NCBI GenBank assembly: GCA_020342235.1
Contig: CP073218.1
Location: 744,001-808,000 of the forward strand
Reading direction: 5' to 3'
Source: Saccharomycopsis phalli
Lineage: Eukaryota > Ascomycota > Saccharomycetes > Ascoideales > Saccharomycopsidaceae
DNA length: 64,000 bases
The notes below the pieces were generated by a model, which saw only the letters and a list, made by a program, of their open reading frames with translations, searched no databases and was not told the DNA's origin. Every line of letters starts with the position of its first letter. The first letter of the stretch is position 1. This document shows positions 1-64,000 of the stretch, in pieces. The translations under genes were made by a program, and so were the position numbers.

Positions 1-1797
1 AGGTTGGTGGTGTATGACGTGAAACTCGGTAGCAAAGTCACGGATTTGACGCTCAGCGGCGCGCGAAATGTCGTCTGGACCAAGTATGACGGCCATGTGG
101 TCTTGGCTGTCGGCACTGGGCTTCCGGATATATATATATTCGAGGATATTGTGCGTGAATCCGTGCGGTTCGATTACGAAGAAGAGGAGGACGAGTTTCC
201 GCTTTCGCCGGGCCTTAAGCGCACGTTTTCCGACGTCAGCGACTCGGATTCGCTGGACGACGAGCCGGTGGCTGTGCCTCGATATACGATCAAGCCCTAT
301 AGCGTCGGTGTGACCCCATGGAACGTCAGCAATCAGCGGTACCTTGTGGTGAACCACGTCGGAACAGTATCTTGTGAACGGTCCGCAAGCCAGCAAACCA
401 TCTCGGTCAAGTTCCACGACGATGCAAAACGCGACTACTCGTTTGTCGACACCACAGGCTATGATATCGCCTGTTTATGCTCGGATGGCATCTTGTTGTG
501 CCAGTCGGCATACATTGACTCTGGTCCATACAGCACGACATTCAACCAGTTGAAAAACTACAAACAAGCTGCCTTGAGCTACCGGCCGCATAGCGACCAC
601 ACAAATTCCTGGGAGAAGCTCTTGCCGATCAAAAACTTCTATCCGCCGTCGCGCCAGCGCGAGTTTGTCACCAGCGTGAACGTCAGCAAACGCTACATCT
701 TTGTCTTCTCCAGCAGCGGGTTTGTGCGCATCTTCACCAAGTACGGCTTGTTGCTCCGCATCGAGAAGTCCGTGCCGGTACTAGCCTCGATTTCCAACGC
801 CAAGATCTTGTTCACCATCAGCAGCAGCAACGGCTCAGACTTCTACTTTAGCATCCGCGACTTGATCTCAAACACCCGCCAGAACTTCATCGACAGCGGC
901 CTGCCTCTTCCGTTGCAGTATGTGCTGCGGCTTGTGTTAGCCGACACAGAGTCCCGGCCCCGGATCGTTGCTCCTGATTTCTTTGTCAAGGGCTTGTTCT
1001 TCAGCAACTACGGCGACCCCTGCTATGTCGATAACGACAACATCTTGTACATCATCAGCAAATGGAAGCGTGTATCCCAGCTGCACGTCATCCCGTTGTA
1101 CGACTTGAACGACATCTTGGCCGCTAGAGCACACTTGCGATACTTTCCAGTCTCGCTACTCGACGATAAGTTCAATGTTGTCTTCTACAGCAGCGACAAG
1201 ACGCCGTTCCCGCTTCCCGAGGCAACCGAGCTCACAGTGAAGATCCCAGTGGTGCTGACGGTGAGTTTGGAGAAGGATGACGAGGCCGAGGAGATAGCCG
1301 GGGACGTGGAGATGCAGAAGCAGGTCCAGCCGGAGTTGGAGGCTGAGGAGCAGTTTTTGCGGACAAAGTTGATGGGCGAGTTGATCAACGAGTCCTTGGA
1401 GACCCACGCCTACTTTGAGAACGTCATTCGCAAGAAGTTTAGCAGCTACAAGCGGAATCTTGAGCTTGCCGAGGACGACGATTTCTTGAACGAGTTGGAT
1501 GTCAACTTGTCTGACAATGAGATTGACATGGCCGACGGGCAGCTTAAATTGAAGGCGGGGTTTGATAACGACGAGTCGATTGACAAGTTGCAGGAGCTCA
1601 ACTCGCAGTACGACAAGTTGGTGCTCAAGATGTTTAGTGAGAGCTGTATGAATCTGGAGATTGGCAAGGCCATTGGCATGGTGAAGGAGTTGAAGCAAGA
1701 CCGTGCGTTGATTGCTGCTGGGCGGATAGCTGAGCGGTTTGAGTTGGTGGATGTTGTGGGGAAGATAAGTGAGGAGAGGGAGAGGAGGATATTGTAG
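1..1797 (+). CDS. CTF4: Ctf4/Mcl1/AND-1 replisome adaptor, 3' part
   Basis: C-terminal ~598 residues of the replisome hub that links the CMG helicase to DNA polymerase alpha-primase and to cohesion factors in the nucleus. The reading frame is open at the window edge, so the start and the N-terminal WD40 repeats lie outside. Visible parts are an acidic linker (about residues 55-90, EEEEDE and a DSDSLDDE stretch), a long beta-rich region (about 95-420) matching the second propeller of the family, another acidic stretch, and a C-terminal helical bundle (about 430-597) ending KISEERERRIL. In the family that bundle forms the trimer and binds CIP-box partners. No HMG box is present, as usual for the yeast form. 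The TAG stop runs straight into a G-rich tandem repeat. The family call rests on recognising the overall pattern. Confidence 0.82.
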   Translation, partial: RLVVYDVKLGSKVTDLTLSGARNVVWTKYDGHVVLAVGTGLPDIYIFEDIVRESVRFDYEEEEDEFPLSPGLKRTFSDVSDSDSLDDEPVAVPRYTIKPYSVGVTPWNVSNQRYLVVNHVGTVSCERSASQQTISVKFHDDAKRDYSFVDTTGYDIACLCSDGILLCQSAYIDSGPYSTTFNQLKNYKQAALSYRPHSDHTNSWEKLLPIKNFYPPSRQREFVTSVNVSKRYIFVFSSSGFVRIFTKYGLLLRIEKSVPVLASISNAKILFTISSSNGSDFYFSIRDLISNTRQNFIDSGLPLPLQYVLRLVLADTESRPRIVAPDFFVKGLFFSNYGDPCYVDNDNILYIISKWKRVSQLHVIPLYDLNDILAARAHLRYFPVSLLDDKFNVVFYSSDKTPFPLPEATELTVKIPVVLTVSLEKDDEAEEIAGDVEMQKQVQPELEAEEQFLRTKLMGELINESLETHAYFENVIRKKFSSYKRNLELAEDDDFLNELDVNLSDNEIDMADGQLKLKAGFDNDESIDKLQELNSQYDKLVLKMFSESCMNLEIGKAIGMVKELKQDRALIAAGRIAERFELVDVVGKISEERERRIL

Positions 1798-1876
1798 GTG
1801 GGAGATGGAGAGGTGGATGTAGGTGGGAGAGGGAGAGGTGGATGTAGGTGGGAGAGGGAGATGTGGATATAGGTAG
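1795..1876 (+). repeat. G-rich minisatellite abutting the CTF4 stop
   Basis: About three copies of a ~24 bp unit containing GAGGTGGATGTAGGTGGGAG. The first copy overlaps the CTF4 stop codon, so the repeat forms the start of the 3' UTR. Confidence 0.85.
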
Positions 1877-1914
1877 AGTCTATTCATAGGGTCTAGTTAT
1901 AAGGGACTGGGTAC

Positions 1915-2075
1915 AAGTGTCTAGTATAAGTGTCTATTCAAAAGTGTCTAGTCACTGTCTAGTCATAAGTATCTGGTCATAGAGGTATCTAGTCACAAGT
2001 GTCTACTAATGAATGTCTAATAATGAATGTCTACTAATGATTACCTAGTCATAGAGGTATCTAATCGTTGTCTAG
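1915..2075 (+). repeat. Degenerate GTGTCTAGTCATAA-type tandem repeat
   Basis: Loose tandem array built on GTGTCTAGTCATAAGT and AATGTCTACTAATG units, clearly degenerate. It fills the first part of the CTF4-FAD1 spacer. Confidence 0.7.
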
Positions 2076-3038
2076 GGTGTCTGTACATTGGCAGATGTGC
2101 TAAACATTATAATAAGACATAACTTACATCCATGAATCCCGGTACAACTGGTTGGTTCATACAAAGAATTCGTATAGGTGACAGCTTTGGGTAATTACAT
2201 TTAATGTAATTTATTCTTTAGTAAATTAACGTCATTTAGTAAATTAATCCCATTTGCAGAATATAGACCAGTAGAGGAGATTGATATTTCACCATCTATG
2301 GACGACGCCGCTAGACAGAAAACTCATGTACTAAAAACTTTCAACTTATTTAAACATTAATTGTAGAAATGATTCTAAAACCATGGGTCTTGCCAGAATG
2401 ACCACCTGCACGACAGCCTATTGTTTCACCGGCTCGGTTTACAAGGTTTCATTGACCATTTTGGAGACGTGAGGACGAGCCTGGTTTTTGTAAATCAAGT
2501 GTATTCAAGTTTCTACTGTCAAGGTTGATACCTTTCTGGCCCATTTGAGTCAATAAAAGTCGTAAATCTTGTATGCTTCAAAGTCACGGATACTACAGCG
2601 TATATAGTGGCCAACTATGTGACTAAACTGCAAATTGACAATTGGCCATATTTACCGTCATTCCACAATACATCCGATTACAGCAGAGATTAGAAGCTAA
2701 TACACTTGGCGATGGTGTAGCTGGAATGGAAGAAACCAAGTCATGGAACAATGTGGCTATATTACAATTACATCAATGATGTTATATTACATACATCAAT
2801 GTGACTATATTACATACATCAATGTGACTATATTACATACACCAATACGACCATATTACACACATCAATACGACCATATTACATACATCAATATGACTAT
2901 ATTACAATTACATAATGTATTTTAATGTACCTGGAATGTTGAATTTCACACCTCAGATTGAGCCGTCGAAGCTTAAGCATGCGTGCCTAGCTTTGTGCAT
3001 TTTCACACATCCGCCTTGGGCATAAATTTTTTACATAC
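2076..3038. other. CTF4-FAD1 intergenic region
   Basis: No convincing gene. The part just upstream of FAD1 should hold its promoter. A 22-bp tandem array (2762-2915) is annotated separately. The motif TTGATATTTCAC at about 2280 recurs at about 23378 between ROK1 and SEC72. Nothing else is recognised. Confidence 0.5.
2762..2915 (+). repeat. 22-bp tandem array, ATTACATACATCAATGTGAC type
   Basis: Six to seven imperfect copies of a ~22 bp unit (TATTACATACATCAATRYGAC) in the CTF4-FAD1 spacer. The array is accidentally open in one frame for 60 codons, which is not evidence for a gene. Confidence 0.85.
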
Positions 3039-3908
3039 ATGCGAATTGTTTTACTAGTGTTTGTTCTTGTATTTCTCCAGGTGCAAGTGTCTCGCCACTA
3101 CACGACCATCCACAACTATCGCGCCACTTCCATGAAGCTAGACCGGTTTTTAAACGCGGACCATCGCCTCCCGGAGTCGGTCCGGACCCTTGACGCTTCC
3201 ACCAAGACAAAAATCCATCACACCATCTCGGTTATAAATGAAGCACTCGACAAATACTCGCTCGACGAGATTGCAATATCTTTCAATGGCGGCAAGGACT
3301 GTTTGGTGATGCTCTACATCTACTTGGCGGTGCTAGAAAGACGCCATTTGGCAGGAAACACGATCCAATCTGTGTATATCCATTACGAAGAGACGTTTGA
3401 CGAAATCGAACAGTTCAACGCCGAGGTGATTCTCAAGTACAACTTGCAGTTGGCCAAGTACAACTGCAAGCTCAAGGAGGGATTTGGACTATATCTAAAG
3501 CACCATCCTCAAGTCCGGGCCATTATTGTGGGTAATCGCTACACCGATCCGTTTTCACAAGACTTGGAGAAGTTCCAGCCCACTGACAACGACTGGCCGC
3601 AGTTTATGCGCGTGCATCCGATTCTCGAGTGGACATATCAAGAGATTTGGTACTTTATTGTGGCTCTGGGTCTTCCATACTGTAAGCTTTATGACATGGG
3701 CTACACGTCGATTGGCGGGACGAAAACCACGGTACCGAACCCATATTTGAGTAAAACGGAGTTTGAGGCGAAAAACCGGGGTCTTGACTATGAAAGATTG
3801 GAGTGGTTGAAGAGTGTGGGCAATTCTGGAGAGGGCGAGGGAGCGTTTTATCCTGCATATTATCTTCAGAAGGACGAATACGAACGAGAGAGCAGGGTAC
3901 AAAAGTGA
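3039..3908 (+). CDS. FAD1: FAD synthetase (FMN adenylyltransferase)
   Basis: Transfers AMP from ATP to FMN to make FAD, the last step of flavin cofactor synthesis. It belongs to the PAPS-reductase-like fold. The nucleotide loop SFNGGKDC is at residues 81-88, followed by the substrate and core motifs RVHPILEWTYQEIWYFI and PYCKLYDMGYTSIGG. The first ATG gives 289 residues with a very hydrophobic N-terminus (RIVLLVFVLVFLQVQV). The next in-frame ATG, at 3132, gives a 258-residue form that begins like ordinary cytosolic Fad1 (306 residues in S. cerevisiae). The longer form could direct the enzyme to an organelle, or it may be untranslated leader. Codon CTG in the VALGLPYC segment is probably Ser. 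An 11-bp tandem repeat starts at the stop codon. Confidence 0.93.
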   Translation: MRIVLLVFVLVFLQVQVSRHYTTIHNYRATSMKLDRFLNADHRLPESVRTLDASTKTKIHHTISVINEALDKYSLDEIAISFNGGKDCLVMLYIYLAVLERRHLAGNTIQSVYIHYEETFDEIEQFNAEVILKYNLQLAKYNCKLKEGFGLYLKHHPQVRAIIVGNRYTDPFSQDLEKFQPTDNDWPQFMRVHPILEWTYQEIWYFIVALGLPYCKLYDMGYTSIGGTKTTVPNPYLSKTEFEAKNRGLDYERLEWLKSVGNSGEGEGAFYPAYYLQKDEYERESRVQK

Positions 3909-4096
3909 GAAACAATGAAGAACAAGTGAAGAACAAGTGAAGAACAAGTGAAGAACAAGTGAGAAACGAGTGAAGAACAAGTGAAGAACAAGTGAAGAAT
4001 AAGTGAAGAACAAGTAAGAACCAAGTGAAAACCAAGTGAAAACCAAGTGAAAACCAAGTGAAAACCAAGTGAAAACCAAGTGAAAACCAAGTGAAA
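3903..4096 (+). repeat. 11-bp minisatellite abutting the FAD1 stop
   Basis: About 17 head-to-tail copies of an 11 bp unit, first GAAGAACAAGT and then GAAAACCAAGT. The change of unit suggests two rounds of expansion. Eleven is not a multiple of three, yet the array stays open in several minus-strand frames. Those frames are shadows. Confidence 0.92.
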
Positions 4097-4274
4097 GTTC
4101 AAGTGAGATAAACCACAGCTATGGATACAGATAAGCACAGCTATGGATACAGATGATGGCAAGATGAACGAATCAGATAGACTCCACATCAGGATAGACC
4201 TAACATGATGGGCATGATCGACGCATCAGGAACAATATGATACGATTGCATTGTATATTTATTACACAGTAGAC

Positions 4275-4853
4275 TCAGTTGAACATCCCCTCGTTCAGTA
4301 GTCCCTCGTCCATTAGCTTCATGTCGAGACCAAAGTTATTTGTCTCGGAGTTACTGGCCGACATTGGTACGTTGCCCTGGGGCGACGCAAGGTTTGATGT
4401 CGGCGACTGGCTGTTTACGGACAAACGCCGGTCGTTCCGGGTAGCCTTTGTGCCGCTCCGCGCCGCGACCAACGGCCCGACCCCGATTTTGCTCAACTCG
4501 ATTTCGGCACTGGTGTTTTTAAACAACACCTTGGACGGCCGCTGATCGAGTGGCACTTTCCTCGACTCTTCGAGCTTGCGCAAGATCAACAACAACTCGA
4601 TTTCTTTCTTGTTGTTCTCGTCGATCTTGTCCTGCAAGTTCTCCACGTACTCTATTGACTTGGACAAAATCTGTCCCTTGTTGGGCTTGCCATCCTTGGT
4701 GCCGGAGGACTTTTCCTTGGTGTCGAAATACTGGCTGGGGATTATCGTCCCGAGCTCTTGGATTTTGTCGTTGATGTTGTCGCGCCGTTTGCGCTCGACT
4801 CCCTGTTCTAGTCGCGGGTCTTCGTCTTTTATCACAATGGGAATGTCACTCAT
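4275..4853 (-). CDS. RTG1: Retrograde-signalling bHLH factor Rtg1
   Basis: 192-residue basic helix-loop-helix factor. In yeast, Rtg1 pairs with Rtg3, binds R-box GTCAC sites and activates genes for 2-oxoglutarate supply and other responses to mitochondrial dysfunction. The basic region (about residues 15-25, ERKRRDNINDKIQEL) opens the HLH, and TKDGKPNKGQIL precedes helix 2. The stretch NTSAEIELSKIGVGPL matches the C-terminal signature I recall for S. cerevisiae Rtg1, which fixes the assignment over other bHLH proteins. The frame is open upstream to 5096, but that part is translated tandem repeat. The ATG at 4853 gives the family length. The upstream region carries TTACCCG (4896-4902) and CACGTG (4933-4938), about 43 and 80 bp before the start. 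Confidence 0.95.
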   Translation of the reverse strand: MSDIPIVIKDEDPRLEQGVERKRRDNINDKIQELGTIIPSQYFDTKEKSSGTKDGKPNKGQILSKSIEYVENLQDKIDENNKKEIELLLILRKLEESRKVPLDQRPSKVLFKNTSAEIELSKIGVGPLVAARSGTKATRNDRRLSVNSQSPTSNLASPQGNVPMSASNSETNNFGLDMKLMDEGLLNEGMFN

Positions 4854-4895
4854 GGATAGGCGATGTACGCCTGAATGAATGTATAACTTTGTGGC

Positions 4896-4902
4896 CGGGT
4901 AA
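4896..4902 (-). promoter_or_regulatory. Reb1-type site upstream of RTG1
   Basis: CGGGTAA on the plus strand (TTACCCG toward the gene), 43 bp before the RTG1 ATG. It matches the Reb1 core. Similar sites lie 28-55 bp before PAT1, MCM4 and SEC72. Confidence 0.45.
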
Positions 4903-4932
4903 TACATGCGATGATAATGGAACGTGATAGTG

Positions 4933-4938
4933 CACGTG
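4933..4938. promoter_or_regulatory. E-box CACGTG upstream of RTG1
   Basis: Palindromic CACGTG followed by A, of the Cbf1/bHLH type, about 80 bp before the RTG1 start. Binding by Cbf1 or by an Rtg1 dimer is inference. Confidence 0.4.
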
Positions 4939-4984
4939 ATATACTGGCATGGAGTGTCTTGTAGGCGAAAATCTGGACAGAAAT

Positions 4985-5106
4985 CTTGAATAAACCAATG
5001 ATTAAATAAATGATTGAATAAATGATTGAATAATAAATGATTGAATAATAAATGATTGAATAATAAATGATTGAATAACAAATGATTATATAACAAATGA
5101 TTATAT
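4985..5106 (+). repeat. AATAAATGATTG tandem array upstream of RTG1
   Basis: Seven or more copies of a 12-16 bp unit around AATAAATGATTGAAT, located 130-250 bp before the RTG1 start. A related looser array lies at 5452-5760. Confidence 0.85.
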
Positions 5107-5310
5107 AAATTGTAATAAAGAAGATGAAAGGGTTACCTTATAAAAGTTTATCTACCGTCTGTTTGCTTCCTAGGAAATGGTCTAGCCAGATTCATTCCCT
5201 CTACACTACAACACTACATCCTTTCCAAGACATTCATTCCTTTCTTTGAAACGTTGTTTTCTTTGTTCTTTCATTTCTGTTATGCTTTTTGACACAGTCT
5301 CCTAGTCAAA

Positions 5311-5458
5311 GGTAACGGTCTCGCCAAGTCCATTCCCTTTTACCAAAAGAATGTGTTTCACTTTTTCCAGATATAAATAGTTAAGACAATTCCCTGAATA
5401 GTCAAGCGAATATATTTTAGCTATTTTACCAACTTCGTATCCTAGTTATTATATTACA
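5311..5458 (+). repeat. Dispersed intergenic element, copy A
   Basis: One of at least six related intergenic sequences. Here it reads CGCCAAGTCCATTCCCTTTT, then ATATAAATAGTTAAG, then GTCAAGCGAATATATTTTAG, and closes with TCGTATCCTAGTTATTATAT. It is followed directly by a tandem array. Compare copies at 21211, 24415, 44078, 57525 and 59171. The family is not one I recognise. Confidence 0.65.
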
Positions 5459-5880
5459 TAAATAAATGATTATATAAACAAATAATCATGAATAGACGAA
5501 TAATCATGTATAAACCAATCACTTGAATAAACCAATGATTAAACAAACAATAATGTTGAATAGGCAAAGCACTTGAATGGACAAAAATCTTGAATAAACC
5601 AATGATTAAATAAACAATAATATTGGATAGGCAAATCACTTGAGTAGGCAAATCACTTGAGTAGACGAATAATCTTGAATAAACAAATGATTAAATAAAC
5701 AATAATCTTGAATAGACGAATCACTTGAATAAGCCAATGATTAAATAAACAATAATCTTGAATAGATGAACCATAGATGAACCATAGATGAACCATCTTC
5801 AACGAATCATCACATATCATCTTCAACGAATCATCACATATCATCTTCAACGAGTCACCTTCAATAAACAAATAGCAACA
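5452..5880 (+). repeat. Composite tandem array (AATAAACAATAATCTTGAATAG type)
   Basis: Imperfect repeats of AATAAACCAATGATTAAATAA and CTTGAATAGACGAATCA, then short repeats ATGAACCATAG and CATCTTCAACGAATCATCA. It starts where dispersed element copy A ends. Confidence 0.8.
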
Positions 5881-5884
5881 CCCA

Positions 5885-6083
5885 CCTAGGAAATTAGCTT
5901 AAGCCGTAATTAGCTTAAGCCGTAATTAGCTTAAGCCGTAATTAGCTTAACCAGTAAGTAGCTTAAGCCGTAATTAGCTTAACCAGTAAGTAGCTTAACC
6001 AGTAAATAGCTTAACCCGAATTAACTTAAGCCGAATTAACTCAACCCGAATTAACTCAACCCGAATTAACTCAACCCGTAACT
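5885..6083 (+). repeat. 15-16-bp array with GCTTAAGC palindrome
   Basis: Roughly 13 copies of TTAGCTTAAGCCGTAA and variants (AACCAGTAAGTAGCTT, CTCAACCCGAATTAA). The 8-bp palindrome GCTTAAGC recurs in the left half and decays to the right. The array ends about 30 bp from the SFT2 stop. Confidence 0.88.
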
Positions 6084-6112
6084 CACTGCACCAGGCATGA
6101 CTGTAACCATAC

Positions 6113-6697
6113 CTATGAATTTATCCATCGTTCAGCCGAATTGGCCGCCATTCCAGAACCAACTTGCAACGCACGTCTCCCAAAGGGAAAATAACTCACT
6201 GTATAGTACAATTGGGCCACCAACTGTAACACGGCAAACACTACAGAAAGCAAGACGCTTTTGAGCACCAACGTCAGATACATGGTGAGGAAAATGCTGG
6301 AAAAATACACCCCGGTAAACAAGATGCGTTCCTTGCTGACCAAGTGGGCAAGGTAGCTTTTTGGTCCCTGGAGAAACGCAAAGCTCACCACAAAAAACAC
6401 CGAGCCTAGAGTCCAGAGCAGGATGAATTTGCGGGGTTTGAGCGAGAGAATCGGGAACATGAACACGCAAATGAGATAGCAGCCAAAGGACGCGACGAGA
6501 AATATGGCAAACACAATCATTCTGTCCCATTGCGATAAGCGGAGGGGCGATGGCTCCTCTGGTTCGCCGGTGAGCTGGATCGGGCCGTAGTTTGCCAACG
6601 GAGCAAGGAACGACGGCGAAGCTCCAGGCACCGGCTGCGGAAGTTCGTCGTCGATTGCAATTGGTTGTGTACGCTTAAACCAGTCCAACACAGCCAT
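6113..6697 (-). CDS. SFT2: Sft2-type Golgi membrane protein
   Basis: 194-residue tetraspanning protein of the Got1/Sft2 family, which acts in endosome- and ER-to-Golgi vesicle fusion at the Golgi. A cytosolic N-terminus (about 1-60) leads into four hydrophobic segments, near residues 60-82, 90-110, 118-142 and 145-165. Family-type features are the FPILSLKPRKF loop, the FLQGPKSYLAHL loop and YTVSYFPFGRRAL near the C-terminus. The length is close to the S. cerevisiae protein (215). The ATG at 6697 lies only 56 bp from the 3' end of PAT1 on the same strand, so the SFT2 promoter must overlap the PAT1 3' UTR. Confidence 0.9.
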   Translation of the reverse strand: MAVLDWFKRTQPIAIDDELPQPVPGASPSFLAPLANYGPIQLTGEPEEPSPLRLSQWDRMIVFAIFLVASFGCYLICVFMFPILSLKPRKFILLWTLGSVFFVVSFAFLQGPKSYLAHLVSKERILFTGVYFSSIFLTMYLTLVLKSVLLSVVFAVLQLVAQLYYTVSYFPFGRRALQVGSGMAANSAERWINS

Positions 6698-6753
6698 GAT
6701 TGACTACAGGAAAATCAAAAAAATTGGCATTTATACAATATGCAGCTGCATGC

Positions 6754-8563
6754 CTACTTCAGCTCAGTAATGTCGCCCGACGCACTGGCATTGAGCCCCA
6801 TTACGTTCAAAAACAAGTTCAAGTTGGTCAACTTCTTGATGGACTCATCCTTGTCGGTCAATTTCTTGGCGAATTCGACACAGCCAAAGACCTTGTCGCG
6901 GACCTCGTCCACGATGATCCGCTGGTGCTGCAACTTGCCGGCCAAGGCCAAACTGGCAAGAAAGTGCCAGATGTAGGAGTCATCAAACAGACTCAATTCG
7001 CCGTCAAGGTACAACTGCTTTGGGAAAACCGAGATGAGGTTGTTGATCAACTTGTTGAAGAGATTGTCGTAGACGTTGCTCCAGATGAGGAGGTCTGAGC
7101 TGGTGATTGAGGCGTCTTGCTTGGTCAATTCGATCTTGGAAATGAGGATCGTGGTCAAGCTGAGGCCGATTTTGTTGTGGAGAAGCTTGCCAATGGGGTT
7201 GTAGTTTATCAAGTGAATGATGAGCTTGATGACGTCGTCGAACTTGACGTCGTTCGAGATGAAGCTGATGATGAACTTGGAGCACAAGTTCGAAAACGCC
7301 TCGGACCGCTTGTCAATCTGCGACCGCTTGGCGGCGTCGCTGGCAAAGTAGCTGTCGTAGTTTGTGTCGTCAAGCAACTTCAACAACGAAAACTTCTTGA
7401 TAAAGTTCTCGCTCAACTTGAACTTCTGCTCGCCATTCAAGTACCGGAACACCCGCGGGAAAAGCTTGAGACCCTTGTCAAAGTTCAAGCACGACACAAA
7501 GATGTTCTCCTTGACCTCGTCGATCTTCCCCGTGACCTGAGGCTTCTGATCCTCAATATACAACGACTCCCACAATTCGTCCACCACCACCGGCTCCTGG
7601 TTCTTCTCCTTCGACTCCAACTCCAAGATCTGGGCATATGTCTTCTCGATGCACGACAATATCACCCGGTTGCTCAACTTGATATCCTGTGAGTCCTGGG
7701 CATTCTTGCTGAGCACGTTGTTGTCCTCGGCATTCGCCTCGATCTCCTTCTTCAAAATCTCAAGCTGCTTCCGCGGATTCTTCCCGCTCGCAAAACTAAT
7801 CTTCCCCAACGTCCCCTCCTTGGAAAACTGCGTCGCCTTGGGACGCTCCTTCGCAGCACTGACAGCCCGGGTAACCTGCTGCTGCATCCGCTGCAACGCA
7901 ACGTCCGCGCGCTTGTGCTTGCCTCCAAGTCGGTGTCCGGAATGCTCCAAGTAGTACTGCGCAATCGAATTGAGCGACTCGTCTTCCCCGCCGTTTTTGA
8001 TCGCCTTGAAGATCTGGTAGTAGAAATCCTCATTGTACGGATCGTCGGTGACAATCTGCGAGATCTGGAACCGCGTGACAAAGTCCTTGTCCCGTGGCGT
8101 CATAATGTGGCTGTAGCGCATGATCCGCTCGAGCTTCTTGTTCTTGATCACAAGCCGCTCCTCCTCCTCCGGCGTCAATGCCACCGGGTCCTGCGGCTCC
8201 TTCTTCTCGCGCCGCTCCGCCTTTGGCAGCGGCCCGACCTTGCTGCCTAAAATCGGGAACTGGCTCACGTCCAACAGCTTTGCCTTGTGCTTCTCCACCG
8301 CGATGCCCGGAGGAAACTGGCCAGCCGCTTTTGGCGCCACTGGCGGCTCCACCATCAGTTGCACCGGCATGGGCGTCGCCATCGTCGGCTGCTGCGAAAC
8401 GTGACTTGGCGGCTGCATCTGGCCAAGCTGCAGTGGCTGCATCGGATACCCTTGGTTGAATGCAAACCCCTGGTTCCCGTAGTTCCAGTTCTGCGGTGGG
8501 ACGCCAAAGGGGATCGGCATACCGTAACCACCATTAAATGGCGCACCGTACGGCATCATTGGC

Positions 8564-8608
<45 letters not shown>

Positions 8609-8967
8609 GGGAACGCACGTCTCCCGTGACTCAAGTTGGCCTCGAGCTCTTCCAAGGATAACACCTTCTTAGAGGGTGGTGTCTGGGTTTGTGGAGTATC
8701 CCACAACGAGTCCAACGGCTTCAACGAGTCCATTTCAGCAACAATCGGCACAGGGGCTGCAGTCGATGCCTGCGCATACGAAATACTGGGGTCAATGCTA
8801 TTAGCCGGCGCCTGGTTCCCAAAATTAAACTGCTCGCCGGCGGGAATCTCAGAGCCAAACGTCTCGTCGTTGAACTGGTCTTCGTTCTCCTCGCCGAGTC
8901 CCTCGTAGGTCTCTTGGAAATCAATCGATTCCTCGGGGACTTTTGTATCTAAATCAAAAAATGACAT
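6754..8967 (-). CDS. PAT1: mRNA decapping activator Pat1
   Basis: 737-residue scaffold of cytoplasmic mRNA decay. It bridges Lsm1-7 on deadenylated 3' ends, Dhh1 and Dcp2 and helps P-body assembly. The N-terminus MSFFDLDTKVPEESIDFQETY followed by an acidic NDETFG block matches the family's Dhh1-binding start. A Q/P-rich linker includes a run of about 15 Gln (CAG-type repeat around 8567-8610). The conserved MTPRDKDFVTRFQISQIV and DPYNEDFYYQ lie mid-protein, then the alpha-helical C-terminal domain. The frame is open to 9009 from a further start, but the ATG at 8967 matches the family start. TTACCCG lies 55 bp upstream. Confidence 0.95.
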
Positions 8968-9021
8968 TGTCCTTTTGCTGGTCAAAGTTTGGATTTCAAT
9001 TTCGTTCACCGTGAGAGTGCG

Positions 9022-9028
9022 TTACCCG
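9022..9028 (+). promoter_or_regulatory. Reb1-type site upstream of PAT1
   Basis: TTACCCG 55 bp before the PAT1 ATG. A CACGTG E-box lies further up at 9189-9194. Confidence 0.4.
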
Positions 9029-9374
9029 GCATGGTGTTGGGGTGTATAATCCTGGGTTTTGGAGGAGCGGCAGTTTGACAGTTTTTGCAATGATTCCCTG
9101 GGGATGGTACACTTGGTTTTGGTGCTCTGACTAGTGGCTTTGGGCGATTATTCGCCTTGATATTCTGCCTGGCCTGACGGATATTAGTCACGTGATCGCG
9201 TGATGTATGCGGGACTCAAGAGCGGTTTCAACATGAGTCATCAATAGAGGTCAGAGTTTTTGTGGTGGTTGGAATTGTAGTAATTGAATTTTAGTGGAGG
9301 CATTGTTGTAGTCATTGTCTTGATTCTTTGGAGTAAAATTGTCCAAATACAAGCAAGTCAATCTATAATATAAT

Positions 9375-9572
9375 AGTAGTAGTAGTAGTAGTAATAGTAA
9401 TAATAATAATAATTCTAATAATTTTGATAATAATTACTTTGATAATAATTACTTTAATAATAATTACCTTAATAATAATAACTTTAATAATAATAACTTT
9501 AATAATAATAACTTTAATAATAATAACTTTAATAATAATAACTTTAATAATAATAACTTTAATAATTTTTAT
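9375..9572 (+). repeat. Trinucleotide and 18-bp AT-rich repeat array
   Basis: Starts as TAGTAG and TAATAA trinucleotides (9375-9412), then turns into about nine copies of an 18 bp unit, CTTTAATAATAATAA. Because the unit is a multiple of three, both strands stay open (Ile/Thr/Leu and Ile/Lys/Val repeats). These are not judged to be genes. Confidence 0.92.
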
Positions 9573-9893
9573 CAATTCAATCATCACTACCGCTCAGATT
9601 ATTCAATTATGAAAGGAACAAAATTCATCTATAATTGACTAAATATCTGAACATAAGTTTGTAACGATGTCACACTCAAAAGAAGAGGAATTCGGCATCG
9701 ACAATTTTAAATTCAATATTGTCTCCGAAAACACGGCCATTTAACCAATTTACTTTACAAACCATCCTACAAGTTCAATGCAAATACAGATGTCCATTTA
9801 GCGTAGTGTATACAATTCCAACAAATTCTCTTCCTTGGCAATGCTATTCATAAATCAGGTTTGGGCATTTCTCATACAGTCCTTAAAACCGTG
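9573..9893. other. Intergenic, 3' flank of C2H2 gene
   Basis: AT-rich DNA between the repeat array and the stop of the small zinc-finger gene. Nothing recognised. Confidence 0.4.
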
Positions 9894-10385
9894 CTAATTG
9901 TAAAACTTTCCCATTGGCGGGTACTGCAAATTGTCCATTTGGAACTGCAAATTGCCAAAGTTTACATCACTGAAATCAAAATTCCCAGCATTTTGATTCA
10001 TCACCATTGGATCTATATACGACTCCTGAGGTTGCATCTTTGGCATGATGCAATTTTGAGGTGCCAAGTATTGCTCGGTGCACAGGTAAAATCTCTCCAT
10101 GACCGGCTGGAGTTTATTCTTTGGGTCAAAGAGCCGGTATGATCGCATTGCAGCTCTCTTTGTGATGTTGGAAGCCACGTAGTCGCGCAATCTCTTGTCG
10201 CGGTGCTGGTTTTCGATATGGCGGATTAGGTTTTCCTTTCTGCCGCACAACAAGCCGCAATTTCCCGGGCAGTACAATGCGCTTGAGTGGTTTCTGGAAA
10301 TGTGTCTTTTAATCTCGGTTTCCGAGGCAAAGGGGAAGCTGGAGCTGTCGGTGGAGCAGTAGACGCACTGGAAGGACTTGGACAT
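9894..10385 (-). CDS. Small C2H2 zinc-finger protein
   Basis: 163-residue protein with two closely spaced atypical C2H2 fingers. Finger 1 (about residues 5-32) is CVYC with a long spacer to HISRNH. Finger 2 (about 37-60) is CPGNC with HIENQH. A basic segment (KRLRDYVASNITKRAAMRSYR) follows, then an N/Q/M-rich acidic tail that could activate transcription (NFDFSDVNFGNLQFQMDN). I recognise no specific orthologue. A DNA-binding regulator is the likely role. The next gene leftward from MCM4 (11663-12574, same strand) has the same YCST-type first finger, so the two may be paralogues. The ATG at 10385 is the first in frame. Confidence 0.72.
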   Translation of the reverse strand: MSKSFQCVYCSTDSSSFPFASETEIKRHISRNHSSALYCPGNCGLLCGRKENLIRHIENQHRDKRLRDYVASNITKRAAMRSYRLFDPKNKLQPVMERFYLCTEQYLAPQNCIMPKMQPQESYIDPMVMNQNAGNFDFSDVNFGNLQFQMDNLQYPPMGKFYN

Positions 10386-10429
10386 GATGGATGTTACATG
10401 AGACAAGATGAGGTTTAAGTAGGATATTA

Positions 10430-10645
10430 AGTAGAATGGATGGGATGGATTATTAATAGATTAAGTGAGGTTAGTGAGGTTGAGTAGAAATTAAGTGAGG
10501 TTGAGTAGAGATTAAGTGAGGTTTCGTAGAGATTAAGTGAGGTTTCGTAGAGATTAAGTGAGGTTGAGTTGATGTTAAGTAAGTTTCGTAGAGATTAAGT
10601 GAGGTTGAGTTGATGTCAAGTAAGTTTCGTAGAGATCAAGTGTTT
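10430..10645 (+). repeat. 20-bp tandem array upstream of small C2H2 gene
   Basis: About nine imperfect copies of GATTAAGTGAGGTTGAGTAG, with variants GTTTCGTAGA and TGATGTCAAGTAAG. It begins about 45 bp before the gene's ATG, so it occupies the proximal promoter or 5' UTR. Confidence 0.88.
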
Positions 10646-11215
10646 GGCAGATTAGTGTTGTTGGATTCAGTGCTGGTAGATTCAGTGTTTTGTAGACCAA
10701 AGGTACACAGTGGATGGCTAAAAATATCAGACAGCATGGCCAGAGTGATTGACAGCACGGTAGCGAGACATTTTAAAAGTTCTAAATATAAAGCAATCCT
10801 TAATATGAGAAGCACACCACTCGATATTAAGTGATCCAGGAAACAAATGCGTGAGACGTATCACGTACCTACTAAGGCAGAGGTGCATTGCTGCCCTCTG
10901 CTTTTCCCAAGCGAAGGTATAGTTATCGAACCATGATGACAATCTCGGAAATTCAGGTAGGACTAGGGCGAATGTGGGTCGAGCAACGGTGCATGTGGCA
11001 CAGAGTGAGGGACTGGGAGGCATGAAAGGGGCAGGTGCCAAGAAAATAATTAGATGGGCATTGTGAAGGAAATGGATGACGAGGGTGGTGGGAATAGAGG
11101 GGGTTTCAGAAGTTGGAGGTCATTGACTCTGCTTGCATAAATAACTGCCGATCAAGATGTGTGGTGGGTATATAAGCCGGTGTTTACCTTGTGAGGGACA
11201 ATTGTGCATAATGTT
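10646..11215. other. Intergenic region between the C2H2 genes, left part
   Basis: Open frames on both strands here overlap each other and have no family resemblance. No gene is called. Confidence 0.4.
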
Positions 11216-11219
11216 TTTT

Positions 11220-11448
11220 CGTGCGACGGTGGTGAAATAGAGGTGTGGATGAAATAGAGGTGTGGATGAAATAGAGGGAGTGAGTGAAATATAGGGAGTG
11301 AGTGTGGAAGGAGAGAGGGAGTGTGGAAGGAGAGAGGGAGTGTGGAAGGAGAGAGGGAGTGTGGAAGGAGAGAGGGAGTGTGGAAGGAGAGGGAGTGTGG
11401 AAGGAAAAAGGGAGTGTGGAAGGAAAAAGGGAGTGTGGAAGGAGAGGA
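11220..11448 (+). repeat. Purine-rich 19-bp tandem array
   Basis: About eight copies of GAGTGTGGAAGGAGAGAGG, preceded by two to three copies of GGTGTGGATGAAATAGA. It is strongly strand-asymmetric (G/A on plus). All frames through it are open on one strand or other and are dismissed as artefacts. Confidence 0.9.
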
Positions 11449-11662
11449 CGGTAGGTGTATTGGAATGTGGGCTGCACGAGTGGGAATGACAAGATCTGAG
11501 ATGAATCGGATAATGACAAATGACAAAGAAATAAAGAGAATAAGAAAACAAGAATACAAATACGAAAACAAGAATATAAAATCCGAAAAGAGAACAACGA
11601 GGATAGTAATGAGAACATCAGGACCTACTACAACTGCATACATCGTTTATTACCATATGTAA

Positions 11663-12574
11663 TCACCTGGCACTTTTCCGCCGCTTGTCGTCAGCAGCTA
11701 TCGACAACAACCTCAAATTCGTGCTCCCCCGCTCGATACAGGGATCGCTATTACTACGGCTCTGGAACCGGATTGGAGGCAAGGTAATGGGCCCGGAAAA
11801 GTCCTCCTGGGTATGACGTAATTCGCTGAGCGACGGAAGCTTTGTCCATGTCAGGGGCAAGCTGAAGCTGGACGGGGCCGTTAACGGGGCACTGAGCGAA
11901 GGTGAAGGCGCACTAAATGGGATTGCCGATTTTAGGTACGGACTGGTGCTGTGCGGTGTGTACAATCCTGTAGGGGATTCGGGTAACACTGGGTCGTACA
12001 ATGGGTAGTCCAATGAGTCGGTGCTTCTTTTTCCCGGGCGGGGCTGTCCCAAGTTTATAGGGTCTGTATATAGGATGGTTTGTTCTCTGATGTTGGTGGA
12101 CGTGGTGTCTTTGGATGATTTGACGTTGGACGTTTTGACGTTGGATATTTTGACGTTTGATGATTTGACGCTTGATATTTTAACCTCCTTGGATACCTTC
12201 ACATCCCTACCCATCTTTGCCTTGTTCATCATCAGCCCGATTTGCATCTTGTGGAGTCCCGGCTCCTCAATGCTGCTATCGGAATATCCTCTTCCACCAC
12301 GCGGCGACTCGCTCTCATAAAACGAACTGGTCGGCAGGCTGTTTTCATCAAAGTACTGGCTCCGGGCCACCTGAATCTGCCGTGGCTTCTTGGGAGACAC
12401 GGTGCGAGGTCGCTCTGGATTCAAGCTACACGTCCGGTAGTGGCGATTCAAGTTGTCCTTGCGCAGAAACCCTTTGGAGCAGTATTCGCATTTTGGCTTT
12501 TCCTTTTTGCTGTGGTTTTCTCTAATGTGTCGAGGAAGGTTCTTGGTAACAGTGCTGCAGTACTGGCACTCCAT
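11663..12574 (-). CDS. C2H2 zinc-finger protein with Ser-rich tail
   Basis: 303-residue protein with two N-terminal C2H2 fingers: CQYC with HIRENH (about residues 3-20) and CEYCSKGFLRKDNLNRHYRTC (about 28-48), then a basic PKKPRQIQ segment. The remainder is Ser/Pro-rich and disordered. A short internal repeat (VKISSVKSSNVKISNVKTSN-like, plus-strand 12110-12195) is visible. A nuclear DNA-binding regulator is likely. No orthologue is recognised. The frame continues upstream without an ATG. A TATATAA-like sequence about 35-40 bp before 12574 supports this ATG. It is divergent from MCM4, 684 bp apart. Confidence 0.78.
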   Translation of the reverse strand: MECQYCSTVTKNLPRHIRENHSKKEKPKCEYCSKGFLRKDNLNRHYRTCSLNPERPRTVSPKKPRQIQVARSQYFDENSLPTSSFYESESPRGGRGYSDSSIEEPGLHKMQIGLMMNKAKMGRDVKVSKEVKISSVKSSNVKISNVKTSNVKSSKDTTSTNIREQTILYTDPINLGQPRPGKRSTDSLDYPLYDPVLPESPTGLYTPHSTSPYLKSAIPFSAPSPSLSAPLTAPSSFSLPLTWTKLPSLSELRHTQEDFSGPITLPPIRFQSRSNSDPCIERGSTNLRLLSIAADDKRRKSAR

Positions 12575-13206
12575 GTGTACAATGTTTTGTGTAATTTCGA
12601 ATCGCGGATGTTTATATAATTCTCCAAAAAAGCGTTGGCTTCCGGAGTCAGCCACGACGATTGAGTGACGCAAATTGCAAATCAGTGTTTTTACGCTAGA
12701 GTGAGGGACTCAAGCACATATATGCCGCCGGACCCTCGAGACCAGAAACATGGGGCCATTTGCGATCCAGAATCGGCAAACGGCGCGCCTCTCAGACCTT
12801 TGCCCACGGTATTTCCGAGCAAATAAGTATGCCGTCAAACTTCGCCATGGCCCTGGCTCCTCCACTGCATCCTGTGCTGGCTCCCCTACTGCATCTTGCG
12901 GCCTACCATTTTTGTCACGGATGGCAGTTTCCAAAAACCTGACTTGGGGCAACCATACCGGGCTCGAGTGCCTTTCCAAACACTTAAGTACCTGTATCAA
13001 GTACGAAGATCTTTTGCAACAGCCTGGATTGCCAGATCGATAGCCGGAAGGGGCAAACATAAACGTGCGACCCGCGCCCTATTCTCGCCTTACCGACTGC
13101 CCAATGCATCTGGGTGATGATTTCGACTGGAAATTTAATCTCTCTCCATCTCTTGCTGTAGTACACCGTGCAGGCCTCTGCAGCGCTGTCATGCCAACTG
13201 AGTACA

Positions 13207-13229
13207 TTACCCGGGACATGCGTTACCCG
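13207..13229 (+). promoter_or_regulatory. Paired Reb1-type sites upstream of MCM4
   Basis: TTACCCG at 13207-13213 and 13223-13229, 45 and 29 bp before the MCM4 ATG. Confidence 0.45.
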
Positions 13230-13250
13230 GCCCACAACGCGCGACCGGAA

Positions 13251-13256
13251 ACGCGT
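13251..13256. promoter_or_regulatory. MCB (ACGCGT) at the MCM4 start
   Basis: ACGCGT, the MluI cell-cycle box bound by MBF in yeasts, ends two bases before the first MCM4 ATG. MCM genes are typical G1/S targets. Such closeness suggests either an extremely short leader or initiation at the next in-frame ATG (13289). Confidence 0.55.
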
Positions 13257-13258
13257 CA

Positions 13259-15859
13259 ATGGACGACTCCCAAATTTTTTCATCACTCATGTCCAGCAAC
13301 CGTGAATCCCAGTCGCAGTCTCAGAGCCAAAACCGCGGCGAATCGCAAAACGGCGGCTCCTCGCCGTTGTTTTTCCCGTCATCAAACCCGTCCTCCGCCG
13401 CAGGAAACTCCTCGCCGCTACACTACTCTTCCTCAGTGTACCAGAGCGACTTGACCTCAGAGGCAGCACGCGAACGATTGCGGAGAAACAACCAGTATCA
13501 GCGAGGCGATCTCAACTCGGCCGATTCGGGCAACACCCCGAGCCGGCGACGATACTTTGATCAGGGACTCTCGTCCAGTACCGAAGCCGCAAGGGACGAA
13601 CCGTTGCGGGTGATTTGGGGTACGAACGTGAGCATCCAGGAATGCTCGACGAATTTCCGCAACTTTATCATGTTGTTCAAGTACAAGTACCGGCGGGAGC
13701 ACGACGGTACCGTAGATGATGGCGACGAGAACCAATTGTACTATGTGGAGATGTTGAACGAGATGCGGAGCATTGGCACCACGAACTTGAATTTGGACGC
13801 AAAGAACTTGCTCAGCTTCCGCGGGACGCGCAAGTTGTATCAGCAGTTGCAGAACTACCCTCAGGAGATCATTCCGATCATGGACCAGACGATAAAGGAC
13901 TGTATGATCTCGTTGGCGACGGAAAACAGCCGGAACTACCAGGTGGAGGACATTGAGACAAACATATACAAGGTGCGGCCGTTTAACTTGCCGAGCGAAA
14001 AGGGGATGCGCGAGTTGAACCCAAACGACATTGACAAGCTCATTTCCATCAAGGGTTTGGTGTTGCGTACGAGCACTGTGATCCCGGACATGAAGGTTGC
14101 GTTTTTCAAATGCAATGTGTGCCAGCATACAATGTCGGTAGAGATCGACCGGGGTGTGATCCAGGAGCCGAACCGGTGCCCCCGGTGCCAGATGGTGAAC
14201 TCGATGGGGATTGTGCACAACCGGTCGACGTTCTCGGACAAGCAGATTATCAAGTTGCAGGAGACGCCGGACGTGGTTCCTGACGGTCAAACGCCACATT
14301 CGGTGAACTTGTGTGTATACGACGAGTTGGTAGACAGCTGCCGTGCCGGTGACCGGATCGAGGTCACGGGCATATTCCGGTCGATACCGATCCGGGTAAA
14401 CTCGCGGCAGCGGGCCCTCAAGTCGTTGTTCAAGACCTATGTGGATATCGTGCATGTCAAGAAGATCGACCGGAAACGGTTGGCGGTGGATGTCAATGCC
14501 GAGTCGTTGGAGGCCGAGGTCAACCAGCAGGTCCAGGACAATGTCGAGGAGGTCCGGAAGATCACCGAGGGCGAGATCGAGGAGATATTCCGGGTGTCGC
14601 AGCGACCGGATGTCTACGAGTTGCTTGCCCGGTCGATTGCCCCGTCCATTTACGAGTTGGACAATGTCAAAAAGGGCATTTTGCTCCAGCTTTTTGGCGG
14701 CACCAACAAGCAGTTTGACAAGGGCGGCCGCTACAGAGGAGACATCAACATCCTCCTTTGTGGAGACCCCTCCACATCCAAATCGCAGCTCTTGCAATAC
14801 GTGCACAAGATCGCCCCGCGTGGAATCTACACATCCGGAAAGGGCTCCTCGGCCGTGGGATTGACTGCATACGTGACACGTGACATCGACAGCAAGCAGC
14901 TCGTGCTCGAGTCAGGAGCCCTTGTGCTCAGTGACGGCGGGGTATGTTGCATTGACGAGTTTGACAAGATGAACGACAGTACGCGGTCGGTGCTTCACGA
15001 GGTCATGGAGCAGCAGACGATATCGATAGCCAAGGCTGGTATCATCACCACCCTCAATGCCCGGACGTCGATTCTCGCCTCGGCAAATCCCGTCGGATCG
15101 CGCTACAATCCAAATCTTCCCGTCACCAGCAACATCGACTTGCCTCCACCGTTGCTCTCACGGTTTGATTTGGTCTACTTGATGCTCGACAAGGTCGATG
15201 CCGGCGCAGATCGCCAGTTGGCAAACCATTTGGCCCGCATGTACGTCGAAGACTCAATGGCTCATGGTAGCTCCGAGGAAGTGCTTCCAGTGGAATTTCT
15301 TACCTTGTACATCCAATACGCCAAACAGCACTTCAAGCCGGACATCACCCCCGCGGCACGTGACGCGTTGGTCCAGGCGTATGTGGAGATGCGGAAAATG
15401 GGTGAGGATGTCCGGAGCTCGGAAAGACGGATCACTGCCACGACGCGGCAGTTGGAGAGCATGATCCGGCTTAGCGAGGCGCACGCGCGGATGCGATTGT
15501 GCGACAAGGTCGAACTCGAAGATGTGCAGGAGGCAGTGCGGCTCATAAAATCGGCCATCAAGGACTATGCCACCGACCCAAAGACGGGGAAAATCGACAT
15601 GGACTTGGTCCAGACGGGCCAGTCGGTGGCGCAGCGGATTCTCAAGGAGGATTTGGCGTCACAGGTGTTGGAGGCCATCAAGGAGAACCCAAACAATGTA
15701 GTGCCGTACGCAGACTTGCTCAAGAAGATCAACGAGCAGTCGCAGCTCAAGGTGGAAAACAACGAGTTGTCCGAGTCGTTGATCCGGCTACAGCAGGAGG
15801 GCAGAATTGTCATCACCGGCGAAGGTGCCCGTAGAATGATCCGCTATGTTGCAGTGTAA
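13259..15859 (+). CDS. MCM4: MCM4 replicative helicase subunit
   Basis: 866-residue subunit of the Mcm2-7 helicase, loaded at origins and activated by DDK. A Ser/Gln-rich disordered N-terminal tail (about 1-110, a likely kinase target) comes first, then the N-terminal domain with a CX2C...CX2C zinc site (CNVCQ ... CPRCQ, about 284-309) and the OB-fold signature VPDGQTPHSVNLCVYDELVD. The AAA+ core has Walker A GDPSTSKSQ, Walker B CCIDEFDKMND and the arginine finger LLSRFDLV. A winged-helix region ends the protein. Mcm4 is about 933 residues in S. cerevisiae. The zinc-site and OB-fold sequences match Mcm4 rather than other Mcm subunits. The start may be 13259 or 13289. Confidence 0.96.
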   Translation: MDDSQIFSSLMSSNRESQSQSQSQNRGESQNGGSSPLFFPSSNPSSAAGNSSPLHYSSSVYQSDLTSEAARERLRRNNQYQRGDLNSADSGNTPSRRRYFDQGLSSSTEAARDEPLRVIWGTNVSIQECSTNFRNFIMLFKYKYRREHDGTVDDGDENQLYYVEMLNEMRSIGTTNLNLDAKNLLSFRGTRKLYQQLQNYPQEIIPIMDQTIKDCMISLATENSRNYQVEDIETNIYKVRPFNLPSEKGMRELNPNDIDKLISIKGLVLRTSTVIPDMKVAFFKCNVCQHTMSVEIDRGVIQEPNRCPRCQMVNSMGIVHNRSTFSDKQIIKLQETPDVVPDGQTPHSVNLCVYDELVDSCRAGDRIEVTGIFRSIPIRVNSRQRALKSLFKTYVDIVHVKKIDRKRLAVDVNAESLEAEVNQQVQDNVEEVRKITEGEIEEIFRVSQRPDVYELLARSIAPSIYELDNVKKGILLQLFGGTNKQFDKGGRYRGDINILLCGDPSTSKSQLLQYVHKIAPRGIYTSGKGSSAVGLTAYVTRDIDSKQLVLESGALVLSDGGVCCIDEFDKMNDSTRSVLHEVMEQQTISIAKAGIITTLNARTSILASANPVGSRYNPNLPVTSNIDLPPPLLSRFDLVYLMLDKVDAGADRQLANHLARMYVEDSMAHGSSEEVLPVEFLTLYIQYAKQHFKPDITPAARDALVQAYVEMRKMGEDVRSSERRITATTRQLESMIRLSEAHARMRLCDKVELEDVQEAVRLIKSAIKDYATDPKTGKIDMDLVQTGQSVAQRILKEDLASQVLEAIKENPNNVVPYADLLKKINEQSQLKVENNELSESLIRLQQEGRIVITGEGARRMIRYVAV

Positions 15860-17837
15860 TGATAATGATGGAAATGGTTAGTGTTTATGTGCATGTAGGC
15901 TGTTTATTGCGAGGTAGGCTGTGGAGTATTGGCTGTTTTGAGTAAGGTTTGGTAAATTACGGCTAGACATTTATGATGCCAAGGATTTGCAATGGTTTAG
16001 TAGATGCGAGATGATGGGGCCATGACGGACCCAATTGAGGCAAATGTGAGGATGATATGGCGAGTATGATATGACGAGGATGATATGGCGAGTATGATAT
16101 GGCGAAGGTGATATGACGAGGATGATATGGCGAAGGTGATATGACGAGGATGATATGGCGAAGGTGATACAATGACAAGAACGGCAATAAATGTCATACA
16201 AAATGTCATACAAAATGTCCCAAACATCTCCAAACATCTCCAAATGTCGGGAAACGCAACCAATAATGAAAATACCAGACCATTGCCAATCACCCATATA
16301 CCATTCCCTGGACACATTGTATACTTGGACAAATGGAACGTACAACATACTATTAGTTGGCTCAACTGTAATTGCATGTATAGTTAATCATGGATACTGA
16401 CGATCCTCGTCACTAAATTTACCTTTCACTACACGGATGTACATATACAGCCTATTATGAAAATGTAGCAATTGATAAACAACACAATCGGTTTAGCTTT
16501 TGCATCAATACATTATCATCAGATCTATCTACATTCGACGATCTTATTGTTCATCATCATGGTCTTAGACAACAAACCCTAATTCCCATTCGGATAGTAG
16601 CACGTTGAAAATTACCGACACCCGGTAATTTCATACAAGTCATGCACGATTGATTTATATCCGTTGCTTTTTCAGTAACCCGAAGTTGGCCAAGATGGCC
16701 ACTTGCTGGCCGATTTGGTTCTGTTTTCACAACACAGCAACATAGTCAATACTGACTATTTACTCAAAACAAACAGTTTATTCGACACTACCAATTGGAG
16801 GGCCTGCGGTGGAATTTAACCGGGCTGTTTCCCATTGGTTTAACTACAAGTTGCTACCCATTGATTTAACTACAAGTTGTTTCCCATTGGATGTAAGCTC
16901 GACTTGTTCTGGACTGTTCATTCATGCCTTGTCTTTGTTTGCTACGTACATCTGTTTTCCATTCCCACTTGTTCTAGATTAAATTATAACATTCCTGCAT
17001 CAGCCCGCCGAATTGATGCTATCTCACTATAGGAAATCTTGCAAAACCGTTTCCCAATGCCAGCGATTTGGGGTCGAAACAAGCCATGGAGCCCTGCGAG
17101 TATTCACCACTAGATTCCAGTAATTTTTTTCTCCTGGGAATTTCAGGCTATTCTGAATACACTCCTCACCCCTAAGTTTCCTCTTGTAGCAGCGTAATTC
17201 GTGCATGCCAAGGGGACTTAATCAAGCAAGTGTGCACTAATTATGGCCTCAGAAAAAGGTAAAAGAGCAATCACAAGGGCGTTTTGGGAAGGCCAAGGAA
17301 TTTCACTCTACGCAAAACTAAACAAATGCAAAACTAAACAAATGCCAGGTTGAATTAAATAAGCAGTATGACTGAGCCAGCAGTACTACGTAGAAGCTTA
17401 CGGTGGGCCAGTAAAGGCCTTTCTTTTGATACGACTTGATACTCGGGCAGAACATTTTGCTGGTTGCTTTATTATTTAGCAAGAGTTTCACCTTACCGGA
17501 AATAAGATCCCTGATCAATGTAGGCAGAAACTATATCGTGCAGTGACTAAACTGCCCACGATGTAACATGTCGAGCACCTATATTGCCCATTTATTGCGG
17601 CAATACGCTAAAAGACTGTTAATATCCACCAGGTTAAACACTGCCCAAGTACCCATTGTTCGGAGTCAAAGGTGCTAACGAGTGCCTTGGGTGCCTTTTT
17701 TTTTAAACTTTTACAGCCCTGCCGAATTGTGAACACCTGCCGAAATTTACCCATGGATGCTACAATAAAGCCATCAAAAGTCTACAGAAACATTCCTAGC
17801 AAAATCACTTTAATCCCATATAATATTTATTTCCCAT
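15860..17837. other. MCM4-PRY convergent intergenic region, ~2 kb
   Basis: The region between convergent genes contains a tandem array (16035-16170) and, at about 16830-16890, three partial copies of CCATTGGTTTAACTACAAGT. Open frames on both strands at 15963-16400 come from the array. No tRNA and no credible gene seen. Confidence 0.5.
16040..16170 (+). repeat. GATGATATGGCGAAGGTGATAT tandem array
   Basis: About nine half-units of 13 bp (GATGATATGRCGA, GGTGATATGACGA) downstream of MCM4. Two alternating variants form a higher-order ~26-bp unit. Confidence 0.88.
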
Positions 17838-18321
17838 TTATTGCACGTTCTGTGCGTACTGGCCCTGGAAGTTTCCCGGTGGACTGTAGTTACAGTTCAC
17901 ATAGGTTCCTTGGTTATTACCACCATTGCAGACTTGCACCGCACATCCGATGTGGGTGGTGCCCTTCCAGACCAATTGGGTGAAGTGACCAGTGGCCTCA
18001 AAGTTGGATCCTGGTCCGTTGTAGTCCTTTGCCTCGTCGTACCACATGTTGGTGGCATCCGAACCAGGATCAGAAGAAGACGTCGACGACGTCATGTACA
18101 AGTTTTCGCCAGCATCGACACCGTTGTCAACACCGTGTCTTTGAGCGTTGCTGGAGTGGACCATGCCGTTGTTGCAAAATGAAGGAGCGTAGTTCTTTGC
18201 GTAGTTCTCGAGATCAGTACTCCAAGTTAATGGAGCAGCACCATGTTGTGCTCTGTACTTGTTGTGCAAGTTTAAAATGTTTGCCTGGAAGGATCCGAGC
18301 GAGGAATCATCGGAAGAGGAG

Positions 18322-18361
<40 letters not shown>

Positions 18362-18626
18362 CAACGGATTCAACCGAGACAGCAGAAGGAGCAGAAGAAG
18401 CAGACTCAACCGAAGCAGTAGCAGACTCAACCGAGGAAGAAGAAGGAGCGAACGTGTTTTCCTCCAGTTGAGGACTGGCTGGTTGAAGAACAGTAACACC
18501 AGATCTCTGAGCCTGGATCTCAACTACTTTGGTGACAACTGCCTTGTGGATAACAGTGTGTGTTACGACGTCAGCAGAAACCAAAGAAGCGCAAAGCAAA
18601 GTAAAAACAAAGGAAGGAAGTGTCAT
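17838..18626 (-). CDS. Secreted CAP/SCP-domain protein (PRY family)
   Basis: 262-residue secreted protein of the CAP superfamily (yeast PRY1/2/3, Candida RBE1/RBT4), which bind and export sterols and related lipids. Signal peptide MTLPSFVFTLLCASLVSA at residues 1-18, a Ser-rich low-complexity linker (about 55-115, with a run of Ser encoded by mixed TCN/AGY codons), then the CAP domain: LHNKYRAQHGAAPLTW, YAKNYAP, GENLYM, GHFTQLVWKGTTHIGCAV and YVNCNYSPPGNF. The CAP His and Glu positions (GENL, HFTQLVW) are present. There is no GPI signal, so it should be free. A TATATAA-like box lies about 35 bp before the ATG at 18626. PRY1 and RBE1/RBT4 orthology cannot be told apart here. Confidence 0.92.
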
Positions 18627-19182
18627 TTTGGACTGGTGAAAAACAGCATCCACCAGTCAACTTATATATGTGGGTGAGCCAAGTTGAGTTTCTGTCGGTG
18701 TTCAGGGAATGAAACTGCGCTAAACAGCATCTCATTGCACAAGTGACGACTCTAACTGCATATATTTACCGGATCGCTAATTTTTCTAGTGCCTTTGGAT
18801 GGATAGAATATGTCAGTTTCAACTGATGACAGGATTTAGCTCATGCAGTATATGCATCATGGTGAGTTCTCATGCATGATAGAACCCATCATACTTCGTG
18901 TCCAAAGCGGAATACATATTAAAGTTCAAAAGTAACTTCCATAGCCAGTGAAAAAAAATTACTGGCCAGCCAAAAAAAAAAATACACACACAAGACCAAA
19001 TACAAAATAATGACAGCGCAATGAAAACACAAATAATGAAAATATATTCCGGGCTTGTCAAGCCTCTCTTTATTGTATTTTGCCCGCCCTGTTGCAAACT
19101 ATGCACATTACAGTCACGCTGATTGGTCACGGGCTCATAACCAGAACAGGTTTGTGAAAAATATTGTCTGGGCGATTTACCA
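18627..19182. other. Divergent promoter region, PRY / ATP20
   Basis: 556 bp between divergent genes. A TATA-like sequence serves the PRY gene (18660-18668). A CCAAT box (ATTGG at 19122-19126) lies 57 bp before ATP20, a likely Hap2/3/4/5 site fitting a respiratory gene. Confidence 0.5.
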
Positions 19183-19605
19183 ATGTTTGCAAAGATAATC
19201 AGACAGAGAGCTTTAATCAACGGGGTCAGATTCAACTCGACTGCCTCAAAAGTACAAGGTGCTGCTGGTGGGATTTTCTCCAAGTTGAGCACGATTGGCG
19301 TTCAGGCCGGTTACTGGGCTAAGGTTGTTGGTGAGGTCGGAAAGCAAGTGTACGTTAAGGAAGGTTTGGCACCACCTAAATTAAAGGACTTTGAGACAGT
19401 ATACAAGAAGCTTTATGCTGATGCGTTGGCTTTTGTCAATGACCCGGTCAAGTTGCTTGAAGCCGCTAGATCCGTCAAGATTACCAAGGATAAAGTGATT
19501 GAGTACGGTGTATATGGTGTGCAATTGGTGGGATTGTTTTCGTTGGGCGAGATTATTGGTCGTCGCAAGTTGTTTGGGTACCCTAGCTTTGAAGCCAAGC
19601 ATTAG
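19183..19605 (+). CDS. ATP20: ATP synthase subunit g
   Basis: 140-residue subunit g of the mitochondrial F1Fo ATP synthase, one of the subunits that form dimers and shape cristae. N-terminal residues (MFAKIIRQRALINGVRFNST) are basic and could serve as targeting signal. The conserved YVKEGLAPPKLKDF segment comes mid-protein. One membrane span lies near the C-terminus (about 108-125: VIEYGVYGVQLVGLFSLGEI) and contains the GxxxG-type dimer motif. Length is near the S. cerevisiae protein (115) with a longer N-terminus. Confidence 0.93.
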   Translation: MFAKIIRQRALINGVRFNSTASKVQGAAGGIFSKLSTIGVQAGYWAKVVGEVGKQVYVKEGLAPPKLKDFETVYKKLYADALAFVNDPVKLLEAARSVKITKDKVIEYGVYGVQLVGLFSLGEIIGRRKLFGYPSFEAKH

Positions 19606-20825
19606 TATGTAAATAATAAATGCATAAACAGGACAATTGTACGAAGCAACCAATGACAAATTGGTGGATCAAATGTATACGTGATCCATGTCTAAAAGTG
19701 CATCACAGGTTAAGCAAGAAGTATGACTGGTTAGAATTGAGGATGTAAATTAAAGCGTCAGATACGAGAGTATAAACTAAAGTTAATTTGAAGTAGAGCA
19801 CTTGGAAAATCATGTCATTAATTTGATGTAGAATACTTACACCTCACCAGGCAATATTTGCCAGTGTTTAAATTCCCCGAAATAAGCATTCACAACTTCT
19901 GTTGCCTTTAACAACACTCATTTCGGAAACTCATATTAATTGGACTTTTTGGAATAATTGAGCTCCATATACTTTTAGGAAAAATTAAAATGTATATACT
20001 TTCTAAAAGGGCTTGATTTACTTCGATCATACACAAAGCAAAAGAGTGTGTCAAACATTATTTCTAGTTTATTAACAACACTCAAGTCATGGGTGCAGTT
20101 GAAGAAATCACACCTAGTATTATGAGATACGAACAAACATCCAGACCCGCTCCAAATTTCTTCTCACGCACAATAGAAAAACCATCAACCAATCTAACCC
20201 ATCTTATAGGACTTTTCTTTTCGTCCAGATTGAAATACAGATTCTCTAGGACCAAGTTCCCATACAAACATGCTAATGACGTCAAAGCTTAAATACTCCC
20301 AGGTGTATTATAAAACAAAAATATCTTGTGAAAATACACTTCCAATACATATGCTTTCCTACACTTTGCCATATCATATGGCTTAAATTATTTGTCACCA
20401 CCATCACTTGTCCATGCATGCTGAAGCACTTCCCCAGAATTACGGCCTTTGGAAAATAACTGACGAAAGCAGATAAAATACTGACTTACAGAGAGAAACA
20501 GTCTAAATTATAGCCCCAATTGGTGAATCACCAAACTTTGACACGTTCTAATCGACATCCAGCCGAAGCTTGGTTGCATTTTGGAAACGTAGTCTCCTTG
20601 ATGTTTCAGATGAACTATCAAATGAGTATCTAAAAGCATACCCGAGCAAACACCAAAGGTATAACTTGTACCTGTTGTTTTTTAGACTTTATTTCTACGT
20701 TTCACCTTAACCGGAGGCACTGAAATCATTGAAATCACTGGCGCACAATCATGCAACTGCACTCATGGGTCATCCGATTATTTGAAAACTCACACTATTC
20801 GGCTACAAAAAACAGCAAAAATAAT
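19606..20825. other. Gene-poor region ATP20 - tRNA-Glu
   Basis: 1.2 kb, AT-rich. It holds one weak short ORF (20089-20292, listed separately). No other signal seen. Confidence 0.45.
20089..20292 (+). CDS. Possible short ORF, 67 codons
   Basis: ATG-initiated frame of 67 residues (MGAVEEITPSIMRYEQTSRP...) with a basic C-terminal half. No family recognised. The opposite strand is open over the same stretch, as expected for chance in an interval without stops, so this is weak. Confidence 0.2.
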   Translation: MGAVEEITPSIMRYEQTSRPAPNFFSRTIEKPSTNLTHLIGLFFSSRLKYRFSRTKFPYKHANDVKA

Positions 20826-20897
20826 CTCCGATACCGGGAGTCGAACCCGGGTCTGCTCGGTGAAAGCGAACCGTGCTAGCCGTTACACTATATCGGA
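20826..20897 (-). tRNA. tRNA-Glu (UUC)
   Basis: 72-nt tRNA on the minus strand. Acceptor stem TCCGATA/TATCGGA with discriminator G, D-arm with AGTGTAACGGCTAGCAC, anticodon loop CTTTCAC (anticodon TTC) on a stem GTTCG/CGAGC with one G-T pair, T-arm GGGTTCGACTCCC. No intron. A run of five T lies just after the 3' end (plus-strand 20817-20821). Unlike tRNA-Phe here, no LTR is visible at its 5' side. Confidence 0.97.
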
Positions 20898-21459
20898 CCT
20901 TAAAAAATTTTTCGGGAATTTGTGGTTTTAATATCATAATGATAAACGGCAAAAGAACAGCTTTATGAATTTCATATTAAAATAATACCCTGGTGGCCAT
21001 TTATATAGGAAATTTCTTTAATTTATGCAGACCGTGCTAATCCCACGAAGTCAATGGCTTCTATTGCAGTTAGTCGACCCAAACCAGCTTGTCTACCACA
21101 ATAGCACTGTATTACATCTACAGATGTGCATGGCAACTATAATAAAAGAGATGTTTTAACTTCCTTTGACAAATTATTGCTTTATAACTCTGTTTGTTTC
21201 CTTGATGTCATTAATCCTATCAGGTACACTCCCGTTTTACCAAAAGTAATCCCTTTTCAAGTATAGCCAAGCGATATTTTGGCCGTTTCACCAGCCCGTA
21301 TCTTAGTTACTATATTACAGCAAAAAGTTAATACATATTCTTCTATAATACGTTTATTACAGTATTTAGCTTCTGAATCAGTTACATTGGCCATACCAGC
21401 TTCATGTCTTGCCAGATACAATTGATAAAACCCAGATCCGTGAAGATACAAAGTTAATA
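20898..21459. other. Intergenic, tRNA-Glu to ROK1
   Basis: Upstream flank of tRNA-Glu and 3' flank of ROK1. Contains dispersed element copy B (21211-21318). No gene called. Confidence 0.5.
21211..21318 (+). repeat. Dispersed intergenic element, copy B
   Basis: TACACTCCCGTTTTACCAAA, CAAGTATAGCCAAGCGATATTTTGGCC and CCCGTATCTTAGTTACTATA align in order with copies A and D. The middle is shorter than in copies A and C. Plus orientation, 140 bp from the ROK1 stop. Confidence 0.6.
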
Positions 21460-23115
21460 CTAATCCTTATTTATCCTTTGCTGTTTCGCCCGCTTCTTGG
21501 AGTCTCTAATCATCTGCAGCCTCATCTTCTTCTTGTGGACCACAACCGAAGGAACTGTACTGATTTTCTTCCGGTGGATTTCATTCTTCTTTTCATTCTT
21601 CTCCTTTCTGGTCACCTTCCCCAAGCTCTCCATCCACCCCTCGATCTTTCCAGTTTGTTTCACCACATTTACAATCGACTTTAATGGCACAATATCCTCT
21701 TTGGTGTAAAAAGTTACGGCATTTCCTGTTTGCCCGTTCCGGCCCGTTCGGCCTATTCTATGAATGTAATTTGCAGGGGTATTTGGGACATCGTAATTGA
21801 TCACCATGTTGATGTGCTTAAAGTCTATACCACGGGCAAGCATATCGGTGCAAATCAAGACCCATACCTTGCCTGATTTAAACTTCTCAATGATCTCCGT
21901 TCTCTGCTTGGTTGTTTTCTCGCTGTGTATTACGTCGATGTTGATATTCTCATACAAAAGCTCATGGAATAGTGCCTTGGCCCGAATGATCGATTGGAGA
22001 AAGATGATAATTGGTGGCTTGAACTCACCCCGGCTGATCATGTTACGTATTTCAAGCAATTTACCTTCCTCATTACCACAAAACACCAACTTCTGCTCGA
22101 TATTCACGTTTGCAGCCTGCTTGTTACCCACAATGACTCGCAAATGATCCTCGTTCATAATCAGCTGGCACAACTGCTCGACATGCGACGGAATCGTGGC
22201 ACTAAACATGAGCTTGAGACTGCTCTTGTTTCTGTCCAAGATTTCATCCATCTGACCGAGAAACTCGCCCTCAAAAAGTCTGTCTGCCTCGTCGAAAACC
22301 ACCCGGTCATATGTCTCAACGAGTCCACTTTTGATGAGAAGCAACGGAGTGGTGATTAAGATATCGATTCGCTTTGTATACTTGCCGAGCTTGATGTTCT
22401 TGATCAACAGATTGCTGAACAATTTTACTGTGATGTTTAGTCCCTTGGCTAACTTGATGGCCTCGTTGAATATCTGCTGGGCCAATTCCTTTGTAGGCGC
22501 AAGAATAAGCGTGCCATACGACACTTCTTGCAATTTCTCTTCCTCGTCGCTCGTCTTTTTCTTTTTCTTTTTCATTTCCTTTTTCTTGTCCTCTTGGTCT
22601 TGATTCAACTTCTCAACAATGAGGGGAATCAAATACCCCAATGTCTTACCACTTCCTGTAGGAGAACATGCAATCAAATCACGACGCTTCAAGACGACAG
22701 ATATACATTCAGACTGGATTGGCGTAGGCTTTATGAACCCACAGTCGACCAAATTTGTCAAAAACTGCTCCTCGATGGAATATTGGCTGGACAAATTGTT
22801 GAATGACTTTATTGGAACCGGGACATCATGACCAGTGAATTTGATGTGGTTCTGTTTACGGAAATTCTGAGCCTCGCTTTCTGTGAAGTTTTCCTCATCA
22901 AAATTGGAAACCACTGGTGCCTCTTCCTCCTGAGGCACGACTTGTTGCTTTTCTACCACTGGTTCTGGCTTGGTACCAAAGAAGTCCAACTCCTTGGATA
23001 TTTCCAAATCCAATTTTTCGTCAACCTCATTGGTTTCCTTGGTGATGTTTAGATACTTTTTGTTTTTGCTTTTATCGATTTTTGCTCCTCTGGAAAGAAC
23101 CCGAAAGATATCCAT
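21460..23115 (-). CDS. ROK1: DEAD-box RNA helicase Rok1
   Basis: 551-residue nucleolar ATP-dependent helicase for 18S rRNA processing and release of snR30/Rrp5 contacts. The start MDIFRVLSRGAKI matches the Rok1 N-terminus. Helicase motifs in order: the Q motif FIKPTPIQ, Walker A SPTGSGKT, PTKELAQQ, DEAD within VVFDEADRLF, SAT (MFSATIP), then IIIFLQSI, ARGIDF and HRIGRTGRNG. The C-terminal tail is Lys-rich. Codon 318 is CTG in QLCQ-CTG-IMNED, a position I recall as Ser in S. cerevisiae (AQSIM); read as Ser it restores conservation. AAAAATTTTT (23124-23133) and GATGAGC (23139-23145), an RRPE plus PAC-like pair, lie just upstream. Confidence 0.96.
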   Translation of the reverse strand: MDIFRVLSRGAKIDKSKNKKYLNITKETNEVDEKLDLEISKELDFFGTKPEPVVEKQQVVPQEEEAPVVSNFDEENFTESEAQNFRKQNHIKFTGHDVPVPIKSFNNLSSQYSIEEQFLTNLVDCGFIKPTPIQSECISVVLKRRDLIACSPTGSGKTLGYLIPLIVEKLNQDQEDKKKEMKKKKKKTSDEEEKLQEVSYGTLILAPTKELAQQIFNEAIKLAKGLNITVKLFSNLLIKNIKLGKYTKRIDILITTPLLLIKSGLVETYDRVVFDEADRLFEGEFLGQMDEILDRNKSSLKLMFSATIPSHVEQLCQLIMNEDHLRVIVGNKQAANVNIEQKLVFCGNEEGKLLEIRNMISRGEFKPPIIIFLQSIIRAKALFHELLYENINIDVIHSEKTTKQRTEIIEKFKSGKVWVLICTDMLARGIDFKHINMVINYDVPNTPANYIHRIGRTGRNGQTGNAVTFYTKEDIVPLKSIVNVVKQTGKIEGWMESLGKVTRKEKNEKKNEIHRKKISTVPSVVVHKKKMRLQMIRDSKKRAKQQRINKD

Positions 23116-23123
23116 TGCGTGGT

Positions 23124-23145
23124 AAAAATTTTTCTGCAGATGAGC
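23124..23145 (-). promoter_or_regulatory. RRPE and PAC-like boxes, ROK1 promoter
   Basis: AAAAATTTTT and GATGAGC, spaced five bases apart, 8-30 bp before the ROK1 ATG. The pair is typical of ribosome biogenesis genes in yeasts. The closeness to the ATG is unusual. Confidence 0.5.
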
Positions 23146-23666
23146 ATCTATTTTTCAACATTACAGTGGGATGAGTGGATGGAATTGACTATGTAAGAAT
23201 GGGATGTGGGATGATATGGGATGATAATATAATAAGATAGGAGATAGTGAGATGGCAAGATAATAAGATAATCAACCAATCTAGAATTGAAGATGGAACT
23301 ATACAAGCATTGCAACTCACAACCGCTCTTCTATAATTATTTATTCATGCTCCATAGCCACACCAGACGAGAAAAATTGATATTTCACTGCTTAAACCAT
23401 GAGCGGCACCGCTATTTCGTGCAAAAGAAAACTTTTGAATAAAAAGCCTCAATCCTGAGTGGTTTGTAAGAATGCTTCTAGAAGAACCAATTGGTTTCAC
23501 GACTCGACAGCCATTTACAAGGGGCCATGGACAACAAAACTATGCTACAATTACGATATACAGCCTAGGAAGAGTAATTAAAGTGAGTACCTCTGCAAAC
23601 AAATACCATCACACCAACTGGATAATACAAAATGGTGAGACTACACTCCTCGGGGGCATATCATTT

Positions 23667-23673
23667 CCGGGTA
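23667..23673 (+). promoter_or_regulatory. Reb1-type site upstream of SEC72
   Basis: CGGGTAA 43 bp before the SEC72 ATG. Same motif and similar distance as at RTG1 and MCM4. Confidence 0.4.
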
Positions 23674-23716
23674 ACTCGAGAGTATATTCGACAGAGTGTC
23701 GAAGCGGATTGTGAAA

Positions 23717-24322
23717 ATGACCACCTTACTTTCGTACAACAAGACGAAAAAAAGCGTTACGTTAGCGGAAGATGTAGTGATTCCAGAAGGATACACACGT
23801 GAAGATTTACAGGAGCAGGTTTCCCAATTGAACGATCTCAGCCAGGAGTTGATCTCATTGGATGCGGACGTTCCCCAATCGCCCGAACCAACCAAGAAGA
23901 TTAGCCAGATGATCAAGACTTCGCACGAGAATGGAATCAAGTCGCTCAAGGCGGGGAAGTTTGACGAGGCGATTAAGCATTTCACTGTTGGCATCAACGT
24001 TGGGCTCAAGAGAAATAAGTGGGAAGCGTTCCAGTTGACGTTGTTTGAGATCCACTTGTGTCTCATGAACCGGGCGGACGCGTACTTGTTGTCAGGAAAG
24101 TTCCCTGAGGCGTACCAGGATGCGAATCTCTTGATCCAGACCATGAATGTGAATCCCGAGAACTTTTACCGAAGAGCGGTGGCGCTGATGGAGATGGGTT
24201 TGTTGAGTGACAGCAAGGCCGACTTGGAGCGGGGATTGGCGTTTCAGCCGGCTAATGTCAAATTGAAGCAGCAGTTGGCGGATGTTGTTGCGCGGATTGA
24301 CCGGGAGAATGGGGATATTTAG
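23717..24322 (+). CDS. SEC72: Sec72, Sec63-complex subunit
   Basis: 201-residue cytosolic subunit of the Sec62/Sec63 post-translational translocon at the ER membrane, which helps recognise some signal sequences and docks Ssb/Ssa Hsp70. A beta-like N-terminal part (MTTLLSYNKTKKSVTLAEDVV) is followed by a three-repeat TPR domain (about 70-190). The pattern GIKSLKAGKFDEAIKHFTVGI, then KWEAFQLTLFEIHLCLMNRADAYLLSGKFPEAYQD, matches the family. Length fits (193 in S. cerevisiae). The frame extends seven codons upstream without ATG, so 23717 is the start. A dispersed repeat and an 18-bp array follow it. Confidence 0.88.
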   Translation: MTTLLSYNKTKKSVTLAEDVVIPEGYTREDLQEQVSQLNDLSQELISLDADVPQSPEPTKKISQMIKTSHENGIKSLKAGKFDEAIKHFTVGINVGLKRNKWEAFQLTLFEIHLCLMNRADAYLLSGKFPEAYQDANLLIQTMNVNPENFYRRAVALMEMGLLSDSKADLERGLAFQPANVKLKQQLADVVARIDRENGDI

Positions 24323-24414
24323 CATATTAATGAGATGTAGCTTGAGCATATTGGGTTGTAAAAGGAGGAGAGTTAGTTGTTGAATCCATTGTAGCTGGTT
24401 CAAACTTTTGGAAC

Positions 24415-24548
24415 AAGGGAATGGACTTGGCTAGGCTATTTGTACAAAGAGTGAGTCTCCTTTTTCAAGTATAAATAGTCGGACTTTGAATTGTCGAGCG
24501 AATATATTTAAACTATTTATCCACATGTATTTTAGTTAGTATATTGCA
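24415..24548 (+). repeat. Dispersed intergenic element, copy C
   Basis: Best-kept copy: GGGAATGGACTTGGCTAGGC, then TTCAAGTATAAATAGTCGGA, TTGTCGAGCGAATATATTTA and ATTTTAGTTAGTATATTGCA. The tandem array begins at its 3' end. Confidence 0.7.
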
Positions 24549-24678
24549 CGAGATGTAGCAGTATATCGAGATGTAGCAGTATATCGAGATGTAGCAGTAT
24601 ATCGAGATGTAGCAGTATATCGAGATGTAGCAGTATATCGAGATGTAGCAGTATATCGAGATGTAGCAGTATATCGAG
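24548..24678 (+). repeat. 18-bp array ATATCGAGATGTAGCAGT
   Basis: Seven nearly identical copies of ATATCGAGATGTAGCAGT. High uniformity suggests recent expansion. Confidence 0.93.
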
Positions 24679-24882
24679 ATTTAAGTCAGCATATTAAGAT
24701 ATAGCTCAGGCATATTTGAGATGTAGCTTGTGCATATTAAGATATAGCTAAATCATATTCGAGATACAACTTAATCATAAGATACAACTAACCATATCAA
24801 GATACAACTCAGCATAATATACAACTAACCATATCAAGATACAACTCAGCATAATATACAACTAACCATATCAAAATACAAC
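24679..24882 (+). repeat. Degenerate continuation, CATATCAAGATACAACT type
   Basis: Older relatives of the same array (AAGATATAGCT, GAGATACAACTTAAT), then three copies of CAAGATACAACTCAGCATAA with CTAACCATAT. It reaches the NDUFAF5 stop. Confidence 0.82.
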
Positions 24883-25860
24883 TCATAGCACATTCTTGAG
24901 GTCAACACTCTGAGAACCACGTTCCGCATGGGTAATGGAGTCGTCCTTCCAGCCTATAAAATAAAGAATCCGGAATGTCGCTGGATACGCCGTTCTGTCT
25001 CCGTCTTTAATCCCATAAAACTCCTTGTAAATTGCATTGGCCGCAAGCAAAGTGTCCTTGCTCAAGGGCTCTCGTTCCAAAAGGCAGTTGTTTTCGCCCA
25101 TGGTCTTCAAGTCGCACATGAGAGCCAAAATGTCAGGATAGTCGACAACCACCTCATCAATGTCAATGGTGATCATCTTGAATCCTGCTCGGCTCATGAG
25201 GTTACCGAGGTCCTGGACCGTGATGTAGGGCGAAATGTGGGGTGCGATTCCGCCCTTGCGTTCCATTTCCGCCAACTGGAGGCTCGAGCGGAGCTCAAAG
25301 AGGGTGTCCAGCGCAAACATCGAGCCAATGAGCACGGATTCCTGCTTGAGAAGCGAGTAGCAACGCGTGAGAAACCCCGGAAGGTCGTTGACCCAGTGCA
25401 CGTGGAGGTTGGTCAACACGCAGTTGTACGAATCGTGGAGCAACTGGGGGTCGCTGAGGGTCTCCTCGTCGGCGACGAGTTTGTGTACCTCGAGTTTCGC
25501 GTCGCTATACGTCGTGTGGCGCAACAAATCGCTGCTGCTGTCCACCATGGTGATCTCGCTGATCTTCAGCCGGACAGCATCAATATCGCGCTGGAGCTCC
25601 GGGTCGGGGCTCGGGGTGGTGAGCATCGTAGCCAAGTGCCCGTAGCTTGATCCCACGTCGAGAACCCGAGGGAATTTGCGGTTGATAAAGGCCAAGGTGT
25701 TGATGAGCTTTGACACCGAGTTGTTCTTCAAGTACTGGACATTGGCAAAGTCTGGTGATTTCGCGGCAATGTTCTTTTGCCGGCACTTCAATTTCTTGTC
25801 GAATATTTCCAATTTCGAGTACCTTCGCGCAAACTGATGGCGCCATGGGAGTCTTTGCAT
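24883..25860 (-). CDS. NDUFAF5-type complex I assembly methyltransferase family protein
   Basis: 325-residue mitochondrial protein of the NDUFAF5/BioC-like SAM-methyltransferase family. In animals NDUFAF5 hydroxylates an arginine of NDUFS7 during complex I assembly. Basic N-terminal presequence MQRLPWRHQFARRYSK, then EIFDKKLKCRQKN typical of the family. SAM-binding motif I VLDVGSSYGHLA, acidic MVDSS loop, CVLTNLHVHWVNDLPG and SVLIGSMFALDTLFELRSSL follow. The ATG at 25860 matches the presequence; a longer in-frame extension has no earlier ATG. The human and Yarrowia homologues support the assembly role. Presence fits a yeast with complex I. Confidence 0.88.
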   Translation of the reverse strand: MQRLPWRHQFARRYSKLEIFDKKLKCRQKNIAAKSPDFANVQYLKNNSVSKLINTLAFINRKFPRVLDVGSSYGHLATMLTTPSPDPELQRDIDAVRLKISEITMVDSSSDLLRHTTYSDAKLEVHKLVADEETLSDPQLLHDSYNCVLTNLHVHWVNDLPGFLTRCYSLLKQESVLIGSMFALDTLFELRSSLQLAEMERKGGIAPHISPYITVQDLGNLMSRAGFKMITIDIDEVVVDYPDILALMCDLKTMGENNCLLEREPLSKDTLLAANAIYKEFYGIKDGDRTAYPATFRILYFIGWKDDSITHAERGSQSVDLKNVL

Positions 25861-26065
25861 GGTAAATTTTGCACAGAAAATTGCTTCTGCAGTTGTGATT
25901 ACTGGGTTGCAAATTGTGCTGCACAAGATATTAAAGACGTTGATATATCGTGTGATTTATCGGGCTCTCTCTGCGGTTCATATTATTTGGTGTGTTTGAA
26001 ACTAAATCGCGATACTCTGGGAGCATTACCAATCAATTGTACCAGCCACTCACAACGTACCCCAA

Positions 26066-27769
26066 ATGTCGCTAGGAAGTTTACTTCAAATGTCTCCAAA
26101 GTCGTTGTCTAGAAGCAGGCCATTGCTATTAATTAGACCATTGCCTTTCCACTATCCAAAGTCATTGGCTTGTATCAGACCTCTCCACCTCAAGTCGGAA
26201 ATCGACTCGTCGTTGCTTGAGAACTCCCCCAACTCCTCCAACTCCCCACAAAACTCACCATCAGGATTCTCCGTCAATGACTCGCTTCTCGCAATAATCC
26301 ACTCCCTCGAAAAGTCCCCGCCAAAAACATCCCAGATCATCGACCTCCTCTCTAGAACGTCCCAAACAAACACCCCGGGATTCTACCGCACCCTCAACAA
26401 ATTGCACGAGCTAAACCTAATCAAGGACACCGTGGTCATCAAGATCATTGTCAAGTTGCTTCAGAATCTCACGTTGCATTTGGACTACAGCAGCTTCAAC
26501 CAGGAAATCTTCAACCGAGTCCAGGTCATTATGCAACAGGAAATGGCCAACATCGTCAATCCCAAATTAATACACTCAAACGAAGCTCAGGAGGACTTGT
26601 TGTACTGTTTCAAATTGATTGGCCGCATAGTTAAGGCCACCAGCAACCAGGATAGCGTATACACCAGCTTTATAAGCTTGTACGACAAATACATTGACCA
26701 AATATCCAAGATCGAGCCATTGGCACCGAAAAACACCTCTCAATTACCGGTCTCGGCCCAACTCAGTTTCTCCAGCAAGGTTTTCCAGTTCGATTACTGC
26801 ATCTTCGACTCAAACTACTTCATGGCACGGCAGTTGTTCCTTCTCTACGCTCCGGAAAACCCGCTAATTCTCAGGGAAATCAACTTTTACCGGCTTTTCA
26901 AGGACGCAATACACCACAGAGACTCCGCTTTTACAGTCACATTGGCCGGATACTCAAAACATCTCACCCAGTTTAGCATCGTCAAACTCTTCAATCTCAG
27001 CTTGAAGTTCAACTGCTCAGAATTGTCCACAAGCTTGGTTCTAAACAACCCTTGGCTCATTTACCGTCTAAATGAAAAAGCCTTGCATGTCCTTATACAA
27101 CTGGTTGACAACGAGCAGTTGGCAATCATGCTAGCATACCAATATCCACAGCACATCCACCGAATATTCACAAACTATTATTGCCAATCCATCAGAGACG
27201 ACCCGTTGGTTGATCAGGTGCAAGAGATAAAACTGCTAGACAGTAGCCTCGTGGTAAAGACACTCCTATTAAACTCTGCCAGCGACTCGCAAATCCAGTA
27301 CCTCTACAAACAAGACAAGTCGACCAAGCCGTATATTCTCACATATATATTCAAGACCTTTTCCCTTGGCCGGATCCTCAATGTGTTCAAACGTCTAGAT
27401 GCAACCAAGCAAGACTTTCTCAACGAAATATTTCTCCGAAAGATCAGCGCCATGCCACTCGCATCTGGTATATTTTTGATCATGTCCCTCAGGTTTGATA
27501 AGTTGCCTGGCGATTTTTACTACTATGCGGTAAAGAACTCGGCGTTGAATTGCAACAAGCAGCAGATTGACTACTTTTTTTCAAAGTATTTATCGAGGAA
27601 GAGCAAAAACATACACACGGGCGAATTCCGGGTCGAAAAGTTGATGGAAGAATACGAGGTGAAGTGGAATTATAAATTCGATCCTGCGGTGTTTTCTTCT
27701 AGGTACGCCAGAAAGTTTGGTACCATCGTTAGCAAGATTGAAAGAACTGAAATGGCGGGCGACAAATGA
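26066..27769 (+). CDS. Unrecognised, probably mitochondrial, helical-repeat protein
   Basis: 567 residues. The N-terminus (SPKSLSRSRPLLLIRPLPFHYPKSLACIRPL) is rich in Arg, Lys and Leu and almost free of acidic residues, like a presequence. A Ser/Asn/Pro linker (about 45-75) follows, then a long, mainly helical body without obvious catalytic motif or membrane span. The layout resembles fast-evolving yeast mitochondrial gene-expression factors (PPR-like translational activators). I do not recognise a specific family. It shares a 205-bp divergent promoter with the NDUFAF5 homologue. It is convergent with a similar-looking gene at 27877. Confidence 0.75.
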   Translation: MSLGSLLQMSPKSLSRSRPLLLIRPLPFHYPKSLACIRPLHLKSEIDSSLLENSPNSSNSPQNSPSGFSVNDSLLAIIHSLEKSPPKTSQIIDLLSRTSQTNTPGFYRTLNKLHELNLIKDTVVIKIIVKLLQNLTLHLDYSSFNQEIFNRVQVIMQQEMANIVNPKLIHSNEAQEDLLYCFKLIGRIVKATSNQDSVYTSFISLYDKYIDQISKIEPLAPKNTSQLPVSAQLSFSSKVFQFDYCIFDSNYFMARQLFLLYAPENPLILREINFYRLFKDAIHHRDSAFTVTLAGYSKHLTQFSIVKLFNLSLKFNCSELSTSLVLNNPWLIYRLNEKALHVLIQLVDNEQLAIMLAYQYPQHIHRIFTNYYCQSIRDDPLVDQVQEIKLLDSSLVVKTLLLNSASDSQIQYLYKQDKSTKPYILTYIFKTFSLGRILNVFKRLDATKQDFLNEIFLRKISAMPLASGIFLIMSLRFDKLPGDFYYYAVKNSALNCNKQQIDYFFSKYLSRKSKNIHTGEFRVEKLMEEYEVKWNYKFDPAVFSSRYARKFGTIVSKIERTEMAGDK

Positions 27770-27876
27770 GATCAAATGAACGTCAGTATTGATAACTGAT
27801 GATCAATTTGTTGGTATTATCCACACCTTGTTGATATTCTTCACAACTAGTCAGCATTATCCACAACTTTTCAGCA

Positions 27877-29070
27877 TTAACTCACCACCAACTTGTCAAG
27901 AATTATTTTCATGCGATGCTGACATTGTCGGTTGAATCCATACCTATCGTTCCGAATAGAATAATTCACGTCAATCAACTGCTTGTTTTGCAGGTTTCCA
28001 ACATGGACATCGCGCAATTCAAACGGGATCTTCTCTTGCTGACTGGTATAGTATCTGAAATATTCTCCAATAACAGAGTCAATATTCGGATAATCGCGAT
28101 GCTTGCTCACTTGTTTCACCAACCGTACAAAATCATGCTCAGCAAACTTTTCCCTGTTTTCTCGGAGAAACCTGAATATCTCAATCGAGGAAAATAGCCC
28201 AAATTGGAACTTCACTGTGGTCGCAATCACCAACAAACTGATTACTTCCAGGGTCAAATATATCCCGTGATCTAACATACGCAACACGTTTTTCGTAAAC
28301 TGGTTTAAATTAATCCGCTTCAATGGCATGGTCAACTGGTATTTTAGAAGTGACACCAACAACAAATGTTTGGTAGCTTTGTTTTCCACCTTGTACAGCG
28401 AAACATGAACCAAGTAGTCTTGGATGCTTGCAAATTCCGCGAGCTCTTCATTGTATATATCCAGTACAAACGCCAAATCATCTGGCTGGAATTCTAGCTG
28501 GTATGTAGAAATGAGCTGGTCGATATTCTGCCACAATGCCTGACTGACATCCATTTGGTCTTCCAGGCAGCTTTTTCCGGCCACTTGCTCCGATTTCCAC
28601 CGACTTCTTTGGACAGCATCTGCCTGAACCAAGTAGCCACAACTCTGTTGCAAAGAAATATTGGCCGTTTGAATAATTTCCTCGAGGGTTTCCAAATCGC
28701 CGTTTTCAGCAGCACTTGTCATCATCTCGCGTGTGATCTTGTGGTTTGGAACAACAAGTCCAAGGTTATCATTGATTACCGAATTGTTGTGATATTCATT
28801 GGCATATATCGATTTCAGGACGCCAAAATTCGAAAACCGGATGCTGTCGTGGAATATATTCCTCACGGCCAAACCGCTTCCGCCGAGTTTGTGCTGGTAA
28901 ATCAACTTTACCAACTCATTTGAACATTTATGGTCATTATACCGCGTAGCTAAACTGGCCAAGCGAAATAGCTCGAGGTCTTTTATATTGCTCTTCGGTA
29001 GTAATCTCCGGAATATATGTACAGCGTTGAAGTAGTTATTCGTCTCTAGCGCTATTTTATATCGTTTCAT
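27877..29070 (-). CDS. Unrecognised helical-repeat protein, probably mitochondrial
   Basis: 397 residues starting MKRYKIALETNNYFNAVHIF, a PPR/TPR-like helix pair at the very start. Helical throughout, basic overall, no catalytic motif or membrane span. It could be a mitochondrial RNA or translation factor like its convergent neighbour, from which it is 107 bp away. The ATG at 29070 is the first in frame. The tRNA-Phe gene starts its 3' end 75 bp upstream on the same strand, so the promoter must overlap or straddle the tRNA gene, and the retroelement stack has separated it from its former upstream DNA. Confidence 0.72.
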   Translation of the reverse strand: MKRYKIALETNNYFNAVHIFRRLLPKSNIKDLELFRLASLATRYNDHKCSNELVKLIYQHKLGGSGLAVRNIFHDSIRFSNFGVLKSIYANEYHNNSVINDNLGLVVPNHKITREMMTSAAENGDLETLEEIIQTANISLQQSCGYLVQADAVQRSRWKSEQVAGKSCLEDQMDVSQALWQNIDQLISTYQLEFQPDDLAFVLDIYNEELAEFASIQDYLVHVSLYKVENKATKHLLLVSLLKYQLTMPLKRINLNQFTKNVLRMLDHGIYLTLEVISLLVIATTVKFQFGLFSSIEIFRFLRENREKFAEHDFVRLVKQVSKHRDYPNIDSVIGEYFRYYTSQQEKIPFELRDVHVGNLQNKQLIDVNYSIRNDRYGFNRQCQHRMKIILDKLVVS

Positions 29071-29144
29071 TATTAAATACCATGTTAAAATTGGCGTTGT
29101 ATCTTGCAAAACTGGTGCCGGCAAATGAAAATGGCAAAAAAATG

Positions 29145-29168
29145 TGCGAGCTCTGTGTATCGATCACA

Positions 29169-29201
<33 letters not shown>

Positions 29202-29217
29202 TCTGAGCTAAGCCCGC
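29145..29217 (-). tRNA. tRNA-Phe (GAA)
   Basis: 73-nt tRNA on the minus strand. Acceptor GCGGGCT/AGCTCGC (one G-T pair) with discriminator A, D-arm GCTCAGATGGGAGAGC, anticodon stem TCAGA/TCTGA with loop CTGAAGA (anticodon GAA), T-arm CTGTGATCGATACACAG. No intron, unlike S. cerevisiae tRNA-Phe. A run of seven T follows immediately (plus-strand 29137-29143). LTR elements start 14 bp upstream of its 5' end. Confidence 0.97.
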
Positions 29218-29226
29218 TCCTTGAAA

Positions 29227-29231
29227 ACTTT
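29227..29231. repeat. Target-site duplication, left, copy 1
   Basis: ACTTT, repeated at 34801-34805 after the 3' LTR of copy 1. Confidence 0.9.
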
Positions 29232-29671
29232 TGTAACGGGCAATCCCCGGTACCTCTCCTCTGGAGTATAGAAGGTACACGTGAATGGCACGTGAAGGCA
29301 TACAACATGCTAGGATCAACATGAAGAACAACATTCCCTCTGAACATGGTCTAGGCCTTGCGAAGTTACGTCTTCAAGTTACGTACAGCAAGGGTCAGAC
29401 ATGCTCTTTCCTATTAAGGCTAAAAGAAGGTCTAGACCGTCCTGAAAAGGATTCTTACGTCTCCACCAGACGCAAGTCGATGGAACACCTCTACCATATA
29501 GAATAATATAAATAGCGGGGAAACCTGCTATAAGCTGAACGAACTTTGGGAGAAATCCCATCTTAGCTTATTATAACAAACATTATTGTAAGCTTCTTCT
29601 ATCCCCTCGGAATAGTACCTTTATTGAGGTAATACTGAATATCCTGACGATTTGGGATATTGACTATTACA
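29232..29671 (+). repeat. 5' LTR of copy 1
   Basis: 440 bp, TGTAACGGGC...ACTATTACA ends. A TATAAATAG box lies near 29507-29517. Appears identical to 34361-34800. Confidence 0.95.
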
Positions 29672-29673
29672 GT

Positions 29674-29683
29674 TGGTAGCGCC
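29674..29683 (+). other. Primer-binding site, initiator tRNA-Met, copy 1
   Basis: TGGTAGCGCC, two bases after the 5' LTR, complementary to the 3' end of yeast initiator tRNA-Met as in Ty1 and Ty3. Confidence 0.88.
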
Positions 29684-29699
29684 ACAAGGTTCATCAAGG

Positions 29700-30479
29700 A
29701 TGTCTGACGAAACAAGCGACGTGTCCTCCAGACGGAAGGAATTCATCTGGAATGGTATTCCACCATTGGCCGAAGGAGACCCACCGGCGGTGGTGTCACA
29801 ATTCATCTGGAAAGCCAGGAGAACATTTGGTGAGTTAGACGATAGTGTTGAAGATCGTTTACTGTACATCGGTGCCCGAATGGAAGGAACTGCTGCGCTT
29901 TGGCATCATAATCAAGCACGGCTCTGTGAGGAAGACGACTCCATTGAACCGTATCTAAAGGCGTTGGAAGATAGGTTCTTACCAAGAAATTACCAATGGA
30001 TGATCCGCCAACGCGTATTCTTTTGCAAAATGGGCAACAATTCCCTACAAAAGTATATTCAAGACTATGGACAAAATATCAGTGAAATGCCCAAAGGTTA
30101 CCTCCCGCTACAGACTAGCATCGACCTCTTTGTCTGCGGTCTCCCTCACAAATACAGGGAAGACATAATTAACCAGGAGCCTCAAACTTGGTTGGAAGCA
30201 GCGCACATCGCCGAAAAGATGAATATTCGTCCTAAGGAAGCTTTTAAACCAAAGGAACGTCCTGCCGCTAACAACAAACGAAAACGGGATGAACCTGAAA
30301 ACGATAAATCTTCGTTAAAATGCACCTTTTGTCACAAAATAGGTCATTTGGCGTCTAGTTGTTTCAACCGGTTGAAAAGGGTAAAAGTGAACAATTTACA
30401 AGTTGAGTCGCTGAATGAATCAGAGACTAATACTGAGAACGATGATGAAAAGGAGTTGCTCAGTTCAAAAAACTTCTAG
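29700..30479 (+). CDS. gag of copy 1
   Basis: 259-residue Gag of the Ty3-type element, open throughout. The central region (KYIQDYGQNISEMPKGYLP) corresponds to the capsid. One zinc knuckle (CTFCHKIGHLASSC) sits near the C-terminus. A -1 slippery heptamer A AAA AAC overlaps the last codons. Confidence 0.9.
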   Translation: MSDETSDVSSRRKEFIWNGIPPLAEGDPPAVVSQFIWKARRTFGELDDSVEDRLLYIGARMEGTAALWHHNQARLCEEDDSIEPYLKALEDRFLPRNYQWMIRQRVFFCKMGNNSLQKYIQDYGQNISEMPKGYLPLQTSIDLFVCGLPHKYREDIINQEPQTWLEAAHIAEKMNIRPKEAFKPKERPAANNKRKRDEPENDKSSLKCTFCHKIGHLASSCFNRLKRVKVNNLQVESLNESETNTENDDEKELLSSKNF

Positions 30480-33400
30480 GGTCTGTCTCCATCCGAGGTC
30501 AGTTGCCAGACCCTACTTGCTTTAGCCAAAGTAAAGAGCCCGGGAGTAAACCATTAGTCATTATTAGTTTGGACATCCAAGGTCGGACTATCAAGGCTTT
30601 GGTGGACCCAGGGGCCGCTTTATCTTGCTTGAATATACAAATTTGTCAATCATTACATCTTCCTGTTAAAAAGGCTGAGCGGCCAATCTCTGTTCAGGAC
30701 GTAGCCTTAAGACACATTGAAGATATAGACTCATGGACTCAAGCAGAATTTACATTTGGCGACCTTCCGGATAAACCTAACCACAATCTTAAGTTTTATA
30801 TCATGAAAAATTGTCCCCATGATTGTATCTTAGGTTTGCCTTTTATTTGGGATCATTACGATCTTTTCAAGAATATTATGGACCAGGAATTGTTGAGAAA
30901 TCAGCCCCGGACTATGAACGCTATACAGCGGAATCAAGGAGAAGCGCCCATTCAAATCATCACAGCAGCGAAGGCCGCTAGAATGATGAAAACAGCGGAC
31001 AATGAGTTTTATACCATACTTATTAAACCCAATCCGTTGTGGGACGTGAACCCTAAGAGTGTTCCTAACGGGACTAACCATGATGAATTATTGGAACTGT
31101 GTAATACAGAACCCTTGTCAAAGACCTGTCATACAGGGATATCACCCACAGTGATGGGGGCCGTTCAGGCTCAAGAAATTGAAAACAAGCACTCACATGC
31201 TGCCATGAATCAGACGGAAACGTCACAATTTAATATAAGTTTATCGACGCAGAAATGTCTCGATAACGAGTACTCCCCAATGACGACCTAACGGCAATCG
31301 TTGGAGATGTTACTGATGGTCTGTTGCCCACCATTAAGAGGAACACGAATTCCAGTACAAAAATGGCTGTGAATATCAATCTGGTTCTGACTGCTTCCAC
31401 AGGGGATTCTAGGGTGAAAGCTCTTCTCCTGGAGTTTAGCGATGTAATCAGTAATGAATTGCCGATTGGAGGCACTTCTTTCAGGAAGGTAATGCATCAT
31501 ATTCATATCCTCCCCGGACGTCAACCTAGTTATCAGAACTACTACAGATTAAGTCCGGACAATCGAGCAGAATTGAAGAGTCAAATTGAAGAACTTATTC
31601 GGAGCAATCGAATTTTTCCCACGTCGTCCCCCTACGGAGCGCCGGTTTTATTTGTTAAGAAAAAGGACGGAAGCAAAAGACTTTGTGTGGATTACAGACG
31701 GTTAAATGAAATTACAGAAAAATCTCGGTTCCCCCTCCCACGTATTGAAGACTTGTTGGACCTCATACATGGAGCTAAGATATTTTTTAAGTTGGACTTG
31801 GTTAGCGGGTATCATCAAATCTTAATAACTCCAGATGATAAACACAAAACTGCTATGGTGACGCCGTTCGGACAATATGGCTGGAACGTCATGCCATTTG
31901 GGCTTTGCAATGCACCAGCGACGTTCCAGGCCGTCATGAATAAGCTCCTACTTCCGCTTGAAAAGTTTTGTGTGGTCTATATTGATGATGTGCTCATATT
32001 CTCGCCAGACGAAGCGTCCCACAAACGACACATACGCACGGTATTAGAAACCTTTCGGCAAGCTCGATTGATTGTCAGCCTGAAGAAATCACAGTTCTAC
32101 CTCAAAAGTATGGACTTTCTTGGGTATAAAGTGTCGGATAAGGGCATTCATGTCACGGACTCGCAAATAGAGTCAGTGAAACGATATCTAGTCAAAACAC
32201 CAGCTCAAGTGAGATCGTTTGTTGGACTTGCAAGTTATTATCGCCGGTTCATTCGGGGATTTGCCGAAATTGTGCGACCCCTACATTTGTTTGCGAACGA
32301 TAAAGTTCAGTGGTCTAACGACCAAGAGACGGCGGTAGAAACTCTTAAGGAGGCATTAACAACAGCTCCTACGTTGATTGTTTTCGACCCGGCACTAACG
32401 TGTCGAGTCACAGCCGATGCATCAAACTTCACGGCTGGAGCAGTACTTGAACAATTTGATAATGATGGAACCACAAAAGGAGTGGTTGCCTACATGTCTA
32501 AACAACTTCAAAATGCCCAACTCCGGTATCCGGTACGGGAAAAGGAATTACTAGCTATAGTTTTAGCTTTGAGACAGTGGAAACACTATTTATCGGCTCC
32601 GTTTGAGATTTTCACGGACCATCACTCTTTGAAATATTTAAACTCGTCGAAAAGCGAGGATAACCCGCGGTTGATCAGGTGGCTTCAGTACCTTGCTAAT
32701 TTCAATTACACGATCCACTACAAGGCGGGTCATTTGAATGGAGCTGCCGACGCGTTAAGTCGCTGTGTACTCAGCGCGATAGTAACTTCTAACGAAGGAT
32801 CCGGAGGCTCTTTGCAATACACAGAGGTGACCAAGCACCCTGGTACTCAACCTATTGAAAAAGAAGAGTATCTTGCAGACCCCAATTTTAAATTAATCTA
32901 TCAAGTTTTATTTCAACTGGCACCGTGTCCGAAAGAACACAAAGCTCTATTGAACTTTTACCTGGCCAGAAAATTAAATGGCAACGACGTGTTGGTTTTC
33001 CGCACGTCTCTGTTGGATCACTCCAAGGTATGTCTACCCAGAGGTAGGTGGCAGACCAAGATGATACACATGTACCACAACGCTGCTGGTAGTCTTCACA
33101 TGGGTCCTCATAAGATGGTACGGCAAATCCAGTCGCTGGGTTTTTACTGGCCCGGAATGGAGCGTTCTATACGCAAACACCTACTTAGATGTGAAACATG
33201 CCGAACCATCAAGCCCTCCAATCAAGCAACTAATGGGCTTGCTCAACCGCTAGAAGTCCCTATTGCTAGGTGGGCAGATCTCTCTATGGATTTCATCTCA
33301 GGGTTTCCTGAAGATGAAGGCTACGATTGTATATTGGTCGTGGTCGACCGTCTTACAAAGCGGGCGAAATTCATTCCATGCAAGAAAACGTGTACAGCAG

Positions 33401-34326
33401 AACAGTTTGGTGAATTATTTTTCAGGCACATTGTGTGTGAACATGGAGTACCTAGGTCGATAATATCGGACCGAGGAATATTATTTGTGAACAACTTCTG
33501 GAAGACAGTTACAGAAAGAATGGGAATTGATCATCGACTATCCACCAGTGCGCATCCCCAAACCGATGGCCAAACGGAAAGAATGAATCGCAACTTGATA
33601 CAGGCGCTTAGAGTGTGCAAGAAGGTACAGGGAAACCTGTGGTGCCGAATGTTACCAGTGGCACAGTTCGCGTACAACAGCCAGTATCAAGAATCTATTA
33701 AAACATCTCCTTTCTTTGCAGATCTAGGCTATCACCCAAGATACTGGGAGATAGTGGTAGGTTACGATATACCTAGACTTTTCAATGACAAAAAGATTGT
33801 GGCTGGCAATGCGTTCGTGGAAGCACAGGATAAAAATATGGAATGGCTTAAACTGAACATGGCTGAAGCTCAGATTAGACAGAGTTATCAGACGAACAAG
33901 CATCGAACCGATGTGACCTTCAAAGACGGAGAATTAGCTTTACTACAAAGAAAGGCTCTTTCAACGTCCTCAGAACGAGAAAAGAAATTTGAAGCCCCAT
34001 TTACTGGGCCGTTCCGTGTGACTCCTACCGACAACCCAAACAGCTACGTTGTGCAGGTAGGTCCCAGAAAGAAATTAACAATCAATGTGAAAAATTTAAG
34101 GAAGTATTACTCAACGGAACTTGCGGAAACTGGTAGTTGGTATGAGGAAAACATAGAACTGATTGTGTTAATTCTCGAAATCAGCGATCACCATGCGGTG
34201 GTACTCTACAGGGACAAACCTACCCCAGTCACGATTCCCGCGCGTTGGATTGCGAAAATTTCAGACAAGCTTATGAATCATCTACTCCAAGACCTTGAAG
34301 AATTCGAACCCTTACGGGATTGGTAG
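30473..34326 (+). pseudogene. pol region of copy 1 (PR-RT-RH-IN)
   Basis: Pol of a Ty3/gypsy element. Protease (LVDPGAALSCLN form of the active-site motif), RT with YIDDVLIF, RNase H, integrase with HHCC-type zinc region and a DDE core, and an IN C-terminal region with FTGPFRV. It looks broken about once. Otherwise nearly the same protein sequence as the pol of copy 2. Confidence 0.9.
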
Positions 34327-34360
34327 GTCAAGGGACGACCTACGCTTCAGGGGGGGAAAC

Positions 34361-34800
34361 TGTAACGGGCAATCCCCGGTACCTCTCCTCTGGAGTATAG
34401 AAGGTACACGTGAATGGCACGTGAAGGCATACAACATGCTAGGATCAACATGAAGAACAACATTCCCTCTGAACATGGTCTAGGCCTTGCGAAGTTACGT
34501 CTTCAAGTTACGTACAGCAAGGGTCAGACATGCTCTTTCCTATTAAGGCTAAAAGAAGGTCTAGACCGTCCTGAAAAGGATTCTTACGTCTCCACCAGAC
34601 GCAAGTCGATGGAACACCTCTACCATATAGAATAATATAAATAGCGGGGAAACCTGCTATAAGCTGAACGAACTTTGGGAGAAATCCCATCTTAGCTTAT
34701 TATAACAAACATTATTGTAAGCTTCTTCTATCCCCTCGGAATAGTACCTTTATTGAGGTAATACTGAATATCCTGACGATTTGGGATATTGACTATTACA
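34361..34800 (+). repeat. 3' LTR of copy 1
   Basis: 440 bp, preceded by a G-rich polypurine tract. Followed by the target duplication ACTTT. Confidence 0.95.
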
Positions 34801-34804
34801 ACTT

Positions 34805-35187
34805 TGTAACGATAAAATCCTGGTGGTATCGTTACAATCACTTATAAACTGGCTAATTAACAATATGAAGTATTGTTAACTACAAGATATAAGTTGTAAA
34901 GTTATCTCAGAATATATCTCTAAGTTACTTGATGATTTATTAGCTATTTCCTTCTGTATTTATATTATTCCAGAGACAGGGTTACTTCCTTAATTAAGGG
35001 TTGCCTCAAATCCCCTTTTGGGATTCTTCCATATTCATCTCTGTACACGGCAGTGCTTTGACTTCCTTTCTCGTCACCATAGGCATCATCCCTTATCCGC
35101 ACGTTGACATGTGATGTTCACGTGTCATCCCATGTGACCAACACGTGTATCCCACGTGTCTAGTGTAAACGATATTTTATCGTTACA
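34805..35187 (+). repeat. Solo LTR, family B, copy B1
   Basis: 383 bp from TGTAACGATAAAATCC to ATTTTATCGTTACA, with no internal region. The flanks AACTT (29226-29230, before copy 1 split the site, and 35188-35192) form its target duplication. Copy 1 inserted at its first base. Its partner B2 follows. Confidence 0.88.
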
Positions 35188-35191
35188 AACT

Positions 35192-35865
35192 TGTATGTAA
35201 CCAGGAAGGTACACTTCCCTGGTTAGGAGAAATGATACAGCGGTTAGAGACCCTGGTTGTATACGTGCACGTGATGGGAGGAAGCCCGGGTTATATGTGC
35301 ACGTGAGAGGAATGAAGCCCTGGTAAGGGGTGAGTATAAATATACAAACGGTGGCGTGAAGGAGGTCACGCAAGGTTACGGTCATAATAATGTAAGCTTT
35401 CATATACGTGAATAAGGAATCACGGACGCCTTATTCAGCATAACCAGCATTCTCCGAAGTAGATCGGATCTAACTGGTTACATTGTAACGATAAAATCCT
35501 GGTGGTATCGTTACAATCACTTATAAACTGGCTAATTAACAATATGAAGTATTGTTAACTACAAGATATAAGTTGTAAAGTTATCTCAGAATATATCTCT
35601 AAGTTACTTGATGATTTATTAGCTATTTCCTTCTGTATTTATATTACTCCAGAGACAGGGTTACTTCCTTAATTAAGGGTTGCCTCAAATCCCTTTTGGG
35701 ATTCTTCCTGACTCGTCCTTCCATTCAACAGTGTTTTGATTTCCCTTCTCGTCACTATCGGCATCATCCCTTATCCGCACGCTGACATGTGATGTTCACG
35801 TGTCATCCCATGTGACCAACACGTGTATCCCACGTGTCTAGTGTAAACGATATTTTATCATTACA
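35192..35865 (+). repeat. Solo LTR, family B, copy B2, split by family C
   Basis: First four bases TGTA at 35192-35195, then family-C LTR 35196-35483, then the rest to 35865. Flanked by AAACT (35187-35191 and 35866-35870). Close to B1 but with scattered differences, most between 35700 and 35765. Confidence 0.85.
35196..35483 (+). repeat. Solo LTR, family C, inserted in B2
   Basis: 288 bp, TGTAACCAGG...CTGGTTACA, with target duplication TTGTA (35191-35195 and 35484-35488). Contains GAGTATAAATATA. Third LTR family in the stack. Confidence 0.87.
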
Positions 35866-35866
35866 A

Positions 35867-35871
35867 AACTT
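35867..35871. repeat. Target-site duplication, left, copy 2
   Basis: AACTT, repeated at 41449-41453. Confidence 0.88.
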
Positions 35872-36312
35872 TGTAACGGGCAATCCTCGGTACCTCTTCT
35901 CTGGAGTATAGAAGTTACACGTGAATGGCACGTGAATGCATACAACATGCAATGAACAACAGGAAGAGGACCGGGCTTGTGGGTGAACAAGGTATAACCC
36001 TTGTGAAGATACGTCTTTAGGTCACGTACATCAAGATACCGGTATACTCTTTCCTATTAAGGATAAAGAAGGTCTAGGCCGTCCTAAAAGGGATTCTGAC
36101 GCCTTTACCAGACGCAAGTCAATGGCACACCGCCACCATATAGAATAATATAAATAGCTGGGAAACCTGCTATGAAGCTAACTAACTTTGGGAGAAATTC
36201 CATCTTAGCTTATTATAACAAACATTATTGTAAGCTCCTTCTATCCCCTCGGAATAGTATTTTATTGAGGTAATACTAAATATCCTGACCATTTAGGATA
36301 TTGACTATTACA
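35872..36312 (+). repeat. 5' LTR of copy 2
   Basis: 441 bp, TGTAACGGGC...ATTACA. It differs from the copy-1 LTR considerably more than the two internal regions differ from each other. Confidence 0.93.
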
Positions 36313-36314
36313 GT

Positions 36315-36324
36315 TGGTAGCGCC
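36315..36324 (+). other. Primer-binding site, copy 2
   Basis: TGGTAGCGCC, as in copy 1. Confidence 0.87.
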
Positions 36325-36340
36325 ACAAGGTTCATCAAGG

Positions 36341-37121
36341 ATGTCTGACGAAACAAGCGAAGTGTCTTCCAGACGGAAGGAATTCATCTGGAATGGTATT
36401 CCACCATTGGCCGAAGGAGACCCACCAGCGGTGGTGTCACATTTCATCTGGAAAGCCAGAAAAAACATTTGGTGAATTAGACGATAGCGTCGAAGATCGT
36501 TTACTGTACATCGGTGCCCGAATGGAAGGAACTGCTGCGCTTTGGCATCATAATCAAGCACGGCTCTGTGAGAAAGATGACTCCATTGAATCTTACCTAA
36601 AGGCGTTGGAGGACAGGTTCTTACCAAGAAATTACCAATGGACGATCCGCCAACGCGTATTCTTTTGCAAAATGGGCAACAATTCCCTACAAAAGTATAT
36701 TCAAGACTATGGACAAAATATCAGCGAAATGCCCAAAGGTTACCTCCCGCTACAGACTAGCATCGACCTCTTTGTCTGCGGTCTCCCTCACAAATACAGG
36801 GAAGACATCAAAAACCAGGATCCTCAAACTTGGTTGGAAGCAGCTCGCATAGCCGAAAAGATGAATATTCGTCCTAAGGAAGCCTTTAACCCAAAGGAAC
36901 GTCCTGCCTCTAACAACAAACGAAGACGGTACGAACCTGAAGACGATAAATCCTCGTTAAAATGCACCTTTTGTCACAAAATAGGTCATTTGGCGTCTAG
37001 TTGTTTTAACCGGTTGAAAAGGGTAAAAGTGAACAATTTACAAGTTGAGTCGCTGAAGGAATCAGAGACTAACACTGAGAACGTTGATGAAAAGGAGTTG
37101 CTCAGTTCAAAAAACTTCTAG
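36341..37121 (+). pseudogene. gag region of copy 2
   Basis: Same Gag family as copy 1, ending with zinc knuckle and slippery heptamer. It looks broken about once. Confidence 0.88.
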
Positions 37122-40100
37122 GGTCTGTCTCCATCCGAGGTCAGTTGCCAGACCCTACTCGTTTTAGCCAATGTGAAGAGCCCGGAAGTAAGCCATTAGT
37201 CATTATTAGTTTGGACATCCAAGGTCGGACTATCAAGGCTTTGGTGGACCCAGGGGCCGCTTTATCTTGCTTGAATATACAAATTTGTCAATCATTACAT
37301 CTTCCTGTCAAAAAGGCTGAGCGGCCAATCTCTGTTCAGGACGTAGCCTTAAGACACATTGAAGATATAGACTCATGGACTCAAGCAGAATTTACATTTG
37401 GCGACCTTCCGGATAAACCTAACCACAATCTTAAGTTTTATATCATGAAAAATTGTCCCCATGATTGTATCTTAGGTTTGCCTTTTATTTGGGATCATTA
37501 CGATCTTTTCAAGAATATTATGGACCAGGAATTGTTGAGAAATCAGCCCCGGACTATGAACGCTATACAGCGGAATCAAGGAGAAGCGCCCATTCAAATC
37601 ATCACAGCAGCGAAGGCCGTTAGAATGATGAAAACAGCGGACAATGAGTTTTACACCATACTTATTAAACCCAATCCGTTGTGGGACGTGAAACCTGAGA
37701 ATGTTCCTAACGGGACTAACTCTGTTAAATTATTGGAACTGTGTAATACAGACCCCTTGACAAAAACCTGTCATACATGGATATCACCCACAGTGATGGG
37801 GGCCGTTCAGGCTCAAGAAATTGAAAACAAGCACTCACGTGCTGCCCTGAATCAGACGGAAACGTCAAACCTTAATATAAGTTCATCGACGCAGAAATGT
37901 CTCGATAACGAGTACTCTTCCAACGACAACCTAACGGCAATCGTTGGAGATGTTATTGATGGTCTGTTACCCACCATTAAGAGGAACACGAATTCCAGTT
38001 CAAACATGGCTGTGAATATCAATCTGGTTCTGACTGCTTCCATAGGAGACCCTAGGGTGAAAGTCCTTCTCCTGGAGTTTAGCGATGTGATCAGTAATGA
38101 ATTACCGATTGGAGGTACTTCTTTCAAGAAGGTGATGCATCATATCCATATCCTCCCCGGACGTCAACCTAGTTATCAGAATTACTACAGGTTAAGTCCG
38201 GACAATCGAGCTGAATTGAAGAACCAAATTGAGGAACTTATTCGGAGCAATCGAATTTTCCCCACGTCGTCTCCCTACGGAGCGCCGGTTTTATTTGTTA
38301 AGAAAAAAGACGGAAGCAAAAGACTCTGTGTGGATTATAGACGGTTAAATGAAATTACAGAAAAATCTCGGTTCCCCCTCCCACGTATCGAAGACTTGTT
38401 GGACCTCATACATGGAGCTAAGATATTCTCTAAATTGGATTTGGTCAGCGGGTATCATCAAATTTTGATAACTCCAGAAGACAAACACAAGACGGCTATG
38501 GTGACTCCGTTTGGACAATACGGGTGGAACGTCATGCCATTTGGGCTTTGCAACGCGCCAGCGACGTTCCAAGCCGTCATGAATAAGCTCCTCCTTCCGC
38601 TTGAAAAGTTTTGCGTGGTCTATATTGATGATGTGCTCATATTCTCCCCAGACGAAGCGTCCCACAAACAACACATCCGCACGGTATTGGAAACCTTTCG
38701 GCAAGCTAGATTAATTGTTAGCTCGAAGAAATCACAATTCTACCTCAAAAGTATGGATTTTCTTGGGTACCAAGTGTCGGATAAGGGCATCCATGTTACG
38801 GACTCGCAAATAGAGGCAGTGAAACGATACCTAGTCAAAACACCAGCTCAAGTGAGATCGTTCGTTGGACTTGCAAGTTATTATCGCCGTTTCATTCGGG
38901 GATTTGCCGAAATTGTGCGACCGCTACATTTGTTTGCGAATGATAAAGTTCAGTGGTCTAACGACCAAGAGACGGCGGTAGAAACTCTTAAGGAGGCATT
39001 AACAACCGCTCCTACGTTGATTGTTTTCGACCCAGCACTAACGTGTCGAGTCACAGCCGATGCATCAAACTTCACGGCTGGAGCAGTACTTGAACAATTT
39101 GATAATGATGGAACCACAAAAGGAGTGGTTGCCTACATGTCTAAACAACTTCAAAATGCCCAACTCCGGTATCCGGTACGGGAAAAAGAATTACTAGCTA
39201 TAGTTTTAGCTTTGAGACAGTGGAAACACTATTTATCGGCTCCGTTTGAGATTTTCACGGACCATCACTCTTTGAAATATTTAAACTCGTCGAAAAGCGA
39301 GGATAATCCGCGTTTGATCAGGTGGCTTCAGTACCTTGCTAATTTCAATTATACGATTCACTACAAGTCGGGTCATTTGAATGGAGCTGCCGACGCGTTA
39401 AGTCGCTGTGTACTCAGTGCGATAGTAACTTCTAACGAAGGAACCGGAGGCTCTTTGCAATACACAGAGGTGACAAAACACCCTGGTACTCAACCTATTG
39501 AAAAAGAAGAGTACCTTGCAGACCCCAATTTTAAATTAATCTATCAAGTTTTATTTCAACTGGCACCGTGTCCGAAAGAACACAAAGCTTTATTGAACTT
39601 TTATCTGGCCAGAAAATTAAATGGCAACGACGTGTTGGTTTTCCGCACGTCTCTGTTGGATCACTCCAAGGTATGTCTACCCAGAGGCAGGTGGCAGACC
39701 AAGATGATACACATGTACCACAACGCTGCTGGTAGTCTACACATGGGTCCTCATAAGATGGTACGGCAAATCCAGTCGCTGGGCTTTTACTGGCCCGGAA
39801 TGGAGCGTTCTATACGCAAACACCTACTTAGATGCGAAACATGCCGAACCATCAAACCCTCCAACCAAGCAACTAATGGGCTTGCTCAACCGCTAGAAGT
39901 CCCTATTGCTAGGTGGGCAGATCTCTCTATGGATTTCATCTCAGGGTTCCCAGAGGATGAAGGATACGATTGTATATTGGTCGTGGTCGACCGTCTTACA
40001 AAGCGGGCGAAATTCATTCCATGCAAGAAAACGTGTACAGCAGAACAGTTTGGTGAATTATTTTTCAGACACATTGTGTGTGAACATGGAGTACCTAGGG

Positions 40101-40972
40101 CGATAATATCGGACCGAGGAATATTATTTGTGAACAACTTTTGGAAGACAGTTACAGAAAGAATGGGAATTGATCATCGACTATCCACCAGTGCACATCC
40201 CCAAACCGATGGCCAAACGGAAAGAATGAATCGCAACTTGATACAGGCACTTAGGGTGTGTAAGAAGGTACAGGGAAACCTGTGGTGCCGAATGTTACCA
40301 GTGGCACAGTTCGCGTACAACAGCCAGTATCAAGAATCTATTAAAACATCTCCTTTCTTTGCAGATTTAGGCTATCATCCAAGATACTGGGAGATAGTGG
40401 TAGGATACGATATACCTAGACTTTTCAATGACAAAAAGATTGTGGCTGGCAATGCGTTTGTGGAAGCACAGGATAAAAATATGGAATGGCTTAAACTGAA
40501 CATGGCTGAAGCTCAGATTAGACAGAGTTATCAGACGAACAAGCATCGAACCGATGTGACCTTCAAAGACGGAGAATTAGCTTTACTACAAAGAAAGGCT
40601 CTTTCAACGTCCTCAGAACGAGAAAAGAAATTTGAAGCCCCATTTACTGGGCCGTTCCGTGTGACTCCTACCGACAACCCAAACAGCTACGTTGTGCAGG
40701 TAGGTCCCAGAAAGAAATTAACAGTCAATGTGAAAAAAAATTTAAGGAAGTATTACTCAACGGAACTTGCGGAAACTGGTAGTTGGTATGAGGAAAACAT
40801 AGAACTGATTGTGTTAATTCTCGAAATCAGTGATCACCATGCGGTAGTACTCTATAGGGACAAACCTGTCCCAGTCACGATTCCCGCACGTTGGATCGCG
40901 AAAATTTCAGACAAACTTATGAATCATCTACTCCAAGACCTTGAAGAATTCGAACCCTTACGGGATTGGTAG
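37115..40972 (+). CDS. pol of copy 2 (PR-RT-RH-IN)
   Basis: Long uninterrupted pol frame of about 1285 codons, -1 relative to gag and reached through the heptamer at 37109-37115. Protease, RT (YIDDVLIF), RNase H, HHCC and DDE integrase, and the FTGPFRV region are all present. Its C-terminal segment (PARWIAKISDKLMNHLLQDL) might be a chromodomain-like targeting tail. Confidence 0.92.
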   Translation, partial: LLGSVSIRGQLPDPTRFSQCEEPGSKPLVIISLDIQGRTIKALVDPGAALSCLNIQICQSLHLPVKKAERPISVQDVALRHIEDIDSWTQAEFTFGDLPDKPNHNLKFYIMKNCPHDCILGLPFIWDHYDLFKNIMDQELLRNQPRTMNAIQRNQGEAPIQIITAAKAVRMMKTADNEFYTILIKPNPLWDVKPENVPNGTNSVKLLELCNTDPLTKTCHTWISPTVMGAVQAQEIENKHSRAALNQTETSNLNISSSTQKCLDNEYSSNDNLTAIVGDVIDGLLPTIKRNTNSSSNMAVNINLVLTASIGDPRVKVLLLEFSDVISNELPIGGTSFKKVMHHIHILPGRQPSYQNYYRLSPDNRAELKNQIEELIRSNRIFPTSSPYGAPVLFVKKKDGSKRLCVDYRRLNEITEKSRFPLPRIEDLLDLIHGAKIFSKLDLVSGYHQILITPEDKHKTAMVTPFGQYGWNVMPFGLCNAPATFQAVMNKLLLPLEKFCVVYIDDVLIFSPDEASHKQHIRTVLETFRQARLIVSSKKSQFYLKSMDFLGYQVSDKGIHVTDSQIEAVKRYLVKTPAQVRSFVGLASYYRRFIRGFAEIVRPLHLFANDKVQWSNDQETAVETLKEALTTAPTLIVFDPALTCRVTADASNFTAGAVLEQFDNDGTTKGVVAYMSKQLQNAQLRYPVREKELLAIVLALRQWKHYLSAPFEIFTDHHSLKYLNSSKSEDNPRLIRWLQYLANFNYTIHYKSGHLNGAADALSRCVLSAIVTSNEGTGGSLQYTEVTKHPGTQPIEKEEYLADPNFKLIYQVLFQLAPCPKEHKALLNFYLARKLNGNDVLVFRTSLLDHSKVCLPRGRWQTKMIHMYHNAAGSLHMGPHKMVRQIQSLGFYWPGMERSIRKHLLRCETCRTIKPSNQATNGLAQPLEVPIARWADLSMDFISGFPEDEGYDCILVVVDRLTKRAKFIPCKKTCTAEQFGELFFRHIVCEHGVPRAIISDRGILFVNNFWKTVTERMGIDHRLSTSAHPQTDGQTERMNRNLIQALRVCKKVQGNLWCRMLPVAQFAYNSQYQESIKTSPFFADLGYHPRYWEIVVGYDIPRLFNDKKIVAGNAFVEAQDKNMEWLKLNMAEAQIRQSYQTNKHRTDVTFKDGELALLQRKALSTSSEREKKFEAPFTGPFRVTPTDNPNSYVVQVGPRKKLTVNVKKNLRKYYSTELAETGSWYEENIELIVLILEISDHHAVVLYRDKPVPVTIPARWIAKISDKLMNHLLQDLEEFEPLRDW

Positions 40973-41006
40973 GTCAAGGGACGACCTACGCTTCAGGGGG
41001 GGAAAC

Positions 41007-41448
41007 TGTAACGGGCAATCCTCGGTACCTCTTCTCTGGAGTATAGAAGTTACACGTGAATGGCACGTGAATGCATACAACATGCAATGAACAACAGGAA
41101 GAGGACCGGGCTTGTGGGTGAACAAGGTATAACCCTTGTGAAGATACGTCTTTAGGTCACGTACATCAAGATACCGGTATACTCTTTCCTATTAAGGATA
41201 AAGAAGGTCTAGGCCGTCCTAAAAGGGATTCTGACGCCTTTACCAGACGCAAGTCAATGGCACACCGCCACCATATAGAATAATATAAATAGCTGGGAAA
41301 CCTGCTATGAAGCTAACTCACTCTGGGAGAAATTCCATCTTAGCTTATTATAACAAACATTATTGTAAGCTCCTTCTATCCCCTCGGAATAGTATTTTTA
41401 TTGAGGTAATACTAAATATCCTGACCATTTAGGATATTGACTATTACA
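41007..41448 (+). repeat. 3' LTR of copy 2
   Basis: 442 bp, preceded by a G-rich polypurine tract, followed by AACTT. Confidence 0.93.
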
Positions 41449-41453
41449 AACTT

Positions 41454-43038
41454 GGTTGAAAATAGCAATACTTAATGCAGGAATTGAAAAGCGCCAAATT
41501 GAACGGCTTGAAATTTTTTACCAAACTTGCGACATGTAACCAGGGCAGAATACGCAAAAAAAAAAGAAAAAAAAAAAAAAAAAAAAAAAGAAACGCGAGG
41601 AAAAGACAGGACTAAAGATATTGACATGATATTAAAAGACATTAAATACATGTGATTAAAACTTGACAAATACAGGGAATCAAACGCCACAAATGATAAT
41701 AATACGGCACCGAGTAGTGGCTAGATATCAAAGTGTACGATGCACCATCCGGGATTGTAGAATACGCCCGAAATTAGCATTTTGAGTCTAAAAAGCCAAT
41801 ATACTTTAAAGTGACGCGAGATCTCGATTTTACGAGGGATCTCAAACAGGGTAATTACCTCAAATCCGAACAGTCTAAGTGAGAATCGAGGTTGTGAGAA
41901 ATGGCAATTGGTGAGTACGCTGACGTACGTCAAGCACGCTATTACTCACTGAGGATTGAGCTAGTGCAAATAACATCAAGTGGTGGAAAATATGGCACGA
42001 GGGACGGAATATGTGGCATGGGTGATGGAATGTATAGTATGGTTATTTTGTAGTTCAAGGTTGCAGCACTGTAGATTTGAGAGCTTGTAATGAAAAAAGA
42101 TGATTTCCTACGGCCGAGTGCAGTTTTGGAATAGTGGATGGACTAATTAGGACTCAAGATCCAGGATTCTTGCCCTAAATAATGCAGTGGGCCATATTAG
42201 TGCTTCGCATAGACCGTTTGAGTGCGTATTACAGCCCAAGCGAATTATACATGTTCCAGCAAGCTGTAGAGAGTATTCTGTCGGGCTATGGGGAGGAATA
42301 GGAGTGTTTTAGACAGACGGTTTTCCGTCAGGAGAAACAAAGGGGTTCCCGCATATGAGTCAACTGCGTCATGTTCTTTTTAAGCCACTAGGGCGATCAT
42401 TTTGATACGCCATGCTGTGAGATGACTGAGCAAGTCAATGTGAAGGTGATTTGAATCTGATTAGCGGGATATTGGAGTGGTAAAGTGAAATATTAATTAA
42501 AAGCGACTGAGATTCAATGCACAAAGCTAGCCGAATTAAATGCCATGCCCCAAGTTCCTTGGAAATTTGGCTGGCGATATCCAAATCTACAAACCGCATT
42601 ATGATCAATTTGCGGCACCACATTGTGACCAAAATACGGTACCACATCATGACCAATTACGGTACCACTGTCAAGAGCCAAGTGGTAAATCTGGCCATTC
42701 CAAGGGTTAGGCCACAGGACAACCGAATTGGGTAATATACGCATACCACTGCATTGTGGCACACATGGAGTTGTAAATGGAGGAGTGGGAAATCATCACG
42801 GGCTGCATTTTGGCCAATGGAAAAAAAAAGAGGCAAGTGGGTTTAGGAAGGATAAACTGGTTAGTAGCAGAGCCATCGAACATGACGCAGCAGTGGCACA
42901 GTTTTTGGATTTCTGCACTAAAACTTGAGGCGATGTTAGACCAAGACAGGCATGCATGTGAATGCACATCAGGTCTCAGAAATATCAGAGACTTTAAAAG
43001 ACGACTAGTGCCCAATATTTTAGCGTCAGGAAAATATA
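41454..43038. other. Intergenic, retroelement stack to SRP1/TIP1 gene
   Basis: The former upstream DNA of tRNA-Phe. It has a poly-A tract (41559-41590). The region upstream of the wall-protein gene should hold its promoter. Short frames on both strands show no family. Confidence 0.5.
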
Positions 43039-43515
43039 ATGAAATTCGCTGCTCTTCTCCTAGCCGTCATCTCGTCTGTTGCTGCCATCGAGCTTGCCGT
43101 CTTGTCGGCGCTCTTGTCTGACTTGTCGCAAAACTCCGCCCAATACCAGTCCTACATTGCCGCCAACCCAGCGGTTTTCCCAGCGTCTTTGCTTGCGTTT
43201 GCAAACTCTGCTAGTCAGGGAAACTTGGAGGCGCTCACTGACAAGTTCCCAACCGCCGCATACTCTTCTTTCATCACGGGATTCCCAGGCTTTTCTCGGG
43301 TATCCTCTGAGACTGCTGCTGCTGCGGAAAAGGCTGCAAGTGTGGTTTCCGGAAGCGCCAACGGTACTCTGACGAACACGTCTTCGAGCTCGTCTGCTGC
43401 CTCAAGCACCACTTCCACCAAGAGCAGCTCGGGCTCTGCTCCTGTCTTTGAGGGACACTACGTGTTTTTGCCACTTGCTGCGCTTTCTACTATTTTCGTG
43501 GTTGCCCTTTTGTAA
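43039..43515 (+). CDS. SRP1/TIP1-type GPI cell-wall protein
   Basis: 158-residue wall mannoprotein of the SRP1/TIP1 (seripauperin/TIR/DAN) family. Signal peptide MKFAALLLAVISSVAA, the family domain (ELAVLSALLSDLSQNSAQYQSYIAANPAVFPASLL, ending PTAAYSSFITGFPGFSRV), a Ser/Thr-rich stalk (about 105-135, heavily O-glycosylated in the family, two N-glycosylation sequons) and a C-terminal hydrophobic GPI signal (PLAALSTIFVVALL). Members are induced by cold or anaerobiosis in S. cerevisiae. The exact member cannot be named. Confidence 0.88.
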   Translation: MKFAALLLAVISSVAAIELAVLSALLSDLSQNSAQYQSYIAANPAVFPASLLAFANSASQGNLEALTDKFPTAAYSSFITGFPGFSRVSSETAAAAEKAASVVSGSANGTLTNTSSSSSAASSTTSTKSSSGSAPVFEGHYVFLPLAALSTIFVVALL

Positions 43516-43737
43516 CCAAATATACAATTTTCACGCACTGCTGTAGGGTAACCGATGCCAATGCGCGGTTTGTAGTTTACAGTGGCATCTTGGTTTTATC
43601 CGTGGCCCATTGTTGTTTCCATTATTAATAAAGCACGTGATGCAGTGGTACTCACCTGAAACACAATATTACAGGCACATGATCACCTTGTCCGCCTTGG
43701 AATTTCCAGGTCTAGACTTGAACTTTTAATTTGGTCT

Positions 43738-43815
43738 AATTGCTCCTCTAATTGCTCCTCTAATTGCTCCTCTAATTGCTCCTCTAATTGCTCCTCTAAT
43801 TTTACTCCTCTAATT
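43738..43815 (+). repeat. 12-bp tandem array TTGCTCCTCTAA
   Basis: About six near-identical copies of TTGCTCCTCTAA, the last ones variant. Confidence 0.9.
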
Positions 43816-44077
43816 TTGTTCTTATTGATTTAATCTTGCTCTTGTCCAATCTCACCACTTGTAACGTACCAACCTTGGCTGGTCATCGAAAAAACTTGTC
43901 ATGTAAATACGGCCTCTGTAATAAAGATTTACCCTAAACTCTTATAACCCAATTCGTCCTTTGATTCCTCTTTGAAAATCAGGACTTTTCTTTTCATTGA
44001 CATTTCCCATTTGGCTCTAGCTCAGTAAAGTGCCCAATTGGTACAACTCCGCATTCCGCCGAGCAATTGCCCTATTT

Positions 44078-44160
44078 GATCAAGTATAGCCAGACTTGGA
44101 ATAGCCAGCGAATATATTTAGCTGCTTAACTCGTATATTAGTTACTCACCCACAATATTA
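44078..44160 (+). repeat. Dispersed intergenic element, copy D
   Basis: ATCAAGTATAGCCAGACTTG, AATAGCCAGCGAATATATTT and AACTCGTATATTAGTTACTC align with copies A to C. The 5' part is too diverged to see. No tandem array follows. Confidence 0.6.
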
Positions 44161-44526
44161 AACCATACCATAGGTTCCGAGCACAGAGCTTTTAGCTACT
44201 ACCATAGTACAATGTTCTAGTAGATACCGTAATATACATTTTGTATATAAAATTCTAAACTATTTAGGAGGCTGCAAATCCGTTTTATAAAACATCTGGG
44301 TAGGGCAATACATTTCCATCCAAGTACACCACATTAATCGTGGTTACGAAACCAACAACTCTGATGGGATATGTATTTCACCAATGTACGTCAGCTTGGT
44401 TTTCAGTCTTTGTCTTTGTTCTTTTCAGTTTATTTCCATCTCTTTTCTGCTCACCTCTCTTCTCTTCTCTTTTCACAATTCTCTTTTCACACTTCTTTTC
44501 TCTCTTCTCCCCTCCTTCTCTCCCAC

Positions 44527-46569
44527 TCACTCCAACTTCTTTCTCCCTTTGAGTTTGTTCTTCTTCTCCAACAATTGGTCCATCAACTTTGTATCCTTCT
44601 CCAACACCTCAGTCAAATACTGAATGCCAACCTGCTCCTGCTGCAACACCTTCACCATCTTCTCAAACTGAAACTCATTCTCCACCTCCTCCTCAACCTC
44701 CCCATTGTTAATATACAAACCTCCGCCCATTTGCCCGTCCAACAACTCGCTTCTCTCCTTCAAAACAGTCAATCGCGACCACAACTCCCCGCTCCGTCCC
44801 AACTGGTCCGGATCGTTCACAGAACGCAACAACCGGTCAAAATTCCCCGCCAACATCTCCTCCTGCACACTCAACTGGAATCCCCGTGACTTCAACACCG
44901 ACAACTTGCATCCCAAGAGCAACAACTTCTTGCTCAACGCATCGTACTTCTGCCTGCACCGGTCGATCCGCGTCTTCGAATCGAGCTCGTGCTTCTCGCT
45001 CAACGTCTTGCACTTGGTCTCAATCTCCTTCAAAATCAACCGCGACTGTGCAACATGATTCGTCTGAGCCACACTCCGGGTCTGCAAATCTGCAAATCCA
45101 GTCGCCTTCACCGGTACAAACGTGCTGTCTGGCCGGTCGCTCACCGCTTTGTTCCATTCTTCCTGGGTGACATTGTCTGGCTTGGTATAGTGCAAGATTT
45201 CGTTCTCGGCCACCTTGTTGTAGAAATACGTGCTCATCAACGTTGTGGCTGGGTCCCACGAGTTTGCCATTTTCGAAAGCTGCTCGATGATCGTGTTGGA
45301 GTGGTTGCTCAAGTTCTTCTGCTGCAACTGGAGCTGGTGTTGCAATTGTAAGGCATTGATTGTCGGATGCGACGACAGAAGGTTTTTGTTCTGGGTGTTC
45401 TGGGTCCATGCAAACGAAGGCTGGTTGTTGGTGGATCCTGAGGTGGTGTTGTTGCCAAATAATCCACCACTTGTGTTGTTGTTGGTGTTGCTTCCAAATA
45501 ATCCACCACTTGTGTTGTTGTTGTTGTTATTGTTGTTGTTGTTGTTTCCAAATAATCCTCCACTGGTGTTGTTGTTGTTGTTGTTTCCAAATAATCCCCC
45601 GCTGCTGTTTGTGGTATTGTTGTTGTTTCCAAACAATCCTCCACTGGAATTATTGTTGCTGGTGTTGTTGTTGTTGCCAAACAATCCTCCACTAGAATTG
45701 GTATTGTTGGTATTATTGTTACCGAATAATCCTCCACTGGAATTGTTGTTGGTCATATTGTTGTTATTTCCGAATAATCCTCCACTAGAATTGGTATTGG
45801 TAGTATTGTTGTTATTTCCAAACAACCCTCCAGAAGTGCCAGTTTTATTTAAACCTCCGCTGGTGGAATTATTCCCAAACAATCCTCCACTGGAATTGTT
45901 GTTGTTGTTGTTACCAAATAATCCTCCACTGGAATTGTTGTTGTTACTGTTATTGTTGTTGTTGTTATTGTTATTGTTGCCAAATAATCCTCCACTGGTG
46001 TTGTTGTTGTTATTATTGTTATTGTTTCCAAACAATCCTCCACTAGAATTGTTGTTGCTGTTATTATTACCAAACAATCCCCCACTGGAATTGTTATTGC
46101 TGGTATTATTTCCAAACAATCCTCCACTAGAATTGTTGCTGGTATTATTATTATTATTATTCCCAAACAATCCTCCGCCAGAATTACTATTATTACTATT
46201 ATTATTATTATTATTTCCAAACAACCCTCCGCTGGAACTGTTGTTATTCCCGCCAAATGAAAACCCTGGCTTACTCGAGCTGTTGGTATTGGAATTAGAG
46301 TTGTTCTGTCCAAAAGAAAAACCACCACCGCCCGAATTACCTCCCGAATTACCCCCCGAATTACCATTCAGAGCACCAAAACTAAATCCAGGCTTGGAAT
46401 TGTTCTGACCAAACCCACTGGAAGTGTTTGAGCTTCCATTGGCCAGCTGCCCAAAAGAAAAGCCTCCAGAGGAATTATTGCTGGATCCAAAACTCGAGGA
46501 ATTGTTCCCCGCCGCGGAACTCGAATTTCCAAACGAGAATCCAGAGCTATTACTCTTGGCACCAAACAT
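44527..46569 (-). CDS. NUP57: FG-nucleoporin Nup57 (Nup54 homologue)
   Basis: 680-residue central-channel nucleoporin. It forms the Nsp1-Nup49-Nup57 trimer that lines the pore and binds transport receptors. The N-terminal two thirds contain FG repeats (FSFG and many GLFG with GGLFGNNN pattern) separated by Asn/Ser-rich spacers with long Asn runs. The C-terminal third (about 430-680) is coiled-coil with the family pattern (YFYNKVAENEILHYTKPD, EEWNKAVSDRPD, VPVKATGFADLQTR). S. cerevisiae Nup57 is 541 residues; the extra length is Asn expansion. The first ATG at 46569 gives MFGAKSNSSGFSFG. A shadow Leu/Pro frame on the plus strand is not a gene. Confidence 0.95.
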   Translation of the reverse strand: MFGAKSNSSGFSFGNSSSAAGNNSSSFGSSNNSSGGFSFGQLANGSSNTSSGFGQNNSKPGFSFGALNGNSGGNSGGNSGGGGFSFGQNNSNSNTNSSSKPGFSFGGNNNSSSGGLFGNNNNNNSNNSNSGGGLFGNNNNNNTSNNSSGGLFGNNTSNNNSSGGLFGNNNSNNNSSGGLFGNNNNNNNNNTSGGLFGNNNNNNNNNNSNNNNSSGGLFGNNNNNNSSGGLFGNNSTSGGLNKTGTSGGLFGNNNNTTNTNSSGGLFGNNNNMTNNNSSGGLFGNNNTNNTNSSGGLFGNNNNTSNNNSSGGLFGNNNNTTNSSGGLFGNNNNNNTSGGLFGNNNNNNNNNNNTSGGLFGSNTNNNTSGGLFGNNTTSGSTNNQPSFAWTQNTQNKNLLSSHPTINALQLQHQLQLQQKNLSNHSNTIIEQLSKMANSWDPATTLMSTYFYNKVAENEILHYTKPDNVTQEEWNKAVSDRPDSTFVPVKATGFADLQTRSVAQTNHVAQSRLILKEIETKCKTLSEKHELDSKTRIDRCRQKYDALSKKLLLLGCKLSVLKSRGFQLSVQEEMLAGNFDRLLRSVNDPDQLGRSGELWSRLTVLKERSELLDGQMGGGLYINNGEVEEEVENEFQFEKMVKVLQQEQVGIQYLTEVLEKDTKLMDQLLEKKNKLKGRKKLE

Positions 46570-46701
46570 TGTGGTTATAGATGGAGCCGGCAGAAAATTC
46601 AGCCAGTGCAACAGCATCACCCGGCCAAACATCAGCCAGGGCACGCAACCGGGTTAGCCAATGGGGATTTAAAAAATGCAACTCGTTGTAGTGTGTGCAA
46701 A
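46570..46701. promoter_or_regulatory. Divergent promoter NUP57 / NDUFA8, 132 bp
   Basis: Compact shared promoter with CCAAT at 46658-46662, 40 bp before NDUFA8. The CCAAT box suits Hap control of a respiratory gene. Confidence 0.55.
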
Positions 46702-47226
46702 ATGACCAGCATCCGAGAGCCATCGACGAATTTTATCATTGAGACAGATCCTACTCCATTGCCGCTGCATATTCCACCGGTCGAGGAGATTGGAGTCACA
46801 TCAGCTCCGTTGTTGTCGGCGGCGTATTTCATTGGCGCCAAATGCCAAAACTACAATGATGATTTTATGCAGTGCAAAGCCGAAAACCCAGCCAATGGTG
46901 TGGAGGGATGCTTGAAAGAGGGCCGGCGGGTCACTCGGTGCGCCTCTGCGTTGTTGAAGGATATCAATAGCCATTGTTCGGAGTCGTTCCGCTTGCATTG
47001 GCGATGCCTTGAGCAAAACAACCAGGAGTTGAAGAACTGCCGCAAGGCCGAGACGTTGTTCAACAAATGTGTGTTTGACAACTTGAAGTTGGCCAAGGTG
47101 ATTCCAGGGGTTCCAAAGGGCGAGGTTCCAGTCCACTTGAAGGCCAAGCCTTTGTATCTTCCAAACGTGGAGGACTACGACAGTAGGGTAGCGTACAACA
47201 AGGCCAAGGCCGAGGGGGCTATTTGA
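46702..47226 (+). CDS. Complex I subunit NDUFA8 (PGIV/NUPM)
   Basis: 174-residue CHCH-domain accessory subunit of NADH dehydrogenase complex I on the intermembrane-space side of the inner membrane. Two twin-CX9C motif pairs are visible: C...C in CQNYNDDFMQCKAENPANGVEGCLKEGRRVTRC, and CSESFRLHWRCLEQNNQELKNCRKAETLFNKC. In this family the import route is Mia40-dependent. The frame extends upstream without ATG to 46606; 46702 gives the family length. Confidence 0.92.
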   Translation: MTSIREPSTNFIIETDPTPLPLHIPPVEEIGVTSAPLLSAAYFIGAKCQNYNDDFMQCKAENPANGVEGCLKEGRRVTRCASALLKDINSHCSESFRLHWRCLEQNNQELKNCRKAETLFNKCVFDNLKLAKVIPGVPKGEVPVHLKAKPLYLPNVEDYDSRVAYNKAKAEGAI

Positions 47227-48133
47227 TGGAAAGTAGGGGGAGAAGGTAGTGTGTGGATGTTTGGGATTATAACATTGTGATGTGAAGTAGTGCGGGAGGA
47301 CTCATTGACATTCTAATTTGCTAGAGATTTACTGAATTAGGGTTTGTAATGTGAAATTTGCATGTTATGTGTATTTACAAGACTGTAGAAGAGTGGCTAT
47401 CTGCTCATAAGCCGAGGCATGTGCTTCATTTAAGTTTGCAGATTACAAGTCTTTTTTGGGTGGCATTAAAGTCAATTAAATATTTACATTGGTATCGAGA
47501 AATATTTACATTGGTATCGAGAAATATTTGCATTGGTATCGATTAAATATTTGCATTGATATCACGTTGGTATTATCACAATATACTGATAAGCCTGATC
47601 CTGTTTCATTCATCCAATGCAAGTCCGTTTACTTACCACTGGATGACTACTTGAGTCGTATACCAAAACACACAATGACTTTTGCGTAGTTTGACACTCA
47701 TTCAGACTTCTTGTACGTATAAATCCCGTCTCTGAGTAACCAAAGTCATTGGTTGATTTTCCAAGTCGAGCTTCTATAGAACAGTCAAACTAATATACCT
47801 TGGCCATTTACCAATATCCTTGTTTTATATTGCATACCTTGTGGTATTTACACCTATTCAAGGTATTAATCTAAATGTGATGTTTACCTATATTTGCTAG
47901 TTTTCCGGTTCTTGAATGTAGTTTACTATATTCTCACGTCACGTGAGATGTCTTTCTCCACAGCCAGTGGTAGTACTGATGGATTTCCTTTCCAATTTCT
48001 CCAATTCTCTCCAATTCTCTCCAATTCTCTCCAATTTCTCATCATTATTCATCATCTTATCCCTCTTCCTATCCCTTTCATATCCCTTTCCTATCTCTCA
48101 CCTATCTCACCTATCTCACCTATCTTCTATCTT
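47227..48133. other. Convergent intergenic region, NDUFA8 / COG2
   Basis: Contains a short GCATTGGTATCGA repeat (47470-47560), a possible very diverged member of the dispersed element (47720-47835), and pyrimidine-rich arrays before the COG2 stop. Confidence 0.5.
47470..47560 (+). repeat. AAATATTTACATTGGTATCG tandem repeat
   Basis: Four imperfect copies of ~24 bp, AAATATTTRCATTGGTATCG. Confidence 0.8.
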
Positions 48134-48134
48134 C
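47992..48134 (+). repeat. Pyrimidine-rich short repeats at the COG2 3' end
   Basis: TCCAATTCTC x4 followed by TATCCCTTTC and CTATCTCAC copies. Ends at the COG2 stop. Confidence 0.75.
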
Positions 48135-49162
48135 TATCTATTCCCCAAACTCTCGAGAAACCGCCTCTCCTCCCCTAATATCAGATATATCCCCATCAAA
48201 TCATCCAACTCATCCCGCTTCTCTTTGCTCTTCTCCAAATACTCGTCCAAAATCGACTTAAACTCCAACTTCAACTTATTTATCCGCCGGTGCTGCGTCG
48301 TCATCAACTTGTTATACCGTATCTCCAACGGATGGTGATACACATCGAGCAGCGACGTCGTATTGACCTCTTGTGACGTGAGCAAATTGTCAATGGTTAG
48401 ATTGTTCAACTGCTTGATATTATCGTTAATGTCGTTGGCCGAAAACGTGTCCTTGGGTATTTCAAGAATGTTGCCCTCGGTTTGTGGTAGTGTGGCAAGC
48501 TTTTGGTCGGTACCATTCTCCAGACCTCTGTCCAAAGAAGCAACAGAAGCTTCCAACTGATGAATGCCCAAATACATGCTGGTCAATTCCTTGATATCGG
48601 TAATGTCCAAGTCCTCATTGGATATGCTTTCCTGGGTAATGATCAAGTCAAAATCGTCGGTCTCGTGGTGCTTTTTCAGGTAGTGATCGTTGATTTTGGT
48701 CTCGAAGCTCTCAATCAACTTGTTCAAGAGAATTAGTTTCTCCAACAACTTGGAGAGCAAAAACACCTTTTTCTTGAAGTAGATGTTTCTGTTGATGGTG
48801 TCGAAGTTGTTTTGGATGGTTTTCTGCTGGTTGTTCAATGTTGTTTGGTAGTTCTTGACAATGTATCTGATATTAGAGAGTAGTGTAATGAAGTTGTTGT
48901 CATTAATGTTCTGGCCAAGTTTGATGAAATCGTTGTAATCGTCGTTGATTAGCTTGAACAAGTCGTTATCAAGGGACAGATTCAAGTCGCTCAATTCTTT
49001 GATCAAGTCGCTCAAGGAAATGAAGCGGAAATTCTGGTATAGGAACTCGTCTGGATCGAACGGGTCCTCCAATTGGTCGTCAATCAACTGGTCAATGTCA
49101 TACGAAAAGCTTTCCTTGGTTATCTTTTTGATGAATGGGAAATCCTCAAGCTCGTGGGACAT
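48134..49162 (-). CDS. COG2: COG complex subunit 2
   Basis: 342-residue lobe-A subunit of the conserved oligomeric Golgi tethering complex, needed for retrograde intra-Golgi traffic. The N-terminal pattern DPDEFLYQNFRFISLSDLIKELSDLNLSLDNDLFKLINDDYNDFIKLGQN matches the Cog2 N-terminal family. Coiled-coil segments follow. S. cerevisiae Cog2 is 262 residues. Two CACGTG boxes lie about 75 and 95 bp upstream (49236 and 49257). A pyrimidine-rich tandem array touches the stop. Confidence 0.85.
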   Translation of the reverse strand: MSHELEDFPFIKKITKESFSYDIDQLIDDQLEDPFDPDEFLYQNFRFISLSDLIKELSDLNLSLDNDLFKLINDDYNDFIKLGQNINDNNFITLLSNIRYIVKNYQTTLNNQQKTIQNNFDTINRNIYFKKKVFLLSKLLEKLILLNKLIESFETKINDHYLKKHHETDDFDLIITQESISNEDLDITDIKELTSMYLGIHQLEASVASLDRGLENGTDQKLATLPQTEGNILEIPKDTFSANDINDNIKQLNNLTIDNLLTSQEVNTTSLLDVYHHPLEIRYNKLMTTQHRRINKLKLEFKSILDEYLEKSKEKRDELDDLMGIYLILGEERRFLESLGNR

Positions 49163-49235
49163 TTGGTGGAGGTGTTGAGTGGTAAAGTGTAAGTTTTGCG
49201 CGGTGATGTGTGTGCATTGAGATGCGTGATATAGG

Positions 49236-49262
49236 CACGTGATGAAATATACGAGTCACGTG
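49236..49262. promoter_or_regulatory. Two CACGTG boxes, COG2 promoter
   Basis: CACGTGA at 49236 and 49257, 74-95 bp before the COG2 ATG. Cbf1-type E-box. Confidence 0.45.
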
Positions 49263-49587
49263 AATATGTCACAAGCCACAAATAGACTGTGGCAGGTTTG
49301 ATATAATATTGTGTGGCTGTGCCGACAATCCTGGTAGAATGTAGCTTTGAATTGGCATTTAAGTTAGTGTTCTGATTGAATTATTATAAAATGACATTTC
49401 TTGTACATGGATTCATGCCATTGGTTTAATTAGACAATGGACCATAGTATTGGATTGACCATAGTATTTGACTGGTTTAATTACACAATGGACCATGGCA
49501 TGATACGGTTTCAATACATGGTGGCTTTGTATTTATGCTATATGGTTTATACATTGTCGCGATATTTTGTCATGATCTGTTTATACT

Positions 49588-49790
49588 CTATTACTCCAAC
49601 TCTATTATTCTGTTACTCTATTACACCAACTCTGTTACTCTGTTACACCAACTCTGTTACTTTGTTGCTCTGTTACACCAACTCTATTACTCTGTTACAC
49701 CAACTCTGTTACTCTGTTACACCAACTCTATTACTTTGTTGCTCTGTTAATCCAACTCTATTACTCCAACTCTATCACTCTGTCTTGATC
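49588..49790 (+). repeat. CTCTGTTACACCAACTCTATTA tandem array
   Basis: About ten imperfect copies of a 22-bp unit CTCTGTTACACCAACTCTATTA, downstream variants shorter. A 130-codon Tyr/Thr/Leu-rich frame through it is a repeat artefact. Confidence 0.9.
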
Positions 49791-50929
49791 CACATTCATT
49801 CAATGACATGCGCAAAGCCAGCCAAGTAATGAACAAACATCCATTTCAAGTTAGAATGGGAGTTGCCTGAACAATATTGAATCCCAGCGGAAAAGTTACC
49901 ATTGGTGGCTTTGATGAGAGGCATCTAGGTGAATGCACAACAGATGACAATAAAGACAATGAGATGACAGGGTATTGTTAAGATAGAGATGAATTAGAGG
50001 TGGATAATGCAATGGACTAGAATGTGAATGGATGTGAAGATTAAATTGAATGGATTAGAGGTTGATGGATTAGAGGATAATTTGAATAGAATGGACTGGA
50101 GGATAAGTTAAATTGATAGAAAATTAAACGGAATAGATTAGAATGTATTACATACATTACAATGTAATTACATCGTAGATCAAAACGTAAACCAATTGTA
50201 ACATAAACCAATACAAAAGACCAAGGATAAGTTACTCGGCCAATTCATGTAGGCTACATTATCAGACTATTGAAACATTGCCAGGATTACGTCATGTTTG
50301 AAATCCCTGTCAAAACCAATAAGCAAGTATTGCAACTTCAAACACCGGAATTTGCTAGCATCATTAGACGGTGACCCGCGTTTGGCGAAAAGTGACCCGC
50401 ATTACCTCAAAAAAAAAAAAAAAAAGGACTAAAAGCACAAAAACGCAAAACCACACACCCAGCCCATGTACAATTCCGGGATTGTCCATGGGTAAATCTC
50501 GCAAAAGAACGTTGCCAAAATGGGCAGAAATCTCGATGATTTGAAATTGTGTTAGGTTGAGCGCCCCAGGCAGAGGCCTGCGTTAGGTTTCAGGAAAAGC
50601 TAAAATGGAGCATGTGCTTGCAAGAAGCAGGGACCCATGCCCACGGTACCGCGGCAAAGGTGGTACCACCAACGACGGAAAATAGAGTTTTAACGGTAAT
50701 AGTAAACTCCAGTCAAAAAGCGCAAGAGCATATAGGCGAACATTTTAGGAGCATGGTCTGTCCACTAAGGCATATGTACTTTTACCTGTCGTGCATTAGA
50801 GTTTCCACTTGCCAACTTTCTCGTTTGTACCTTGCATCGCTGCTACACTGTCCATTTGGATTCCGGAGTTTACATCAAGAGTATATCCAACTACAAGCCC
50901 ACTGTTATTCGCATATCCATTCATACTAT

Positions 50930-52015
50930 CTATCTATCGTTAACACCGCTAGGCAAATCTAGGCGGTTTATATGTGGCAAACTCACAAACCTCTGGTTGT
51001 AATTGTCATAAGCCATGTTCGTGTCGTAGCCGCCGTCCATCAGCATGCTCCGCGGAAAAAACTTCTGCTGTTGCTGATGCTGTTGTTGCTGCTGCTGATG
51101 CTGCATGTGCTGATGCTGCTGCTGGCGCATGTGTTGCTGTATCTGCTGCTGTTGCTGTATCTGCTGCTGCTGCTGTTGGCGAATCTGCTGCTGCTGCTGT
51201 GCAGTCATCGATGAAATGTTCTGCATCTGGTTCACCTGCTGACCCGCATTCTGCTGCGGCGGAGGAAGTCGCCCGTACTGCTGCGGAACCGGAACCTGTC
51301 CATACTGCTGCTGCACGCGCGGGTTCATCATCAAATCCTGCTGCGCAAACAGATTTAAGTCCCCAAAACCCGTCTCCCCCATTACATTGCCCATGTTAAA
51401 CATGTTCCCATAGCTGTTCTGGGTGTTTAAAGCCACGGCGGAATTCGGACTCGCGCCGTTTTTGATCGCGGCCTTGATCTTGCACGCAACACAGTTACCT
51501 TTCTTTCCGGCCCGTCTCGGAATGTACCGATACCCTGGGTATTTTTCCTGGTGCTTCTTCTTCTCCTCTTCAGCCAAACGGTTCCAGTACTCCTTCTCAT
51601 CGGCCGAAAGCGCCCTCCAGCGCTTCCCAAGCTCGCGCGAGACGTCGGGATTTGTCTTGATGACATTCCCCTCGTCCAAAACCGCCTGGTGGTGTCGTTG
51701 TCGGAATAGTATAAACGCATTCCGAGGCCGAGGAATCCGAGGCTGGCCGTCCAGTCGGAATGGACACTTTTCGTCGTGCTCCGGTATCGCCGGCTTTGTT
51801 TGCGGCATCTGGTCGCCCATTGGCACAAAGTACTTTTGGTTCTGTGCCATTTGGTTTGAGTCGTGCATCACTTGCAGTAATGGCGGCAAGGTTGTCAGCG
51901 CACCAACCGAGCCTGAGCTGGAGGCTCTGGGGCTGTAGTTCTGGGACAACATATCGTAGGAGTTCAAGGGGGACTTAATCTCCGGGTTCCACTTTTGTTC
52001 TGGGTAAAAGCTCAT
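50930..52015 (-). CDS. HMG-box regulator (ROX1/RFG1-like)
   Basis: 361-residue DNA-binding protein. The single HMG box (about 90-160) begins RIPRPRNAFILFRQRHHQ and includes NPDVSRELGKRWRALSADEKEYW and EKYPGYRYIPRR, the Rox1/Rfg1/Ste11 type of sequence-specific box. Then a basic GKKGNCVACK segment. The C-terminal half is Gln-rich with long (CAG)-like runs. Such proteins repress hypoxic genes (Rox1) or filamentation genes (C. albicans Rfg1). Which orthologue it is cannot be decided here. The frame extends upstream without ATG to 52069. A 2.1 kb upstream region is unusually long, as is common for such regulators. Confidence 0.85.
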   Translation of the reverse strand: MSFYPEQKWNPEIKSPLNSYDMLSQNYSPRASSSGSVGALTTLPPLLQVMHDSNQMAQNQKYFVPMGDQMPQTKPAIPEHDEKCPFRLDGQPRIPRPRNAFILFRQRHHQAVLDEGNVIKTNPDVSRELGKRWRALSADEKEYWNRLAEEEKKKHQEKYPGYRYIPRRAGKKGNCVACKIKAAIKNGASPNSAVALNTQNSYGNMFNMGNVMGETGFGDLNLFAQQDLMMNPRVQQQYGQVPVPQQYGRLPPPQQNAGQQVNQMQNISSMTAQQQQQIRQQQQQQIQQQQQIQQHMRQQQHQHMQHQQQQQQHQQQQKFFPRSMLMDGGYDTNMAYDNYNQRFVSLPHINRLDLPSGVNDR

Positions 52016-54170
52016 TGTAAAATCGATGGATGGGAAATTGTTGTAGGATAAAAGGGTACTTTTATTCACTTCTGGATAAATAAGATTTAGAGTTTTGGGA
52101 CAGATAAACCAAAACCCACCGACGCATAAGCATATTATGCAGGCCTTTTGTGGGTCAAGCCTAGAACCCTCACCTTGTGCCCCTTACAGAACAATAATAG
52201 ACAATACTGCCGACAAGAATTCGCAGAATGGGTGTTCCCATGAAACAATCGCTCCTGAGATCCGCATCTAAAACCCTGCCCTTTTGCGAAATGCCGCTTC
52301 CTTGACCGAAAATGCGTCGACCTGTTCTCCTTGGCAGCTTCTATCCCGCATTGCTTACCCGCTCGTGCAGTGCTCTGCTAGGGGTACCTTAAGTTTTGTA
52401 CCTTAAGTTTTTCTGCGTCAAAAACAGGATTTAGAGTACCCATCAGGTCACATGTCACCTTGTGCGTCTGAGTATTTTTTGAATGGAATATGTACATTGT
52501 CTCCACTCCTGCAGGAGAACATGCTACGTGGGCCGAACTTTATCGCAATATTATTAGCTTTACACGATCTTATTCAGAGTTTGTATCCTGTAATGCAATA
52601 ATTACAGGCATCCCTATACTAAACTTGTTATCCTCTTAGCACGTTGGTGGTTCCTGCATCGAACCTCCCTCGGCTACTGCATCATTTTTTCTTGTGACCC
52701 GAAACTCCTTCGTTTAGTGTATGGAAACAGGAATGACGGCGAAACAAAACACTCTGCGTGCATCACTCGGCAGAGGGATATTTCCGTTTGCCAAAACACT
52801 TGAGCAACCATATTCTCCATCCATAACCCTCGACAAGCCTACTAAACGACCATTCTTTGGAATCCCAGCACAAAATACCGTCATTGTCGGTTTCGTCGCG
52901 ATTCCACCGTGTAATTTGTTCCCAATCTGGACTCTTGTGCACACTCACCAACTCTATTGACGGTTTGGTACCTGAACTATTTTTTCTGGGCGGGCATGTG
53001 TCCCTTCAACCCGATTGAAAAAAAAAGAAACGACAAAAACGACTAGGAGAATAAAACCTGCCTGCCGTTGATAAGAAACCCTTCTGGAACACCCGCCTGC
53101 CTTCTGGAATGCCAACCTGGAATGCTGCGTCTTAGTGCCGTTTCACAAATACTGCCCCCAATAATATTTCCCTGGGCCATTTAATATTATTTAATATTAA
53201 TTCTCGTTCCTTGTACAGCTAGTTAAAGTTTATGCGTGGCACAATGCGGTACCTTACGTTGGCGGATAACCCATTATCTAATACCCAATCCACCATGGTT
53301 GGATCAAGACTCAATTAATGAGAAGTTACATCATGATATAGGGAGGTCATACTAGACAAGAACGCAATATTCAAGACAATAGCGCATGTTGGTCATCTGC
53401 ACCAGTCAAATGGCCATTTGACAGATTGCCACCCATGGTTTCACCAAATACAGTTGTTGTTGGTGGAAATTGGTGGCTCCTGTACACAAGAGGCGAATAT
53501 GAGTATTGTGGATGGCTTTAGGTTTACTCAAAAGACCGGTACTGCATTGGCGATTCAATTCCTGTTTTGGCAACTACATTTCCCAATCCATAGGCCAAAG
53601 CGTGACGCATAAGTATACATTTTCAGGATTAAAGTTGATGGTGACAAAACACCAGGGACAACCGACAAACGGTGAAAACAAATGGACAATGTCATTTGCT
53701 GATCATTGCCGTTTTCTGGACGTTGCCAGACATTGCCATCTGCTAACATTTGTCTATAAGCTGTTTTCCATTCTTCACCGTCCGATGCAGGATGCTAATC
53801 TGTAAAGGCAAGCCCCGAAAATTTTCCTGTTAGCTGTGTAATTCCGAGGGTGCAAAATCACACACACCGAGGGCAGTATCCATCAATCATCACGTGACTT
53901 CGGAGTTTTATCTATCACAATCACCCATATTCACACGGAGCATGTCACGTGGAGGGGCAAACGCGACCGGACTTTGCCCTCGGAACTCGAATGCACTCCT
54001 GTATTAGTTTGGTGGTGCAGATCAATATACTATCCGTTATAAACAGCTCCGCGCCTTCAATTATCTCCTTAGTATTCCTTACAACTCTTTCTAACCCTCA
54101 GTCAATCATTTACAGAGTCTGCCTTTGCCACCTCAATTTTTACTGCGTTACTCCTTCATAATCTCACAAT
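52016..54170. other. Long divergent promoter region, HMG / GPI gene
   Basis: 2.15 kb. Contains a perfect 14-bp tandem duplication GTACCTTAAGTTTT (52384-52411), CACGTGA at 53891, CACGTGG at 53946, and TATAAA near 54037 for the GPI gene. Short frames around 52714-52960 on both strands have no family resemblance. Confidence 0.5.
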
Positions 54171-54581
54171 ATGCACTTCTCCAAAATTATCATCTCAGGT
54201 CTCATTTCCGGTTTTGTGGCCGCGGATCCAACCTCAACCACAACCTCAACCGAATTCATAACCCATACAGAATACGTCCAACAATCTGCTGCTACTGATT
54301 CCACTATTGTCCCAACCTTTGACTTCTCCAACTCCACCAACAAAGCTATTCTCAACTCCACCGCCCCAGTCAATGCGACTTCCAATGCCACCAGCGCTAA
54401 CGTCGTTGGAAATTCCAACGGCATCAATGGAACTAGCTTCAATGGAACCAGTCTTTTAAAAAGACAACCATTCCCAAGTGATCTTGCTCCGGTTGTTTCT
54501 GTCCAATCTGGCCTTGGTAACAAAGTCGCCGCTGGTTACTGGGTTGGATCGTTGGCATTGATTGCCGGTTTCATGTTGTAA
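54171..54581 (+). CDS. Small GPI-anchored secretory protein
   Basis: 136 residues. Signal peptide MHFSKIIISGLISGFVAA, then a Thr/Ser/Asn-rich body with six N-glycosylation sequons (NST, NST, NAT, NAT, NGT, NGT), a Lys-Arg Kex2-type site (LLKR at about 95), and a C-terminal hydrophobic GPI signal (AAGYWVGSLALIAGFML). Likely a short, fast-evolving wall or plasma-membrane protein. No family name recognised. Cleavage at LLKR would release a short C-terminal peptide attached to the anchor. TATAAA lies ~130 bp upstream. Confidence 0.78.
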   Translation: MHFSKIIISGLISGFVAADPTSTTTSTEFITHTEYVQQSAATDSTIVPTFDFSNSTNKAILNSTAPVNATSNATSANVVGNSNGINGTSFNGTSLLKRQPFPSDLAPVVSVQSGLGNKVAAGYWVGSLALIAGFML

Positions 54582-56159
54582 AATACATGCAACTCACAGT
54601 GTGCTTTTTAATTCTGATTTTGATTTCTTGTTTGAGCTTTTCCTTCAGCGTGTGTTCGTTTTTGCAATTGTTTTGTTTGTAATATAATAGATATTCAATT
54701 GGTTTTAATCCTTAATATTTGTAGTATCTCAGCTCGTCCAACCTCTCGTCGTATTTTCACATGCAAATAAATGTATATTGACGCAAGCATGATTTGTTGT
54801 GTGCCCTGGTATTGATCTACTCATGTGTCGTGGGTAAAATAGGGCATGTGACCCGCTGGTTCAGTTCGAGAAGGAATTCTGGCTAGGTTGTATTGACTGA
54901 GTACATCAGCTGTAAATGAGACATGCAGTATCCAAGAATGGGACCCAAATGCAACTAGTGTAGAAATCAAAGTTGCAGTACACAAAATCTAGATACGACT
55001 ACTCGGTACTTTTTGAATACCAGTCCTCGGCAGGGTTTCTTGATTTGAACCGGTATCAGCCCATTGACAGTGTTTGACGCATGCTTTTAAAAGAAATTAA
55101 ATTCTCGTGGAATGTTTTCCGATTTCTCGGATCACTACAGTTGTACCTCCTTGATGTACCTGCTTGATGCTGGACTGCAAAACATTTCACAGCATGTTTC
55201 TGTATAAGCATATTATCTTTGATTTACATTGTGATTTTACTCTCAATAACAAAAGTAGTCCTTGTATTTTAGCGTCATCCTTGTATAGGCTCATGAAAAT
55301 ACATATAGGCTACAAGTTTTAATTCCCAAACACATGCCTCCAAAACTTTTTGTTTTGAATTTGTGGGAAAGAAGCTTTTCGTACCTCAAAGGAGAAAAAT
55401 TTTCCTGTCCTTTTCCATTAAACTTAAATTTTCAGGCCCGCTTTACTCTCTACAAAATGGACTTTTTATTGTCCAACAACTTTTCCCCAGCCCCAGTTTC
55501 CCAGCCCCAGTTTCCCAACCTAAGTTTCCAAGCCCGAGTTTCGCTGTAGTAGCCGACTTTTCCATGACAGCAGTTAATTTGCAATGGATATAATAGCCAA
55601 GTTTCCCTTTGTAGGGATTACTAATGGCCCATCGTAAATAATCTCAGACAACACAGTCCCAAAATGTCTTAGCTTGTTAAACACCTCGGGGTCTCGGCTA
55701 AGTTCCAACGTCTTGACTGGTCTAGCGTTACATCGCAATAGTTTACGTTTTGGTAGGCCGCTTGTTATCACAGGTATCATACTTGTGATGCAAGAGAGAT
55801 GCATCTTATTGTCAGGCAGTCAACAATAATGGGATTACAAAGGAGTGAGCCGGGACAAAGAAAGGAGAATTGCAAAAAATAAAGGAGACGAGACAAAGAA
55901 GATAAGACAAAGAGGACAAAGAGGACAAGGAAAAGATAGGGAAAAGACAGGGAAAAGACAGAGAGAAAATAAAGAGCAAGGCAGGGAGAAAATAGAGAGC
56001 AAGGCAAGGAGAAAGGCAAAGGATACTGGACAATACGAACATGAATGGGAACGGGAATGTGGGTGAGAAACTAACAGACAATAAGAGAGACAATGCAAAG
56101 GACAATAAAAAAGACAATGCAAAGGAACAAAGAAGAAGGGGTACCAAGAATGTAGAATG

Positions 56160-56275
56160 ACCAGAAATAATACCAAGCAATAATACTAGCAATAATACTA
56201 AGTAATAATACTAAGTAATAATACTAAGCAATAATACTAAGCAATAATACTAAGCAATAATACCAAGCAATAGTC
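56160..56275 (+). repeat. 13-bp array AATAATACTAAGC
   Basis: About eight copies of AATAATACTAAGC/AATAATACCAAGC. Confidence 0.9.
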
Positions 56276-56424
56276 GAAACTCGAAAATGTTACATGAAGA
56301 TGGAAAAATGCTGCAGGGAGAAGCGAGAAAGTAAGGCCAATCTTCAAATGGGTTCACCTTGAATTGACTATTAGACGGGTTCCTATATTCAAAAATAGCC
56401 AGAATTATACCCATGTCATTAGTT

Positions 56425-56575
56425 GTTCTAAACCAAGTCGTAGGTCATTACCAGCTATACACAAAGGCACAGGTCATCAGCAGCTATAAATCACACCACA
56501 GGTTATTCGCAGCTATAAATCAAAGGTCATTAGGTGTTAAAAATCACGCCCCAGGTCATTAGCAACTATGGTAAA
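56425..56575 (+). repeat. AGGTCATTAGCAGCTATAAA tandem repeat
   Basis: Five imperfect copies of a 30-38 bp unit with core AGGTCATTAGCAGCTATA and CACACCACAGG. Confidence 0.8.
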
Positions 56576-57188
56576 ATCCGTTCCAGCAAGAAATGATTAA
56601 GCATAGCCCACTTGTTTAACCTGCTTATTATAGAGTACTTCAAACCGATTCGAATTCAAGGGACATCTTTTCCTTTGGTATCCTTTAAACATCAACACAT
56701 GGCACTGGTCATCGGTTTTTTCATCGGATTTATCACGCCCACATTTAGAGACATTTCGGTTCCACAAGACAATAGGCGAGACCCGTGACCCAATACACGA
56801 TTCTAGGCATTGATTCATTCAAACAAATGGTCCAAGTAGGCAATATTTCCATTTCCTGAATTGGTTTTCTTTTCCTTCTCTATGTATTGGCAAAGTACAA
56901 CGCACCTCTGAAGGATAGTATAGATGTATCCTTGAGCCACTTAAAACATACAGTTTGTAATATAGGAACCAAGACACATGCTGGCAAAATGGCTAAAATG
57001 TATTCTCTTGGCTACTACAAGTTGGATAACTTGAAAGGAGACGCTTGGTAAAATGGGAATACACCTGATGAAGGCAGTTTCATCAAGTCCATTGGAAAAA
57101 CTAGAGAAGTATAAACTAAAACAGGCAAATAGCTCTTTGTGTTGAATGTTTATTCAAGGATATGGCTACACGAATCTCCCTGGGGATT

Positions 57189-57500
57189 TTATACCTTGTC
57201 GACAAAAGATGGTGGCATTATTGGGAAAACCCTGCTTCCAAAAACAAAAACTTTAACTAGTGGCGGTAAAAGTGTGATATAGACATGTGAGAAGAAGTGA
57301 GCTTTGGCCTGAGCTTCATTACACCGAAGATGGAGCAAGTGGGTTTCTGGAACTTTGATTGTGTGCAATGTTTGCACATGGTGCACCATGGGTCTGTTTT
57401 GGCGCTGAATAAGGTCTTTGAGTGATGCTAAAATTGGCTGCTGATTGCCTCTTTTGTTTGGCACTATAATAAAATGAGGGATTTTACTTTTCGACTCCAT
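57189..57500 (-). CDS. Possible short ORF, 103 codons
   Basis: ATG-initiated frame MESKSKIPHFIIVPNKRGNQ... of 103 residues with balanced composition, His and Pro rich. It starts inside the spacer next to dispersed element E. No family recognised and no known neighbour. It may be chance in a 3.3 kb gap. Confidence 0.25.
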   Translation of the reverse strand: MESKSKIPHFIIVPNKRGNQQPILASLKDLIQRQNRPMVHHVQTLHTIKVPETHLLHLRCNEAQAKAHFFSHVYITLLPPLVKVFVFGSRVFPIMPPSFVDKV

Positions 57501-57524
57501 TCCGACCAACTTTTTGACAAAGTT

Positions 57525-57652
57525 AATGGCTAATCAAGTCTATTTTTTACAGAAAATGAGTCGCTTTTAGAGTATAAATATTTGGATTGTTGAATATTCA
57601 AGGGAGTGTATATTAGCCATGTCACCAACGTGTGTCCTAGTTATTATACAAC
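57525..57652 (+). repeat. Dispersed intergenic element, copy E
   Basis: AATGGCTAATCAAGTCTATT, GAGTATAAATATTTGGATTG, TTGAATATTCAAGGGAGTGT and GTGTCCTAGTTATTATACAA align in order with copies A, C and F. A short array follows ~75 bp later. Confidence 0.6.
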
Positions 57653-57735
57653 TACACATTATCTGCATTGGTATACAGCCATCCCACCAATTTCTTCTTT
57701 CTCTTTATATAGTATTTTTTTATAATTCTTACCAT

Positions 57736-57792
57736 TTACCATTTTACCATTTTACCATTTTACTATTTTACCATTTTATCATTTTATCATTT
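57736..57792 (+). repeat. CCATTTTA array
   Basis: Eight copies of CCATTTTA and variants (CTATTTTA, TCATTTTA) before TAZ1. Confidence 0.88.
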
Positions 57793-57911
57793 ATACAACT
57801 CCTCATTCACCTCCAGACCCACTTTTGGGCTGCATCTGGAAGCCCATGCATCTCCAGGTTTTGCAGAACCACGTGCCCAGTATAAAAAATTAGCGGCCCC
57901 AACTTTTTGTC

Positions 57912-59099
57912 ATGTCTTTTCCCGCTGTATTGGACCGAGGCAATGAGTTTCTCCAAGAGTATCCGAGGGATTCTTCCTGGTGGAACTCCCTCAGCAAATT
58001 CACGTGCCGTGGGATAATATTGGCGTCAAAGGCGATTGTGTATCTGGCTTACAAGCCTAGGATCCACGGCTTGGATCAATTGGACCGGGCTCTTGAGCGG
58101 TCCCACAAGGAGAATCGTGGCTTGATCACAATCATGAATCACATGAGTGTGGTTGACGATCCGTTTTTCTGGGGCATCCTTCCGATGCGGTATTATCGAG
58201 ACATTGACACCATCCGGTGGGGCTTTGCTGCCAGTAATGTGTGTTTCACCAACAAGGTGCTATCGCACTTCTTCAGTCTCGGCAAGGTGCTATCTACCGA
58301 GCGGTTTGGCGCAGGACCGTTTCAAGGCTCAGTGGATGCTGCGATCCGGCTATTATCGCCCGATGACACTTTGGATGCGGTGTTGCCTCGTCCACAGAAA
58401 CTTGTGGCCGACCAGCTCAAGCCGCCCATCAACTTGCACGAAAAAATGCCAGTGATCCGGCTGAAGCCGTCGTGGTTCCACGTGTTTCCCGAGGGGTTTG
58501 TGCTACAATTGGAGGCCCCGTACTCGAACTCGATGCGGTATTTCCGCTGGGGAATCAGCCGCTTGATCGTCGAGGCGACCCAGCCGCCAATCATTCTTCC
58601 GATCTTCTCCACCGGGTTTGAGAAAATTGCGCCTGAGTCTGCGGCAGAATCTCCGTTGGAGCGGTTTCTTCCAAGGAACTTTCGTCACGAGATCAATGTG
58701 TTCTTTGGCGAGCCAATTGCTGACAGCATCATTATAAACTTCCGCAACGAGTGGAGGAAGCTCGTGGAAAAATACCACGACCCGCAGAACCCGTTTGATC
58801 TCAGCGAGCAGTTGAAGTACGGTAAAGAAGCGACCGAGCTCCGGAGTAGGATTTCCGCCACGCTTCGCGAAGCAGTGGCAGAAGTGCGCCACAAGATTGC
58901 GCACATTCCGACGGAAGACCCGCGGTTCAAGGACCCTGAGTTCTGGAAGCAGTATACGCTTTCTGAGGGGGCCAGTGCGCCGGATGTACGGTTCATAGGC
59001 AAGAACTGGGCGATACGACGGTTGCAAAAGTTTTTGAAGGAGGACTTTGACAAGCAGGTGGAGGAGGAGCGGCAGAAGCGGGACAATGGGAAAGATTAA
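57912..59099 (+). CDS. TAZ1: Tafazzin, cardiolipin transacylase
   Basis: 395-residue transacylase that remodels cardiolipin acyl chains at the outer and inner mitochondrial membranes facing the intermembrane space. The catalytic HX4D motif is NHMSVVDDP (about residues 76-84). Conserved FFSLGKVLSTERFGAGPFQGSVDAAIRLLSPDDTLD, PSWFHVFPEGFVLQL and PIFSTGFEKIAPE follow. Length matches S. cerevisiae Taz1 (381). Codon 184 (58461) is CTG in VIR-CTG-KPSW, where I recall Ser (IIRSKPSW) in S. cerevisiae. CACGTG lies 37 bp before the start. Confidence 0.95.
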   Translation: MSFPAVLDRGNEFLQEYPRDSSWWNSLSKFTCRGIILASKAIVYLAYKPRIHGLDQLDRALERSHKENRGLITIMNHMSVVDDPFFWGILPMRYYRDIDTIRWGFAASNVCFTNKVLSHFFSLGKVLSTERFGAGPFQGSVDAAIRLLSPDDTLDAVLPRPQKLVADQLKPPINLHEKMPVIRLKPSWFHVFPEGFVLQLEAPYSNSMRYFRWGISRLIVEATQPPIILPIFSTGFEKIAPESAAESPLERFLPRNFRHEINVFFGEPIADSIIINFRNEWRKLVEKYHDPQNPFDLSEQLKYGKEATELRSRISATLREAVAEVRHKIAHIPTEDPRFKDPEFWKQYTLSEGASAPDVRFIGKNWAIRRLQKFLKEDFDKQVEEERQKRDNGKD

Positions 59100-59170
59100 T
59101 GGGATGACACGCAGAATCATTAGAATAGGATAAATCAGCGTACTAATGTATTAATTTATGTACTAGTGTA

Positions 59171-59296
59171 ATGAATGGACTGGCTAGGCCATTTTTATTT
59201 TCAGAGGATGAGTATCTATAATTATACAGTTGGGCTTAAGTAGTTGTGCGAATATTTTAGATATTAAGCAAACTCGTAGGCTAGTTACTATGTTTC
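59171..59296 (+). repeat. Dispersed intergenic element, copy F
   Basis: GAATGGACTGGCTAGGCCAT, GTAGTTGTGCGAATATTTTA and AACTCGTAGGCTAGTTACTA align with copies A and C. Middle more diverged. Followed by a degenerate array. Confidence 0.63.
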
Positions 59297-59384
59297 AGCT
59301 ATTGACTGGATGGATCAACTAGATTGTGCCAACTAGTAAATCTGGTGGGCAAGTAATGGTTACTAAAATTGCAGTTATAGAATA

Positions 59385-59800
59385 GTCGAGATTTATTCCT
59401 CCATTAATTATAACTGAGAGTTTTGTTTCTACATTATTTTGATTTGTGCTTCCATTAATTATAACTGAGATTTGTACTTCCACCAACTATAATTGAGATA
59501 TTGGTACTTCCTTAAAAGCTATAGCCGAATTATTGGTGGCTCCATCAAAATTTCACCAATAATTAAACTTTCCTACAATATTATCAAAAAATTAAAGCAT
59601 TCATTAAAATATTATCAAAAAGGTGAAGCTCCACAAAATATCATCAAAAATTGAAGCTTTTATTAAAATTTTACTAATCAAGCTCACTAAATATTACCAA
59701 AGTTTAAACTCCACCATCACTAATAAAGCTCACTAAATATTATCAAAGTTAAAACTCTGCCATCACTAACAAAGCTTAGTAAAACATCACCAAAGCTAAA
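59385..59800 (+). repeat. Degenerate tandem arrays (AATTATAACTGAGATTT, then AAAATATTATCAAAAATTAAAGC)
   Basis: Two successive families: AATTATAACTGAGATTTGTAC copies (59395-59500), then ~20-23 bp units with ACTAAATATTATCAAAGTTA and TTAAAATATTATCAAAAA. Confidence 0.78.
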
Positions 59801-59898
59801 ACTCCAACTCCTTGCCAGTATCTATTTCAACAATATTATTACAGACAACCATATCACTATCATGAAACACGCATCAATGCCACCACTGAGAACCGCAT

Positions 59899-60708
59899 CT
59901 ATTTTGCAGCCTTGACCATATCCAAAAACATCTCCTTGGAAATCTCATTGGACAACTCATCCTTCTTGCCATGGCCCAACTTCACGTCCTTCAATTCCTT
60001 CTCGGTGTTCACTTGGGTCTTCAACACTGCGTTGAACAACTTAATCACGCCTCGCTGGGCGGTTTTCTTCAACTTCTTTTCGTAATCCAACTGCTCCCGA
60101 ACATTCTCTTCATCCTGGGGCAACAAATCGGTGACGCGTGCCTTTTCGTCGCGTGCCTTTTTCTCGAGATTCAAGAGCCGGCGAGCCTTTTGCTCCAACT
60201 TTTCGTCCTCAAACTTCTTGATGACTTTTTTCTTTTGACGCGCAAGAATCGGGTCCTTTCGGTCATATGCCTTGAGGTGGGAGTTTAAAATGGAGTTTAC
60301 TGCGTTGGCAAACGACTCACTGTCGTTTTTCTTGGTCTTTTGCTTCTTTATTGGAAGAGACTCGGAGTCGGAGTCGGAGTCGGATTCCTGGCTACTGTCT
60401 TCACGCTCATCGCTCAATTCACTTTCGTCGCTCTGCTCCAATTTGATTTTGCTCTGATCTATTTTGCTCTGATCTATGTTGCTTTGGTCTATTTTGCTTT
60501 GATCTAATTTTGCTTTGCTCTTTTTTGCATCCGTCTTCATCTTTCCATCACTCTTCATCTCAGAACTACTTCTCTTGCTCCCCGTTTTTATCTCAGTCTT
60601 TTTACCATCATTCTTCAACTCAACCCCTCTACTATCCCTCTTTCCCCCCGTCTTGTCCTTATTTTTCTTATCCTTGACCTTATTCTCCTTTGCCAAATTT
60701 CTCGCCAT
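59899..60708 (-). CDS. RRP15: Ribosome biogenesis factor Rrp15
   Basis: 269-residue nucleolar protein of pre-60S particles, needed for early 27S pre-rRNA steps. The N-terminal half is Lys/Ser/Asp-rich with acidic patches (about 90-125) and a short QSKIDQSNIDQ repeat. The conserved C-terminal Rrp15 domain contains SFANAVNSILNSHLKAYDRKDPILARQKK and AQRGVIKLFNAVLKTQ. S. cerevisiae Rrp15 is 250 residues. Start ATG at 60708 faces KAR3 over a 65-bp spacer. An RRPE-like AAATTTTTTT lies at 60729. Confidence 0.92.
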   Translation of the reverse strand: MARNLAKENKVKDKKNKDKTGGKRDSRGVELKNDGKKTEIKTGSKRSSSEMKSDGKMKTDAKKSKAKLDQSKIDQSNIDQSKIDQSKIKLEQSDESELSDEREDSSQESDSDSDSESLPIKKQKTKKNDSESFANAVNSILNSHLKAYDRKDPILARQKKKVIKKFEDEKLEQKARRLLNLEKKARDEKARVTDLLPQDEENVREQLDYEKKLKKTAQRGVIKLFNAVLKTQVNTEKELKDVKLGHGKKDELSNEISKEMFLDMVKAAK

Positions 60709-60773
60709 GGTTAAAGTCCATCTGCATGAAATTTTTTTCTTATCCTGCAGCCACCTTCACGTTGTTTACATTG
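60709..60773. promoter_or_regulatory. 65-bp divergent promoter, RRP15 / KAR3
   Basis: Very short shared promoter. The AAATTTTTTT run is RRPE-like for RRP15. Both transcripts must start within or overlapping this space if the annotated starts are right. Confidence 0.5.
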
Positions 60774-62783
60774 ATGAATGAATCCAAAATCCCACGCTTG
60801 GTCACCAAAAAAAAAAATGCCATCCTCGGGGACCACAGCGCAAATTCGTCACCGGAAATCATGAAACGCTCCTTTTCCGGAATCCCCGTTGCCAAAAAGG
60901 CCCTGACCCGTACCGTGTCGTTGGGATCACGAGAAATGGATACCGAAGCGATAAACAAGTGGAGAGACGAGGCACTAAGCAGCCAGGAGTTGGACTTTGA
61001 CACCATGCCGTTGGAGAAGAAGCTCCAGCTTCAGAAACTCAACAAGGAGTGTCAGGTCAAAAACACCGAGTTGGCCGAGCTCAAACGGAACGTGATGCTG
61101 TTGACCACAAACAAGCAGGAGCAGCAGTTGGAGATCCAGGTGCTTCACGACTCGTTGGAATCGCTCAGGAGCCAAATTGCACTGACCCAAGAAGAGTTGG
61201 CTGGGTTTCACGATCTTGCACAGGCGAAGCTACTGGGGTTGGACGAGAACTACGCGGTGGAGGTCCAGAGGCTCACGTCCAAAGCTGAAGAGGAGATTCT
61301 AAGCCATCAGAAGCAGTTTGAGCAGGTGGTGAACCAAGACGAGCCGGAATATCAGCGGGAGATTGTGAGACTACAAGGCGAGATTGCTGCAACCACCGAC
61401 AGGTTGCAGTCGATGGACGCCGAGCTCCAGCAGGGGGTGGCCGAGCTCAATGAGAAGCATGCGAGCAGCAAGCGGGAGTTTGTGGAGAGCAGCGAGCAGC
61501 AAAAGGGGGTGATAAAGAAGAGCATACATGCGCTCGACAGCGAGGGCGCGGATCTCCAGCAGGAGATTGCCAAGCTCGAAAAGAGCTTGAAGAGCAACAC
61601 CATCAAGCAGAGCCAGATCAACATCCAGTTGGCCAAGTACTCACACGTGACCCGGAAGTTGCAGGATCTGACGGTGGAGATCCGGGCGCGGCTTGACGGC
61701 ATGCGGCGTTCGCTACAGGAGAAGCGCCGCGGCATTGAAGACGCACAAGAGTACGTCAAATGGGCCGAAGAGCAGGTTGAGGCGATGGAACTGCAGCAGG
61801 AACTGCAGGAGCTCCGCCGGCGAATGCTCCACAACAAGCTCCAGGATCTCAAGGGCAACATCCGGGTGTACTGCCGGATCCGGCCGCCGGCGCCGGGCGA
61901 AGTGCCGGTCAACGCCGAGTTCCCCGAGGACGACGAGATCTACCTCAAGGACAAGAATGCGCTCTTTCGGTTTGACCGAGTGTTCCAAGCACACGTGACC
62001 AACCCTGACATTTATGAGGAGATCTCGCAGCTTGTGCGCAGCGCGCTTGACGGATTCAATGTATGCGTGTTTGCATATGGGCAGACTGGGTCCGGCAAGA
62101 CGCACACCATGAGCAGTGCAGACGGCATGATCCCGCTGGCGATTACCCAGCTTTTCGAGGCGAGTAGCGGGTGGAACTACAAGTTTGAGGGCCAGTTTAT
62201 GGAGATTTACAACGAGACGATCCACGATCTCTTGAAGAAGACCAAGCAGAAGCACGAGGTGCGGCACACGCAAACGACCACCAGCATCACCAACATGACC
62301 ACTGCACGGTTGGACTCGATTGCCACCGTGCACGGGCTACTTAACCAGGTGAATCGGAACAAGAGTGTTGCGTCTACCGAGGCCAACAGCCAGTCGTCGC
62401 GGTCGCATACGATTTTCCGGATCCTCATTGACGGGCACAACGCTCAGAACCGGTGCCAAGGGGTGCTCAACCTTATAGATCTAGCTGGTTCTGAGCGCTT
62501 GTCGCACTCGCAGGTCACGGGACACCGACTAAAGGAAACACAAGCAATCAACAAATCTCTAGCCTGCCTCGGGGACGTGATCCATGCGTTAGGCAGCCCT
62601 GGCCACGTACCGTACCGGAACAGTAAGTTGACGTATCTTCTCCAGCATTCGTTGAGTGGCGATAGCAAGACGTTGATGTTTGTGAACATTTCGCCCGACA
62701 GCCGGCATATTGGAGAAACCGTCAACTCGCTACGGTTTGCCACCAAGGTCAATGGCACGCGCATCAGAAACGTGGGGCATTAG
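60774..62783 (+). CDS. KAR3: Kinesin-14 motor Kar3
   Basis: 669-residue minus-end-directed kinesin-14, acting in karyogamy, spindle assembly and spindle positioning with light partners Cik1/Vik1. An N-terminal basic tail, a long coiled coil (about 75-350), the neck LQDLKGNIRVYCRIRPP (about residue 355), and a C-terminal motor with P-loop GQTGSGKTHT, switch I NSQSSRSH, switch II LIDLAGSER and the family SKLTYLLQHSLSGDSKTLMFVNISP. The C-terminal motor position and neck identify kinesin-14. Codon 455 (62136) is CTG in GMIP-CTG-AITQLF, where I recall S in S. cerevisiae Kar3 (GIIPSTISHIF). Start ATG 60774 is chosen because the frame upstream contains only in-frame ATGs in RRP15 promoter DNA. Confidence 0.95.
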   Translation: MNESKIPRLVTKKKNAILGDHSANSSPEIMKRSFSGIPVAKKALTRTVSLGSREMDTEAINKWRDEALSSQELDFDTMPLEKKLQLQKLNKECQVKNTELAELKRNVMLLTTNKQEQQLEIQVLHDSLESLRSQIALTQEELAGFHDLAQAKLLGLDENYAVEVQRLTSKAEEEILSHQKQFEQVVNQDEPEYQREIVRLQGEIAATTDRLQSMDAELQQGVAELNEKHASSKREFVESSEQQKGVIKKSIHALDSEGADLQQEIAKLEKSLKSNTIKQSQINIQLAKYSHVTRKLQDLTVEIRARLDGMRRSLQEKRRGIEDAQEYVKWAEEQVEAMELQQELQELRRRMLHNKLQDLKGNIRVYCRIRPPAPGEVPVNAEFPEDDEIYLKDKNALFRFDRVFQAHVTNPDIYEEISQLVRSALDGFNVCVFAYGQTGSGKTHTMSSADGMIPLAITQLFEASSGWNYKFEGQFMEIYNETIHDLLKKTKQKHEVRHTQTTTSITNMTTARLDSIATVHGLLNQVNRNKSVASTEANSQSSRSHTIFRILIDGHNAQNRCQGVLNLIDLAGSERLSHSQVTGHRLKETQAINKSLACLGDVIHALGSPGHVPYRNSKLTYLLQHSLSGDSKTLMFVNISPDSRHIGETVNSLRFATKVNGTRIRNVGH

Positions 62784-62875
62784 CCCGAGTCACGTGATTT
62801 ACCCCAACAAAGTCATATATAATCTTGTTGTTGCTACTTTTTTTTTTTTCTTCTCTCCTCAGTTTGCGTAACCCA
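62784..62875 (+). promoter_or_regulatory. POR1 promoter, 92 bp
   Basis: Contains CACGTGA (62791-62797), a CATATATAA box (62813-62821) and a polypyrimidine run (62838-62858) before the ATG. A compact, strong-looking promoter squeezed against KAR3. Confidence 0.6.
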
Positions 62876-63739
62876 ATGTCCATTCCCCCAACCTTTCCTG
62901 ATATCTCCAAGAACGTCAACAACTTGTTGACCAAGGACTTTTACCACTTGTCCAAGGCGGCAATTGATGTTAAGACCATTGCTCCAAACGGCGTGGCTTT
63001 TACCTTCAAGGGAAAAACCGGCAAGGACGACTCCATCAACGCCAACATCGAGACCAAGTACGCCGACAAGGCCTCTGGCTTGACCCTCACCCAAGGATGG
63101 ACCACCGCCAACGCATTGGACACAAAGTTGGAGCTTGTCGACGTGTTGTCGCCAGGCCTCAAGGCGGAGTTGTTGACCTCGGTGATTCCAAACGGCGCCA
63201 AGGGCGCAAAGTTGAACCTCTACTTCAACCAGCCAAAGGTCAACGTCAGAGCCTTCTTTGACTTGTTGAAGGGCCCAACATTTGCCGGTGACTTCACCGT
63301 CGGCCATGAGGGATACGTCGCCGGATCTGAGGTCGGCTACGACATCAGCAGCGGCAAGGTCACCAGATTGGCCGGATCCGTTGGCTACATCCACCCAATC
63401 TACGCTGTCTCCGTCACCGGAAGCAAGAACTTCAGCGTGTTCACCGCCTCCTACTTCCACAAGATCTCGCCATTGGTCGAGGCCGGCGCCAAGGCCACCT
63501 ACGACATCAACAGTCCAAGTGGCGGATCCAAGCCAGTCGGCATTGAGTTTGCCACCAAGTACTTGTTGGACCCAACCTCGTTTGTCAAGGCCAAGCTTGC
63601 CGACTCCGGATTGGCTGCCGTCTCCTACTCGCAGGTCTTGAGACCAGGCGTGACCTTGGGTCTCGGTGCTGCTTTTGATGCTCTCAGATTGGCCGAGCCA
63701 GTGCACAAGGTCGGTTTGAGCTTGTCCTTTGCCGCTTAG
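62876..63739 (+). CDS. POR1: Mitochondrial porin VDAC
   Basis: 287-residue outer-membrane beta-barrel that passes metabolites and ions. The start MSIPPTFPDISKNVNNLLTKDFYH is the family N-terminal helix. Nineteen-strand barrel pattern with GLTLTQGWTTANALDTKLEL, FTVGHEGYVAGSEVGYD and YSQVLRPGVTLGLGAAFDAL. Length as in S. cerevisiae Por1 (283). Codon use is strongly biased and CTG is absent, as in highly expressed CUG-Ser clade genes. The frame extends upstream but 62876 is the family start. Confidence 0.97.
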   Translation: MSIPPTFPDISKNVNNLLTKDFYHLSKAAIDVKTIAPNGVAFTFKGKTGKDDSINANIETKYADKASGLTLTQGWTTANALDTKLELVDVLSPGLKAELLTSVIPNGAKGAKLNLYFNQPKVNVRAFFDLLKGPTFAGDFTVGHEGYVAGSEVGYDISSGKVTRLAGSVGYIHPIYAVSVTGSKNFSVFTASYFHKISPLVEAGAKATYDINSPSGGSKPVGIEFATKYLLDPTSFVKAKLADSGLAAVSYSQVLRPGVTLGLGAAFDALRLAEPVHKVGLSLSFAA

Positions 63740-64000
63740 GGCAGTTTGATAGTGTGTTATTAAAATAAATATCGCCAATAGAATTGTGTAGAGTTGGTTT
63801 TGCGTGGTTTGTCATTGGCTGGATTCTCATTGGCTGTCTGCATAGATGGATTTTCCATGAGATTGCAAATCAATAGTATAATGGGCTGGAAAAATTATAT
63901 GGTTTTGTTTTATGATTGGTTGGGTTATTTCTAAAAATGTCTGTGTATTTATCAAATGTCTGCGTATTTATCAAGATGTACGTCGTATTTATCAGTGATT
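63740..64000. other. 3' flank of POR1 to window edge
   Basis: AT-rich, with short repeats GCGTATTTATCAA near the edge. No gene visible. Confidence 0.5.

Follow-up and report, generated by a model that had tools for sequence, protein, structure and literature searches.

Upstream of a tRNA-Phe gene of Saccharomycopsis phalli we uncovered a pile of five LTR elements belonging to three families, which we read, with a probability of roughly 0.9, as the product of five independent integrase-made insertions at one and the same RNA polymerase III (Pol III) start site. The pile lies within a stretch of 64,000 nucleotides (contig CP073218.1, positions 744,001 to 808,000), hereafter the window. Its layers, proceeding outward from the 5′ end of the tRNA gene, are arranged head to tail in the order copy 1, B1, C, B2 and copy 2, and comprise two full-length elements (copies 1 and 2) and three solo LTRs (Table 1).

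Table 1. Features of the stack (positions in the window) and, in the last five lines, Pol III-box-bearing LTR edges and repeat copies elsewhere in the genome (contig:position)
Feature	Position	Strand	Details
tRNA-Phe(GAA) gene	29144..29217	-	anchor of the stack; mature 5′ end 29217; ARAGORN
Target duplication ACTTT	29227..29231	.	5 bp, tRNA side of copy 1; second copy 34801-34805
Copy 1	29232..34800	+	full-length Ty3/gypsy, subfamily A1; LTRs 29232-29671 and 34361-34800
Copy 1 gag frame	29664..30479	+	Ty3_capsid
Copy 1 pol	30449..34326	+	broken, two frames (30449-31291, 31267-34326)
B1	34805..35187	-	solo LTR, family B, 383 bp; duplication AACTT at 35188-35192
C	35196..35482	+	solo LTR, family C, 287 bp; duplication TTGTA at 35191-35195 and 35483-35487
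B2	35484..35865	-	whole solo LTR, family B, 382 bp; duplication AAACT at 35866-35870
Copy 2	35872..41448	+	full-length Ty3/gypsy, subfamily A2; duplication AACTT at 35867-35871 and 41449-41453
Copy 2 LTRs	35872-36312 and 41007-41448	+	
Copy 2 primer-binding site	36315..36332	+	TGGTAGCGCCACAAGGTT
Copy 2 gag frame	36321..37121	+	Ty3_capsid
Copy 2 pol frame	37091..40972	+	RT, RNase H, integrase; offset -1 from gag
LTR edge with B box	C2:96246		end of full-length A1 element
LTR edges with B box	near C5:281911 and C7:1229603		ends of C LTRs
Copy of ~330-bp repeat	C7:1229612-1229945		L066
Copy of ~330-bp repeat	C5:281923-282239		L069
Copies of ~330-bp repeat			L092-L096

The first line of evidence for serial insertion is that all five elements retain exact 5-bp target duplications, which from the tRNA gene outward read ACTTT, AACTT, TTGTA, AAACT and AACTT, i.e., four different words. 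The duplication of B2 becomes visible only after C is removed, and that of C is made up of one flanking base and the first four bases of B2. When all five elements are excised by script, a single empty site, TTGAAAACTTGG, is restored under every order of arrival compatible with the duplications; the duplicated words cover positions -8 to -16 relative to the mature 5′ end of the tRNA-Phe, and 14 bases separate copy 1 from the gene. Thus, the exact duplications and the one empty site bear out the proposal of an earlier note on this DNA that five LTR elements of three families are stacked here. Two of its details need amending: the note had the stack start at 29226, and the first duplication begins at 29227; it had placed C inside B2 with the duplication TTGTA, and that duplication is present but C stands before a whole 382-bp B2. 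The two LTRs of copy 1 show no differences over 440 bp, and its pol gene is interrupted by a frame change despite their identity; those of copy 2 differ by two mismatches and one gap column over 441 compared. B1 and B2 both run opposite to the family B coding direction, as judged from a full-length B element. The tRNA-Phe gene itself is called by ARAGORN without an intron; the tRNA-Phe of S. cerevisiae carries one. As for the host genome, its MCM4 and a Kar3-like kinesin have their best matches among yeast chains and CTG codons are rare; a search for a helicase gave no match at the cut-off used, and one against plasmids was likewise negative.

The families involved are closely related. Pfam searches show that the pol genes of copies 1 and 2 have the Ty3 domain order of RT, RNase H and integrase, and that the Ty3-type capsid (PF19259) scores above the cut-off in copy 1, copy 2 and the B and C elements; the zinc domain of the integrase is likewise above the cut-off, and its core domain, rve, is below it. 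Full-length B and C elements found elsewhere in the genome (L085 and L086, respectively) have the same domains in the same order as A. The best solved relative of the copy 2 pol in the PDB is Ty3, and the same holds for the pol proteins of the B and C elements. In pairwise comparison the RT pieces of the three families share 75–79% identity, so these are sister families; by their domains and sequence kinship, A (with subfamilies A1 and A2), B and C belong to Ty3/gypsy (Metaviridae). They also have in common the primer site TGGTAGCGCCACAAGGTT, which is complementary over 18 nucleotides to the 3′ end, with CCA added, of the tRNA-Met(CAT) encoded at C3:963307; going by the yeast initiator tRNA, we take this to be the initiator. 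The primer of Ty3 is initiator tRNA-Met. In A and C the pol frame is shifted by -1 from that of gag; in B both genes share one frame. We also considered whether the elements could be of the Ty1/copia type with Pol III targeting, wherein the integrase precedes the RT and the insertion window is broad; this was rejected, as the integrase follows the RNase H and the window is 7 bp wide. Two further observations concern these families. The tRNA-Met locus that matches the primer site (C3:962408-963380) itself bears two stacked A LTRs, the nearer of them at 13 bp. In a subfamily of C (the ends of L086, L066 and L069) the LTR terminus appears to be GGTTATA in place of GGTTACA, judging by the 5-bp duplications.

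The second line of evidence comes from the spacing of these LTRs to tRNA genes across the genome. LTR sites were collected by sequence similarity, independently of their proximity to tRNAs (for family A, 40 of 52 candidates were scored), and the counts are lower bounds. Loci were extracted around the 30, 30 and 23 best matches to the three families and around five further A sites, with weaker matches lying outside the count; ARAGORN, with introns allowed, was run on these loci and on the window, and BLAST against the same sequences recovered 110 LTR matches, fragments included. A tRNA 5′ end lies within 40 bp of 48 of these 110, in every case at a distance of 11–17 bp (A, 25; B, 18; C, 5), leaving the range of 18–40 bp empty among the 110, and at no match in these loci or the window (0/110) is a tRNA 3′ end found within that distance of 40 bp. 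This is the sharp peak that would be expected if there were a genome-wide bias toward tRNA genes, and the peak of A, B and C at 11–17 bp upholds the suggestion of repeated targeting of Pol III start sites by at least two LTR families; nearness to the Pol III start is here judged from the mature tRNA ends, 11–17 bp downstream. The adjacent tRNA genes are of many kinds, and the orientation of the LTRs relative to them is mixed (same versus opposite: A, 13 and 12; B, 4 and 14; C, 1 and 4). Among the other 62 matches are LTRs at the far ends of full-length elements, layers lying farther out in stacks, fragments and a small number of isolated LTRs. An exact 5-bp match between the flanks is seen in 30 of the 64 complete LTRs with both flanks present, a set that includes single LTRs of full-length elements, for which no such match is expected; among the 36 complete LTRs adjacent to a tRNA it is seen in 23 and absent in 13. 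Two tRNA genes placed head to head, for Gly and Leu, both have their 5′ ends 14 bp from one A2 solo LTR (L089; C1:1639937-1640405).

Three additional families, of which E and F are known from LTRs alone, help define how far this precision extends. Seven of the 27 matches to family E lie 14–17 bp from a tRNA 5′ end. Against an incomplete list of 113 known tRNA genes, none of the 27 matches to family D and none of the 42 matches to family F lie within 40 bp of a 5′ end. The LTR of family F (334 bp, beginning TGATGTAC; L048 2289-2622) is found on the 5′ side of tRNA genes in 13 of its 42 matches, at 147–1245 bp, and on the 3′ side in eight, with the other 21 having no known tRNA within 1.5 kb; it is thus found near tRNA genes over a broad range and on both sides, which is a looser association than that of A, B and C. 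Given that D and F have no close matches and that E displays the spacing of A, B and C, the precise aim is a property of A, B, C and E and not of repeats near tRNA genes in general. The family D LTR (293 bp; L071 1749-2041) is inserted in other LTRs at at least three places.

We propose that the Pol III initiation complex guides A, B and C elements to their sites, most probably via TFIIIB as in the case of Ty3, a tethering suggested by the parallel. Each insertion would duplicate 5 bp, and a flank of 12–16 bp including one of the duplicated words would stay on the tRNA side, so that each insertion restores the target and a later element could enter between the tRNA and its predecessor. Three of the five elements would then have been reduced to solo LTRs, presumably by recombination between LTRs. 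In this proposal the positions that the inner layers occupied at arrival are deduced along with the order. The duplications by themselves leave that order partly free: an exhaustive test showed that 31 of the 120 possible orders fit the exact duplications, because the LTRs have T as their first base and A as their last, and these terminal bases can complete a target word. Nevertheless, two steps are fixed by the words themselves. Since TTGTA contains the first four bases of B2, C must have come after B2 and on its tRNA side; and copy 1 must have arrived when some LTR was already present, as ACTTT needs the initial T of an LTR. Adding the rule that insertions fall at 11–17 bp leaves just one order, namely copy 2, B2, C, B1 and copy 1, with insertion edges at 14, 13, 17, 14 and 15 bp, respectively. 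We therefore favor the view that the nearest element is the youngest, this being the sole compatible order that keeps every insertion in the window of 11–17 bp, with the exact sequence of arrivals a deduction from that rule; C, too, reads as a targeted arrival. The earlier note had each arrival enter on the tRNA side, which the spacing favors and which the duplications alone do not establish (31/120 orders fit). Its statement that LTR divergence agrees with this order holds for copy 1, with no differences, against copy 2, and fails for B1, C and B2, whose branches run the opposite way. Terminal branches in LTR trees are 0.018 for B1, 0.007 for C and 0.003 for B2, and half of the difference between the LTRs of copy 2 gives an age proxy of about 0.002; hence, the layer nearer the tRNA has the shorter branch in one of the four neighboring pairs and the reverse is seen in three, mostly through B1, which looks like the oldest member of the stack by branch length. 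The closest relative of B1 differs from it by 2.1%, and an unsampled B source would explain its long branch, since the length of a terminal branch gives a maximum age.

These branch lengths lend some weight to a different history, in which B1 settled first by the tRNA, B2, C and copy 2 subsequently entered its distal duplication from the far side, and copy 1 came in on the near side. The order B1, B2, C, copy 2 and copy 1 is one of the 31 compatible ones and nearly matches the branches in the stack (0.018, 0.003 and 0.007 for the three solo LTRs in that order, and two LTR differences for copy 2). Nevertheless, we consider it unlikely, as it needs insertions at more than 380 bp from the tRNA when all 48 tRNA-adjacent matches sit at 11–17 bp, and as the other stacks point the other way: across nine stacks the nearer layer has the shorter terminal branch in 12 of 16 neighboring pairs, and in 11 of the 12 pairs outside the focal stack, in a comparison that skips layers without a usable tree tip and in which some pairs are not directly adjacent. 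Eight stacks, hand-picked and including the focal one, were also tested for order by their duplications. Nearest-is-youngest is compatible in five of the eight and is the sole compatible order in one, the stack at the tRNA-Thr at C1:765769, of whose four layers only the inner two were tested, the two outer ones having been omitted as they show no exact match; in the remaining three of the eight no order gives exact duplications throughout. The stack at the tRNA-Glu (C7:1100269-1102634) has at least five layers, one of which is divided by an F LTR.

A further alternative would be that the stack was assembled by recombination or gene conversion between LTRs and not by serial integration. Solo LTRs such as B1, C and B2 are the usual outcome of LTR recombination, and a B element elsewhere (C1:766230-771194), whose LTRs differ by 29 mismatches over 382 columns though each has a short terminal branch, suggests a possible exchange between LTRs. 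This proposal is largely refuted and we regard it as very improbable: every element of the stack keeps its exact 5-bp duplication, excision restores one plausible site, and recombination would not preserve a spacing of 11–17 bp at dozens of tRNA genes. The coding region of that B element is fragmented into short frames. Slightly less credible still is that insertion was random and that those insertions that happened to be near tRNA genes survived. A compact genome must indeed select against insertions in coding sequence, but selection would hardly yield a peak 7 bp wide with nothing at 18–40 bp, and families D (0/27) and F (0/42) have no match within 40 bp of a 5′ end in the incomplete tRNA list. 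Hence, serial insertion at the Pol III start remains our preferred reading of the stack.

The few LTRs isolated from tRNA genes led to a further set of potential targets. At eight hand-picked isolated placements a Pol III B box was sought within 160 bp of the outer edges, and was found with at most one mismatch at three of the 14 edges having enough flank, as against 44 of 2,000 random stretches. These are the three edges in Table 1, within 1.5 kb of which no tRNA was found. Each of the three LTRs is followed by a tRNA-like head, the A box of which begins 22–24 bp beyond the LTR end as scored; the corresponding distance at tRNA genes is 19–25 bp in 48 of 49 edges, most commonly 21, in a comparison where choosing the A-box match nearest the expected place favors agreement. 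The heads on C5 and C7 belong to one dispersed repeat of about 330 bp, with at least eight near-full copies among 47 matches (40 of 287 candidates scored) and with its 3′ part found at many more places. In the seven copies that were read the repeat ends in an ATT-rich tail, followed in one by a run of A, and is flanked by target duplications; by script these measure 9–17 bp in five copies (C5, C7, L092, L094 and L096), and visual inspection gave 10 and 12 bp in L093 and L095. A tRNA-like head with A and B boxes, an ATT-rich tail, target duplications and dispersal are together the marks of a tRNA-derived SINE; on these structural grounds the C5/C7 repeat can be classed as a putative SINE of this kind in a yeast-like genome. 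By the same token these SINE-like repeats are predicted to be transcribed by Pol III, with an internal run of five T that could end the transcript early. The repeat at C2 (L038 1941-2420; C2:96247 onward) represents a different SINE-like family with a tRNA-like head and, from a reading of the flanks, a 12-bp duplication; the A1 element just upstream of it is full-length with identical LTRs. An identity of the repeat at C2:96246 with RNase P RNA was considered and set aside, the one match to that family lying elsewhere, and a search of Rfam at the LTRs lacking a tRNA returned nothing at or above the gathering scores, with weak sub-threshold matches at C2. No tRNA-like head was seen at the isolated LTRs at C4:670287 and C3:1681523, which speaks against a universal rule; the B boxes at C1:692734 and C6:213297 are weak, with two mismatches, and C3:2048804 had too little flank for the test. 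Taken together, it is fairly probable that sister Ty3-type families re-use the Pol III starts of both tRNA genes and tRNA-derived SINEs as landing pads, with nested duplications recording the arrivals.

Through such stacks a tRNA gene becomes an archive of the times at which each retroelement family was active, and part of the order can be read from the overlapping duplications, i.e., from sequence alone. With A, B, C and E aiming precisely and D and F lacking such aim, the genome provides a ready-made comparison in which the responsible part of the integrase could be sought. Should the SINE-like repeats prove to be genuine Pol III genes, a mobile element would join tRNA genes, 5S genes and a tRNA relic among the known targets, and one class of retroelement would be landing on another. 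The wider pattern, comprising A, B, C and E, several stacks and the SINE-like targets, is more interesting than the focal stack, and its more novel part is the LTRs abutting SINE-like repeats at a tRNA-like spacing. Among the matches listed from the open-access literature there was no paper on SINEs in budding yeasts, and none in which stacks are interpreted as an order of arrival; a paper on Yarrowia draws a parallel only (PMC5014426).

The aim of Ty3-type elements at tRNA start sites is itself established, as the available passages of several papers attest (PMC5911963, PMC5014426, PMC4600332, PMC8632968). Ty3 of S. cerevisiae is described in such passages as inserting 1–4 bp upstream of the transcription start of tRNA genes, about 15 bp from the mature tRNA (PMC5911963, PMC5014426, PMC5006619), and also as targeting the tRNA relic ZOD1 (PMC5911963); as far as these passages go, it resembles A, B and C in capsid type, RT–RNase H–integrase order, 5-bp duplication and insertion distance. 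It differs in the +1 frameshift between gag and pol reported for it (PMC5911963), the offset being -1 in A and C and the two genes forming one frame in B. Tyl3, Tyl6 and Ylt1 of Yarrowia lipolytica are also Ty3/gypsy elements at tRNA start sites, and Tyl3 has, as here, an initiator tRNA-Met primer site and a 5-bp duplication; deep multi-family stacks such as ours are absent from the passages on these elements (PMC5014426, PMC5911963). The excerpted account of Tca8 and its beta LTR in Candida albicans gives a Ty3/gypsy LTR in a wider window, 6–30 bp upstream of tRNA genes, with partial elements remaining (PMC5911963). Tj1 of Schizosaccharomyces japonicus, another Ty3/gypsy element with a 5-bp duplication, directed 13 of its 17 new insertions to sites immediately 5′ of tRNA genes; according to the portion of the report used here it differs in being self-primed, in having a stop codon between gag and pol and in that its targeting was tested by experiment (PMC4600332). 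In dictyostelids, which as hosts are amoebae, DGLT-A lies about 15 bp upstream of tRNA genes, and a table footnote states that different elements can integrate at one tRNA gene (PMC5006619). Thus, re-use of a single tRNA site is already in print, at least in that footnote, which serves to explain unmeasurable distances and gives no order of arrival (PMC5006619). The focal stack is, accordingly, a new, rich and well-preserved example of the known Ty3-type targeting of Pol III, with the difference from Ty3 that in the genome of S. phalli three sister families use a common window.
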